43,166 nt of DNA, taken from assembly GCA_020347625.1 (NCBI GenBank), contig CP070735.1:2973403-3016568 (forward strand). Reading direction: 5' to 3'. A program made the translations under genes and the position numbers. Positions 1-43,166 of this stretch are shown here, one piece after another (within the stretch, counting starts at the first letter, position 1; the number at the start of each line of letters is the position of its first letter). The DNA is from Deltaproteobacteria bacterium (GTDB lineage: Bacteria > Desulfobacterota > Syntrophobacteria > BM002). Under the pieces are notes generated by a model. The model worked only from the letters and a program-made list of their open reading frames with translations, was not told the origin of the DNA and made no database searches.

Positions 1-1
1 A

Positions 2-127
2 AAAAAGCCAGAGAGAAAAAATCTCACCAAACTCAAGGTACTCTCCTCGGCGTTACTGTTTGCTGAGGCCATCAAGAGTATCCACAACGAAGATTCCATC
101 AGCCGATTATTCGAGATTCAACACTAA
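2..127 (+). CDS. C-terminal fragment of an unrecognised protein
   Basis: An open frame enters from the left edge and ends at a TAA at 125-127, giving the last 41 residues of a protein. The tail is rich in Lys/Arg at first and then reads AEAIKSIHNEDSISRLFEIQ before the stop. Frame +1 has a stop at 64-66, which supports this frame only weakly. I do not recognise the family. The frame ends directly before a heptad-repeat element, a position typical for genuine stop codons in this window. Confidence 0.4.
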   Translation, partial: KKPERKNLTKLKVLSSALLFAEAIKSIHNEDSISRLFEIQH

Positions 128-128
128 C

Positions 129-214
129 GATTTCAGATTGTAGATTGTAGATTGCAGAATGTCATGAGTTGCTCGTTTGGGTTGGCGTCAATCTGAAATC
201 TAAAATCTGCAATC
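129..214. repeat. heptad quasi-palindrome, GATTNYA words
   Basis: The left arm (129-156) is four consecutive 7-base words: GATTTCA, GATTGTA, GATTGTA, GATTGCA. The right arm (189-214) holds reverse-complement words TGAAATC, TAAAATC, TGCAATC in the same 7-base register, preceded by CAATC. The arms can pair across a loop of about 32 bases. It lies between the upstream gene end and the NUDIX gene. There is no T-run typical of a terminator. Confidence 0.75.
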
Positions 215-279
215 GATAAAGCACCATAGCTTGAGGATTTCCCCGCTTGTCTGCAATCTCGGGCTTTGAGGAGACGGAT

Positions 280-729
280 ATGATGAAGGGCCTTACCTGT
301 CCGCACTGTGGCGAGCTCGTATCCAAGTATAAAAATCCCTTGCCGACAGTGGATATCATCATTGAGCTGGAAGATAAGGGGATCGTCTTGATCCAGCGGG
401 CCAAGGAGCCTCGTGGTTGGGCATTACCGGGTGGATTTGTGGACTACGGCGAGTCCCTGGAGCAGGCGGCTAGACGCGAGGCTTTGGAAGAGACATCTTT
501 GGCTGTCGAGCTTGTGGGCCAGTTGGGCGCTTACTCTGCGCCCGAACGTGATCCGAGACACCATACGATTACGGTGGTTTTTTTGGCACGAGCCAAAGGT
601 AAACCGAAGGCCAGAGACGATGCGTTGGAGGTGGGGGTCTTCACCAAAGAAAGCCTGCCCTCTCCACTAGCTTTCGATCACGCTCAAATCCTAGCTGATT
701 ACTTTACCCGGGAGAAAAGAAACTCATAG
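280..729 (+). CDS. NUDIX hydrolase with N-terminal zinc-ribbon-like CPxCG
   Basis: A 149-residue NUDIX pyrophosphohydrolase of the type that cleaves nucleoside diphosphates linked to another group, such as ADP-ribose. The start is ATG at 280, preceded by GAGGAG at 268-273; an in-frame TTG at 247 has no such site. The N-terminus carries a CPHCG motif, followed by PTVDIIIEL and the NUDIX box ([20 protein letters not shown] then ETSL). The box fits G-x5-E-x7-R-E-U-x-E-E-x-G-U except that the last Gly is Ser. The metal-binding Glu residues are intact, so activity is likely. Substrate cannot be told from sequence. It is convergent with coaD. Confidence 0.88.
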
Positions 730-790
730 CGGTTAGATTAGGCGTGTTGATTTGGGGATTTGCGTGTGACGGTTGCATGGTAAAAGAAAA

Positions 791-818
791 ATGATCGATG
801 ACCAATGATACTGACATT
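791..818. repeat. short heptad run, ATGAYCA-like words
   Basis: ATGATCG, ATGACCA, ATGATAC, TGACATT follow one another in a 7-base register between the convergent NUDIX and coaD genes. No clear second arm is seen. It is a weak member of the heptad family and overlaps the coaD stop region. Confidence 0.35.
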
Positions 819-1314
819 ACTTTCCAAACTTTTCTCGCAACTTAGACTCCACAACTTCTGGTACCAAGCCGGTCACACTACCCCCCGCCTGGACCACCTC
901 TTTGATTATCCTGGATGAGATGTAGATCCAGCGTGCCCCTGTCATCAGGTACAGGGTTTCTGGCTTGCGGCTCAACTTCCGATTCATCAGAGCCATCTGA
1001 AACTCGTACTCAAAGTCACTCACGGCCCGCAGACCCCTGAGAATGGCCACAGCTCCTGTCCGTTGAATGTAATCCACCAGCAATCCTTTGAAGCTGTCCA
1101 CCTGGATACTATGGGAATCAGGGTGATTGGCCAGGCTGGCGCGAATGAGTTCAAGCCGCTCGGCCAATGTGAGCAGCGGTTTCTTTGCTGGATTTTCAGC
1201 CACTGCTATGATGATTTTGTCAAAGATCTTCAAGCCTCGATCCAGCAAGTCCAGATGTCCGTTGGTGATCGGGTCAAAGGATCCGGCATAGACAGCCAGT
1301 CTTTTGTCTTCCAT
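817..1314 (-). CDS. coaD: phosphopantetheine adenylyltransferase
   Basis: Transfers AMP from ATP to 4'-phosphopantetheine, the penultimate step of coenzyme A synthesis, in the cytoplasm. At 165 residues it matches the usual bacterial length. The nucleotidyltransferase motif GSFDPITNGH is at residues 11-20 (the TxGH signature is T17-H20) and the second signature ISSRIIKEV lies near residue 130, a slight variant of the usual ISSSxVKE. It starts 2 bases downstream of rsmD, the common rsmD-coaD pair, and is the last gene of the leftward block. Confidence 0.96.
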   Translation of the reverse strand: MEDKRLAVYAGSFDPITNGHLDLLDRGLKIFDKIIIAVAENPAKKPLLTLAERLELIRASLANHPDSHSIQVDSFKGLLVDYIQRTGAVAILRGLRAVSDFEYEFQMALMNRKLSRKPETLYLMTGARWIYISSRIIKEVVQAGGSVTGLVPEVVESKLREKFGK

Positions 1315-1316
1315 CT

Positions 1317-1874
1317 TTATTCATCCCCCCGTCGGTAAAAACTCACAGCCGTATTTCCATAGCGGCGCACAGTCTGGCGCTGCAGACAGCCATAGGTTGT
1401 GGTGAGGCTCTCCTCAAAGGCATGCTCGCTTATCACAGTGGCATTCTGGTTAAGGAGCGTACCGGTCCCGAGTTGTTCTAAACAGCGCCGGCTCAATCCC
1501 CTTTCGTATGGCGGATCCAAGAATACCAAATCGAAGCGATACCCCTGCCGTGTTAGTTGTTTGAGGCCACGGGGCAGATCTAGTCTGTAAACCTTGGCTT
1601 TTTGAGGGTTGCCGCAGGCGGCCAGATTGCGGCCAATCAACCTCAAAGCTGCCGGGTGTTGATCCACCATGACCAAAAAGCTGGCACCGCGACTGAGCGC
1701 CTCCAATCCCAGGGCCCCTGTTCCAGCGAAGAGATCTAAAACCCAGAGATCACTCAAGTCATAACCAACAATATTAAAAATGGCCTCCCGTACGCGCTCC
1801 GCCGTGGGTCGCATACGTTTACCCTTTGGGGTCGCCAACCGCAGCCCCCGATGCTTACCGGCGATGATTCGCAA
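1317..1874 (-). CDS. rsmD: 16S rRNA (guanine-966-N2)-methyltransferase
   Basis: An S-adenosylmethionine-dependent methyltransferase that modifies G966 of 16S rRNA. The SAM-binding motif LDLFAGTGALGLEALSRGA and the catalytic DPPY motif (within LVFLDPPYERG) are both present. I place the start at TTG 1874 (protein begins MRIIAGKHRG), because TGAGG lies 6 bases upstream and this leaves an 8-base gap to ecfT. The longest open frame, from 1916, would overlap ecfT and adds 14 residues without family resemblance. The resulting 185 residues match the family. Confidence 0.93.
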   Translation of the reverse strand: MRIIAGKHRGLRLATPKGKRMRPTAERVREAIFNIVGYDLSDLWVLDLFAGTGALGLEALSRGASFLVMVDQHPAALRLIGRNLAACGNPQKAKVYRLDLPRGLKQLTRQGYRFDLVFLDPPYERGLSRRCLEQLGTGTLLNQNATVISEHAFEESLTTTYGCLQRQTVRRYGNTAVSFYRRGDE

Positions 1875-1882
1875 TTTCAACC

Positions 1883-2692
1883 TCAGGCACGGAAGAGCCA
1901 CAGAAGCGAGATACACCAGCAGAAAATTACTGCTAGGCTTAAACAGTCCACCGCTGACAGACGCATATGCTTCAGGGTTTGCTTCTGCGCAATCTGCCCA
2001 TAGCCGCGAACAGCCATAGCAGTGGCCAGCTCCTCGGCGCGCCCCATGACATTATAGAGAAGAGGGAGAAAAATACCACGAAATTTTTCTAAACGGTTCC
2101 GCCAGGTTCCAGAGCTGAGAACGATACCACGTGCCCTTTGGGCCTCAACAATCCTTTCTGTTTCCTGACCCAGGATGGGAAGAAAGCGAATGCAAAGAAG
2201 CATTGCCAGGCAGAGATCAGGTACTGGAACGCGAAGTCGGGTCAGGGGCCCGCCAAACTTTTCCAAAGCACGTAGTAGTTCAAGAGGCGAGGTGGTCAGG
2301 GTAAGAATGGAAGAAAACAGGATAAAGAGACAGAGTTGGCCGCCAATTCGAAAGGCCTGATATATTCCTTCCTGAGAGATATTCAGGGGCCCCAATTCTA
2401 AAGGAATGAGAGGTTGCCCTGGGGTGAAAAACAGCTGCAAGCAGGCAGTAAAAATGAAAAGCCAAGCGAACGGGCGCAGCCCTCGAATAACGGTGAGCAA
2501 AGGTAGGCGGGCACGGTGGATCAGCCAAAGCGAGGCGATAAAGAAGAGGGCCAAGCCCAAAAGTGTATCCAGGGCGAAAAGTGTAACCGCAGTCAGGAGC
2601 AGACCGATCAGCTTTACCCGGGGATCGAGTGAGTGAATGGAAGAGGTCGTCGGGTAGTAGTGGCCCAGTGTTAGGTCCTGAAGGAATTTCAT
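1883..2692 (-). CDS. ecfT: energy-coupling factor transporter transmembrane protein EcfT/CbiQ
   Basis: The membrane scaffold of an ECF-type vitamin or metal importer. The 269-residue protein has about five to six hydrophobic segments and the two Ala-Arg-Gly coupling motifs typical of EcfT: AQRARGI near residue 185 and AMAVRGYG near residue 228, which normally contact the two ATPases. No EcfA ATPase or substrate-binding S component lies in the window, so partners must be encoded elsewhere. It is followed by rsmD after 8 bases. Confidence 0.88.
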   Translation of the reverse strand: MKFLQDLTLGHYYPTTSSIHSLDPRVKLIGLLLTAVTLFALDTLLGLALFFIASLWLIHRARLPLLTVIRGLRPFAWLFIFTACLQLFFTPGQPLIPLELGPLNISQEGIYQAFRIGGQLCLFILFSSILTLTTSPLELLRALEKFGGPLTRLRVPVPDLCLAMLLCIRFLPILGQETERIVEAQRARGIVLSSGTWRNRLEKFRGIFLPLLYNVMGRAEELATAMAVRGYGQIAQKQTLKHMRLSAVDCLSLAVIFCWCISLLWLFRA

Positions 2693-2928
2693 TACAATAA
2701 TTGCCTAAAATGAAATAAAACACCTAACATGCCTAAAGTAAGCAATAATAGGCAGCAGGGGTGCCCACCTTAGTAGGCTGTAAATGAAGGGGCGGGGACT
2801 TCGGCGAACCGTTCGGCTACCCTTAGCTCGGGCCGAGCGAAGGCTTACTTGAAGCCCTCAGTCGAGCCATTTATCCCCGCCCGCATGATTCCTCCAAGAA
2901 GCAAAGCATACCAACTGGAAGGGCAATA
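2693..2928. other. ecfT-asd spacer with GC-rich inverted repeat
   Basis: A 236-base gap. GGGCGGGGA near 2792 can pair with TCCCCGCCC near 2875, enclosing about 75 bases that include smaller complementary pieces (CTTCGGCGAACCGTTCGG, TCGGGCCGA). No T-run follows on the - strand, so a terminator is doubtful. No heptad words are evident here. Confidence 0.35.
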
Positions 2929-3948
2929 CTATAGATATTCCTTAGCCAAAAGCTCTGCAATCTGCACTGTGTTCAGAGCAGCTCCTTTACGTATATTATC
3001 GGCGACAATCCAAAGGTCGAGCCCGTTTTCGATGGAAATATCTTCTCGTATCCTACCCACCAAGGTGTCGTCAATGCCAGCCGCCTCCAAGGGCATTGGA
3101 TAGATCCGCTCATCTGGATTGTCCAAGACCTTGACGCCGGGCGCTCTGAAGAGCAAAACTCTGGCGTCTTTGGCCGAGAGCTTACGGCTGGTTTGAATGT
3201 TCACTGCTTCCGAATGACCGTAGAAGACCGGGATACGCACCGTGGTAGCGCTTACCCTAATGTCGGGATCCTCCATAATTTTCTGGGTTTCATAGACCAT
3301 CTTCATCTCTTCTTCGGTGTAGCCGTTTTCGAGGAAGCCGCCGATGTGGGGAAAGCAGTTAAATGCGATCCGATAGGGATAGACCTCCGGGGTCACCTCT
3401 TGGAAATTTAGCAGCAATCTTGTCTGGTCCATTAATTCCTGCATGGCGAGCTTGCCCGTGCCTGAAACCGCTTGGTATGTGGAGACTACCACCCGCTCAA
3501 TTCCCACAGCGTCATAGATGGGCTTGAGTACCACCACCATCTGGATGGTGGAACAGTTTGGGTTGGCGATAATGCCTTTGTTGCGATAGTCGGCCACTGC
3601 GTGAGGATTGACTTCTGGCACCACCAGTGGCACCTCAGGATCCATACGCCATCCGCTGGAGTTGTCTATCACGACACAACCAGAGTCGGCTGCCGCCGGG
3701 GCAAACTGTCGGCTGGCAGCTGCACCTGCAGAGAACAGGGCAATGTCCACTCCTTCGAAAGAATCCTCTCGGAGTTCTTCAACGGTGAGGCTTTTGCCAC
3801 GAAAATCAAGCGTCTTTCCAGCGGAGCGGGATGAGGCCAGCAGCTTGAGGGAAGCAACCGGAAACTTCTGCTCCTCAAGGATCTTGATCATCTCATTGCC
3901 CACGGCACCAGTGGCGCCGGCCACCGCTATGTGATATCCGTCTTTCAT
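2929..3948 (-). CDS. asd: aspartate-semialdehyde dehydrogenase
   Basis: NADPH-dependent reduction of aspartyl phosphate to aspartate semialdehyde, the branch point to lysine or diaminopimelate, threonine and methionine. The 339-residue protein begins with the Rossmann motif VAGATGAVG (residues 9-17). The active-site cysteine is Cys132 in NPNCSTIQ. The SSGWR and SGTGK motifs are also present. Length is normal. It sits downstream of leuB after 43 bases, an order usual in this phylum. Confidence 0.97.
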   Translation of the reverse strand: MKDGYHIAVAGATGAVGNEMIKILEEQKFPVASLKLLASSRSAGKTLDFRGKSLTVEELREDSFEGVDIALFSAGAAASRQFAPAAADSGCVVIDNSSGWRMDPEVPLVVPEVNPHAVADYRNKGIIANPNCSTIQMVVVLKPIYDAVGIERVVVSTYQAVSGTGKLAMQELMDQTRLLLNFQEVTPEVYPYRIAFNCFPHIGGFLENGYTEEEMKMVYETQKIMEDPDIRVSATTVRIPVFYGHSEAVNIQTSRKLSAKDARVLLFRAPGVKVLDNPDERIYPMPLEAAGIDDTLVGRIREDISIENGLDLWIVADNIRKGAALNTVQIAELLAKEYL

Positions 3949-3991
3949 AGGACTCTACCTTTCATAGGGTTGAAGAGTCGATGGAAACTAA

Positions 3992-5056
3992 CTAGCTCTC
4001 CAAGATATACTTAACCACCAGATCACCAACCTCCTGGGTGGTGTGACCCATGCGCCCGGCATCCATGCTTTCCAGATCATCTTTTACCACACGTTTTATG
4101 GCGTTTTCCACCTGGTGGCTACCGTTCTCCTCGCCGATGTTGTCTAGGAGCATGGCCAAGGCGGCAATGGCGGCCAAAGGATTGATGATATTCTTACCGG
4201 TGTATTTCGGCGCGGAGCCGCCGATGGGCTCAAACATGGACACACCTTGTGGGTTTATGTTGCCGCCCGCTGCTATGCCCATTCCCCCCTGGATCATGGC
4301 TCCCAGATCTGTGATGATGTCACCGAACATATTGTCGGTCACAATGACGTCAAACCATTCCGGATTTTTCACCATCCACATACAAAGCGCGTCCACGTGA
4401 GCGTAATCCGTTTCGATATCCGTGTATTCATGGGCCACCTCATGGAAGGTCCGCTCCCATAGGTCGAAGGCATAGGTGAGCACATTCGTCTTGCCGCACA
4501 GGGTAACCTTGTGACGCTTCTGTCGGCGGCAAAGCTCGAAGGCATAGCGGATACAGCGCTCCACGCCTTTGCGTGTATTCACCGATTCCTGGATGGCAAC
4601 CTCGTCGGGAGTACCCTTTCTCAAGAAGCCCCCACTGCCAACGTAGAGACCTTCGGTATTTTCGCGGACCACTAAACAGTTTATGTCTTCAGGCTTCTTG
4701 TCGCGCAGAGGTGTCCAAACTCCCGGATAGAGTACGACGGGGCGCAGGTTGATATATTGGTCTAGCGCAAATCTAATAGTCAACAGGATTCCCTGTTCCA
4801 AAATTCCGGGCTGAACCTCAGGGTGTCCTATGGCGCCCAAGTAAATGGCGTGCACGGTTTTTAATTCGGCAAGGACCGATCCTGGCAAGGTCTCACCGGT
4901 TTTCAGGTAGCGGTCCCCACCCAGATCGTATTCAACCAGATCATAAGAAAAGGTGTTGCGGTCAGCCGCCGCTGCCAAGGCCTTGAGGCCTTCCGCCACA
5001 ACCTCGGGACCAGTGCCGTCGCCTGGAATCACGCCAATTCGATACGAAGCCGCCAT
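3992..5056 (-). CDS. leuB: 3-isopropylmalate dehydrogenase
   Basis: Oxidative decarboxylation of 3-isopropylmalate in leucine synthesis. The start is ATG 5056 (MAASYRIGVIPGDGTG), preceded by GGAGG with a 5-base spacer. That ribosome binding site lies inside the four extra codons of the longer frame that begins at 5068. The N-terminal IPGDGTGPE motif, the central VRENTEGLY segment and DNMFGDIITDLGAMIQGGMG (metal and substrate site) place it in the isocitrate/isopropylmalate dehydrogenase family. The sequence is closer to the bacterial/archaeal variant type than to E. coli LeuB, so a related substrate such as tartrate cannot be excluded by sequence alone. The leuCDB context strongly favours leuB. 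Confidence 0.92.
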   Translation of the reverse strand: MAASYRIGVIPGDGTGPEVVAEGLKALAAAADRNTFSYDLVEYDLGGDRYLKTGETLPGSVLAELKTVHAIYLGAIGHPEVQPGILEQGILLTIRFALDQYINLRPVVLYPGVWTPLRDKKPEDINCLVVRENTEGLYVGSGGFLRKGTPDEVAIQESVNTRKGVERCIRYAFELCRRQKRHKVTLCGKTNVLTYAFDLWERTFHEVAHEYTDIETDYAHVDALCMWMVKNPEWFDVIVTDNMFGDIITDLGAMIQGGMGIAAGGNINPQGVSMFEPIGGSAPKYTGKNIINPLAAIAALAMLLDNIGEENGSHQVENAIKRVVKDDLESMDAGRMGHTTQEVGDLVVKYILES

Positions 5057-5084
5057 CACATCCTCCATTTACCACATTGGTCTT

Positions 5085-5157
5085 AACCACGGAGACCACA
5101 GACCCGCCATCGGCTCCGCCTTCAGGCGAGGCGGGCGGGTCTGTGAACTCTGTGGTT
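5085..5157. repeat. long hairpin between leuD and leuB
   Basis: A left arm at 5085-5108 (AACCACGGAG then ACCACAGACCCGCC) pairs with 5134-5157 over 24 bases with three mismatches. The loop is GC-rich and about 25 bases. The word ACCAC(A/G)GAG recurs within an arm. The element fills almost the whole gap and lacks a T-run. It may affect mRNA stability or attenuate leuB-asd expression. Confidence 0.7.
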
Positions 5158-5159
5158 CA

Positions 5160-5669
5160 TTACCCCTCTGTTTTTGGATTGCCGCGGGTCTTCATAACAT
5201 AAGGGATCAGTCCGCCAGTGGCCAAGAGTTCCTGCATGAAAGGCGGAACTGGTTGTGCTTGGTAGGTAAGGTTTCGACTCTTGTTGACAATCACTCCGGT
5301 AGATAGATCCAGTTCCAGATGCTCGCCCGTGACAATATCTGCAGAAGCCTCTGGCGACTCCAAAATAGGTAGCCCCATGTTAAAGGCGTTTCGGTAAAAT
5401 ATTCTGGCGAAGCTTGCGGCAATCACGCAGCCGACCCCAGCCGCTTTGATGGCGATGGGTGCATGCTCACGGGAGGAGCCACAGCCAAAATTTCGTTCAG
5501 CTACGATTATGTCACCTGCCGAGACCCTCTGGGCGAACTCGGGATCAGCATCCTCCATGCAGTGCTTGGCAAGCTCTTCAGGGTCGGAGGTGTTCAAATA
5601 GCGAGCTGGAATAATGGCGTCAGTATCAATATCAGCCCCAAATTTCCAAGCTTTACCAGAGAGTTTCAT
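5160..5669 (-). CDS. leuD: 3-isopropylmalate dehydratase small subunit
   Basis: With LeuC it isomerises 2-isopropylmalate to 3-isopropylmalate. The start is ATG 5669 ([11 protein letters not shown]) with GGAGG five bases upstream; the longer frame from TTG 5681 begins inside that ribosome binding site. The 169-residue protein has the swivel-domain motifs [13 protein letters not shown] and [11 protein letters not shown]. Length fits the short LeuD type that partners the roughly 420-residue LeuC found beside it. Confidence 0.96.
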
Positions 5670-5703
5670 CTTCACCTCCAAAGGTTGTATAGCACCATCT
5701 GCG

Positions 5704-5793
5704 ACTAAGCACTAAACACTAGGCACTAAGCACCGATAGAGTCTTTCCAGGTTATTCTTTCTGGTGCTTAGTGCTTACTGCCCAGTTCCTAGT
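5704..5793. repeat. heptad quasi-palindrome, ACTAAGC words
   Basis: The left arm (5704-5731) is ACTAAGC, ACTAAAC, ACTAGGC, ACTAAGC without a single register slip. The right arm (5766-5793) is GCTTAGT, GCTTACT, GCCCAGT, TCCTAGT, the reverse complements of ACTAAGC, AGTAAGC, ACTGGGC and ACTAGGA. The loop is about 34 bases. It lies in the leuC-leuD gap. This is one of the cleanest examples in the window. Confidence 0.85.
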
Positions 5794-5864
5794 ATAGTCA
5801 GGCGGTATATACAATACGAACCAGGCGAATTCGTTTTGAGCTCCCACATGGAAAAGGGCCCTTG

Positions 5865-7124
5865 TCACAACTCTTCCGGGCTGGCAATACGGCCCAGGAC
5901 GGCAGAAGCAGCGGCTACGGCAGGCGAGGCGAGGTAGACCTCACTTTCCGGGTGGCCCATCCGTCCCACGAAGTTCCGGTTGGTGGTGGCCACGGCCCGC
6001 TCTCCAGGAGCCAGAATGCCCATGTGGCCGCCAAGGCAGGGGCCACATGTTGGTGTGCTGATGGCAGCCTCTGCTTCTAGAAAGATGGCGAACAGACCCT
6101 CGTCCATGGCTTGTCGGTAAATGGCCTGGGTTGCGGGGATGATTAAACAACGTACCCCAGGTGCTACCCGACGGCCGGTCAACAACTCTGCGGCCAGGCG
6201 CAAATCCTCCAGACGGCCGTTGGTACAGGATCCGATCACCACCTGATGAATGGGTATCTCATCCAGCGATGAAACGGGTCGACTGTTCGCTGGCGAAGGG
6301 GGCAGGGCCACCTGCGGCTCAATTTCATTGACGTCGTAGGTGATCACCTGCTCATAGTGAGCGTCGGAATCACTTTCGTAAAAACGGTAAGAGCGCTGAG
6401 CCCTTTCATCCACGTAAACTCGGGTAATCTCGTCGGGGGCGATTATGCCATTTTTAGCCCCAGCCTCGATTGCCATGTTGGCCATGGTAAGTCGCTGATC
6501 CATGGATAGCTGGGCAATGACAGGACCGGTAAATTCCATGGCCCGATACCGGGCACCGTCGACACCGATTTGGCCGATGGTGTAAAGAATAAGATCCTTA
6601 CCGGTGACCCAGGGTTGCAAATTACCTTGATAAACGAATTTGATGGATGCAGGCACCCGGAACCAGATACGACCCGTTATCATTACGGCTGCAAGGTCAG
6701 TACTGCCCACGCCGGTGGCAAAGGCACCCAGTCCCCCGTAAGTACAGGTGTGGCTGTCAGCGCCGACTACTACATCTCCAGGCAACACCAGGCCCTGCTC
6801 CGGAAGGAGAGCGTGTTCGATGCCCATTCGTCCCACTTCAAAAAAGTTGGTGAGTTTGTGTTCCACAGCGAACTCACGAAGGAGCTGGCACTGGAGGGCC
6901 GATTCAATGTCCTTATTCGGGACAAAATGGTCAGGGACGAAGGCGATTCTTCCAGCATCGTAGACCTCTTTGGCACCTGCCTGGCGGAAACGCTCAATGG
7001 CAATGGGCGCAGTAATATCATTGGCCAAGGAGAAGTCGACCTCCACTTCGATGAGTTCTCCTGGTTCTACCTTTTCCGATCCAGCGTGGGCGGCAAGAAT
7101 CTTTTCGCTAATCGTCATTCCCAT
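5865..7124 (-). CDS. leuC: 3-isopropylmalate dehydratase large subunit
   Basis: The catalytic subunit of the isopropylmalate isomerase, holding a [4Fe-4S] cluster. The 419 residues match the shorter LeuC type of anaerobes and archaea, rather than the roughly 465-residue E. coli type. The cluster ligands are Cys300 (GSCTNG) and Cys360/Cys363 (TCGPCLGG). DSHTCTYGG at 123-131 is also diagnostic. An in-frame ATG two codons further in (7118) is an equally possible start. A homoaconitase- or citramalate-pathway role is possible in principle, but the leuD and leuB neighbours support leucine synthesis. Confidence 0.94.
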   Translation of the reverse strand: MGMTISEKILAAHAGSEKVEPGELIEVEVDFSLANDITAPIAIERFRQAGAKEVYDAGRIAFVPDHFVPNKDIESALQCQLLREFAVEHKLTNFFEVGRMGIEHALLPEQGLVLPGDVVVGADSHTCTYGGLGAFATGVGSTDLAAVMITGRIWFRVPASIKFVYQGNLQPWVTGKDLILYTIGQIGVDGARYRAMEFTGPVIAQLSMDQRLTMANMAIEAGAKNGIIAPDEITRVYVDERAQRSYRFYESDSDAHYEQVITYDVNEIEPQVALPPSPANSRPVSSLDEIPIHQVVIGSCTNGRLEDLRLAAELLTGRRVAPGVRCLIIPATQAIYRQAMDEGLFAIFLEAEAAISTPTCGPCLGGHMGILAPGERAVATTNRNFVGRMGHPESEVYLASPAVAAASAVLGRIASPEEL

Positions 7125-7160
7125 GGCCGGTACCTTTGACCTCCCTCATCTGTTGTTTCT

Positions 7161-7188
7161 AATTTCCCACTAATCATTAGTCATTGGT
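7161..7188. repeat. short heptad run upstream of leuC
   Basis: AATTTCC, CACTAAT, CATTAGT, CATTGGT follow one another in a 7-base register, with TAATGATTAG-like mirror symmetry inside. It lies between the leuC start and its putative promoter. Confidence 0.45.
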
Positions 7189-7200
7189 GCGCAAAACAAA

Positions 7201-7228
7201 ATAATAAACTGACCCTATCAAACTTCAA
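7201..7228 (-). promoter_or_regulatory. putative sigma-70 promoter of leuCDB-asd
   Basis: On the - strand TTGAAG (7228-7223) is followed after 16 bases by TATTAT (7206-7201). These match the consensus at 4/6 and 5/6 positions. It lies between the terminator-like hairpin after pssA and the leuC start, where a separate promoter would be needed. The -35 box overlaps one end of the duplicated 35-base sequence. Confidence 0.45.
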
Positions 7229-7259
7229 GCCCAACCTATGCGGAGCTGAATACATATGC
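7225..7259. repeat. 35-base dispersed repeat, copy 1
   Basis: The sequence beginning TCAAGCCCAACCTATGCGG and ending ACATATGC is present here and at 22833-22867 with one difference (G versus A). Flanks of the two copies are unrelated. It includes a CATATG palindrome. Its length and near-identity are well beyond chance for two spacers 15 kb apart. Confidence 0.85.
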
Positions 7260-7270
7260 TTAAATGAAAA

Positions 7271-7306
7271 TTTCCCCCTTCCTTCATAGGAACCAGAAGG
7301 GGGAAA
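7271..7306 (-). terminator. putative intrinsic terminator after pssA
   Basis: TTTCCCCCTTC (7271-7281) and GAAGGGGGAAA (7296-7306) form a perfect 11-base stem with a 14-base loop. Read on the - strand, the stem is followed by TTTTCATTT, which fits a rho-independent terminator ending the ilv-psd-pssA transcript just after pssA. The flanking A and T runs are nearly symmetric, so a weaker role on the + strand is possible. Confidence 0.65.
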
Positions 7307-7340
7307 ATCTGAGGTTAAGTCAAGTGGTCGAAAATTTCCT

Positions 7341-8099
7341 CTATTTAGTTCCCTTTTTGCTACTTAACGGTTCCTGGCCACCGGCATCTTCTGAAATGGG
7401 CTGCCTCCAGACCAATCCGTGTGCGTAGCCCAATGGACCTGAACTCACATAGACGAGACCCAGGGTAAAGAGCATGATTGCAGGTTGGGCGGCGATCACC
7501 GAAAGAAGCAAGATTATCAGGAACAGCGTTCTAAACGGCATCCGCTGGAACCCATCAAATTCTTTGAAACTGTAGTAAGGAACGCTACTGACCATGAGAA
7601 AACCTAAGACATATACCATTGCCAACAATAGGAAATGTTTAGTGGGACCGCTACCTCCCATTCGGTAGAAGAAGAGAACGGTGGTGGCCACCATGGAAGC
7701 GGCCCCTGGAATGGGAAGTCCCACGAAATACTTTTTAGGGGCTGAATTAGCCTGCACATTAAAACGTGCTAACCGGAGGGCGCCACAAGCAACAAAGAGG
7801 AAGGCGGCAGCCCACCCCAGACGGCCAAAAGGTTCGAGCGCCCAGAGATAAACAAGCACGGCGGGTGCCACACCAAATGCAACCAAATCAGCCAAGGAAT
7901 CGTACTCCACCCCAAAACGGCTACTGGAACGGGTGAGACGAGCCACTTTACCATCCAGAATGTCGAAAAGACAAGAAACGAGAATAGCAATCGCAGCCGT
8001 CCTGAAATCGTGATTGATGGCGGCAACAATCCCATAGAAGCCACAGAACAGATTGGCGGTGGTGAAGAGGTTGGGAAGCAGGTATATACCCCGCTTCAT
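7341..8099 (-). CDS. pssA: CDP-diacylglycerol-serine O-phosphatidyltransferase
   Basis: Makes phosphatidylserine from CDP-diacylglycerol and serine in the inner membrane; Psd then converts it to phosphatidylethanolamine. The CDP-alcohol phosphotransferase signature D-G-x2-A-R-x8-G-x3-D-x3-D is complete in DGKVARLTRSSSRFGVEYDS followed by LAD. I choose the start at ATG 8099 (MKRGIYLLPNLFTTANLFCG), because it overlaps the psd stop as ATGA and the family usually begins this way. A longer frame from 8150 would add a basic 17-residue tail overlapping psd. Several membrane segments follow the motif. Confidence 0.93.
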   Translation of the reverse strand: MKRGIYLLPNLFTTANLFCGFYGIVAAINHDFRTAAIAILVSCLFDILDGKVARLTRSSSRFGVEYDSLADLVAFGVAPAVLVYLWALEPFGRLGWAAAFLFVACGALRLARFNVQANSAPKKYFVGLPIPGAASMVATTVLFFYRMGGSGPTKHFLLLAMVYVLGFLMVSSVPYYSFKEFDGFQRMPFRTLFLIILLLSVIAAQPAIMLFTLGLVYVSSGPLGYAHGLVWRQPISEDAGGQEPLSSKKGTK

Positions 8100-8773
8100 C
8101 TGTCGAGGCTTCCGGCTTCGTCGTTTTTGCCGTTTGTTTGATGATAACATAAAATACTCTCCCCCGCCTTGACGCGTTCCCCCTGGATTACTGCTAGGCG
8201 GCTGTCTGGGGGCACGAAGACGTCCAGCCTGGAGCCGAAGCGAATCAGGCCGAAACGCTCGCCCTGCTGAACATAATCACCTGGCCGCAACCAGCAGTCA
8301 ATGCGCCGAGCGATCAAGCCGGCGATCTGGACGAAGACTATCTTTTCCCCTCCAGGAATTCGCAAAACAACCGCGTTGTGTTCATTATCCCTGGATGCCT
8401 TGTCCAAATTAGCAGAGAAAAACTTGCCCTTTTCGTAGTTAACACTTTCCACCTCGCCGGAAAACGGGATCCGGTTAACGTGGACATTAAAGACAGACAT
8501 GAAGATGCTAATTTTTAAAGTATCTTTGCTGAGAAACCGATCTTCAAATACTTTTCCTGCGAAAATGATGCGACCATCGGCCGGGGCCAACACCGCGTGA
8601 GGAACGCGCGGGATGACCCGCTCAGGATCGCGAAAGAAGTTTATCACTAAAAGCGTTAAAATTAAAGTAAATCCAGTTATTTTAGCCCAGCCCAGAAAAC
8701 CAAATACGATCAAAAGTGCGCTCAGACCAATAATATACGGCAAGCCTGCCTTGGCTATGGGCAACCGTTGCAT
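8096..8773 (-). CDS. psd: phosphatidylserine decarboxylase proenzyme
   Basis: Decarboxylates phosphatidylserine to phosphatidylethanolamine. The 225-residue protein belongs to the short Psd type. It has an N-terminal membrane segment (about residues 11-45), then APADGRI (63-69), FMSVFNVHVNR (91-101), and the self-cleavage site Gly180-Ser181 (RFGSRLDVFVPP), where the Ser becomes the pyruvoyl group. Its stop overlaps the pssA start. The ilvC-psd-pssA order is common in Desulfobacterota. Confidence 0.95.
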   Translation of the reverse strand: MQRLPIAKAGLPYIIGLSALLIVFGFLGWAKITGFTLILTLLVINFFRDPERVIPRVPHAVLAPADGRIIFAGKVFEDRFLSKDTLKISIFMSVFNVHVNRIPFSGEVESVNYEKGKFFSANLDKASRDNEHNAVVLRIPGGEKIVFVQIAGLIARRIDCWLRPGDYVQQGERFGLIRFGSRLDVFVPPDSRLAVIQGERVKAGESILCYHQTNGKNDEAGSLDR

Positions 8774-8833
8774 TGAGTACCTTTATCCGTTGAACAAGGG
8801 ACCTGAAGGGAAAAGTTCGACCTTGCCGGTGGA

Positions 8834-9826
8834 TTAGTCCTTCTTCAACCAGGGCATCATGGCACGTAATTTGGCACCCACCTCTTCAATGGGGTGCTCT
8901 CTCTCCATGCGGCGCTGGGCATTGAAAACAGGGCGGCCAGCCTTATTTTCGAGGATCCATTCCCGGGCGAATTCGCCGCTCTGCACTTGGTCTAGAATCT
9001 CTCGCATGGTCTCTCTGGTCTCTTCAGTAATGATGCGTTTGCCCCGAGAGTAATCGCCATACTCGGCGGTATCACTCACCGAGTAGCGCATGAAGGAAAT
9101 GCCTCCCTGGTAGAAGAGATCCACAATGAGCTTTAGCTCGTGGAGGCACTCAAAGTAAGCAATCTCAGGCTGATAGCCGGCCTCAACCAGCGTATCAAAA
9201 CCGGCCTTGACCAGTTCGGAGACCCCACCGCAAAGAACTGTTTGCTCACCGAAAAGGTCGGTCTCAGTTTCTTCCTTAAAGGTGGTGTGAATCACCCCGG
9301 CTCGGGTGGCGCCCAATCCTTTTGCATAGGCGAGGGCTGTCTCTAGGGCACGGCCGCTGGCATCCTGGTGAATAGCAACCAAGGATGGCACCCCCGCTCC
9401 CTTCTCGTATTCGCTTCGCACCAGATGGCCGGGTCCTTTGGGAGCAATCATCACCACATCCAAATGGGCGGCAGGGCGGATCTGACCAAAGTGAATATTA
9501 AAGCCGTGGGAGAAGATCAGAGATTTGCCCTCTGTCATGTGGGGGCCAACTTCTTCCTGGTACAATTTCGCCTGAACGTCATCTTGGGCAAGAATTTGGA
9601 CCACGTCGGCTAAACTCGAGGCCTCACTTGCTGTGGTGGGCTCGAAACCATGCTCCTTGGCAAGATCATAATTGGGACCACCTTTCCGCTGGCCGATGAT
9701 TACATCTAGGCCACTGTCCCTTAAGTTCTGTGCCTGAGCATGGCCCTGGCTGCCGTAGCCAATTATCGCCACTTTTTTCCCTTCGAGCACGCCAAGATCG
9801 GCATCCGAATCGTAGTAGATTTTCAC
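8834..9826 (-). CDS. ilvC: ketol-acid reductoisomerase (class I)
   Basis: Second common step of valine, leucine and isoleucine synthesis: isomerisation and NAD(P)H reduction of acetolactate or acetohydroxybutyrate. The Rossmann motif GYGSQGHA is at residues 23-30 and the cofactor-discriminating loop reads IIGQRKGG (44-51). This differs from the common GLRxGS loop; Arg and Lys are kept, which fits NADPH use, but preference cannot be settled by reading. The C-terminal knotted domain motifs [17 protein letters not shown] and DTAEYGDY are present. Length of 330 residues is usual. The start is GTG-free ATG with AGGAGG upstream. Confidence 0.97.
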
Positions 9827-10212
9827 GGTATCCTCCTATTGGTTCCAGTAGAAAAAAGTAAACTCCGTTGGGAGCGATAATCATGGGGCCCGGCAGCCAT
9901 TACTGGTCAAGTAATCTTCTGCCAGATACTGAAGAAAAACGATTAGAAAAGTATTTTAAGTGAAATTATATGGTTAAAAGTTCCACAGTATAAGATTTAC
10001 GTCCATTTAGAGCGAATCGCTAATTCTGCAAAAAGGGTTCCAAATCTTTAGTTTTCACTGAAAGCTGACGTCTACCGGCTAGATGCTCTCGCCGGAAAAT
10101 CCATGAAGCAGTGGGGATAGGGACAACCGCATTCTTCAGCAACCTCGTGCAAAAATTAAGTATAATGGCCGGTCAGTAACTGGTGCTTCCCATGTCACAC
10201 TATTTCGGCGCT
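9827..10212. other. ilvN-ilvC spacer (386 bases)
   Basis: An unusually long gap inside an ilv operon. On the - strand a perfect TATAAT lies at 9970-9965, about 140 bases before ilvC, with only a weak -35 (TTATAC at 17 bases). Two heptads CTGAAAG, CTGACGT occur at 10058-10071 and resemble the arm words of the element at 25622-25642. A small TCTTC/GAAGA hairpin lies in the would-be leader. No open frame with a ribosome binding site is seen. Confidence 0.45.
9965..9970 (-). promoter_or_regulatory. possible ilvC -10 box
   Basis: TATAAT on the - strand, in an A/T-rich stretch upstream of ilvC. The hexamer 17 bases further upstream is poor (TTATAC), so the call rests mainly on a perfect -10 and on the long spacer. 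Confidence 0.3.
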
Positions 10213-10695
10213 TTACCCCTTTTTGCTTCGGGCAATGGCGACCTTGCCGGTGCGGACCACCTCGACAATGCCCAGTTGTTCGAGCAGATCAAGAATGGCC
10301 TGAATTTTCCCTTCATCACCGGTTACTTCAATTGTGTAGAAAGTAGGACTGACATCAACCACCTTGCCCCTGAAAATATCCACAATACGAAGAACTTCAG
10401 CACGGGTAGCAGCCTCAGCCTTTACCTTGATCAGAGCCATTTCCCGGTCCACGAATTTCACTTCGCGAAAATCGATTACCTTGATCACACTCACAAGCTT
10501 GTTGAGTTGCTTTACAATCTGTTCCATGATCATCTCGTCACCGGTGGTAACCAAGGTAATCCGGGAAACTTCTGGATCCAGGGTTTCGGCCACGGTCAGG
10601 CACTCGATATTGAAACTCCTACCGCTGAACAGTCCAGCAACCCGGGAAAGGACACCGGGCTGATTCTCCACCAAGACACCGAGGGTATGCCTCAC
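10213..10695 (-). CDS. ilvN: acetolactate synthase small (regulatory) subunit
   Basis: ACT-domain regulatory subunit that activates IlvB and confers feedback inhibition by valine. The start is GTG 10695 (MRHTLGVLVENQPGVLSRVAG), preceded by AGGAG seven bases upstream; the longer frame to 10716 begins before that site. At 160 residues it matches the IlvH/IlvN type. The N-terminal ACT domain (residues 1-75) carries the NQPGVLSRVAGLF effector loop, and a C-terminal ACT-like domain follows. Confidence 0.95.
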   Translation of the reverse strand: MRHTLGVLVENQPGVLSRVAGLFSGRSFNIECLTVAETLDPEVSRITLVTTGDEMIMEQIVKQLNKLVSVIKVIDFREVKFVDREMALIKVKAEAATRAEVLRIVDIFRGKVVDVSPTFYTIEVTGDEGKIQAILDLLEQLGIVEVVRTGKVAIARSKKG

Positions 10696-10784
10696 GACAT
10701 CTCTCCTTTTACCCACACGTTAAAGAAAACTCGACTCCTCAGGTTGCTCCCGAGGCTTGGCCAGATAGTATTTGTCCGTAAGTC

Positions 10785-10919
10785 GCATGGCGCATAGAGC
10801 ATAGCGCAAAGCGAAAATGACTGTAAGGGGTAAACGGTGAACGGTTGCAAAACCATCGCCTAATCCTTTAACCGTTTACCAAACGCGATGCGCTTGGCGC
10901 TCTGCGCTTTGCTGCGAAC
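10785..10919. repeat. nested double heptad quasi-palindrome
   Basis: Outer left arm 10785-10812: GCATGGC, GCATAGA, GCATAGC, GCAAAGC. Inner left arm 10829-10849: GGTAAAC, GGTGAAC, GGTTGCA. Inner right arm ends at 10880 and in reverse complement reads GGTAAAC, GGTTAAA, GGATTAG, GCGATGG. Outer right arm 10885-10912: GCGATGC, GCTTGGC, GCTCTGC, GCTTTGC (reverse complements GCATCGC, GCCAAGC, GCAGAGC, GCAAAGC). Two different word families are thus nested in mirror order. It fills most of the 250-base ilvB-ilvN gap. Confidence 0.85.
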
Positions 10920-10945
10920 GCAGTGAGCGGACGACTGACAGGATC

Positions 10946-12634
10946 TTACACCAAAAGCATTTCAGTCATGGCGGCTCCAGCGGGCACCATGGGGTAGACA
11001 CATTCTTCCGGGTTCACCGCAAAGTCCATGATTACCGGCTTGGGTGAAGCGAATGCTTCTCGGATCACCGGCTCCACCTCATTGGGTTTGGTGGCCCTTA
11101 AACCCAGTGCACCGTATGCCTCTGCGAGTTTGACAAAATCTGGTGCGATTTTGAGGCAAGTGGCACAGTATTGTTTTTCGTAGAAAATCTGCTGCCACTG
11201 GCGTACCATCCCCAGATACTGATTGTTGAGTATTGCCACTTTCACCGGCAGGTTGTTCTCCACGGCAGTAGTTAACTCCTGGATGCACATTTGAATGCTA
11301 CCGTCTCCGGCGATATCAAGGACCAACCGGTCAGGAAAGGCGGCTTGAGCGCCGATAGCTGCCGGTAGGCCGTAGCCCATAGTACCCAGACCGCCAGAGG
11401 TGAGCAGGGTCCGAGGTTCGAAGAAGTGGTAGTATTGGGCGGCCCACATCTGGTTCTGGCCAACCTCGGTGGTAATGATGGCCTTACCCTTGCTCAGCTC
11501 GTAAAGTTTTTCCACCACGTACTGCGGCTTGATAACATCATCTGTCTGTTCATAGGCTAGAGGATAGGTCTCCTTCCACTTTTGAATCTGGTCCAACCAA
11601 GGTTTCCTGACCTTTTTCAGGTTACTTATCGGATTCTCTTTGACCAGCCGTAGGAGCTTCTTAAGGGCATCCTTGCAATCCCCGACAATAGGTATGTCCA
11701 CCTTAACGTTCTTGCTTATGGAAGTAGGGTCTATGTCAATATGGATAATCTTGGCTGTTGGCGCGAACTCATCAAGTTTGCCGGTTATGCGATCGTCGAA
11801 GCGGGCACCGATGGCGATAAGCAGGTCCGTAGTAGCCACCGCCATGTTGGCCCGGAAAGTGCCGTGCATTCCCAACATCCCGAGCCATAACTCGTGAGGG
11901 GCCGGAAACCCCCCCAGGCCCATAAGTGTTGTGGTCACCGGACATTTGATGCTTTCTCCAAATTGCTTCAGTTCTTTGGCCGCACTGGATGCAATGACTC
12001 CACCACCGGCGTATATGACCGGCTTCTTGGCCTTGCCAATGGCAGTATAGGCCCTTTTGATCTGGCCCATATGGGCCTCGTAAGTGGGCTTGTATCCTTT
12101 CAGATCAATCTTTTTTGGGTACTTGAAGTCGATTTTGGCATTTTGGACATCCTTGGGCAAATCCACCAGCACAGGTCCAGGGCGACCGGAACGCGCTAGA
12201 TAGAAAGCCTCACGGATGATCCTGGCAAGGTCACGAACGTCCGTGACCAGGAAATTGTGTTTAGTGCATGGCCGAGAGATGCCGACAATGTCTGCCTCTT
12301 GAAAGGCATCGTTACCGATGAGCGCAGTGGGCACCTGACCGGTGAAAACAACAATTGGAATAGAATCCATATAGGCTGTGGCAATACCAGTAACCGTATT
12401 GGTGGCTCCGGGGCCGGAGGTCACAAGACACACGCCAACGCGCCCGGTGGCCCGGGCATAGCCGTCAGCCATGTGGGTAGCTCCCTGCTCATGACGGACG
12501 AGGATATGGCGGATGTTGTGCTTGGGCATCTCGTCATAAATGTCGATAACCGCTCCTCCAGGTAAACCAAAAATGACGTCCACCTTCTCTGCTTTCAGAC
12601 ATTCAAAGAATATTTGGGCTCCTGTTAATTTCAT
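10946..12634 (-). CDS. ilvB: acetolactate synthase large (catalytic) subunit
   Basis: ThDP-dependent condensation of pyruvate with pyruvate or 2-oxobutyrate, first common step of branched-chain amino acid synthesis. The 562-residue protein has the N-terminal ThDP domain with catalytic Glu49 ([13 protein letters not shown]), the central FAD-type domain (RFDDRITG) and the C-terminal ThDP-binding motif [19 protein letters not shown]. It begins 3 bases after the DUF465 gene and is separated from ilvN by a nested heptad element. Confidence 0.97.
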
Positions 12635-12637
12635 AAT

Positions 12638-12862
12638 TCACCTCTGTCTAGACTTGGCCAAAATGGCCTCGATCTTGTCTCGGCCCGCCAGTTTTAATTT
12701 CTGAATCCGCTTCTTCTCCAGTGCTTCTTCTGTAGTCAGATAAGGGCGCTGATTAAACTGCTCAAGCTGCTCCTCATAGCGGCGATGCTCTTCAATGTGT
12801 TTTCTGAGCTCTTCGTCTTGGGGAAGAAGGCGAGCGATAAGTTCCTCATCCCATTTTTCCAT
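12638..12862 (-). CDS. DUF465/YdcH-like small coiled-coil protein
   Basis: A 74-residue, highly charged, helix-prone protein with Leu spaced through the N-terminal half and the KKRIQKLKLAGRDKIEAIL segment near residues 49-67. This matches the LKK-KL-LKDEI core of the DUF465 (YdcH) family, whose function is not known. A GGGG-rich ribosome binding site precedes the ATG. It ends 3 bases before ilvB and is probably co-transcribed with the ilv genes; the family is often found at this place in the phylum, as far as I recall. Confidence 0.72.
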   Translation of the reverse strand: MEKWDEELIARLLPQDEELRKHIEEHRRYEEQLEQFNQRPYLTTEEALEKKRIQKLKLAGRDKIEAILAKSRQR

Positions 12863-12945
12863 ATCTTATCCCCTTGGAGCACCCAGGATCTATGGCAAGA
12901 GTCCGATGCTAATGATGTGAAGTGGTTAGAAGGGATATCCGATTA

Positions 12946-12974
12946 TGTTTATGCAATCTGGATTGTTTTGTCAA
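12946..12974 (-). promoter_or_regulatory. putative sigma-70 promoter for the DUF465-ilvB operon
   Basis: On the - strand a perfect TTGACA (12974-12969) is followed after 17 bases by TAAACA (12951-12946), a weak -10. It lies 84 bases upstream of the DUF465 start in the 172-base gap after tsaB. Confidence 0.45.
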
Positions 12975-13034
12975 TAACCATGTGGCCATTGGGTATTTTA
13001 TGTTGGAGATTGCAAGATGCGCATTGGGGATTTT

Positions 13035-13724
13035 CTATTTGGTCATCCGGTTGAGCTCAGCTTCTGAAGGTCTGACGTAGAGGGGCGTACAGCTGGAAAC
13101 ATCTTCATGTTTACCAGAACGGAGCATTCGCAATGCCAACCAGGCCACCGAGCTTGCCTGGACCATGTTAAGATGGGGAGGTGGCTGCAACAGTCGGTCA
13201 CCGAGCTCCCTTTTCAAGTAGTCTCCGTAGCGCAGGAGCGCGTCACCCACCAACACGGTTGTTTCTGTGATGAGGTCAACCAGTCTCTTGGGCTTTATCG
13301 CCATATAGGGAGTGAGCCTTTCCGGAGGATTATCATAGTGCTGACGATAAAGTGCGGTGTATATTTCACCCTTGCGAGCATCCAAAACCGGGCAGACAGG
13401 ATGATGCACCAGAGAAACACCTGCCGCCAGTGCATCCAAGGTCGGAACACCAACTAACGGTTTGCCAGTGGCCCATGCGAGCCCTTTGATGATGCTTAGT
13501 CCAATGCGTAAGCCGGTGAAACTTCCAGGGCCCAAACTAACTGCAAACGCATCTAGGTCCTCAAGGCTCCAGCCGGAATCCCTAAGAATCCGATCAATAC
13601 CAGGCAACAATCTCTGATTGTGAGTTGCACTGATGTTGAGAATATGTTGGGCTTTGAGCTGCTCGCCCTCAACCAGAGCGATACTCCCAACCGAAGTGGA
13701 GGTGTCAATGGCGAGAATGTTCAT
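13035..13724 (-). CDS. tsaB: tRNA threonylcarbamoyladenosine biosynthesis protein TsaB
   Basis: Partner of TsaD in forming the t6A modification at position 37 of ANN-decoding tRNAs. The 229-residue protein begins MNILAIDTSTSVGSIAL (ASKHA-fold nucleotide segment), followed by SLGPGSFTGLRIGLSIIKGLA near residues 64-84, which is diagnostic. Length is typical. It follows rseP after about 130 bases that contain a heptad run. Confidence 0.94.
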   Translation of the reverse strand: MNILAIDTSTSVGSIALVEGEQLKAQHILNISATHNQRLLPGIDRILRDSGWSLEDLDAFAVSLGPGSFTGLRIGLSIIKGLAWATGKPLVGVPTLDALAAGVSLVHHPVCPVLDARKGEIYTALYRQHYDNPPERLTPYMAIKPKRLVDLITETTVLVGDALLRYGDYLKRELGDRLLQPPPHLNMVQASSVAWLALRMLRSGKHEDVSSCTPLYVRPSEAELNRMTK

Positions 13725-13743
13725 GACTGTCGCAAAGCACGCG

Positions 13744-13785
13744 GGTAAACAGTAAAGGGTGAAGGGTAAACGGATCTGAGTTTCC
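13744..13785. repeat. heptad run, GGTAAAC words
   Basis: GGTAAAC, AGTAAAG, GGTGAAG, GGTAAAC, GGATCTG, AGTTTCC follow one another with a strict period of 7. The word GGTAAAC is shared with the loci at 10829, 17353 and (diverged) 36437. A partial second arm may lie near 13800 (CCGTTAAGC). The element starts 20 bases upstream of the tsaB start codon. Confidence 0.7.
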
Positions 13786-13854
13786 CGCTCAATTATTGTC
13801 CGTTAAGCATTTGGATCTAACTTCCAGCTGCCGGGGCTGCCGGCTGGCAATCTC

Positions 13855-14955
13855 CTATGGAAACGCCTTTCCAGGGTAAACCAGTCGATAGATGTCATTA
13901 TAAAAGACAAATACCATCAAAACGATGAGCAGGAAGAGGCCAACCTGCTGAGCCATCTCACGCTTTTTAATGCTTAGCGGCTTTCCCAATACCCCCTCAA
14001 TCAGAAAGAAGAGAAGATGGCCACCATCCAGCACCGGAATGGGGAGCAGATTCAGGATGCCCAAGTTGATACTGAGCAGAGCCAAGAAAGAGAGAAAGGC
14101 GAGTGGCCCGGCCTTGGCCACCTGACCGGACATCTGGGCTATGCCAATGGGGCCAGCGAGAGTCCTGGGAGAAATGGCGCCCACGATCAGCTTGCCGAGA
14201 ACAACGAAGGTGAGCTGTATCATACTGCCGGTGTAGGTGACTGCATAGTAAACAGCCCGGAAGGGATTGACCGCTTCCACAACTACGTTGTTGGAGGCAA
14301 CGATGCCGATGAGCGGTCGGCTGACCTCCTCTCCCAGTATGGTACGCGTCTGCTTAATCTCAGGAGTGATTTGCACCGTGAATTCACGATCTCCTCGTTG
14401 CACACGAATCTCTATGGGCCTGCCGTCACTGTCTTGGATCAATTCGGAAAGCTGGCTCCATTCCTGAACCGGGACGCCTTCTATTGCTAAGACCCTATCG
14501 TCAGCCTGCAACCCGGCGGCAGCTGCCGGCGACTCAGGGGTTACGGAGCCGATGTCTGTGGTGGTCTTAGTCAAACCAAACAGGGCGAAAATCAGAGCGT
14601 AGATAAACACGGCGAGCAGTAAATTGGAACCAGGGCCAGATGCAACGATGGCGATCCGTCGACGCAGCGGTTGGTGAGAGAAAGAGACAGGATGTTGCTC
14701 CTTCGGAATCTCCTCCTCTGTAGATTCCCCCAGCATTTTAACATAGCCGCCGAGGGGAAACGCTGAAATGCGGTAGTCGGTATCTCCTACTTTTTTGCCG
14801 AGCAAGCGCGGGCCGAAACCCAAGGAGAAACGCTCCACTTTGACCTTAAAAAGTTTGGCGGCCAAAAAATGACCGAACTCGTGGATAAAGATCAGTATTC
14901 CCAGCGACACCACAAAAGATGTCACGGTTCGAGTAAGTGACCAGATTGCTTCCAA
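13855..14955 (-). CDS. rseP: RseP-type site-2 intramembrane zinc protease
   Basis: An M50 membrane metalloprotease that cuts membrane-embedded substrates such as anti-sigma factors or leftover signal peptides. The zinc site HEFGH is at residues 25-29 within the first membrane helix. A single PDZ domain spans about residues 125-190, and the third metal ligand region NLLPIPVLDGGH is near residue 305. E. coli RseP has two PDZ domains and about 450 residues; the 366 residues and single PDZ here fit the shorter form. It lies downstream of dxr as in most of the phylum. Confidence 0.94.
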   Translation of the reverse strand: MEAIWSLTRTVTSFVVSLGILIFIHEFGHFLAAKLFKVKVERFSLGFGPRLLGKKVGDTDYRISAFPLGGYVKMLGESTEEEIPKEQHPVSFSHQPLRRRIAIVASGPGSNLLLAVFIYALIFALFGLTKTTTDIGSVTPESPAAAAGLQADDRVLAIEGVPVQEWSQLSELIQDSDGRPIEIRVQRGDREFTVQITPEIKQTRTILGEEVSRPLIGIVASNNVVVEAVNPFRAVYYAVTYTGSMIQLTFVVLGKLIVGAISPRTLAGPIGIAQMSGQVAKAGPLAFLSFLALLSINLGILNLLPIPVLDGGHLLFFLIEGVLGKPLSIKKREMAQQVGLFLLIVLMVFVFYNDIYRLVYPGKAFP

Positions 14956-15087
14956 GACGTATCAACTCCTAAAGTTGGTGATGGTGTGTTACAAACAAAA
15001 CCAAAGTTTAATTATAACGCGGGCACAACTCCATTGACAACAGAAGGGTCGAGTTTCTAGGTGCACAATTCGCGCCAACGACCAATG

Positions 15088-15171
15088 CATTTCACATTTC
15101 GCCGCTGTCATTTCTCATTGAAGCGTGATTCAGGGAGTACTGTAACTGCATCGTCGCAATGAGAAATGTCA
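15088..15171. repeat. heptad quasi-palindrome, CATTTCA words, reaching the dxr stop
   Basis: Left arm: CATTTCA, CATTTCG, CCGCTGT, CATTTCT, CATTGAA from 15088 to 15122. Positions 15106-15120 pair with 15157-15171 over 15 bases with one mismatch. The right arm runs into the dxr stop codon (15169-15171). The same CATTTCA/CATTTCG words recur near argJ at 26863. Confidence 0.75.
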
Positions 15172-16320
15172 GCCGATGGCTTCCTCAGTTCGCTGCCGTG
15201 CCCAACCGTCGGCTTCGAGAATCGTCTCCAATTCAGCCGCAGAGACCTGTTTGTACTCCTGCATGGTTTGGTCAACCAGCTCAGCTATTCTTTTAAAGGG
15301 GATGCGGTTGTCCAGAAATGCCTGCACCGCCACCTCATTGGCGGCATTGAGAATAGCCGGGACGGCTCCCCCCGCCTTGCAAGCAGCAAAGGCCAGGCCC
15401 AGACATGGGAAGCGGCTGAAATCGGGTTCAAAAAAAGTGAGGGTTTGCAGGGCGAAAAGATCCAAGGAGGGAAAGTCCAGCTGGAGACGCTCCGGGTATG
15501 CAAGAGCGTAAGCTATGGGGGTCCGCATGTCCGGGATACCCATTTGGGCGATTACCGATCCGTCCACGTACTCTACCATTGAATGAACGATACTCTGAGG
15601 ATGGATGTGAACATCAATTTTCTCTACGGGTACATCGAACAGCCACTTGGCTTCAATGACCTCCAAGCCTTTGTTCATAAGGGTGGCTGAGTCGATGGTG
15701 ATTTTGGGTCCCATGTCCCAGTTGGGATGAGCTAGGGCCTGAGCTGGAGTTACCTGTTCGAGTTCCTCAGCTGACATGTTCAGGAAAGGCCCCCCTGAGG
15801 CAGTAAGCAGAATACGTTTGAGATCTTCTCGTCGGTGTCCCTCCATGGCCTGGAAGATGGCGTTGTGCTCGCTGTCCACCGGGAGCAGCGTTACCTGATG
15901 GTGACGGACCTCCTCCATGACTAAAGCGCCCGCCATGACCAGGGTTTCTTTGTTGGCCAGGGCCACGTCCTTTCCCGCCCGAATAGCACTTAGAGTGGGA
16001 ACTAGGCCTGCTGCCCCCACCATGGCCGAAAGCACCATGTCTGCATCGTCGCAACTGGCGACTCTATGGTAACCTTCCGGGCCGGCAAGCACTTCAACAC
16101 GGATTGACGTTTCAAGGCGACTGAGCAGATCTTTGGCCAACTGCTGGTCGAAAACGGCTGCAAGCTGTGGCCGAAAACGGTGAATTTGCTTGGCGAGCAG
16201 ATCAATGTTTCTTCCTGCTGCCAGGGCGACTACCTGGAAGCGGTCTGGGAATTGCTCGATTACCTTTAAAGAGCTACGGCCGATGGATCCCGTGGAGCCG
16301 AGAATGGCAATTCTTTTCAA
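15169..16320 (-). CDS. dxr: 1-deoxy-D-xylulose 5-phosphate reductoisomerase
   Basis: Second step of the MEP isoprenoid pathway: rearrangement and NADPH reduction of DXP to MEP. The NADPH motif GSTGSIG is at residues 8-14. The metal and substrate motifs PVDSEHNAIFQ and SGGPFL, and TIDSATLMNKGLE, are all present. At 383 residues the length is normal. It lies 53 bases after cdsA, the usual order. Confidence 0.97.
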   Translation of the reverse strand: MKRIAILGSTGSIGRSSLKVIEQFPDRFQVVALAAGRNIDLLAKQIHRFRPQLAAVFDQQLAKDLLSRLETSIRVEVLAGPEGYHRVASCDDADMVLSAMVGAAGLVPTLSAIRAGKDVALANKETLVMAGALVMEEVRHHQVTLLPVDSEHNAIFQAMEGHRREDLKRILLTASGGPFLNMSAEELEQVTPAQALAHPNWDMGPKITIDSATLMNKGLEVIEAKWLFDVPVEKIDVHIHPQSIVHSMVEYVDGSVIAQMGIPDMRTPIAYALAYPERLQLDFPSLDLFALQTLTFFEPDFSRFPCLGLAFAACKAGGAVPAILNAANEVAVQAFLDNRIPFKRIAELVDQTMQEYKQVSAAELETILEADGWARQRTEEAIG

Positions 16321-16373
16321 TGCAAATTTCTCCTTCCTTATTTGGAAATGAGAGGCCGGTAAACGGACCCATA

Positions 16374-17201
16374 TTAGGCAAAAAAGATAAGCCCGTAATA
16401 CGTCAAAGGAAAAGCAAAGATCAGACTGTCAAGCCGATCCAGCAGACCACCGTGGCCGGGTAGCAGGCCACTTGAATCTTTAACCTGGCTAACCCTCTTG
16501 AGCATGGATTCCACCAAATCGCCCGTCTGGCCCACCAGGGCCAAGGCCGTTGCCAAGACCAACAAAAAGCCCACGGTGATTCCGGCAGATGTAAACAGTA
16601 ATTTTCCGAATATCACCCCAATGACCAGGGAGCTGAACAGCCCGCCTAAAGCACCCTCGATAGTTTTTCCCGGGCTGACAGCAGGCCAGAGTTTGTGGCG
16701 TCCCCAGCGATAGCCAGTGTAATAGGCCCCTGTATCCCCCGCGAAGACAACAAACAGAACAAAAAAGATCCAGCGACGCCCGAATGGCAGTAGAAAGAGA
16801 AGCAACACGTGGCTCAGCAAAAAGGGAATGTAAAGCTGGGTGAAGACTACTGCCCCAAGAGAAGGGGACACGGCTTCTTTCTTGGCGTAGAGCAACAGAT
16901 GTGCTGACAATGTAATAAAGAGCACTGTGGCGGTGGCTGCGGTCAAGCCAAGACCCCCTTTCCAGTAGGTGGCCAGCGGCAAAGTGAGTCCCACACTCAA
17001 AGTCACCACTCGGAGCCAAGGTCTGGATCTGGCAAGCAGCAAGCCAGACAACTCCAGCAGGCCACCAGCGCTGACCAGCAGTATCAAGACCAGCAGGAGC
17101 CAGAAAGGACCAAGCCCTATAATGGCCCCTAGTAATGGGAGCGCCACTGCAGCGGTTAGCCAGCGTTGTAAGTGGAACTTGTCAACAGGTTTTTTTTCCA
17201 T
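16374..17201 (-). CDS. cdsA: phosphatidate cytidylyltransferase
   Basis: Makes CDP-diacylglycerol from phosphatidate and CTP at the inner membrane, the substrate for PssA in this window. The 275-residue protein has about eight membrane segments and the C-terminal CdsA signature (KDSSGLLPGHGGLLDRLDSL), with the GDTGAYY motif before it. It is separated from uppS, its usual neighbour, by the three TRAP genes. Confidence 0.95.
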   Translation of the reverse strand: MEKKPVDKFHLQRWLTAAVALPLLGAIIGLGPFWLLLVLILLVSAGGLLELSGLLLARSRPWLRVVTLSVGLTLPLATYWKGGLGLTAATATVLFITLSAHLLLYAKKEAVSPSLGAVVFTQLYIPFLLSHVLLLFLLPFGRRWIFFVLFVVFAGDTGAYYTGYRWGRHKLWPAVSPGKTIEGALGGLFSSLVIGVIFGKLLFTSAGITVGFLLVLATALALVGQTGDLVESMLKRVSQVKDSSGLLPGHGGLLDRLDSLIFAFPLTYYGLIFFA

Positions 17202-17352
17202 GCCCTCGCCTCGGTCTAGGAAAGAGAAGGGGTCTTATCCAGAGATATAAAGAAATCACCATATTATGAAATGACTTTCGCATCAAGCTTGTTTTGAAAG
17301 GAGTTTCGGTAAATCACAAAAGAAGAACATTTTCAAGGCCTTTACCCGATCC

Positions 17353-17407
17353 GTTTACCGTTCACAGTTTGCTGTTTACCAAAACGCTATGCGCTTCAGC
17401 GCTGAAG
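17353..17407. repeat. heptad run plus perfect palindrome at the dctM stop
   Basis: GTTTACC, GTTCACA, GTTTGCT, GTTTACC run from 17353 to 17380 in a 7-base register; in reverse complement these are GGTAAAC, AGCAAAC, TGTGAAC, GGTAAAC. Next to it CTTCAGCGCTGAAG (17394-17407) is a perfect 14-base palindrome that includes the last two codons and the TGA of dctM. The adjacent GCGCATAGCG (- strand) matches the outer word family at 10785. Confidence 0.7.
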
Positions 17408-18682
17408 GTACATCTGAGGGATCCACATGGAGAGCATGGGAATATAGGTCACTAGCAAGAGCACCAGGATCGCAGCCAGCAAGAATGGAATCATGGCACG
17501 ACTGATTTTTTCCAGGGAGATGCCGGCGATGCCGCTACTGACAAAAAGGCAAACGCCCAGAGGCGGGGTGGTGAGACCGATGACTAGATTGAGAACCATG
17601 ATGGCACCAAAGTGAATCGGATCAAGGCCGATCTGTTTCGCCAGTGGTAGGAGAACGGGGGTCAGGATGATGAGTGAAGCGGTGGTTTCCATAAATGTGC
17701 CAACCAGCAAGAGAAAAAGGTTGATCATAATAAGTATTAACCAGCGGCTGCTGACGGCGGCGGTTAGCATGGTTACAACCTTCTGGGGCATTTGCAGGGC
17801 GGCCACCAACCAGCCAAAAACGGCGGCATTAGCTATGATAAACATGATCACCGCGGTGATTACCAGACTTTCTTTTAACAGCTCAGGCAGCTGGCGCAAG
17901 CTGAGTTCACCATAAACGAAACGGCCCACCGCAAAAGCATATAGTACAGAGATGGCCGCCGCTTCTGTGGGGGTGAAGATTCCGGCGAGAATGCCGCCTA
18001 GAATGAAAGCTGGCATGAATAAGGCAAGGAGGGCATCCTTGCCCCCACGGAGAAGTTGGCGCCAACCAACGGCTCTTCTGCTGTTGGAAAGACCACTCGA
18101 TTGCCGGCCACCGCTGAGATAGGCAACGACCATAAGCGCCAGGCCAATGAGCAGGCCAGGGATGATCCCAGCGAGAAAGAGGGCGCCTATGGATTGTTCA
18201 GCCGAGACCCCATAGATGATCATTGGTATGCTCGGTGGGATGATGGGGCCCATGGTGGAGGATGCGGCAGTGATGGCTGCAGAAAAATCGAGTTCGTATC
18301 CTTCGTCTGCCATGGCCGGAATGAGAACCGACCCAATGGCAGAGGTGTCTGCCACCGCTGCCCCGGTGACACCTGCGAAGAACATGCTCGCCACCACATT
18401 GACAAGGGCGAGACCGCTACGAACGTGACCTACGAGAAGGTTGGCAAAATCAACCAGCCGCCGGGTGATGCCTCCGGCATTCATCAAAGCACCAGCCAGA
18501 ACGAAAAAGGGAACTGCCAATAGCGGGAAGGAGTCGGTTCCCTGAAACATCATGTGCGGCAGCAGCAACAAAGGTATATCTCCGAGCTGTAGCAACCCTG
18601 CCAGGGCACTGATACCTATGCAAAAGGCAATGGGAGTTCCCAAAAGCAGCAGCACGGTAAAGCTGGTAGCGATGGTAATCAC
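17396..18682 (-). CDS. TRAP transporter large permease (DctM type)
   Basis: The main sodium-driven transport subunit of a tripartite ATP-independent periplasmic transporter. The 428-residue protein has about twelve hydrophobic segments; conserved DctM features include GVTGAAVADTSAIGSVLIPAM near residue 105 and the IMVLNLVIGLTTPPLGVCLF repeat near residue 360. Its start overlaps the DctQ stop by four bases (ATGA), so the two are translationally coupled. Substrate cannot be read from this subunit. Confidence 0.93.
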   Translation of the reverse strand: MITIATSFTVLLLLGTPIAFCIGISALAGLLQLGDIPLLLLPHMMFQGTDSFPLLAVPFFVLAGALMNAGGITRRLVDFANLLVGHVRSGLALVNVVASMFFAGVTGAAVADTSAIGSVLIPAMADEGYELDFSAAITAASSTMGPIIPPSIPMIIYGVSAEQSIGALFLAGIIPGLLIGLALMVVAYLSGGRQSSGLSNSRRAVGWRQLLRGGKDALLALFMPAFILGGILAGIFTPTEAAAISVLYAFAVGRFVYGELSLRQLPELLKESLVITAVIMFIIANAAVFGWLVAALQMPQKVVTMLTAAVSSRWLILIMINLFLLLVGTFMETTASLIILTPVLLPLAKQIGLDPIHFGAIMVLNLVIGLTTPPLGVCLFVSSGIAGISLEKISRAMIPFLLAAILVLLLVTYIPMLSMWIPQMYLQR

Positions 18683-19173
18683 CCGGTTCTCCCCGAAGTT
18701 AAAGCAGGCCCGTCACGTAATAGAGCGACCAGCTGTTCCGCGGCGTGCACCATCATGAGCAGACAGCCGGCCGGGATTGCGCTGTAGACGACGCCCATGG
18801 GTACCCCCATGGCCGGTGAGTGCTGCTTCAAATTGAAAATAGCGAGCTGAACACCTTTCACCGTCGCAATGGTAAGAAAACCCATGATGGTGAAAAGGGT
18901 AAAGATCTGCACCACTTTCCGCGATTTGGGAGACAACTTGTCCACCAGGGCCTGAAGCGCCATGTGAGCTCTTTTTTTGAGGGCGATGGAACCACCTAAA
19001 AAGGTAATCCAAACCAGACCATAGCGGGAGAGTTCCTCGGACCACACTAACGAAGCCCCCAGGAAATAGCGGCAGACAACTTGGAGAGTCACTACCAGTG
19101 TCATGGTCAACAGAATGACACTGCAGAGCACCTCAGCGATTTTATTCAACCAATGACTCGTGCGAGATAACAT
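18679..19173 (-). CDS. TRAP transporter small permease (DctQ type)
   Basis: Small membrane subunit with four hydrophobic helices, joining the binding protein and DctM. The start at ATG 19173 (MLSRTSHWLNKIAE) is preceded by GAGG six bases upstream; the longer frame to 19188 begins before that site. The family features QVVCRYFLGASLVWSEELSRY and the run KKRAHMALQAL are present in the 164-residue product. An octad repeat lies directly upstream of its start. Confidence 0.92.
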   Translation of the reverse strand: MLSRTSHWLNKIAEVLCSVILLTMTLVVTLQVVCRYFLGASLVWSEELSRYGLVWITFLGGSIALKKRAHMALQALVDKLSPKSRKVVQIFTLFTIMGFLTIATVKGVQLAIFNLKQHSPAMGVPMGVVYSAIPAGCLLMMVHAAEQLVALLRDGPALTSGRTG

Positions 19174-19195
19174 GGGCAACCTCATCAAAAAATTA

Positions 19196-19277
19196 AGGAA
19201 TTCGAGAATTTAGGAATTCAAGGACTGACCCACTGGGTGGCCTCACTGATCCCTTTGAATCCCTAAATTCCTGAATC
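19196..19277. repeat. octad quasi-palindrome, GAATTTAG words
   Basis: Left arm, period 8: AGGAATTC, GAGAATTT, AGGAATTC, AAGGACTG (19196-19227). Right arm: TTTGAATC, CCTAAATT, CCTGAATC (19254-19277), whose reverse complements GATTCAGG, AATTTAGG, GATTCAAA match the left words in register. It fills the gap between dctP and dctQ and abuts the dctP stop. The 8-base period differs from the 7-base period of most other loci. Confidence 0.8.
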
Positions 19278-20248
19278 TAAGGGGTTTCTAAGATTTCTTG
19301 GATGAGGGTTTCGCCGAATCTGGATTGGTATTTCTGATAGACTGGCGCCATGGCCCTGCGGAAAAAGCTTCGATCCGGAAGGGTCACCCGCATGCCGAGG
19401 TCCTCAAGTTTTTTCAGTGTCTCAGCTTCATTTTTGCGAATGATTTCCTTTTCGAAGCGGCCAGCAATTTGAGCAGCCTCCAAAAACGTTTTCTGCTCTG
19501 ATGGCGTAAGTTTCTCGAACGTTTTCTGGTTCATGAGCAGAAGGGCTGGCGAATAAAAATGGGCTGTGAGGGCCAAGTATTTCTGGAGATCGTAAATGCC
19601 GTGGGTGTAAATGATGTTGATGGGATTCTCTTGGCCGTCGATGGTTCCTTGCTTCAGGGCGGTAAGTGCTTCTCCCCAGGCCATTGGCGTCGGGTTGGCG
19701 CCGAGAAGTCGAAATGATTCCAAGTGAACCTCATTCTCCATGGTGCGAATGATGAGGCCACGACAGTCTTCCGGATTGAAGACCGGTCGGCGGTTGTTGG
19801 TTAGATTGCGAAAGCCATTCTCCCAGAATGCAAGCCCCTTTATACCAGCCTTCTCCAAGCTGGCCAAAAGGGACTGGCCAATGGGGCCTTCGAAGACATG
19901 GTCCACGTGCTTGGTATCTCGGAAAAGAAAGGGTAGATCCACCACCAGCATCTGGGGCACGAACCCGCCAAGCGGGCCGGTGGAAGTCACCACCAGATCG
20001 ATGGTGCCGATCTGCAATTGCTCCACCAGGGAGCGTTCACTGCCGAGCTGTTTGTTAGGGAATATACGAATGTCAAACCGATCACCCAGTCGCTCGGATA
20101 GGACCTGAACAAATTTTTCAGAACCCAGGTGGTAAGGTGCGGTGGTGCTCACCGCATGGGCAAGCTTAAGCGTCCGGGTGGCTGCCTTGGCTGTTTGGAT
20201 CCACAGGGCCAAACAGCAAATGGTCAACCCCACTATAATCCGCTTCAT
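19277..20248 (-). CDS. TRAP transporter substrate-binding protein (DctP type)
   Basis: Periplasmic solute receptor of the TRAP system, most often binding C4-dicarboxylates or other carboxylates. A signal peptide of about 22 residues ends at AKA. The family motif GTIDGQENP is present near residue 212, and a conserved Arg that usually binds the ligand carboxylate lies in IIRTMENEVH near residue 170. The 323 residues are typical. Its ATG is only three bases after the uppS stop, and its AGGAGG ribosome binding site is formed by the last codons of uppS (KEV). Substrate is not determined. Confidence 0.93.
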   Translation of the reverse strand: MKRIIVGLTICCLALWIQTAKAATRTLKLAHAVSTTAPYHLGSEKFVQVLSERLGDRFDIRIFPNKQLGSERSLVEQLQIGTIDLVVTSTGPLGGFVPQMLVVDLPFLFRDTKHVDHVFEGPIGQSLLASLEKAGIKGLAFWENGFRNLTNNRRPVFNPEDCRGLIIRTMENEVHLESFRLLGANPTPMAWGEALTALKQGTIDGQENPINIIYTHGIYDLQKYLALTAHFYSPALLLMNQKTFEKLTPSEQKTFLEAAQIAGRFEKEIIRKNEAETLKKLEDLGMRVTLPDRSFFRRAMAPVYQKYQSRFGETLIQEILETP

Positions 20249-20251
20249 CTG

Positions 20252-21046
20252 CTAAACCTCCTTTTGTTTTTGTTCTCCGGTTTTGCCAAAACGGCGCTCC
20301 CGTCGCTGGTAGTCTACGAGCGCCTCCATTAACTGCTCTTCTCGGAATTCCGGCCAGTACACCGGGCTGACATAGAGTTCGGTGTAGGCCATTTGCCAGA
20401 GAAGAAAGTTGCTAATCCTCTGTTCACCGCTGGTGCGGATAAGCAAGTCCGGGTCGGGCATGTTTGCCGTGAAGAGATAGCTAGAAAAGATAGCTTCATT
20501 TATGTCGCCTGGTTCCAGTTCTTTAGTCAAACAAGCAGCCGCCAGCTTCTGCGTCGCACGAACGATTTCGCTGCGGCCGCTGTAGCTAAGGGCCAAATTA
20601 AGAATCATCTCGTGGTTACTTGCTGTTTTGTCCATGGTTGACTGCAGCAGACGATAGACAGCCTTGGGCAGTTCGGTAATATCTCCGAGTGCGTTGAGGC
20701 GTATGCTGTGCTCCATCATCTCATCGAGTTCAGATTTGAGATAGTTGCTGAGAAGCCGCCAAAGGGCCTGGACTTCACGACTGGGTCTTTGCCAGTTTTC
20801 TTTTGAAAAGGCATAAAGCGTAAGGATCGGGATGCCAATTCTGCGGCAGGCCCGAACAATGACCCGCACTGACTCCGCTCCGGCACGATGACCCTCGATG
20901 CGGCTTAGTTTGCGCTGTTGTGCCCATCGACCATTGCCATCCATAATAATGGCCACATGCTGGGGTAGCTTCTCTGGCGTTAGCCTTTCCGTGGTTGGCT
21001 GCTCGGAAATTGTATTCTTGTCAGATATGTTGGGGACAGTAACCAT
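20252..21046 (-). CDS. uppS: isoprenyl (undecaprenyl) diphosphate synthase
   Basis: Cis-prenyltransferase making the C55 lipid carrier for peptidoglycan and O-antigen. The active-site segment VAIIMDGNGRWA is near residues 31-42, with LYAFSKENW and the C-terminal DLLIRTSGEQRISNFLLWQ motif. The 264 residues include an N-terminal extension of about 25 residues with no similarity to the family. The annotated ATG lies inside a heptad element and lacks a good ribosome binding site, so the start is uncertain. Confidence 0.94.
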   Translation of the reverse strand: MVTVPNISDKNTISEQPTTERLTPEKLPQHVAIIMDGNGRWAQQRKLSRIEGHRAGAESVRVIVRACRRIGIPILTLYAFSKENWQRPSREVQALWRLLSNYLKSELDEMMEHSIRLNALGDITELPKAVYRLLQSTMDKTASNHEMILNLALSYSGRSEIVRATQKLAAACLTKELEPGDINEAIFSSYLFTANMPDPDLLIRTSGEQRISNFLLWQMAYTELYVSPVYWPEFREEQLMEALVDYQRRERRFGKTGEQKQKEV

Positions 21047-21047
21047 T

Positions 21048-21075
21048 TGTCATCAGTCAATGGTGATTTGTCATG
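21048..21075. repeat. heptad run at the uppS start
   Basis: TGTCATC, AGTCAAT, GGTGATT, TGTCATG follow with period 7, directly upstream of the uppS start codon. Read on the - strand the words each carry ATGACAA-like sequences, one of which runs into the uppS ATG. Confidence 0.6.
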
Positions 21076-21153
21076 CCTCAATAAGGTCAACCGCAAAAGG
21101 CAACTTTCTCATTGTACTACAGGGTAGGGCAATCTGGCCAGGTAACCGATTCC

Positions 21154-21711
21154 TTAAATCTCAAGAATTTCCTTTTCTTTGGCCGAGCATATTTCTTCCA
21201 CTTGGGAGATAAACCGGTCAGTTGTCTTCTGGACTTCCTCCTGTGATCGAAACAGTTCATCCTCGGTGATATCTTTCTCTTTCTTGAGGTCTTTCAGCAT
21301 CTCGTTGGCATCCCTCCGGATGTTCCGAACTGCTACCTTGTTCTCTTCAGCCATTTTTCTCGCAACCTTGACCAGTTCTTTTCTCCGTTCCTCGGTAAGA
21401 GGCGGAATTGAAATGCGGATTACCTTACCATCATTCATAGGGGTGAGGCCCAATTCAGATTTCAGGATCGCCTTTTCTATGTCCTCCAGCGCCGTTTTAT
21501 CCCATGGCTGGACAACAATGAGACGAGGTTCCGGCACTGCGAGTGAGGCCATCTGATTGAGAGGGGTTGGCGTATCATAGTAAGAGACTCGAATGCCATC
21601 TAACAAAGAAATGGAAGCTCTGCCCGTGCGCAGCCTACTGTATTCTCGCTTGAGGGCCTCCACCGACTTTCCCATGCGCTCCTCGAGGTCTTCGAATATT
21701 TCTTCAACCAT
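21154..21711 (-). CDS. frr: ribosome recycling factor
   Basis: Splits post-termination ribosomes together with EF-G. The start is ATG 21711 ([20 protein letters not shown]), which overlaps the end of pyrH by eight bases and has GAGAGGAAA before it. The longer frame to 21795 only adds residues lying inside pyrH. The resulting 185 residues are the standard length, with the LRTGRAS motif near residue 29 and the C-terminal helical domain intact. Confidence 0.97.
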
Positions 21712-22432
21712 TTTCCTCTCCCTCCACAATCGTACCAACCGGCTCACCCATAACGACTCTTTTAATGTAACCACGCTTCGTGAGGTTAAAGACAATAACA
21801 GTCATATCATTGTCCATGGCTAACGATATTGCGGTGGAATCCATGACCTTGAGTTGTTTCTGCAAAACTTCAAGATAGGTAAGCCGTTCAATTTTCTTGA
21901 CACCCGGCGTCTTCAACGGGTCGGCGGGGTAGACGCCATCAACCTTGGTGGCCTTGAGAAGAACGTCGGCGTGTATCTCCATGGCTCGCAATGCGGCAGC
22001 AGTATCCGTTGTGAAATAAGGGTTGCCGGTTCCAGCTGCAAAGATGACGATGCGTCCTTTTTCCAGATGGCGAACAGCTCGCCGACGAATATAGGGCTCT
22101 GCCACCTCTCTCATGGTAATGGCAGACTGTACCCGGGTTTGTGCTCCCATTCTCTCCAAGGCATCCTGTAAGGCCAGAGCATTGATGGCGGTGGCCAACA
22201 TTCCCATGTAGTCCGCCGAAGCCCTGTCCATGCCGTAGGAGGAAGCGGCCAAGCCACGAAAGATGTTACCACCGCCTATAACCAAGGCTATCTCGACACC
22301 GAGACGGTCCACCTCAAATATATCCTCGGCCACACGGGAGATCACTTCGGGCACAATCCCGAAGGAGGCATCTCCCATCAGAGCCTCGCCGCTGATTTTG
22401 AGGAGGATACGCTTGTATTTCACTTCAGACAT
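21704..22432 (-). CDS. pyrH: uridylate kinase
   Basis: Phosphorylates UMP to UDP; a hexameric amino-acid-kinase-fold enzyme. KISGEALMG (residues 12-20), the GGGNIFRG motif (53-60) and [18 protein letters not shown] near residues 132-149 are diagnostic. The 242 residues are typical. It is preceded by a 553-base gap instead of lying close to tsf, and its stop overlaps frr. Confidence 0.97.
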
Positions 22433-22479
22433 GGTTGATCTTTCATTGCAATTTGTGGTTTTTATGTTGTGGGCTTAGA

Positions 22480-22810
22480 TTCAAGAACTGCTCTCTTCAA
22501 GCTGTACGCGGCTAGAAACTCGAAATCCTTGCCCGGTGGAATCCTGCCTGAGGCACGTTGGCAGAGCGGAATTCCCCAGGGCAAGCACCTAAGAAATAGG
22601 AGAATTAAGGAAAACGCCTATTGCCTTGGCTCCGCACGAACGCCTGAGAGCTGAGCCATTCCCTCCGCTTACGCTCGGTCTGCTACCCTTGCGGGGGGAA
22701 GTCCTTCGGACCGGAGGCAGTGGCAGCCCGAGCTGCGGATGTTGCCAGCCTCTGCAGCAACAGGCAGAACGGCCTAACCATTGAAGCTTACAGAGACTGA
22801 CAACATACGC
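22480..22810 (-). ncRNA. possible structured RNA upstream of pyrH
   Basis: Successive local helices can be drawn: CTTGCCC (22528-22534) with GGGCAAG (22579-22585), enclosing TGGAAT/ATTCC-type and TGCC/GGCA pairs; AATAGG (22595-22600) with CCTATT (22617-22622); GGCTC (22628-22632) with GAGCC (22653-22657); CCTCCG (22662-22667) with CGGAGG (22712-22717); GTCC/GGAC (22701-22711); GCAGC/GCTGC (22723-22736). On the - strand the loops include GCAA, GTAA and TTCG tetraloops, common in real RNAs, and this strand is co-directional with pyrH. No match to tRNA, tmRNA, RNase P, SRP or 6S hallmarks was recognised. Strand and limits are tentative. Confidence 0.3.
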
Positions 22811-22832
22811 CGCTTCGGGAATACCTCAGCCC

Positions 22833-22867
22833 TCAAGCCCAACCTATGCGGAGCTAAATACATATGC
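22833..22867. repeat. 35-base dispersed repeat, copy 2
   Basis: Same sequence as 7225-7259 with one G-to-A difference. It sits between the hairpin-rich segment and the octad element. Flanking bases are unlike those of copy 1. Confidence 0.85.
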
Positions 22868-22872
22868 GTTTC

Positions 22873-22948
22873 AGGAATTTGGATTCAATTTTGGAATTGC
22901 CTCTGAGAAGGGCATCTTTTAATTGAATCCCTAAATTCCTAAATTGGT
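22873..22948. repeat. octad quasi-palindrome, GGATTCAA/CCTAAATT words
   Basis: Left arm (about 22873-22897) carries GGAATTTG, GATTCAAT, TTTGGAAT. Right arm is AATTGAAT, CCCTAAAT, TCCTAAAT, TGGTTTCG (22921-22952) in an 8-base register. The vocabulary is close to that of the octad element at 19196. It ends about 35 bases downstream of the tsf stop. Confidence 0.65.
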
Positions 22949-22985
22949 TTCGGATTTCGATATTAGAATTTGATGAGAGCTTTCA

Positions 22986-23591
22986 CTAGCCAGTCGTATC
23001 TTCACCCAACTGGTACCGGGTAAAACGTCTTACCAGTATATTTTCTCCAGTTTTGGCTCGCAATTCATTGAGAAGGTCATCGATGGTTACGTCTGTGTCA
23101 CGCACGTATGATTGTTCAAGGAGGCAAACCTCCTGGTAGAATTTGTTAAGCTTGCCCTCCGTGATCTTATCGATAATTTTTTCAGGCTTTCCAGAATCTA
23201 AGGCCTGGGCCCTGTAGACACTTTGTTCTCGCTCCACCAACTCAGGAGCGAGATCCTCGCGGTCGATGGCCAGAGGGTTGGTTGCAGCGATGTGCATGGC
23301 AAGGTTTTTGACAAAGTCAGAAAAGGGTTCACTCTTGGCCGTGAAGTCGGTTTCACAGTTTACTTCCACCATGACGCCTATCTTGCCGCCTGCGTGGATA
23401 TAAGAATGGACCAGACCTTCACTGGCAACTCTCCCCGCCCGTTTACGAGCGACGGCCAGACCTTTCTGTCTCAGGTAATCCACGGCTTTTTCCATGTCGC
23501 CCTGGGTTTCCTGGAGCGCCGCCTTACAGTCCATAATCCCAGCGTTGGTTTTTTCCCGTAAATCTTTTACCATTGCCGAAGTGAGTTGCAA
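22986..23591 (-). CDS. tsf: elongation factor Ts
   Basis: Nucleotide exchange factor for EF-Tu. The N-terminal UBA-like domain LREKTNAGIMDCKAALQE (residues 12-29) and the conserved ETDFTAKSEPF segment (near 83-93) are clear. The protein is 201 residues, the short form with a single compact core repeat, compared with about 280 in E. coli; short forms are usual in this phylum. It follows rpsB after 22 bases. Confidence 0.96.
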   Translation of the reverse strand: MQLTSAMVKDLREKTNAGIMDCKAALQETQGDMEKAVDYLRQKGLAVARKRAGRVASEGLVHSYIHAGGKIGVMVEVNCETDFTAKSEPFSDFVKNLAMHIAATNPLAIDREDLAPELVEREQSVYRAQALDSGKPEKIIDKITEGKLNKFYQEVCLLEQSYVRDTDVTIDDLLNELRAKTGENILVRRFTRYQLGEDTTG

Positions 23592-23613
23592 TTTGAACCT
23601 CCTTAACTATCGC

Positions 23614-24426
23614 TCATTCCTGCACGGGGTTGACAATCTCGATTTCAGGTCCACCTTCTTCAGCAGCAGCAGTTCCGATTAGCGCAGCTTCGGCTTCAGC
23701 GTCAGTCACCGCCTTGTCTGCGGCAGCCTGCAGTTGCTCTTCTCGTTTCTGCTTACCTTCCAGACAAGCGTCTGCAATCTTGGCAGAAAAGAGACGGATG
23801 GAGCGAATGGCGTCGTCATTTCCTGGAATGATGTAGTCTATGGGATCGGGGTCACAATTGGAGTCCACGATGGCAACTATGGGTATTCGCAATTTGTTGG
23901 CTTCGGCTACTGCTATACTTTCCCGCCTTGGATCAACCACGAAAAGAGCGCCCGGCAGTCGCTCCATGTCCTCAATTCCCCCTAAGTTCCTATCCAGTTT
24001 CATCATCTCCCGTTCCATCTGAAGTATCTCTTTCTTGGGGAACTTGCTGATGCTGCCATCTTCTTTCATGGCTTTGAGCTGTTTGAGCCGGTCTATACTT
24101 TTCTTGATGGTCTGGAAATTGGTGAGCATGCCGCCGAGCCACCGGTGGGTAACCCGAAACATGCCGCAACGCTCTGATTCCTCAACAATGGAGTCCACAG
24201 CCTGTTTCTTGGTGCCGACAAATAGCACCGAATCTCCTGCTGCCACCGTTTCAATAATGAATTGATAGGCAGTGTTAAACATGCGCAACGTTTTTTGCAG
24301 ATCGATGATGTAGATACCGTTGCGGGCGCCGAAGATGTAAGGTCGCATCTTCGGGTTCCAGCGGCGGGTCTGGTGGCCAAAATGAACACCAGATTCGAGA
24401 AGTTGTTTCATGGTAATGACTGGCAT
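23614..24426 (-). CDS. rpsB: 30S ribosomal protein S2
   Basis: Small-subunit ribosomal protein. The start is ATG 24426 ([20 protein letters not shown]), preceded by GGGAGG five bases upstream; the longer frame to 24495 adds 23 residues unlike the family. The 270 residues have the S2 signatures [13 protein letters not shown] and [14 protein letters not shown], followed by an Ala/Glu-rich C-terminal tail. Confidence 0.97.
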
Positions 24427-24429
24427 TCT

Positions 24430-24590
24430 TTCCTCCCTCTGGTTTTTCCTCCATCCCCAGGCAATGGCTAGCCACCCCGCCAACCGGGGCACCAAAGGAC
24501 CAAGGGGATGTGTGATTTTTATTGCACCATTTCAAAGGTGAGGGCAGCGAACCGCTTCTCGCCTTTGGCTAAACCGGTATTTCCTATCAT
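24430..24590 (-). promoter_or_regulatory. possible structured rpsB leader
   Basis: On the - strand two helices precede rpsB. CAAAGG(C)GAG pairs with CTC(A)CCTTTG around an AGCG-GTT-CGCT hairpin (about 24537-24572), and CCCCG-GTTGG-CGGGG (about 24475-24490) is followed by the palindrome TGGCTAGCCA. Autoregulation of rpsB through an mRNA leader is known in other proteobacteria; I infer a similar role only from position and pairing. Confidence 0.35.
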
Positions 24591-24625
24591 ACTTGCTCCC
24601 AACTTTCAAGGATAAAAGCGAGTTA

Positions 24626-24660
24626 CAGCCAGCCGGCAGCCAGCAGCGGGCAGAAGGTAG
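24626..24660. repeat. heptad run, NNNGCAG words
   Basis: CAGCCAG, CCGGCAG, CCAGCAG, CGGGCAG, AAGGTAG run with a strict period of 7. No clear mirror arm is seen within 100 bases. Similar complementary words (CAGCTGC, CTGCCGGC) occur at 13825-13850. Confidence 0.65.
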
Positions 24661-24797
24661 TCGTTTCCCAGTTCGCTTCGCCTCATTGAGTTACGCTGTC
24701 ATTCGGTCACCATCCTTCTTAGTGACCAAAGCAGGATGGTAACCTGCGTTATCAAATTAGCCAATCAAGCAACGACATGATGACAAGAGGACCCTGT

Positions 24798-25502
24798 TCA
24801 GGATTGAACGAGCCAGCCGGCCTGACTGATAATACCACCGCTTTTGGGTCCACAAGTGAGGAGGAGATCCAAAACAGAGAGAGTGGCAATGAAATCGCCC
24901 CAGAGTTGGGGATAGGTGGGAGGTTCGTACTTGTAATATATTAGCTGGATGCCATGGTGATGGAAGAGGGCTTCATCAAGATACTTGTGAGAGGAAGCCA
25001 CGGTCAGATACTTGCTGGCTCCCACCGCCTGACAGATATACACCAGTCGCTGGGAACCCTTGGCGTCTGAGGCAAACTTAGAACTATGCAGGAAAGGGTG
25101 CTCCACTCCCAGGGAGATCCGCAGATAATCCAGAATGGTGAGATTCAGTTCCAGGAGTCCGCGCCAACTCTTGTTGTACATCTCTCGGAAAAATTGGCTG
25201 TGTTCGCCCCAGTAAGGAGCATTCTTGTAAGCGTGATCCAAGCTGGAAAAATGTTTTTTTTGCCAATTTTCCTCGTTACAGATCTCGACCCGGTCGATTC
25301 TTTGCAGGCTTCGTCCACGCTTCCACACCGGTACCGTGAGCCATAGTTCCCCTTGGTCATTCTTAAGTCGGTTCCGGTTAACCCAACTTCCTCCCAGGGG
25401 AAACTGGACATCATCGAGCAGCACCATCTGCTCGGCCTGCATGGCCTTATAAAAAAGTCCGGGCCAGGGCATGAAATTTGGCTGATGGCAGGCGATCATC
25501 AT
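24798..25502 (-). CDS. WbqC-like family protein
   Basis: A 234-residue cytoplasmic protein of the WbqC-like family (PF08889), found in surface-polysaccharide and glycolipid loci; the biochemical role is not firmly known. The N-terminus IACHQPNFMPWPGLFYKAMQ and LLDDVQFPLGGSWVNRNRL are the family's most conserved blocks. Here it stands alone between rpsB and argJ, without glycosyltransferase neighbours, bounded on both sides by heptad elements. Confidence 0.85.
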   Translation of the reverse strand: MMIACHQPNFMPWPGLFYKAMQAEQMVLLDDVQFPLGGSWVNRNRLKNDQGELWLTVPVWKRGRSLQRIDRVEICNEENWQKKHFSSLDHAYKNAPYWGEHSQFFREMYNKSWRGLLELNLTILDYLRISLGVEHPFLHSSKFASDAKGSQRLVYICQAVGASKYLTVASSHKYLDEALFHHHGIQLIYYKYEPPTYPQLWGDFIATLSVLDLLLTCGPKSGGIISQAGWLVQS

Positions 25503-25513
25503 AACAAGTTAAG

Positions 25514-25642
25514 CTTTCAGTGGTCAGCGATCAGCCGTCAGGTTTGCCCTAGGGATAGGATCAAGGAAAAATCCCGGGAGAAGATCTAGCTAAGGAGGTA
25601 TTTGCAGCCTGTTACCATGAGCTGAAAGCTGACGGCTGAAGG
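25514..25642. repeat. heptad quasi-palindrome, NNNTCAG words
   Basis: Left arm 25514-25541: CTTTCAG, TGGTCAG, CGATCAG, CCGTCAG. Right arm 25622-25642: CTGAAAG, CTGACGG, CTGAAGG, exact reverse complements of CTTTCAG and CCGTCAG plus CCTTCAG. The loop is about 80 bases. It fills the argJ-wbqC gap. Confidence 0.8.
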
Positions 25643-25647
25643 CTTCG

Positions 25648-26865
25648 TTAGCTTCTGTAATCGGCGTTAATCTTGACGTAATCGAGACTTAAATCACAGG
25701 TATAGACTGATTCCTCAGCGTCTCCCTGACAAAGATCGATGGTAATGGAAAATGTTGGCTGGATCAGAATCCGGCTAGCCTCCTTCTCCGCATCTTCGCT
25801 CACTAAGCGGCCATTCTCCACTAGTTTCACTTCTCCAAAAAAGAGCTGCACCCGATTGGGATCAAAGTCGATATTCGCTCGGCCCAGTGCAGCAAGAATA
25901 CGGCCCCAGTTGGCGTCCTCGCCGTAAAGAGCGGTTTTTACCAGGGGCGAGTTGGCAACGGTGCGGGCGCCACTAAGCGCATCAAGCGGACTGGATGCTC
26001 CCCTTACCTTGATTTCAACAAACTTGGTTGCACCTTCACCGTCTGCAACTATTTTCATTGCCAGATCCAGCAGAACCTCACGCAAGGCCAAGCGCAAGCG
26101 TTCGCCATCAGATGAGTTGGGGTCCTCAATGGGGCGGTTGGCCGCAAGGCCGTTTGCCAGGACGAACAGCGTGTCGTTGGTACTGGTGTCGCCGTCCACA
26201 GTAATCCGGTTGTAGGTACGCTGCGTTTCTTCTCGAACCAAGGTTTGCAGGGCTCCAGGGGTGATGGCTACATCAGTGACCACGAAGGAGAGCAATGTTG
26301 CCATATCCGGACAGATCATTCCGGCACCTTTTGCGATGCCAAGTACGGTGAAAGACCGCTCCTGCAGTCGGCTTCTTACAATGTGGAGTTTGGGTTTAGT
26401 GTCCGTGGTCATGATGGCGCGCGCCGCATCCAGCCAGCCGTCTGGACGTAGCATATTGGCTAGTTTGGGAAGATAATTGGCCAGCGGCTCATTGGGTAAC
26501 TCCATACCAATAACCCCAGTTGAGGCCACTAAAACCTCCTCGACGGGGCAGCCTACGGCGTCAGCTGTGATTTGAGCGGTGGCTTGGGCTCGTTGCAGGC
26601 CAACTTCACCGGTACAAGCGTTTGCGATGCCGCTATTGACCACAATTGCACGGGCTGTGTTCTTGGTCAGATGTGACCGGCTGAGAATCACCGGAGCCGC
26701 CTGCACCTTGTTGGTGGTGAAAACCCCGGCGGCGGTGGCTGGGACCTCACTCACAATGAGCGCCAGATCGGTCCGCCCCTGATAGCGTATTCCAGCAGCT
26801 ATAGCGCCTGCTTTGAATCCGGTAACGGTGAACTCTTCAGGAGGAGGTGGTTGGTCAGTTGTCAT
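25648..26865 (-). CDS. argJ: bifunctional glutamate N-acetyltransferase / amino-acid acetyltransferase
   Basis: Transfers acetyl from N-acetylornithine to glutamate (and often uses acetyl-CoA), recycling the acetyl group in arginine synthesis. It is a self-cleaving proenzyme; the conserved site is KGAGMICPDMATLLSF, cut before the Thr. AAGVFTTNKVQAAPV near the N-terminus and NDTLFVLANG are also diagnostic. I place the start at 26865 (MTTDQPPPPEEFTVTGF); an ATG at 26886 lies further inside a heptad repeat that contains several ATGs, so the start is not certain. About 405 residues, as usual. The nearby ArgA-like gene belongs to the same pathway. Confidence 0.95.
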   Translation of the reverse strand: MTTDQPPPPEEFTVTGFKAGAIAAGIRYQGRTDLALIVSEVPATAAGVFTTNKVQAAPVILSRSHLTKNTARAIVVNSGIANACTGEVGLQRAQATAQITADAVGCPVEEVLVASTGVIGMELPNEPLANYLPKLANMLRPDGWLDAARAIMTTDTKPKLHIVRSRLQERSFTVLGIAKGAGMICPDMATLLSFVVTDVAITPGALQTLVREETQRTYNRITVDGDTSTNDTLFVLANGLAANRPIEDPNSSDGERLRLALREVLLDLAMKIVADGEGATKFVEIKVRGASSPLDALSGARTVANSPLVKTALYGEDANWGRILAALGRANIDFDPNRVQLFFGEVKLVENGRLVSEDAEKEASRILIQPTFSITIDLCQGDAEESVYTCDLSLDYVKINADYRS

Positions 26866-26981
26866 TTCACATTTTTCATTTTTCATTTCACATTTCGCAT
26901 TGAGAATTTAGGTCGGAAGAACATTTCACCCATGCACAGGAATGACAGATGACAACTGCGCAATGCGAAATGTCAAATGGC
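26863..26981. repeat. heptad quasi-palindrome, CATTTCA words, overlapping the argJ start
   Basis: CATTTCA, CATTTTT, CATTTTT, CATTTCA, CATTTCG, CATTGAG, AATTTAG run from 26863 to 26911 without a slip. The mirror arm CAATGCG, AAATGTC, AAATGGC lies at 26961-26981. On the - strand the words place repeated ATGs before argJ. The vocabulary is shared with the element at 15088. Confidence 0.8.
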
Positions 26982-26988
26982 TCTGCGC

Positions 26989-29832
26989 TTACCTTCCACA
27001 GCACCTCTTGTATTTCTTGCCGCTACCGCAAGGACAGGGTTGATTGCGGCCAATCTTGGCTTTTCGTTTGGCCGGTTGCGGCTTTGAACCACCGCCAGAA
27101 TCGCCGTGACTGAAGTACATGGGCTGCTGCTGGGCCTCTTCTAGTTGTTCGGTTTCCTCCCTGGTTGCCACCTGAATTCTATAGAGAATCTGGATGATTT
27201 CACCTTTGATCTGGTCTATCATCTCCTGGAACATATCGAGCCCTTCACGCTTGTATTCGATAAGCGGATTTTGTTGGGCATAGCCGCGCAGTCCGATACC
27301 CTCCTTGAGTTGATCCATGGCGAGAAGATGCTCGCGCCACCTCTGATCCACTGTCTGGAGCATGATCAATCGCTCCATGTCTCGCGCGATTTCAGGGCCC
27401 CATTCTTTTTCTTTCTGAAAGTAAGTTTTACGAGCCTTTTCCAAGAGGAATTCGTAAATGGATTCTGGACTAAGGTCATCATCAGTCGTTTCTCCGAGAG
27501 TAACTGGTATGGAGAACTTGTTCAGAAAACCGTCCTCCAAGCCTCGCAGGTCCCACTCTTCCGGTGGGGAATCTTCTAGGATGTGACTATCCACCAAGTC
27601 ATTTACGATATCTTCGATCATGTCCAGGATAACCGGTTGGAGATCTTCCTCCTCTAGAGCTTGTCTACGCTGCTCATAGATAATCTCCCGCTGTTGGTTC
27701 ATAACATCATCATATTCGAGCAGTTGCTTGCGAATGTTAAAGTTTTGCGCCTCCACCTTTCTCTGAGCGTTTTCGATTGCCTTGGTAATAAGAGAGTGTT
27801 CGATGGGGTGCCCTTCTTCCATTCCCACCCGATCCATTAAGTTGGCGATGCGCTCGGCTGCGAAGATCCTCATAAGGTCATCCTCAAGAGAGAGATAGAA
27901 GCGAGAGGATCCCGGATCCCCCTGCCGACCAGCACGGCCGCGGAGCTGATTGTCAATGCGCCGGGCCTCGTGACGCTCCGTACCGATAATGTGGAGGCCG
28001 CCCATTTCCACCACTCCCTGACCCAAAACTATGTCAGTACCCCGCCCCGCCATGTTGGTTGAAATGGTCACTGCACCCCGTTGGCCGGCTTTAGCAACAA
28101 TTTCCGCCTCCTTTTCATGGTTTTTGGCGTTGAGCACTGAATGTTTAACGCCCTCTTTTGCCAGCATTTTACTCAACCGCTCGGACTTTTCGATGGAGAC
28201 GGTACCAACTAGAACCGGCCTTTCCATCCGGTCCAGCTCTTTAATCTCCTCCACCACTGCTCGATACTTTTCGCGTTCGGTCTTATAGATTACATCAGAG
28301 TTGTCAGCTCTGATCATGTTCTTGTTGGTCGGAATGAGCACAACTTCCAGGTCGTAGATCTTGGCAAACTCTGCTGCTTCAGTGTCGGCAGTACCTGTCA
28401 TGCCGGCGAGTTTCTCATACATGCGGAAATAGTTCTGAAAAGTGATGGTTGCAAGCGTCTGATTCTCCTGCTCTACTCTAACCCCCTCTTTGGCTTCCAG
28501 GGCTTGGTGTAAACCGTCACTATAACGACGACCGGGCATGAGGCGACCGGTAAACTCATCTACTATGACGATCTGGCCATCCTTGACCACATAATCCACG
28601 TCTTTGCCAAACAGGGCATAGGCCTTGAGCAACTGGTTGATCACGTGGTTGCGGGTGAGCTTTTGCTCATACTCGCTACTAATTCGATGTTTGCGTTCCG
28701 CCTTTTCTTCCGGTGAGAGGGTGGGGTCTTCGTTGATCCGGTGTATTTCCATGTCCAGCTCGGGCAGAACAAAGTATGTGGGATCGTTCTTGGCAATAAT
28801 GTCCTTACCGCGCTCGGTGGGATAGACATTGCGTTCCCGCTCTTCCACGACGTAAAAGAGAGATTCATCCACTTCGGAAAGGCGCTTGGCCAAGGAATAA
28901 TCCTGCTCCACATTCTTAAGGAGCTTTCGCATTTTCCCTTCTTCCAACATCTCCATAACCTGGCGATGCTTGGGAGCAGCCCGGTGAGCCCGGAGAAGCA
29001 TCTCACTCCCTTCATACTCCTGGTCCCCCTCCAGAAGTTTTCTGGTCTCCTGGATCAGTTGGCTAGCCAGCTTCTGTTGTCGCTGAAAGAGGTTGGCTAC
29101 AGGCGCTCGCAGCTTTTCGTAGTCTTTGATGGAATATTCTACCGGACCTGAGATGATCAGTGGCGTACGGGCTTCGTCAATGAGGATGCTGTCCACCTCG
29201 TCAACGATGGCGAAATTGAGTTCGCGCTGAACACATTCGTTGCGGTTGAATTTCATGTTATCCCGCAAGTAGTCGAAGCCGAATTCGTTGTTGGTGCCAT
29301 AAGTTACATCGGCAGCATAACCACTCTGCCGCTCCTGATCATTGAGCTGAGGAAGTATGACCCCCACGGACAGCCCGAGAAACTTGTAAATGGCGCCCAT
29401 CCATTCGGCATCACGGCGGGCAAGGTAGTCGTTGACCGTGACCACATGGACGCCGCCGCCGGTCAAGGCATTGAGATATACCGGCATGGTCGCAGCCAGA
29501 GTCTTCCCTTCACCGGTTTTCATCTCCGAAATCCTACCCTGGTGTAGGACGATTCCACCAATAATTTGAACGTCAAAAGGTCGCATCCCCAGGGTGCGTA
29601 TTGAGGCCTCCCGCACCACGGCAAATGCCTCGGGTAGGAGCTCATCCAGGGTAGCCTCCTGATCCAACTTTTCACGGAAGCGTGCGGTAGCAGCGGCAAG
29701 CTCCGCATCAGACCAGGATCGAACCTTCGATTCCAAAACATTCACCTGATCTACTATTGGGGCCAGCCGCCTGAGTTCACGCTCATTCTTACTGCCAAAA
29801 ATCTTTTTTATTGGGTTAGCCATTGCAATCAT
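26989..29832 (-). CDS. secA: preprotein translocase ATPase SecA
   Basis: Motor ATPase driving protein export through SecYEG. The 947-residue protein has the Walker A motif [14 protein letters not shown] near residue 105, the DEAD-type [20 protein letters not shown], the second motor motif [10 protein letters not shown] and [13 protein letters not shown], and a C-terminal SecB/ribosome-binding zinc motif [13 protein letters not shown]. Length is typical for the phylum. The first residues [13 protein letters not shown] offer two possible starts (29832 or 29823); neither has a clear ribosome binding site. Confidence 0.98.
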
Positions 29833-29879
29833 GAGTAATTCTCGCCTCGAAAAACCCGAGCCGGGTGTCGGGTAAGGGT

Positions 29880-30344
29880 TTAGGTTTCGATTATCATGGC
29901 AGTTTCATCGCATTCAGGAAATTTTACACATTTTAGGCAATCCGCCCAGATCTTGTGGGGGAGAGTTGCCTTGTCCACTTCCCGGAAGCCGAGTCTCTGA
30001 AAGAACTCCACCTGGTAGGTGAGAACGAAGATGCGGTGCAATCCCAGGGTAACCGCCTCAGACATACACGCTTCCACCAGTCTCTTGCCAATGCCTTGGC
30101 GGCGATAGGGCTCCCTTACAACCAGTGAGCGAATCTCGGCGAGGTCGTCCCAGCAAACGTGCATGCTGCAGGTGCCGATGATCTCTGGCTGCTCGTCATC
30201 CACGTAGACGAAGATATCCCGGAGGTTGTCATATAGTTCGCTAAGAGAGCGGGGCAGCAAATCACCTTGCTGGGCTTGGCTAGCCAGCAATTTTTGAACT
30301 TCGCGAACATCTCCGATTCTTGCTTTTCTAATCAAGCCTGACAT
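29880..30344 (-). CDS. ArgA-like GNAT N-acetyltransferase
   Basis: A 154-residue GNAT-fold protein closely resembling the short N-acetylglutamate synthases of anaerobes, which acetylate glutamate with acetyl-CoA for arginine synthesis. The acetyl-CoA site is seen in [20 protein letters not shown] (near residues 75-95). The N-terminal [20 protein letters not shown] and the Cys-rich C-terminus ([12 protein letters not shown]) match that subgroup. Proximity to argJ supports the role, but ArgJ may itself make acetylglutamate, so this enzyme could be anaplerotic. Substrate is inferred. Confidence 0.82.
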
Positions 30345-30427
30345 GTCGATTTTAGCCTAGGCGGTAATGATAGTCACTACTTTCTCAAACACCCGTCGCC
30401 ATCCCCCGACTGTTGAAGCGTTGCGGA

Positions 30428-31939
30428 TCACCGGTTGCGCCTGGTGTTGAGTCCGTACTTGGAGATCAACCTGGAGAGGTAGGTCCGTTGGATGCCCAAG
30501 ATCTTTGCCGTATCCTTGACGCTGCCGCCTTGATGATCCAGGTTGCGCTGGAGGAAGTCTCGTTTGAAGGAATCTAGCGCCTCCTTTAAGCTGCACCCCA
30601 GGAGTTCTTGAGCAGTATCTCCAGAGGGTGTTGCGCTGAAGGGAAGGTCCTCAGGTCTCACAACATGCTCGCCGCCACCCATCACCACTGCACGCTCGAT
30701 GGCGTTTTCGAGTTCGCGAACATTGCCGGGCCAGTGATAGTTTTGCATCACCTCTAGGGTGTTAGGGTCAAAAGCTAAATTGGCCGCGCCCCTGATGGAT
30801 CTATACTTATCCAAGAAATGTTGTGCCAAGACAAGGATATCGTCCCTCCGTTCCCTGAGTGGTGGGATGTAGATATGCACCACATTGAGGCGGTAGTAAA
30901 GGTCCTCTCGGAATGTTCCCCGTTTGACCTCTTCGAAAAGATTTTTGTTGGTGGCGGCAATGACTCGTATATCTACTTGCATAGGGCTGGGAGAACCCAC
31001 TCGATTGAATGTACCTTCCTGAATAACCCGCAGCAGTTTCACCTGCATGGAAGGGCTCATTTCGGCAACCTCGTCCATGAAGAGGGTTCCGCCGTCGGCA
31101 ATTTCGAGAACTCCGGTTTTTCGCGAGATGGCCCCGGTGAATGAACCCTTCTCGTGCCCGAACAGTTCAGATTCTAAAAGGGTGTCGGTAAAAGCTGCGC
31201 AGTTAACCACCATGAGCTTTTTCTTACGCCGCGGCCCTATCTTGTGAATAAGGCGGGCCACGAGTTCTTTGCCTGTGCCGCTTTCGCCGGTAATCAAAGT
31301 GGTGGTCTTGGAGTTGGCAACCTTGACAGCGTCGGCGATTACCTGTTCTATGGCCTTGCTGACACCGATAATTTCATAGCGGGACTCCAACTCCTTTTTC
31401 AGATAGATATTTTCATTAACGATATCTTTATAGTTACGGGCCCTCTCAATGGCGACGGATGAAAGTTCTGAAAAATGGCTGAGAATCTCCATGTCGGCTT
31501 CGCGGATTGGCTGGCCATCCTCGCGATCAATAATCTGGATGACACCAATAACCTCCTGCTTGCTCTTGATGGGCACACAGGCGATGGACTGGGTTTCAAA
31601 TCCAGTTGCCTCACTGATGGTGCTGTCCCAACGGGAATCTTTAGACACGTCGGGAACGAGTAAGGGTTTGCCGGTCAAGGCCACATGGCCGGCAATACCT
31701 TGACCCAACTCTATCTCAAATTTTTTAACCTCTTCCTTCGCCTCACCTGTTGCAACTTGGAAGTAGAGTTTTTTCCTACTCTTGTCGACCAACAAGAGGG
31801 AACTCGCTTTTGCCTCCATAAGCCTGGTCACCGATTCAATGATCATTTCCAATACACTATCAGTGTCCAGCACGGACGTAAGCAGCGGCGAGATATCTTT
31901 GAGTATACTTACTCGTGGGTCGGAGGGCCGATTTTGCAT
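30428..31939 (-). CDS. sigma-54 dependent transcriptional activator with GAF domain
   Basis: A 503-residue NifA-like enhancer-binding protein. The N-terminal GAF domain spans about residues 15-170. The AAA+ domain has Walker A GESGTGKE (218-225), the sigma-54 contact loop GSFTGA (265-270, a natural variant of GAFTGA) and Walker B GGTLFMDE (283-290). The C-terminal Fis-type helix-turn-helix is GGSVKDTAKILGIQRTYLSR. There is no phospho-receiver domain, so control is probably by a small molecule or partner at the GAF domain. It is divergent from the M23-bactofilin operon, whose upstream region has a sigma-54 type promoter, making that operon a likely target. Confidence 0.93.
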   Translation of the reverse strand: MQNRPSDPRVSILKDISPLLTSVLDTDSVLEMIIESVTRLMEAKASSLLLVDKSRKKLYFQVATGEAKEEVKKFEIELGQGIAGHVALTGKPLLVPDVSKDSRWDSTISEATGFETQSIACVPIKSKQEVIGVIQIIDREDGQPIREADMEILSHFSELSSVAIERARNYKDIVNENIYLKKELESRYEIIGVSKAIEQVIADAVKVANSKTTTLITGESGTGKELVARLIHKIGPRRKKKLMVVNCAAFTDTLLESELFGHEKGSFTGAISRKTGVLEIADGGTLFMDEVAEMSPSMQVKLLRVIQEGTFNRVGSPSPMQVDIRVIAATNKNLFEEVKRGTFREDLYYRLNVVHIYIPPLRERRDDILVLAQHFLDKYRSIRGAANLAFDPNTLEVMQNYHWPGNVRELENAIERAVVMGGGEHVVRPEDLPFSATPSGDTAQELLGCSLKEALDSFKRDFLQRNLDHQGGSVKDTAKILGIQRTYLSRLISKYGLNTRRNR

Positions 31940-31974
31940 GGAAAAACCTCCTTTATACGGTGTCGGTGTATTTA

Positions 31975-32003
31975 TTTGTATACTAAACAGCAGCCAACGT
32001 CAA
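31975..32003 (-). promoter_or_regulatory. putative sigma-70 promoter of the sigma-54 activator gene
   Basis: On the - strand TTGACG (32003-31998) is followed after 17 bases by TACAAA (31980-31975). A good AGGAGG ribosome binding site lies 7 bases before the activator ATG. Confidence 0.45.
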
Positions 32004-32071
32004 TAATTATAAGTGATTACTTGAACTTTCTTTTCCGACGAGTTGTTGAAAAGGGCGAGGATCACATATTT

Positions 32072-32086
32072 TGGCGCAAAATTTGC
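32072..32086 (+). promoter_or_regulatory. putative sigma-54 promoter
   Basis: TGGCGC, five bases, TTGC gives the strict GG-N10-GC spacing (GG at 32073-32074, GC at 32085-32086) of the -24/-12 promoter class. It points toward the M23-bactofilin operon about 335 bases downstream. The sigma-54 activator gene is immediately divergent. Confidence 0.55.
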
Positions 32087-32184
32087 TTAAAGAACAAATG
32101 AATTTGTGAGACAACAGTGTCATCCCTGAAGGCGGTAGATCCTTACTGGAGCTACTTAAGCTACCGCGATGGTTTAAAAAAAGC

Positions 32185-32213
32185 TTGACAGACCTTACGG
32201 TTTTAATTAAAAG
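32185..32213 (+). promoter_or_regulatory. putative sigma-70 promoter of the M23-bactofilin operon
   Basis: A perfect TTGACA (32185-32190) is followed after 17 bases by TAAAAG (32208-32213). The inverted repeat at 32215-32252 starts at the expected transcription start, so it would form a 5' hairpin in the mRNA or act as an operator. Confidence 0.5.
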
Positions 32214-32421
32214 TGGGCCCAATGTGCCATGAATCATCTCTGTGCTGGGCCCCGTTCTGAGACGGAATTATGCTGATATTTTCAAGGGGAATTAGCCACT
32301 TCACAATAACCTTTCTGCCCGGAACTCACCGGGATTTGGAATCCGAAAACTTTTCCGACCAGTTACCATCATCAAGAGTCTTTTTTGAAAACAGCTGCAA
32401 TACTCAAAGACAGGTGAGGGA

Positions 32422-33375
32422 ATGAAGCGAAAAAGAATAACAATAATGTGGATGCCATCGGTGAGCTCCAAATCTCGGACCTTTTCTCTTCCCCCAGTTC
32501 TCCTATACGTGTTTGTGGGCTTGCTTCTTATCTCATGGATATTGTTGGGAACAGGCGGATTTTTTGGAAATCGTCTCTATCGTGACTATATGCAGTTACG
32601 CGATGAAAATTCCTATCTTCTTGAAAAAGAAAGGGAATTGAACGCCCTGCGCGAGACCATGGAGCGCATCCAAAAAGACGAAAACACCATCCGGAATTTT
32701 CTTGGTCTGGACAAGAATGAGGGAGAGTCAAGCGGTCTTGGGCAGGGGGGTGAGCCGTCCCCAGATCTTTCCACCATTTCTCCCATAGATGCAATGGTGA
32801 CCAGCAGTACGGTATTTCCTGCCAAGCCCAGAAAAGTCTCCATCCTCGCGAGGGCTGAGCGTCTGGAATCCGACTTGCAAGAACTGGTGGAGATCATGCG
32901 GGGCCAGAGGCAGAGCTGGGACAGCACCCCGAGCATTATCCCAGTAGAAGTAAATGACTACTGGTTCTCTTCGGGATTCGGCTGGCGACGCAGCCCGTTT
33001 ACGGGCCTAAAAGAGTTCCACAATGGGCTGGATATCAGCAGCCGCAAAGGTACACCCATTGTTGCTCCTGCGGATGGCAAGGTTGTAAAAAAAGGATATG
33101 ACAAATATCTGGGAAAATATCTAAAGATAGATCACGGAAAAAAAATAATCACTACCTTTGGTCATCTCTCCGCCTGCAACGTGAGTCCTGGCCAGAAAGT
33201 CAAGCGGGGGGATGTCATCGCCCTTATGGGTAACAGCGGGCTCTCCACCGGTCACCATCTCCATTACATGGTCAAGGTGGGTGACAGGTGTGTGAATCCT
33301 CTTCACTACATTCTCAATGCAAGGGCAAATCGACTCCTGGTGCGCCCATTGAGAATTGAGGTTGGCGGACAATGA
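32422..33375 (+). CDS. membrane-anchored M23 family peptidoglycan endopeptidase
   Basis: A predicted zinc endopeptidase of the lysostaphin/LytM type acting on peptidoglycan cross-links in the periplasm. A membrane anchor spans about residues 24-46 after a basic N-terminus, followed by a coiled coil (about 55-95) and the M23 domain (about 190-300). The metal ligands are all present: His200 and Asp204 (FHNGLDIS), His248 (FGHLS) as catalytic His, and His281 in the HxH motif (HHLHYMV). GGTGAGGG precedes the ATG. Its stop overlaps the bactofilin start (ATGA). Confidence 0.93.
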   Translation: MKRKRITIMWMPSVSSKSRTFSLPPVLLYVFVGLLLISWILLGTGGFFGNRLYRDYMQLRDENSYLLEKERELNALRETMERIQKDENTIRNFLGLDKNEGESSGLGQGGEPSPDLSTISPIDAMVTSSTVFPAKPRKVSILARAERLESDLQELVEIMRGQRQSWDSTPSIIPVEVNDYWFSSGFGWRRSPFTGLKEFHNGLDISSRKGTPIVAPADGKVVKKGYDKYLGKYLKIDHGKKIITTFGHLSACNVSPGQKVKRGDVIALMGNSGLSTGHHLHYMVKVGDRCVNPLHYILNARANRLLVRPLRIEVGGQ

Positions 33376-33836
33376 AACTGAAGAACAACAAGAATAAAAA
33401 GGGACAAAACTTCTCTTTGGATACTCTCATTGGTGCCAACACTGTCTTCGAGGGCTCAATTCACAGCGACTGCAGTGTCTGTGTGGAGGGTAGCATCAGA
33501 GGCAGAATCGAGGCCAAAGGTGAGGTAGTAGTTGGCCGCCAGGGCAAAGTAGAGGCTGATATCTACGCAGATTCGGTTGTCGTAGGAGGCCAAATTGTAG
33601 GCAATATCAATGCTCGGAGCCGATTGGAGATCACTGCCACGGGGCGGGTGACCGGAGACATCGAGGCAACTACAATTACTGTTGCTGAAGGCGGGATGGT
33701 GGATGGTTTGTTTAAGATGATGGAGGACGTTGAATCCGCATATCCGCAGTTGGAAGATGGTTTGTCTGTCAAGGAAAACGATCAGTCCGACATCCAATCT
33801 CAGTCTGATCCCATCGAAAGCCTCCCCCAGGCGTGA
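33372..33836 (+). CDS. bactofilin family cytoskeletal protein
   Basis: A 154-residue polymer-forming bactofilin (DUF583). The central beta-helical core (about residues 18-115) shows the repeated Gly-containing turns, for example SVCVEGSIRGRIEAKGEVVV and ADIYADSVVVGGQIVGNINA. Bactofilins recruit or localise peptidoglycan enzymes, and pairing with an M23 peptidase gene is a known arrangement in curved or stalked bacteria. The ATGA overlap with the peptidase gene indicates coupled translation. Confidence 0.93.
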   Translation: MKLKNNKNKKGQNFSLDTLIGANTVFEGSIHSDCSVCVEGSIRGRIEAKGEVVVGRQGKVEADIYADSVVVGGQIVGNINARSRLEITATGRVTGDIEATTITVAEGGMVDGLFKMMEDVESAYPQLEDGLSVKENDQSDIQSQSDPIESLPQA

Positions 33837-33943
33837 GATTTATTCCACATTCGGCCCACAATCGAGCGGTGATCAACGATTCACGAAGTGAGCAGGGATA
33901 CGAACCACCCTTCAGAGCTTCGGATGTGAGGTATTAGCCCTTG

Positions 33944-34771
33944 ATGAATTCGGGCAGGCAAAGCGACTATTTAGTAACCATTTTTTCCAGACACAAGGGT
34001 AAGACTCGTTCCTTCTACCTGAGTCGCCGCTTTCTCTTTCTAACTCTGGGCATGTTGATTCTTCTGGTGGTAAGTTTATTTTTTTCGGGGCAAGCTTTTT
34101 TCCAAGAAAGAGGGGAGCGTCAACGGTTGCAGCAGAGGGTTGCCTTGCTCGACCAGATGGTAAGTGAATTTGAGGAGGGCTCGAACAAGCAGGGGGGACC
34201 TCTTCCAGAAATCAAGGTGGAGCCTGCAGTTGAGCCAAAAGAAAGGGCTGAACCCGTACAAGAGAAAAAAGATGTGGTCGTAGAGCCCCCAGAATCAGAA
34301 GCCCGCAACACTACCGTAACAGCAACCGTTCAACCCCCACTGCAGTTTTCTGCCAAGATCGATGACGCGAAGGTCGCCCGCCTTGAAGATGCGAGAGAAG
34401 GCTTTCGTTTTGATTTCAAGCTGGTTAACCTTGTGGGTGAACCCATATCCGGTAATGTGGCAATCATTGCCTCACTGAGACCGCCACACCAACCTCGTTT
34501 CGTCTCCTTCCCCAGCATGCAATTGGTTGAAGGGATGCCGGTGAAATTGCGAAAGTCCGTTGGCTACAATATTCGCTATTTCAAGTACGTAACCGGCAGA
34601 TTCTACTTTCCTTTCGATTACTCCGAGTCTTTCCGTATCTTGGTTTACAATCAAGACGAGGAACTGATCCTGGACGCCACTATCCCTGCCGAGGAAGTGA
34701 CTGGGCACAGGCTCTTATCTGAAGAGCCGGCCCGATCCGCCACTCCTTCCGATCCATCTTTGAGCTCTTAA
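33944..34771 (+). CDS. membrane-anchored protein of unknown function, bactofilin operon
   Basis: I do not recognise a family. The protein (275 residues from ATG 33944; a TTG at 33941 is directly adjacent and slightly better spaced from GAGGT) has a basic N-terminus, one membrane segment (about residues 28-50), a coiled-coil stretch (RLQQRVALLDQMVSEFEE), a Pro/Glu/Val-rich linker (about 85-130) and a C-terminal globular domain of about 130 residues rich in beta-strand-like segments, probably periplasmic. The topology parallels that of the M23 protein in the same operon. It ends two bases before the convergent eIF2B-like gene. Confidence 0.8.
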   Translation: MNSGRQSDYLVTIFSRHKGKTRSFYLSRRFLFLTLGMLILLVVSLFFSGQAFFQERGERQRLQQRVALLDQMVSEFEEGSNKQGGPLPEIKVEPAVEPKERAEPVQEKKDVVVEPPESEARNTTVTATVQPPLQFSAKIDDAKVARLEDAREGFRFDFKLVNLVGEPISGNVAIIASLRPPHQPRFVSFPSMQLVEGMPVKLRKSVGYNIRYFKYVTGRFYFPFDYSESFRILVYNQDEELILDATIPAEEVTGHRLLSEEPARSATPSDPSLSS

Positions 34772-34773
34772 CC

Positions 34774-35712
34774 CTATTCCTGTGGATCTGGATTTTCTAT
34801 TTGAAGGGTTTCGGCCAGCCTTTGCCAGCGCAGGACGTGTGTCCTCATTTCTGCAGCATCAAGAATGCCTTCCTCACTCACAAAACCGGTCACGAACTGT
34901 GCCGGGGTGATATCGAAATAGACATTTTGACAATGGTCCTGCTGACGCGGCCACACTTCTTTGCCGGATTTGGACTCCAGCGTGCATTTGTGGGAATCCA
35001 CGGCAGGGTTGATTTTGTAGGTATCAGCAGCAACGAAAAAATCACGAAGGTGGCTGTGGGCAACCAGGGCCGCCAGATAGGTGCCAGTCTTGTTTACCAC
35101 CGCCAGATCACTTAGAACAGTGTCGGCACCAACCAGCACCAGGTCAGCAGTGGGGACAACCAGACCCATTTGAGCATCGGTTATCATCCGGATATCAGCA
35201 GGGGTATCGATGAGGTTTTTGAATAAACGACGTCCCTCCATTAGAGGACGGGATTCGGCGATAATCACCCGACATCCGGTAGGCAAAGCGTACCGTAAAA
35301 TCGATTCTACCGTTGAGGAATAACTCAGAGTAAGCACGCACCTACAGCGACCGAGCAAGACCTTGGCAGCCTCTACCTGTTGGTGGACAAACCTTTTCTG
35401 CTGCGCCAGCAATTCTTCTCCTATAAGTATCCCCTGGCGTTTCGCATCTCGAATGGAAAGACCGGCGGCCGTCTGCTGGCGGAATCGATGGGCAAATACA
35501 AGGCTCCAGTTGCGAATGGGGGCCATGGAAGGTCTTGATTCTGCCAGAGAAAAGGCGGTCCGCTTAACCTCCAGAAGTAGTGTTTCCAGGTCTGAGGACT
35601 CGCTTCGTCTGCAGACGGCCATGAGAATCTTGATGGCGGTACTGGCCAATTGGGCAGCGCCATGACGTCGGTCATTCACAATCCCTTGTATCTTTTTCTC
35701 AATCCAGTCCAT
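34774..35712 (-). CDS. eIF-2B alpha-like protein (sugar-phosphate isomerase superfamily)
   Basis: Belongs to the eIF-2B/MtnA/ribose-1,5-bisphosphate isomerase superfamily (Rossmann-like). The diagnostic GADTVLSD, followed by VVNKTGTYLAAL and FFVAADTYKINP, is clear. The segment LTLSYSSTV replaces the catalytic-Cys region of methylthioribose-1-phosphate isomerase, so MtnA activity is unlikely. The likely start is ATG 35712 (MDWIEKKIQGIVNDRRHG); TTG 35733 is an alternative. A NUDIX hydrolase gene lies upstream in the same direction. Function is unknown; a phosphosugar or nucleotide salvage step is a guess. Confidence 0.82.
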   Translation of the reverse strand: MDWIEKKIQGIVNDRRHGAAQLASTAIKILMAVCRRSESSDLETLLLEVKRTAFSLAESRPSMAPIRNWSLVFAHRFRQQTAAGLSIRDAKRQGILIGEELLAQQKRFVHQQVEAAKVLLGRCRCVLTLSYSSTVESILRYALPTGCRVIIAESRPLMEGRRLFKNLIDTPADIRMITDAQMGLVVPTADLVLVGADTVLSDLAVVNKTGTYLAALVAHSHLRDFFVAADTYKINPAVDSHKCTLESKSGKEVWPRQQDHCQNVYFDITPAQFVTGFVSEEGILDAAEMRTHVLRWQRLAETLQIENPDPQE

Positions 35713-35750
35713 AGGAACATAGTCCACGCCCAAGAGGCGCGGCCTTTTAT

Positions 35751-35850
35751 TGGAGTGATGGAGAAGTGGAGTGTTGGAGTATTGGAAGATTTTTGCATCT
35801 CTTACAGCTCTTTATCGCATTACTCCAGTACTCCGGTACGCCAGCACTCC
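35751..35850. repeat. octad quasi-palindrome, TGGAGTNN words
   Basis: Left arm, period 8: TGGAGTGA, TGGAGAAG, TGGAGTGT, TGGAGTAT, TGGAAGAT (35751-35790). Right arm: ATTACTCC, AGTACTCC, GGTACGCC, AGCACTCC (35819-35850), reverse complements GGAGTAAT, GGAGTACT, GGCGTACC, GGAGTGCT. The loop is about 28 bases. It lies between the NUDIX and eIF2B-like genes and is the cleanest octad example. Confidence 0.85.
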
Positions 35851-35894
35851 AGAAGCGCTTCACTTGAAGGTCAGGCCACATCTGGTGTCCGCAC

Positions 35895-36332
35895 CTAGTC
35901 ATCCTTCAGCACTCGCTCGAGCGTTTCTTTGAGAGCGGGCACCGTCTCTAGTCCGACAAGCTCATCCGGGCGAATCCAACGCATCTCTGTATTTTCCCAG
36001 TCAAGCCTAATTTTGTCCGGTTCATCAACCCGGAAAAGAAAAGGATGAACCCGCCAGAAACGCTTTCGAGCTTCATCAACAACCTCTAGAGACTCGCCCA
36101 CGCTGATGAGGGTAACGTCATCTCTACTGAGACCGACCTCCTCGGCCATCTCAGTGTAGGCTTGATCTAGAGAATCCTCGCTTTCTAGATAGCCACTGAC
36201 CCCAGCCCACCGTCCTTTGTAAGTACCCACCTTACTGCTTCTTTTCAACACGAGGACCTTGCTGTGGTGCGTAAGAAAGACGGTCACCACATCCTGGAAC
36301 TCAAGCTCATTTGACTTGTCAATAGATACCAC
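35895..36332 (-). CDS. NUDIX hydrolase
   Basis: A 145-residue NUDIX-fold protein. The box reads SGYLESEDSLDQAYTEMAEE followed by VGL. Compared with the consensus it is one residue shorter before the first Glu and has Thr in place of the Arg of RE, but the metal-binding EE pair is intact. It probably hydrolyses a nucleotide or sugar-linked diphosphate; the substrate is not evident. It is upstream of the eIF2B-like gene, separated by an octad element. Confidence 0.85.
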   Translation of the reverse strand: MVSIDKSNELEFQDVVTVFLTHHSKVLVLKRSSKVGTYKGRWAGVSGYLESEDSLDQAYTEMAEEVGLSRDDVTLISVGESLEVVDEARKRFWRVHPFLFRVDEPDKIRLDWENTEMRWIRPDELVGLETVPALKETLERVLKDD

Positions 36333-36436
36333 AGGCCCGAACCCTCAGTTCCGAAAATGTCGGTGCATGCTGGACGGTTGGTTAAACTGTGATTAATATT
36401 TGAGCACAAGACGGTTGTAGAAGCCAAGTCTAAATT

Positions 36437-36478
36437 GATGAACGGTGTACAGTTAACCATAAATGGTGAGCAGTCTAA
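36437..36478. repeat. heptad run, GGTGAAC-like words
   Basis: GATGAAC, GGTGTAC, AGTTAAC, CATAAAT, GGTGAGC, AGTCTAA run with period 7. ACAGTTAACC here is nearly complementary to GGTTAAACTGT at about 36382, a possible mirror arm. The words are diverged relatives of the GGTAAAC/GGTGAAC vocabulary. Confidence 0.55.
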
Positions 36479-36546
36479 CCTATGTGGCCGCTTTCTACCG
36501 AACAAAGAATGGCCGACGATGGAATGACCATTGAGGAAAACCAAGC

Positions 36547-36594
36547 TAAATGACCTAATGACGGCGCAGCCAAATGACCTAATGACTTATAATT
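36547..36594. repeat. octad run, CTAATGAC words
   Basis: TAAATGAC, CTAATGAC, GGCGCAGC, CAAATGAC, CTAATGAC, TTATAATT run with period 8. The 16-base unit formed by two of the words appears twice. It lies just upstream of the M16 peptidase start; the long open frame reads through it, which creates a false N-terminal extension. Confidence 0.7.
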
Positions 36595-36611
36595 ACGGGA
36601 GGCTTACTGGC

Positions 36612-39347
36612 ATGAGAAGAACGATCTTTGTCTGGCTATTTTTGCTCATAATAAACCTCGTTACCCCAGCCTTCGCCCAGAAAGAAACACTGAAGATCCC
36701 TGATCTCGAGGGTCTGGCTCTACCCGCAGATATGGCGGCCCGGGTAAACAAGGTTCTGCCATCTAAACCGGGTGACACCTTTTTGCAGCTGCGAAACGGT
36801 ATGACCGTCCTCATTCGGGAGAAGCATGATTCTCAGGTAGTGTCTACTCGGGTGCTGGTCAAAACAGGTTCCATCTACGAGGACAAGTACTTTTTCGGCG
36901 GACTTTCACACTACCTTGAACACGTGGTGTCCGGAGGCAGCACGAAGTCGTTCACAGAGGCCGAAGCGCAAAAGATCCTCAGATCATTGGGCGGCGCCAG
37001 CAATGCTTACACCAGTTACGACCACAGCGTCTATTTCATCAACACGACTGCAAAACATTACCGTGAAGCACTCAGGCTCTTGCTTTCCTACGTCTCCGAG
37101 TCTCTTCTCGATCCTAAAGAGGTGGCTAGAGAAAAGGCGGTTATCCAACAGGAGTTCAAACTTGGAGAGACTAATGCTGGGCGACAGTTATGGCAATTAT
37201 TTGTCCAGACCGCTTATCTCAAGCACCCTATTCGTCATCCGGTGATAGGCTACGAAGACGTCTTCGTGGAAATTAGTCGCGACGACCTCCTCGACTACTA
37301 CAGGCAGAGATATACGCCACAGAACATGGTGGTAACCATAGTCGGGGATGTGCAAACAGCCGAGGCTTTGAGGGCAGTTCTAGATCTGAGCAAGAATATG
37401 GTGCGTACTTTTGATCCTCCCGTAGTGGTTGAATCTGAGCCTGCTCAGAACGCACCACGGCGAACAGAGAAATCCTTTGACCCCGCCAGGCTCACGACGA
37501 TGATCGTTGGTTTCCACACAATTCCGCTAACCCATCCGGATCTCTACGCTCTCGATGTTCTAGCGATAATTCTGGGGGAGGGGCGTACCAGCAGGCTTTA
37601 CCTCGGTCTCAAAGATGAGAAGGAACTGGTGCTTTCGGTGGACGCCTCAAGCTGGACCCCGTCTTATGCTCCCGGGCAGTTCACCTTTTCTTTTAGCCTG
37701 GATTACCAGAAAATTGAGCCTACTCTTGCCTCCCTTTGGGAGGAAATAACGCGCGTTCAAAAAGATTTGGTGAAAACCAGGGAGCTAGAAAAGGCCAAGC
37801 GCAGCATAATTGCTGACGCTATTTTTTCAAAACAGACTGCGTCCAGTATGGCCTCCAGTCTAGCCACCTCTTTTGCGGCTACCGGTGACCCCTATTTTGA
37901 AAGCCTTTACGTGGAAAGGATCAAGGCTGTCAAAAGGGAAGAGATCCGAAGGGTGGCGCGGACCTACCTGCGTAAAGAGATGAGCACGGTGTCCATACTG
38001 TCGCCACCGCAGAAGCGGGCTCAGGCAGAGGTAGTAGCTACCCCGATGATGGAGGAAAATATCGAGAAGGTCACCCTGGACAATGGTCTAACCCTTCTTC
38101 TGAAGCGCAACAACTCAGTTCCCATAGTCGACTTCCAGGTTTTCGGCCTTGGCGGACAGCGCTTCGAGCCGAAAGATTTACAGGGGGTCAGCTCTTTCAC
38201 CATGGAACTTCTCACCAAGGGTACCAGAAAGCGAAGCAAGCGGCAGATCGCCGAAACCATAGAGCGGTTAGGCGGTAGTCTTGAATCAGGAGCAGGCCGA
38301 AATACCTACTACGCAGCACTGTCGGTGCTCAAGGATGATTTTGACACGGGGCTGGAATTGCTGGCAGATGTGCTCCAGAATCCCAGCTTCCCTCAGAAGG
38401 AAATCGATAAGCAACGCCAGGACACATTGTTGGCCATCCGCCGTCTGGATGAGCAGTGGTCAAGTGAAGTGGATCGCCTGTTCCGGCAGCACTACTATAA
38501 ACAACATCCATATCAAAACGACCTCATTGGCACCGAGCAAGCGGTCAAGAAAATGAGTCGAGCCGACATTGAAGCATTTTACCGCCGAACAGTCATGCCC
38601 AATAATGCGGTGCTTGCGGTCTTTGGCGATATTGACCCAAAAGAAGTGGTGGCCGCGGTCGAGTCGCTCTTCGGAAAGTGGCAGCCTGGCAAGCTGGTCC
38701 AGCCTGCCATTAAGGAAACTACCGCTGCACTAACTGCTGATTCCCGCATTCAGAAGAAAACCGATAAGGTGTCTGCTGCCATCTACGTGGGCACAAATGG
38801 CATGACCTTAAAAGATCCTGATCGCCCGACCATGGATGTGATCGATGCGGTCTTGTCAGGCATTGGCTACCCGAGCGGCTGGCTGCATGAGTCCCTGAGG
38901 GGAGGAAATAGAAGTCTGGTCTACGTCATCCACGCCTTTCCCAACTCTGGCATTGACGGCGGCCATTTTGGGATCCTCACCCAGACCACCATGGCCAATT
39001 ATCAGCGAGTCGTCGAGATCATTCTGGAAAAGCTGACTAGCATTCAACAGAAGCCGCTGACGGACGAGGAACTCCAGGCAGCAAAGGACATGTGCATTAC
39101 CATGCACCAGATGGGTCTGGAAACGGATGGTGCCCAGGCCCAAAGTTCGGCTGTTAACGAGGTTCTTGGCTTGGGATACGATTGGGATGCTCGCTATCCT
39201 GAGCTTATCCGCCAGGTCACTGCAGAGGATGTGCTAAGGGTCGCACGCGAGCTTTTTCGTTACCATATGATTGCGAGTGCCATTCCCGAAAACCCGGTAG
39301 AGGCAATGATTCCAACAGAGCAGAAGCAAAGAATGCACGCTCAATAA
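36612..39347 (+). CDS. secreted M16 family (pitrilysin-like) zinc peptidase
   Basis: Two M16 modules in one chain of 911 residues. The start is ATG 36612 (MRRTIFVWLFLLIINLVTPA), preceded by GGGAGG; a signal peptide follows and is probably cut after AFA, so the protein is exported to the periplasm. The longer frame from 36531 reads through an octad repeat. The first module has the inverted zinc motif HYLEH at residues 100-104. The second module (starting near residue 505, DNGLTLLLKRN) has the fold's features but lacks HxxEH, as is usual for the non-catalytic half. Confidence 0.93.
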   Translation: MRRTIFVWLFLLIINLVTPAFAQKETLKIPDLEGLALPADMAARVNKVLPSKPGDTFLQLRNGMTVLIREKHDSQVVSTRVLVKTGSIYEDKYFFGGLSHYLEHVVSGGSTKSFTEAEAQKILRSLGGASNAYTSYDHSVYFINTTAKHYREALRLLLSYVSESLLDPKEVAREKAVIQQEFKLGETNAGRQLWQLFVQTAYLKHPIRHPVIGYEDVFVEISRDDLLDYYRQRYTPQNMVVTIVGDVQTAEALRAVLDLSKNMVRTFDPPVVVESEPAQNAPRRTEKSFDPARLTTMIVGFHTIPLTHPDLYALDVLAIILGEGRTSRLYLGLKDEKELVLSVDASSWTPSYAPGQFTFSFSLDYQKIEPTLASLWEEITRVQKDLVKTRELEKAKRSIIADAIFSKQTASSMASSLATSFAATGDPYFESLYVERIKAVKREEIRRVARTYLRKEMSTVSILSPPQKRAQAEVVATPMMEENIEKVTLDNGLTLLLKRNNSVPIVDFQVFGLGGQRFEPKDLQGVSSFTMELLTKGTRKRSKRQIAETIERLGGSLESGAGRNTYYAALSVLKDDFDTGLELLADVLQNPSFPQKEIDKQRQDTLLAIRRLDEQWSSEVDRLFRQHYYKQHPYQNDLIGTEQAVKKMSRADIEAFYRRTVMPNNAVLAVFGDIDPKEVVAAVESLFGKWQPGKLVQPAIKETTAALTADSRIQKKTDKVSAAIYVGTNGMTLKDPDRPTMDVIDAVLSGIGYPSGWLHESLRGGNRSLVYVIHAFPNSGIDGGHFGILTQTTMANYQRVVEIILEKLTSIQQKPLTDEELQAAKDMCITMHQMGLETDGAQAQSSAVNEVLGLGYDWDARYPELIRQVTAEDVLRVARELFRYHMIASAIPENPVEAMIPTEQKQRMHAQ

Positions 39348-39350
39348 AGG

Positions 39351-39385
39351 AGATTTCGGATTGCGGATTTCGGGTTGTGGATTTA
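39351..39385. repeat. heptad run, GGATTNC words
   Basis: AGATTTC, GGATTGC, GGATTTC, GGGTTGT, GGATTTA with period 7, starting three bases after the M16 peptidase stop codon. No clear mirror arm. The vocabulary resembles that at 129 (GATTNYA). Confidence 0.7.
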
Positions 39386-39542
39386 AAGAACCATTAGCAT
39401 CCAGCGGTTTCTGGTGCATGTCCAGCATCAGAGGGGCATAGACCACAACAAGCATATTATGGCTTGTCAAAGCATTGGCTCGGTGATAAATTGAAAATCA
39501 AAGGACCAAGAAGGTCTGCTGAACGATAGTTGCTCAATGTAA

Positions 39543-39593
39543 GGGCCACGAAGGCTTGTATCCTCTGGGAGTTAACGTGGCCCTATTTTCTTG
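39543..39593 (+). terminator. putative terminator or attenuator before cooT
   Basis: An 8-base GC-rich stem (GGGCCACG/CGTGGCCC) with a loop of about 26 bases and a following TATTTTCTT tract. The loop is long for an intrinsic terminator. The hairpin ends about 28 bases before the cooT start codon, so it would lie in any cooT leader transcribed from upstream. Confidence 0.4.
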
Positions 39594-39612
39594 GTGGCAG
39601 GAGGTGAACATC

Positions 39613-39798
39613 ATGTGTGAAGCCAACGCCTATCTGCTCAGGGGCGGCAAAGAGGAGCTGATTCTTGAGGCTGTAGACATCCTGGAGCACGACGAAGATG
39701 GAAATATTCGCCTGGCCAACATCTTCGGCGAGCAGAAGGTGCTGGAGGCGAAGTTGAAGAGCATGTCACTCGTCAATCACAAAATTGTGCTTGAGTAA
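39613..39798 (+). CDS. cooT: CooT family nickel-binding protein
   Basis: A 61-residue protein beginning MCEANAYLLRGGKEELILEA. Cys2 and the NIFGEQKVLEAKLKSMSLVNHK segment are hallmarks of CooT, a small nickel-binding protein linked to maturation of carbon monoxide dehydrogenase. The start ATG 39613 has AGGAGGTG eight bases upstream; the longer frame from 39556 runs through the hairpin. No CODH gene is in the window. It is convergent with glpX. Confidence 0.88.
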   Translation: MCEANAYLLRGGKEELILEAVDILEHDEDGNIRLANIFGEQKVLEAKLKSMSLVNHKIVLE

Positions 39799-39810
39799 GA
39801 AACAAAGAAA

Positions 39811-39868
39811 CTCTCGCCCGCTCTCCCGCTCTGCGGGCTCGCTCGAGTCCTCAGAGGTCTGGGAGAAA
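39811..39868. repeat. octad-like run and hairpin between cooT and glpX
   Basis: CTCTCGCC, CGCTCTCC, CGCTCTGC, GGGCTCGC follow with period 8 from 39811. A small CCCGC-TCT-GCGGG hairpin (39825-39837) lies inside, and GGGAGAAAAAA follows. It may serve as a bidirectional terminator for the convergent genes. Confidence 0.4.
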
Positions 39869-39885
39869 AAAGTGAGAGATATTTG

Positions 39886-40893
39886 TTAGATTTCGACTTC
39901 GCGGGCTTCGGTTCGCGAAGGAATTGTCTTGATGTCCAGGTGATGGTGGGCAGTAACATAGCGCACTGTTGTGGTCTTTGCGCGCATGGCCACTGAGTGG
40001 GTGATGGCGACGTTACCCTCGTAGCGAACCCCGGGCAGGAAGTCGCCACCGGTGATTCCCGTAGCGCAAAATATGATACTGTCTCCCTTGACCATGTCCT
40101 CGGTTCCGTAAACCCGTTCGAAATCCTTCTCCGAGTATCCCATATCTAGAATTTTCTGGTGCTCCTCATCGTCCCGGGGCCAGATTTTTACCTGCATTTC
40201 TCCGCCGAGGCATTTCAGGGCGGCAGCGGCCAGAACCGCCTCTGGGGCGCCACCTATGCCAAATAGGATGTTCACGCCTGAATCCTCCATGGCAGTGGCG
40301 ATGGCCCCGGCCACGTCGCCGTCGCTTATCAGCTTGATTCGCGCACCAGTCTCTCTAACCTGGTCAATTATCTCTGAGTGGCGGGGGCGATCCAAGACAA
40401 TGGCGGTCAACTCTCGTGTCCGGGCATTGTAGGCCTTGGCTACCCTTTCCAGATTGGCCTGCACTGAGTCATTTATGTCAATGCTACCCTTGGCCCGAGG
40501 GCCCACCGCGATCTTGTCCACATAATAGCTCGGAAAAGAAGCGAGGGTGCCCTGATTGCCCACCGCGATCACTGCGATAGCATTGGGAAGTCCTTTGGAT
40601 GTCAGGGTTGTCCCATCTATGGGGTCAACGGCAATGTCCACTTTCGGATCTCGCAAGCCGCCGCCGCCCACCTTTTCACCAATGTAGAGCATCGGCGCTT
40701 TGTCCTTTTCGCCCTCACCTATGATGATGGTACCACGTATGCTGACTAGATCCAGCATGCCGCGCATGGCGTCAACAGCCGCTTGGTCGGCTGCCTCTTT
40801 ATCGCCCCTTCCCATCCAGCGACTTGCTTTGAGGGCTGCGGCTTCCGTTACTCTAATGAACTCTAGCGTGACCTCCCGACCCATGTCGATCAT
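39886..40893 (-). CDS. glpX: class II fructose-1,6-bisphosphatase
   Basis: Hydrolyses fructose 1,6-bisphosphate to fructose 6-phosphate, a gluconeogenic step. The start ATG 40893 (MIDMGREVTLEFIRVTEAAA) follows GGAAGAGAAA; the longer frame to 40932 adds 13 unconserved residues. The Li-sensitive phosphatase motif DPIDGTTLTSKG and the upstream GEGEKDKAPMLYIGE metal site are clear. The C-terminus has GVRYEGNVAITHSVAMRAKT. About 335 residues. The class II aldolase gene is directly upstream, giving a two-gene gluconeogenesis unit. Confidence 0.96.
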   Translation of the reverse strand: MIDMGREVTLEFIRVTEAAALKASRWMGRGDKEAADQAAVDAMRGMLDLVSIRGTIIIGEGEKDKAPMLYIGEKVGGGGLRDPKVDIAVDPIDGTTLTSKGLPNAIAVIAVGNQGTLASFPSYYVDKIAVGPRAKGSIDINDSVQANLERVAKAYNARTRELTAIVLDRPRHSEIIDQVRETGARIKLISDGDVAGAIATAMEDSGVNILFGIGGAPEAVLAAAALKCLGGEMQVKIWPRDDEEHQKILDMGYSEKDFERVYGTEDMVKGDSIIFCATGITGGDFLPGVRYEGNVAITHSVAMRAKTTTVRYVTAHHHLDIKTIPSRTEAREVEI

Positions 40894-41029
40894 TTTCTCT
40901 TCCTTCCCGGCGCCACTGCGGGCAATTTCCAACTACGCCACTGGCACACGTTTAGACAGTGGCCATAATTAAATTGGGCGGGCACTGCCCACCCTGCATT
41001 TGATTATCTGGTTTAGTGTCTGCCTTGTC

Positions 41030-42169
41030 CTACCCGGCGAGAAGGGTGATTACCTCCCCGGCAAGACCCGCTGAATTTGTGGCCTCAAACAGGCGAATGG
41101 CCTCCTCGAATGCTTGTTTGGTAACTCGATCCTTGTAATCGTCTCCCAACGCATTGAGTTCGTCGGCAAAGGCTTTATTTGCTTTTTTGATGTTGCCGCC
41201 GGTATTGCCCGTTTCCTCAGCCCAATTCCACATTTTCTCCCAGAGTTGATCAGGCACACCGCGGTAAGGCCGCTTGATGTAATGCTTTTCAGGAGTGGTA
41301 ATGGCGTTGCCATTTTGGTTCATGGCGAGGCCGAAGCTGATGTTCTGCCAGAAAGTCCCCACGTTACCCTTGCGGATGCCGTGGTAGATAAACTGGGTAA
41401 TCTTGTCCAGGGAAGTCCCGGTGATGCCGTGTTGGGCGATATCCACTTCCCAGGGCTGGATGGCCTCCCAGATTTCTTTGGTGAGGTCGAGTTGAATACC
41501 TTCCTGGGAAGTACCGAAATACGTGCCATGAATGGAGCCGTTATTGATCGCAAGCAGATTTGGATGGACGCCGCCTTTGACCAATTCCCCAATAAACCAG
41601 GCTGCCTCGTCCGGTTGGGTGAATCCTTCGGCACTACCGCTCTTAGCGCCTATTTCTCCCAGCTCCACCTCTAGACCGAGGCCGGCGGCAACCACGGGTT
41701 GGGCTAACTCCAGGGTGGCGACCAGATTTAATTCGTTCTCCATGTAAGAACAATCGATGGCGAAAGTGGTGAAACCAGCTTCCAACTCAGCGGCAACGAG
41801 GTCTGCAACTTCCGCCTTTTCTTCTGGTTTTTTCACCGTTATGTGGTCACCATGAATGGCAAAAGGTACCGAGGTGTTTCCGAGTCGATCATTTTCATTA
41901 ACGATGAACTCGGCGAAGCTCATAGGATCGAACTCGGTATATCCCAGTTCAGACTTGGCGATTTCATACATTACCGGAGCCTGAGTGGCCATGGATGCCC
42001 GGATAATACCCTCGAGCGGTAGGCGGCAGCGGATGTTTGCCGCCATTATCATGGCATTTGCCTTCCGGGCTGCACTGCAGAGCACCTTACCGTTTACCAA
42101 TGGCGCCTTAGAATTGGGAAAACGTTTTTGCACGTTCTCGGGTCGGTATTTGGATAAATCGCTGCTCAT
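41030..42169 (-). CDS. fba: class II (zinc-dependent) fructose-bisphosphate aldolase
   Basis: Reversible aldol cleavage of fructose 1,6-bisphosphate. The zinc and catalytic motif appears as AIHGDHITV (HxDH, near residue 105) and the phosphate and second metal segment as INNGSIHGTYFG (near residue 208). The 379 residues are longer than the E. coli class II enzyme (about 358) and the sequence is of a divergent subgroup, so activity on tagatose bisphosphate or sedoheptulose bisphosphate cannot be ruled out. AGGAGG precedes the ATG. The glpX neighbour supports a gluconeogenic role. Confidence 0.9.
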   Translation of the reverse strand: MSSDLSKYRPENVQKRFPNSKAPLVNGKVLCSAARKANAMIMAANIRCRLPLEGIIRASMATQAPVMYEIAKSELGYTEFDPMSFAEFIVNENDRLGNTSVPFAIHGDHITVKKPEEKAEVADLVAAELEAGFTTFAIDCSYMENELNLVATLELAQPVVAAGLGLEVELGEIGAKSGSAEGFTQPDEAAWFIGELVKGGVHPNLLAINNGSIHGTYFGTSQEGIQLDLTKEIWEAIQPWEVDIAQHGITGTSLDKITQFIYHGIRKGNVGTFWQNISFGLAMNQNGNAITTPEKHYIKRPYRGVPDQLWEKMWNWAEETGNTGGNIKKANKAFADELNALGDDYKDRVTKQAFEEAIRLFEATNSAGLAGEVITLLAG

Positions 42170-42642
42170 AGCCCTTCCTCCTATCTTGCAAGAGTGGGGA
42201 AAATCAACTTGGGTGAGGCTCTACCACTATCTGTAACCTTACCACAGGGGGGTTAAAAAACAAGCGTCAAAATTACACGGAGGTCCCGTATTTTTTCTCC
42301 TGTGGGATTTGTAGAAATCACCTTTCCACATGGCTAAAGTCGGAAAGAGCAAAAATGAGTGAACTTCTGCTTTTAGGGCAAAGAAAACCTGGTCCTTTGG
42401 GCCAAATCAACTGTATGGCTTTGCCAGCCGAAAAGATTTGTGGCATAAGGCGCACGGCGCAAGGCGCATGGAAGAAAGATTATTCAAGATACCCTATGCC
42501 TTGTACCTTGGGCCCTGTGCCTTTCCCCTTTTAAAGCATTGCGAGTGCACTGGTTCTATGGTAGGGAAATGGGGAGCTATCTTGGGAATATGTGCGATAA
42601 TTATTCTGGGCAAGTGACCATTTCAGTCACCATGAGGATGTA
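42170..42642. other. 473-base divergent spacer, fba to the last gene
   Basis: Contains a heptad element (42442-42528) and A/T-rich stretches near the fba start (TTTTTTAACCCCCC on the - strand). No promoter with both boxes was convincing. No open frame with a ribosome binding site was seen apart from the gene starting at 42643. Confidence 0.5.
42442..42528. repeat. heptad quasi-palindrome, GGCGCAN words
   Basis: Left arm 42442-42469: GGCATAA, GGCGCAC, GGCGCAA, GGCGCAT. Right arm 42494-42528: CTATGCC, TTGTACC, TTGGGCC, CTGTGCC, TTTCCCC, whose first four reverse-complement to GGCATAG, GGTACAA, GGCCCAA, GGCACAG. The loop is about 24 bases. Register is exact in both arms. Confidence 0.82.
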
Positions 42643-43166
42643 TTGGCGGATAGAAGGCCGGAGATCATTCTGACTGATAAAGCGGGCGAACTTTTGGAGG
42701 TTGATGCACTCGCCTATCCCGAAGATACTCATCTCATTGTAGATCCTTACGCAGTTTTGGAAGAATCAAGAACAACCATGGGCGAGTTGGTTGCCGAAGC
42801 CGAGGCAACACTGCCTCGCCCTTTGGGGGAAATCATAGCTGCCAAGGCCAAAGGTCTGCCTGCAAACAGACTTTTCCGCCTGGTACTTCTGGACTTCGAG
42901 CGTCAGCGCCATTGTCAAGCGAAAGTGGTTGAAGACACCCTGCGCAAGTTGGTCTGGCAGGTAACGCTCCTCAAGAGCCGTCGTCTTGGACTGGATCGGT
43001 TTGAACTCCTGGAACCTTGTATATCCGGTTATAGAGTTCTTTCCTGCCTGTGTGACCAAGTGCAGAGGATGGAAGCCGCTGGCAGCGACCCACCTAGGAA
43101 ATTGATTTTTTCCATTAATCAGCCGGCGGTCCTGCGTCGCTACCAAGTTGCCCTGGAGAATCTGCC
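42643..43166 (+). CDS. unrecognised protein, 5' part only
   Basis: An open frame without stops runs from a TAA at 42598-42600 to the window edge. A TTG at 42643 with GAGG five bases upstream is the best start, giving MADRRPEIILTDKAGELLEV and at least 174 residues. The product is Leu/Glu/Arg-rich and looks helical in its second half (LFRLVLLDFERQRHCQAKVV), with several Cys residues. No family is recognised. An antisense frame at 42766-43146 covers the same bases and looks like a shadow. Confidence 0.6.
   Translation, partial: MADRRPEIILTDKAGELLEVDALAYPEDTHLIVDPYAVLEESRTTMGELVAEAEATLPRPLGEIIAAKAKGLPANRLFRLVLLDFERQRHCQAKVVEDTLRKLVWQVTLLKSRRLGLDRFELLEPCISGYRVLSCLCDQVQRMEAAGSDPPRKLIFSINQPAVLRRYQVALENL

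Follow-up and report, generated by a model that had tools for sequence, protein, structure and literature searches.

The window, by which we mean the whole 43,166-nucleotide stretch analysed (G000:C1:2973403-3016568 of a 3.22-Mb genome), carries ilvB and ilvN on its minus strand. The upstream gene, ilvB (10946..12634), encodes the acetolactate synthase large subunit with TPP_enzyme N, M and C domains, and the downstream gene, ilvN (10213..10716), encodes the small subunit with ALS_ss_C and ACT_AHAS_ss domains. The spacer between them holds heptad arrays in mirror order, given here as read on the plus strand. Four GCATAGC-type heptads, GCATGGC GCATAGA GCATAGC GCAAAGC, form the left arm of layer O (10785..10812), followed by the GGTAAAC-type left arm of layer I, GGGTAAACGGTGAACGGTT (10828..10846), a centre or loop (10847..10866), the right I arm TTTAACCGTTTACC (10867..10880) and the right O arm GATGCGCTTGGCGCTCTGCGCTTTGC (10887..10912). 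Alignment of copies identified the minus strand of the loop as part of a conserved GGATTA..TGG..TGCAAC centre. An initial annotation had described GCATAGC-type words outside and GGTAAAC-type words inside, each mirrored, and this arrangement, round a short loop, was confirmed at 10785-10912. Both of the vocabularies it named are present, but it overlooked a third, outermost one. This vocabulary, D (GTCCGTT/GTCAGTT), is degenerate in the window and flanks O and I on both sides, as a left remnant TTTGTCCGTAAGTC (10771..10784) and a right remnant GGACGACTGACAGG (10929..10942); the left remnant was assigned from its sequence, from the dispersal of D arrays in the genus and from the D+O+ / O-D- order (12/12). 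On one side only there is also a small hairpin, the S motif GCTCACTGCGTTCGCAGC (10912..10928, minus strand), which is common to other D-shelled copies. A profile of dispersed copies matched the whole composite unit at 10759..10911 on the minus strand (111 bits, profile positions 1-155).

Elsewhere the window contains a convergent heptad hairpin with a CACTAAG/TAGGCAC vocabulary (5704-5793; arms of 31 nt, 77% complementary and 28 nt apart), a hairpin with an AAATGAC/CATTTCA vocabulary (26862-26979) and an inverted repeat of the CCACAGA type, AACCACGGAGACCACAGACCCGCC (5085-5157; 88% complementary). A 42-nt direct repeat (AAGCCCAACCTATGCGGAGCT..., 90% identical), unrelated to the heptads, occurs at 7218-7259 and 22826-22867.

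Abundance and co-occurrence of heptad arrays

Arrays were sampled in evenly spaced stretches totalling 1.24 Mb (39% of the genome), with counts by period made on 800 kb and genes taken from simple ORF calls. Genome-wide, three-word arrays of the GCATAGC class (O) numbered 637, compared with none for the same pattern read backward, and those of the GGTAAAC class (I) numbered 240, compared with 6. In 800 kb there were 167 arrays of period 7, 25 of period 8 and 52 of period 14, a harmonic, with at most 5 at each of the remaining periods tested from 4 to 15; codon-shuffled sequence yielded no period-7 arrays. By the simple ORF caller, 96 of the 121 O arrays were intergenic, while intergenic DNA makes up only 19% of the 1.24-Mb sample. 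A GGTAAAC array lay within 60 nt of 16 of the 121 GCATAGC arrays, about eightfold more than the 1.9 expected under random intergenic placement, which gave a maximum of 7 in 300 draws. The two vocabularies therefore occur together more often than their separate frequencies predict.

Order and polarity of the arrays

With + denoting the strand seen in the left arm, the order D (outer), GCATAGC, GGTAAAC, centre was kept, together with polarity, in 70 of 72 adjacent arrays in the 1.24-Mb sample. The adjacencies were I+I- (18), O+O- (15), O+I+ (14) and I-O- (8) and, among those containing D, D+O+ (6), O-D- (6) and D+I+ (3); the exceptions were one I+O- and one I+O+. No adjacent arrays were found in the reversed-sequence control. 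The constancy of the outer-inner order, which the initial annotation had proposed to examine, was borne out, with GCATAGC outside GGTAAAC and inward polarity in 22 of 24 adjacencies. The strict order is confined to D-O-I, and the nesting of O relative to a GGATTGC-type vocabulary varied.

Across the testable vocabularies there were 74 convergent pairs and 1 divergent pair, where the majority direction of each vocabulary was defined as convergent and families with a single pair are weak evidence. The GCATAGC family gave 29 O+O- pairs against 1 O-O+ pair in named genomes from other lineages (among them Omnitrophota, delta bacteria, alpha bacteria and Planctomycetota). Convergent pairs have already been published for the GGGAATC heptad of Xanthomonas (PMC4692102), so polarity alone is not new. 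Long, nearly perfect and mostly unpaired cyanobacterial GGCATAG arrays were observed beside other heptad arrays at three loci (L099, L107 and L167).

A composite unit dispersed in the genus

The window element has full-length matches at further places in the genome, and 23 copies align as one asymmetric unit of about 150 nt with fixed junctions. Their consensus reads CAAAGCGCnnAGCGCAGAGCGCAAAGCG-TTTGGTAAACAGTAAAnGGTGAACGGTAAAC-CGATTATGCGCTGGCTnnGCAAC-nGTTCACCGTTTACCATTTACnGTTTACT-CTTTTTTTCGC-TATGCGCTATGC, with a conserved centre CGATTA..CTGG..TGCAAC. The unit is directional, because its junctions differ between the two sides, GCGTTTGGTAAAC on one and GTTTACTCTTTTTTTCGC on the other; profile matches scored far higher in one orientation. 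Several of the differences in arm length among the 23 copies equal 7 or 14 nt. Two shells hold the unit: D-S, as in the window, or E (AGTAAAGAATCCAGG ... GGACCAGGTTTTCTTTGCT). A test for terminal inverted repeats identified AGTAAAGAATCCAGG / CCAGGTTTTCTTTGCT as the termini of the E-shelled subfamily, and only degenerate D ends in the D-shelled window copy. Scoring was limited, so that the profile matches in ten congeneric genomes, at least 20-48 per genome, are lower bounds; three sister genera gave 2, 1 and 0. Thus the GCATAGC arms, the GGTAAAC arms and the centre belong to one asymmetric unit, of which every congener examined has many copies and which occurs in at least two shells. The initial annotation had offered two readings of the nesting, and the junctions and centre of the 23 copies, together with genus-wide presence, support its second, in which a single composite unit was copied and its copies then drifted. 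By the time this unit spread, the constant order had been fixed. Variants exist: at one locus (L009) the I core lies in the opposite orientation to the O arms and the shell, and O arms at other loci surround loops of about 20 nt or other heptad families.

Two truncated copies lie in the window. The initial annotation had reported both vocabularies again near the dctM stop; this second place proved to be a truncated half of the unit (17319..17403, minus strand; nhmmer, profile 11-93). The other half-element, between a TsaD-family gene and an M50 peptidase gene (13732..13800, plus strand; profile 21-89), had been overlooked. The two pieces were also considered as complementary halves of one element separated by genes, an idea abandoned since both correspond to one and the same profile half.

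The same sites in related genomes

The relatives are partly fragmented metagenome assemblies, and each of the two ilvB-ilvN states compared was seen in at least two genomes. No heptad arrays were evident in the ilvB-ilvN spacer of G011 and G012, which belong to other genera. The spacers of G001, G002 and G009 hold D arms only, round a 31-nt centre that the rest of the family lacks; those of G007 and G008 hold D-S-O arms round a GCGAGAAAG-type core, followed by O-D; G004 shares the D-S-O-I unit of the window; and G005 has an O-S part in opposite orientation. In the ilvB tree, G001, G007, G008 and G009 form one shallow clade, which G002 joins by ilvN, the longer matches to G002 being mostly at 92-95% DNA identity. 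When compared by eye, G007/G008 and G001/G002/G009 cease to match within a D word (GTCAG|) and become alike again near GCAACGGACAACTGA. As judged from these sequences, the ilvB-ilvN interior appears to have been replaced between retained arms; alternatively, two independent insertions at a favoured site could have produced the same picture. Because close relatives hold different interiors in the same outer arms at ilvB-ilvN, we conclude that interior replacement also occurs. The other reading in the initial annotation, insertion of one element within another, is accordingly upheld in part: the same outer arms do hold different interiors, in close relatives as well as in other copies. At ilvB-ilvN, however, the breakpoints lie inside the outer words, and the former centre was replaced, not simply interrupted.

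Other sites also vary. At the L013 site, G001 and G007 have common D arms with different interiors, and G009 and G002 are without the element. The half-element at 13732 is also present in G001, G007 and G009; G007 and G009 differ there by two whole heptads. The G001 copy carries a different palindromic repeat (CCTTCGACAGGCTCAGGAC...) within its I words, which it interrupts. Arms thus gain and lose whole heptads, and the interior varies or flips inside the same arms.

Some further repeats were noticed in these genomes. Close to ilvB in G002 (L299 6763-6875; G002:C1 about 1902763-1902875) lies a repeat of about 113 nt, which recurs many times in G001, G007, G008 and G009 (80-94% identity) and is probably a recently active small mobile element. 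At two loci, L257 (G007) and L072 (G008), a REP-like palindrome (CCTTCGACAAGCTC...GGACAGGTA) breaks GCATAG words after GCAT, and the outer D arrays at L073, L074 and L257 contain a short palindrome, TCCGCCTTAGGCGGA.

Tests of RNA structure and of repeat class

The window strand folds with a z of -3.8, the copies form more stable folds than shuffled sequences (mean z -4.3) and the consensus has a T-run after the inner hairpin. Strong folding of single copies is as expected for any palindrome. RNAalifold on the copies gave two pairs only and no consensus structure. In a duplex test, O arms paired no better within an element than between elements, and C-type arms paired worse within than between, probably because the two arms use different sub-vocabularies. 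The T-run in tandem spacers ran with the genes in 9 cases and against them in 6, without the bias of intrinsic terminators, and Rfam had no match in the window. The lack of compensatory pairing and of orientation with transcription speaks against a terminator or a conserved RNA hairpin.

REPs are defined as hairpins of 20-40 bp that end in GTAG or CGTC (PMC3733652). Neither tag was conserved at the ends of the 23 aligned copies, and the unit, at about 150 nt, falls outside REP/REPIN size. A test for enrichment near the arrays yielded very few REP-like palindromes in the sample. There are few Y1 transposase genes, with two PF01797 hits in the genome; none was detected in G005, which nevertheless has many good copies, and the regions round eight Y1 genes contained no flanking O/I/D array pair. 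A RAYT as the mover of the unit was rejected, as Y1 genes showed no association with arrays. We infer mobility from dispersal, because neither a transposase nor a target duplication came to light and no perfectly empty site was seen; sites do differ between relatives. The element is neither a REP nor a proven MITE.

Origin of the nested element

The ilvB-ilvN element is probably one copy of a dispersed, non-autonomous, REP/MITE-like intergenic repeat about 150 nt in length, built as a nested palindrome with heptad arms that permit slippage, inversion and cassette exchange. The unit would have spread by copying through some agent, after which its heptad arms would serve as short homologies: replication slippage may alter the number of words, and recombination or template switching across the arms may swap or flip the interior. 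Spread as a unit, with later changes in the arms, implies that the mirror order was inherited from a founder unit and not set by a present RNA function. The copies may still have a sequence- or structure-dependent function. A broader proposal, which we regard as possible but doubtful, is that several phyla share a set of seven-base vocabularies whose always convergent, nestable arms act as recombination modules, with interior cassettes exchanged or flipped between loci; such a modular system would not have been described before.

The nest might instead have grown from the outside inwards, each layer being its own small mobile palindrome with the apex of one already present as its target. D-only, D-O and D-O-I states are all found, O arms surround several unrelated cores and, in other bacteria, REP dimers are reported within longer palindromes (PMC3733652) and IS elements target REPs (PMC1525189). 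This history is nevertheless unlikely: copies in two shells keep the same O-I junctions and centre, which indicates that most copies spread as a finished composite, and the earlier centre was lost at ilvB-ilvN, the D-only centre being absent from the rest of the family. It is more improbable still that the arrays are a regulatory or architectural site bound by a putative protein, IHF/HU-like or dedicated, as in the proposal for the paired tandem 7/8-mers of Geobacter metallireducens (PMC2700814), which they resemble in architecture. The fixed convergent polarity, both overall and in the GCATAGC family across phyla, is consistent with such a site, but would be expected anyway if each family stems from one palindromic founder; moreover, the content varies or is missing between close relatives, and many different readers would be required for the many vocabularies.

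An RNA hairpin between ilvB and ilvN, acting as a terminator, attenuator or mRNA-end stabilizer, is very improbable. The folding scores and the T-run would suit it, but the alignment, duplex, orientation and Rfam results above do not, and the element is absent from the same operon in other genera. Chance low-complexity drift or polymerase slippage, with no copying between loci, is hardly credible. Period 7 is a favoured unit of bacterial slippage according to literature cited in PMC4692102, and indels in heptad steps were observed, but neither convergent pairs nor the recurrence of one asymmetric 150-nt unit at many loci can arise in this way, and the 23-copy alignment contradicts this reading.

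Relation to known repeats

A literal search of a limited set of papers for the heptad words of the window returned none containing them. The closest architectures are the paired 7/8-mers of G. metallireducens (PMC2700814) and the convergent GGGAATC pairs of Xanthomonas (PMC4692102). The class 1-3 multicopy sites and H4 elements of G. metallireducens are likewise intergenic tandem 7/8-mers in opposite-strand pairs at variable distance in a delta-group host, and tandem heptads paired on opposite strands are found here too. However, their words (GTTGCTYN, TCTCCGTS, MTYCTGA and GGACCGG) have no consensus match to GCATAGC, GGTAAAC or GTCCGTT, and the accessible text proposes a regulator-site role with no nested copied unit. 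The Xanthomonas heptads also form abundant intergenic tandem arrays, with 70-75 convergent opposite-strand pairs per genome, and their repeat length at the same site differs between species. They are reported as one G-rich vocabulary for which G-quadruplexes are proposed, and the accessible text describes no multi-vocabulary nesting, whereas the arrays here comprise at least 10 vocabularies and as a rule have no GGG tracts from which quadruplexes could form. REP and BIME elements (PMC3733652, PMC1525189) are similarly high-copy intergenic palindromes that nest in larger palindromes and are targets for other elements, but according to those accounts they are 20-40 bp long, end in GTAG/CGTC and often have a RAYT, in contrast to the approximately 150-nt unit with heptad arms, in which no such tag and no linked RAYT were seen. 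The TAACTGA heptads of Beggiatoaceae (PMC4679880) and, as summarized in PMC4692102, the STRR heptads of cyanobacteria are likewise dispersed and intergenic; unlike the arrays here, both are direct, essentially unpaired and un-nested. REP dimers in longer palindromes (PMC3733652) and IS targeting of REPs (PMC1525189) are precedents for nesting. Since a three-layer heptad nest is not described in the accessible text of PMC2700814, PMC4692102, PMC3733652 or PMC1525189, we class the element as a variant of known repeat kinds, without assigning it to the REPs or to proven MITEs.

Bacterial heptad repeats have been noted for years without an accepted explanation. With at least 10 vocabularies, a fixed polarity and several nested states at one site in a close clade, the question becomes testable, including which agent copies the units, why the words have seven bases and whether arms drive rearrangement between the genes of one operon.

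Follow-up and report, generated by a model that had tools for sequence, protein, structure and literature searches.

The 43,166-nucleotide stretch of DNA analysed here (hereafter the window) carries tsf and pyrH on the minus strand, separated by a spacer of 553 nt (Table 1). When positions 22590-22890 were folded, the minus strand reached -137.8 kcal/mol (z -5.98, with 0 of 100 shuffled sequences equal or better), and the plus strand gave a z value of -4.18. The unusual folding reported for this spacer in a preliminary description is thus above chance on both strands, but the folded part is a copy of a mobile repeat and not an RNA belonging to tsf-pyrH. The boundaries proposed there (22480-22810) need to be moved at both sides: positions 22490-22605 lie outside the repeat, fold barely beyond shuffled sequences (z -1.01 on the minus and -1.37 on the plus strand) and have a single weak match elsewhere in the genome, while the unit itself extends past 22810 to 22869. 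GCAA and GUAA strings, described earlier as GNRA-type loops of the minus strand, do occur; GUAA, however, is located at the junction and forms no hairpin loop in the conserved structure. The element, referred to as family A, contains only short overlapping ORFs of 41-61 amino acids (minimum length in the ORF list, 40 amino acids).

Two further features of the spacer were observed. An imperfect hairpin (CTTGCCC...GGGCAAG) is present at 22520-22597, upstream of pyrH and outside the repeat, with a fold z value of about -1 and one weakly similar place in the genome. The AT-rich segment 22868-22990 downstream of tsf resembles four other places in the genome and might be a further dispersed repeat or an insertion hotspot.

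Table 1. Positions of the family A element, its parts and the flanking genes in the window.
Feature	Position	Strand	Remarks
tsf (upstream neighbour)	22986..23591	-	ORF; tblastn against relatives
Target duplication, copy 1	22870..22878	.	ATTCCTGAA on the minus strand; 7/9 identical to copy 2; across the family the signal peaks at 9 bp (z 5.1)
Whole inserted element, family A	22614..22869	-	256 bp including 1 base past the terminal CG on each side; repeat matches, ends, target duplication
5' terminal inverted repeat	22847..22868	-	CGCATATGTATTTAGCTCCGCA; 16/22 identical to the 3' end; last 8 bases form outer stem P1
Conserved three-way-junction core	22644..22834	-	Matches of models R1 and R2; pair counts
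Helix P2	5' side 22825..22834, 3' side 22646-22655	-	10/10 pairs changed on both sides (16-copy cross-family set)
Helix P2b, after P2	22817-22821 with 22659-22663	-	3/5 pairs changed on both sides (16-copy cross-family set)
Helix P3 (span 22744..22801)	22790-22801 with 22744-22755; base 22803-22810 with 22735-22742	-	11/12 P3 pairs changed on both sides (16-copy cross-family set)
Helix P4 (span 22673..22733)	22723-22733 with 22673-22683	-	81.0% of cells paired; 4/10 pairs changed on both sides (16-copy cross-family set)
3' terminal inverted repeat	22615..22636	-	CGCCTATTGCCTTGGCTCCGCA (plus strand reading)
Target duplication, copy 2	22605..22613	.	TTTCCTTAA on the minus strand
pyrH (downstream neighbour)	21704..22432	-	ORF; search of relatives

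Both strands were searched against Rfam and gave no match above chance level, in agreement with the earlier remark that hallmarks of known housekeeping RNAs are missing. In the window no match reached gathering level, and four matches around the spacer with E values of 1.4-9.7 (tp2, mir-621, SPRY4-IT1_1, PtaRNA1) were taken as chance; HEARO or omega RNA models did not match in the window. The same search with a copy from a sister genus, G010, returned only two chance-level miRNA matches.

A search of the same genome with positions 22400-22900 detected 32 places, those of at least 100 nt being 71-89% identical, and a search with the copy consensus detected 31. In the aligned copies the unit measures about 255 bp, its inverted ends are imperfect and its apical part varies. 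In some copies the arms are replaced by short GC hairpins, and L031 and L032 retain little beyond the outer arms. The class-wide search with a model of the core yielded 34 matches in this genome (by row count, 20 distinct loci and 14 opposite-strand duplicates); about nine more loci consist of arms only. Family A was found in seven of the nine genus genomes examined and not in G004 and G007. The alignments used below comprised (i) 45 copies (A1); (ii) 44 of 112 nhmmer rows retained by span and score cuts, a further copy, L050, being cut by a contig end (A2); (iii) 33 of these 44 plus one copy from G010 (A3); (iv) 21 copies plus six from G009 and G010 (A4); and (v) five genus copies plus 11 others (A6).

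In G000, copies L013, L017, L022, L024 and L012 carry short GC hairpins of the GTCCCGCC..GGCGGGAC type which replace sequence or are inserted at set points around P3. Their presence in family A, and of similar ones in the second family introduced below, suggests a nested mini-repeat.

Target duplication was assessed for 43 of the 44 family A copies (one containing N was left out). With the terminal CG as reference, a scan over a grid of offsets put the highest signal at 9 bp, where z was 5.1 relative to re-paired flanks; with fixed ends it peaked at 10 bp (z 4.9), and a boundary search outperformed 500 of 500 re-pairings. The duplication has decayed, with seven of 9 bp retained in the window copy, and nine of 30 copies had no repeat of at least 4 bp in the boundary search. 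Relative to neighbouring genes, orientation was unbiased among 49 scored copies (-/- 18, +/+ 13, -/+ 10, +/- 8), the classes being derived from a crude longest-ORF method.

Copies were 92% identical to each other within G006, 88% within G001 and 72% within G000, and between genomes identity was 64-75% for all pairs except G001-G003 (86%). Together with the tree, these values point to lineage-specific bursts. Nine of the ten partial copies in G006 (L163-L172) adjoin a 100-N gap and are uninformative with respect to structure; assemblies of this kind are therefore interrupted where the element lies, and copy counts come out too low. A 19-base string of the core had exact matches in metagenome-assembled genomes (MAGs) of Deltaproteobacteria bacterium (bin63, ALJrbin.12, ALSabin.159) and Syntrophobacterales bacterium (CSMAG_766, CSMAG_2358). 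Plasmid and phage collections contained no match to the element, and viral contigs no exact match to the 19-base string.

The ends are not confined to family A. The end pattern CGCATATGTATTCAACTCCGC, allowing up to three mismatches, occurs at 17 sites of the same genome (reversed-pattern control, 0), 15 of which belong to family A; the other two flank another interior, of the GTCATCCCGGC/ATTCCGG type, designated family B. The palindromic family B loci noted in G000 are L183:3834-4082 and L184 around 3640-3881. A search with a family B query returned 17 rows: the query itself, one family A copy detected via its end, and 15 others (about 14 loci, several of them short). Among these loci, both ends were present at the tolerance used only in L186, L189 and L190; one end was present in L187, L188, L193 and the L198/L199 locus, and none in the remaining family B loci. 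Sites for a degenerate form of the ends exist in each of the nine genus genomes, G004 and G007 among them (control, 0). Twenty such loci were fetched; 17 had paired ends 225-384 bp apart, and 13 of these 17 aligned with the interior of L183 over more than 80 nt. Ten elements, namely those of 230-262 bp among the 17 paired ones plus L186, were aligned. Family B forms a long palindrome (fold z -5.2) with a target duplication at 8 bp (z 4.1 in 20 copies, again the best of a grid of offsets).

Two unrelated interiors sharing one set of ends are the picture expected of miniature inverted-repeat transposable elements (MITEs) that are moved in trans. Positions 22614-22869 are thus very probably an insertion of a non-autonomous MITE-type DNA element: the ends are inverted (16 of 22 positions identical in the window copy), a target duplication is present, and the 256-bp unit occurs in many copies and contains no transposase gene. 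In the mechanism envisaged, a transposase supplied in trans would recognize the inverted ends of about 22 bp, and transposition would duplicate 8-9 bp of AT-rich intergenic target; the element would have multiplied in bursts specific to individual lineages, with one insertion in this species falling between tsf and pyrH. REP/BIME sequences mobilized by RAYT would probably be a different case, as target duplication and inverted ends point to another mechanism. Against a plain MITE stand the decay of the duplication and the fact that no autonomous element with these ends was present among the 17 end matches of the genome. Similarly, no autonomous partner was detected beside four partial copies, where the inner ORFs were read as metabolic or housekeeping genes (dnaN, dnaA, leuC, leuD and others), and a transposase was identified neither there nor at the end sites of the genome. 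Plain MITE status also fails to explain the core, as the latter is conserved across genera and under different ends, beyond what passive filler would require. The resemblance of the spacer to a structured RNA is due to the palindromic, though imperfect, layout of the element around a three-way-junction core with conserved pairing.

Conservation of the core beyond the genus was examined with covariance models. Model R1, built from the core of 33 genus copies and one G010 copy, matched nine of 55 genomes of the class, namely seven in the genus and two from sister genera, G010 with five matches of at most 114 bits and G009 with one of 31 bits. Model R2, to which more G010 copies and one G009 copy had been added, matched at least five of 395 genomes drawn from the phylum. 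Besides the genome of the window these were G390, with at least four loci at 53-76 bits, G426 at 40 bits, and two genomes whose matches are at chance level. Since six candidates were scored per genome in this search, copy numbers are lower bounds and weak matches may be lost. Copies in G390 and G426 were also detected (26-56 bits) by R1, which contains no sequence from either genome. The core is present in two further bacterial families. In one of them the inverted repeats around it are different: each of the four G390 copies found is enclosed by an inverted repeat (22-28 nt) that, by reading, is unlike the genus ends in sequence. The G010 copies inspected had no clear inverted ends. The folded core outlives changes of its ends. 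Matches in G188 and G228, which scored 22-25 bits (per-genome E 0.001-0.006 in the set of 395), and a match in G036 were treated as chance.

G426, from a distant family of the phylum, has two divergent core copies close together (L260:1261-1393 and 1501-1628). In G010 (L253-L255) the sequence at the base of P4 is GCGA/GAGC, which may form a tandem G-A mismatch. The loop string CCATGGAC is common to L255 (G010), L258 (G009) and the G390 copies (L259) and may represent a conserved motif.

Pairing was evaluated in three sets of copies. In the 44 genus copies, 24 compensatory events fitted the structure, compared to 1-8 in 12 slid controls. When events were placed on the genus tree, 149 kept a pair and 165 broke one, with many of the breaks in the outer stem. 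In the set of 27 copies, which extends to sister genera, 20 of the 46 pairs had changed on both sides (51 cells versus 11.6 in shuffled alignments; slid controls, 8-18); these counts omit small helices in the P4 loop. In the 16 cross-family copies, 31 of 46 pairs had changed on both sides and were still paired (114 cells versus 36.7 shuffled, a value reached in 0 of 500 shuffles; slid controls, 9-23), the alignment having been fitted to the model, which favours the pair count. P4 was the weakest helix in this set, with 81% of cells paired. An all-pairs test of the genus alignment against a tree null returned one column pair at E<0.5, which lies outside the structure, and no structural pair. 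The earlier idea of a structured nucleic acid is supported by the compensatory substitutions of the 27-copy and cross-family sets, whereas in the genus set the 24 compensatory events stand beside the 165 that broke a pair.

Whether this fold is selected as RNA or as DNA can be approached through mismatches. A strand selected as RNA should tolerate G-U but not A-C. In the genus, changes away from Watson-Crick pairs, counted at pairs predicted from both strands, gave 65 G-U and 22 A-C (p 4e-6). The asymmetry was weaker for pairs predicted from the reverse strand alone (87 G-U versus 53 A-C; p 0.005), and after correction for the substitution bias in unpaired columns 81 G-U stood against 36 A-C (p 0.005). 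By events, the outer stem (13 G-U versus 15 A-C) and family B (19 versus 25) were symmetric; by cells, however, family B had an excess of G-U (95 versus 39). No asymmetry was seen in cells outside the genus (14 G-U versus 10 A-C; 5 versus 9 in G010 alone). The two strands did not differ in folding energy over the 44 copies (p 0.14), and no sigma-70-like promoter was seen. As wobble tolerance is strand-specific in the genus and symmetric outside it, the fold may be kept as RNA or as DNA; within the genus alone, the wobble pattern leans weakly to RNA.

One possibility, which is tentative, is that the core is a functional RNA travelling inside mobile elements. The minus strand transcript (in window orientation) would fold into the three-way junction and act for the element or the host, e.g., by binding a protein. 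This is consistent with the compensatory change across families, with retention of the core within different inverted repeats in G390, and with the G-U excess in the genus, which persists after bias correction, combined with symmetry by events in the outer stem and family B. It is at odds with the lack of wobble asymmetry outside the genus, the G-U richness of family B cells, the unbiased orientation, the similar folding energies of the two strands, the absence of a sigma-70-like site and the absence of structural pairs in the all-pairs test.

Some of these observations would rather be expected if the core were a DNA structure, i.e., a hairpin or cruciform on single-stranded DNA, needed by the element for its transposition or recognized by a DNA-binding protein, with RNA being irrelevant. 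Such a role, likewise conceivable but short of probable, would account for a palindromic fold that is strong on both strands, for the long palindrome likewise formed by family B, which shares the ends, for the unbiased orientation and for the symmetric mismatches outside the genus. It does not predict the strand-asymmetric wobble tolerance within the genus; moreover, family B spreads with the same ends and without the core, which makes the core dispensable for the ends to work. Families A and B, with and without the core but with common ends, constitute a natural control pair.

A leader or attenuator that acts in cis and serves pyrH-frr-uppS specifically, as suggested in the preliminary description, is very improbable: the structured strand of the window copy is indeed the sense strand of the operon, but numerous unrelated loci carry the same element, in either orientation, and the tsf-pyrH spacers of ten relatives lack it. 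The latter result comes from a profile search of the tsf-pyrH loci of ten relatives having both genes on one fetched locus, in which the window's own locus was the sole match; the homologous spacers in which the structure had been expected thus lack the element in all ten cases. The lengths of these spacers (27-326 nt, measured from the end of the tblastn match) are highly variable. The view of a normally short spacer applies to the sister genera, with 27, 48 and 172 nt; in the genus, at 80-326 nt, it does not hold. The position beside pyrH looks like an insertion accident, and nothing suggests a dedicated switch of the pyrH genes. Explaining a long structured spacer of a housekeeping operon as an insertion avoids a false riboswitch call. 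If tsf-pyrH were transcribed through, the structured strand of the window copy would be part of the message and could influence its processing, an effect that ERIC or NEMIS copies are reported to have.

The reading preferred here, a MITE-like insertion, leaves room for a role of its content. The element is MITE-like with a folded centre preserved across families and represents a repeat family without an Rfam match; judged by its substitution pattern, this folded middle may also act as RNA. Taken further, the core could be a structured RNA class spreading as MITE cargo, in which a three-way junction conserved across several bacterial families is carried by elements with unrelated ends, the RNA being the continuous unit; we regard this as rather doubtful at present. 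It becomes testable whether some MITEs of bacteria contain a functional RNA, or else a DNA structure on which their spread depends.

Prokaryotic MITEs are described in a review as elements of 50-500 bp with inverted ends and target duplication which reside at AT-rich intergenic sites and can form stem-loops; one of them is Chunjie of Geobacter uraniireducens, which is 235 bp long and has dozens of copies measuring 178-235 bp (PMC10969869). Family A agrees with this description, and by description with Chunjie, in size, inverted ends, target duplication, AT-rich intergenic sites and stem-loops. It departs from the MITEs described there in that compensatory change has preserved its core across families and within differing ends, and in that no autonomous partner was found (PMC10969869).

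ERIC, NEMIS/Correia, RUP, RPE and CIR are small palindromic mobile sequences in intergenic regions, some of which act on mRNA stability or processing when cotranscribed, according to the portion of the review by Delihas considered here (PMC2229807). Family A is likewise a small palindromic mobile intergenic repeat; as far as these repeats are described in that portion, it is set apart by its greater length and its branched core (PMC2229807).

A survey of motifs from 2024 regarded multicopy covarying motifs of inconsistent orientation as mobile candidates and possibly as structured DNA (PMC11109978, in the part available). One of them, MRSC-65-2, resembles family A in being multicopy, covarying and inconsistent in orientation, with the choice between RNA and DNA undecided. 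MRSC-65-2 is a single long stem, whereas family A forms a three-way junction, a comparison that covers MRSC-65-2 alone, beside 249 other mobile candidates (PMC11109978). Family B resembles the UYCCGG repeat of MRSC-65-2, which is a resemblance only (PMC11109978).

Finally, multicopy sequences are reported for Geobacter bemidjiensis and Pelobacter carbinolicus in the two genome papers, with palindromic intergenic families in G. bemidjiensis (PMC2996986, PMC3543383). By these descriptions, family A is comparable to the multicopy repeats of both species, which are members of the old delta-proteobacteria, and it shares its palindromic nature and intergenic location with those described for G. bemidjiensis (PMC2996986, PMC3543383).
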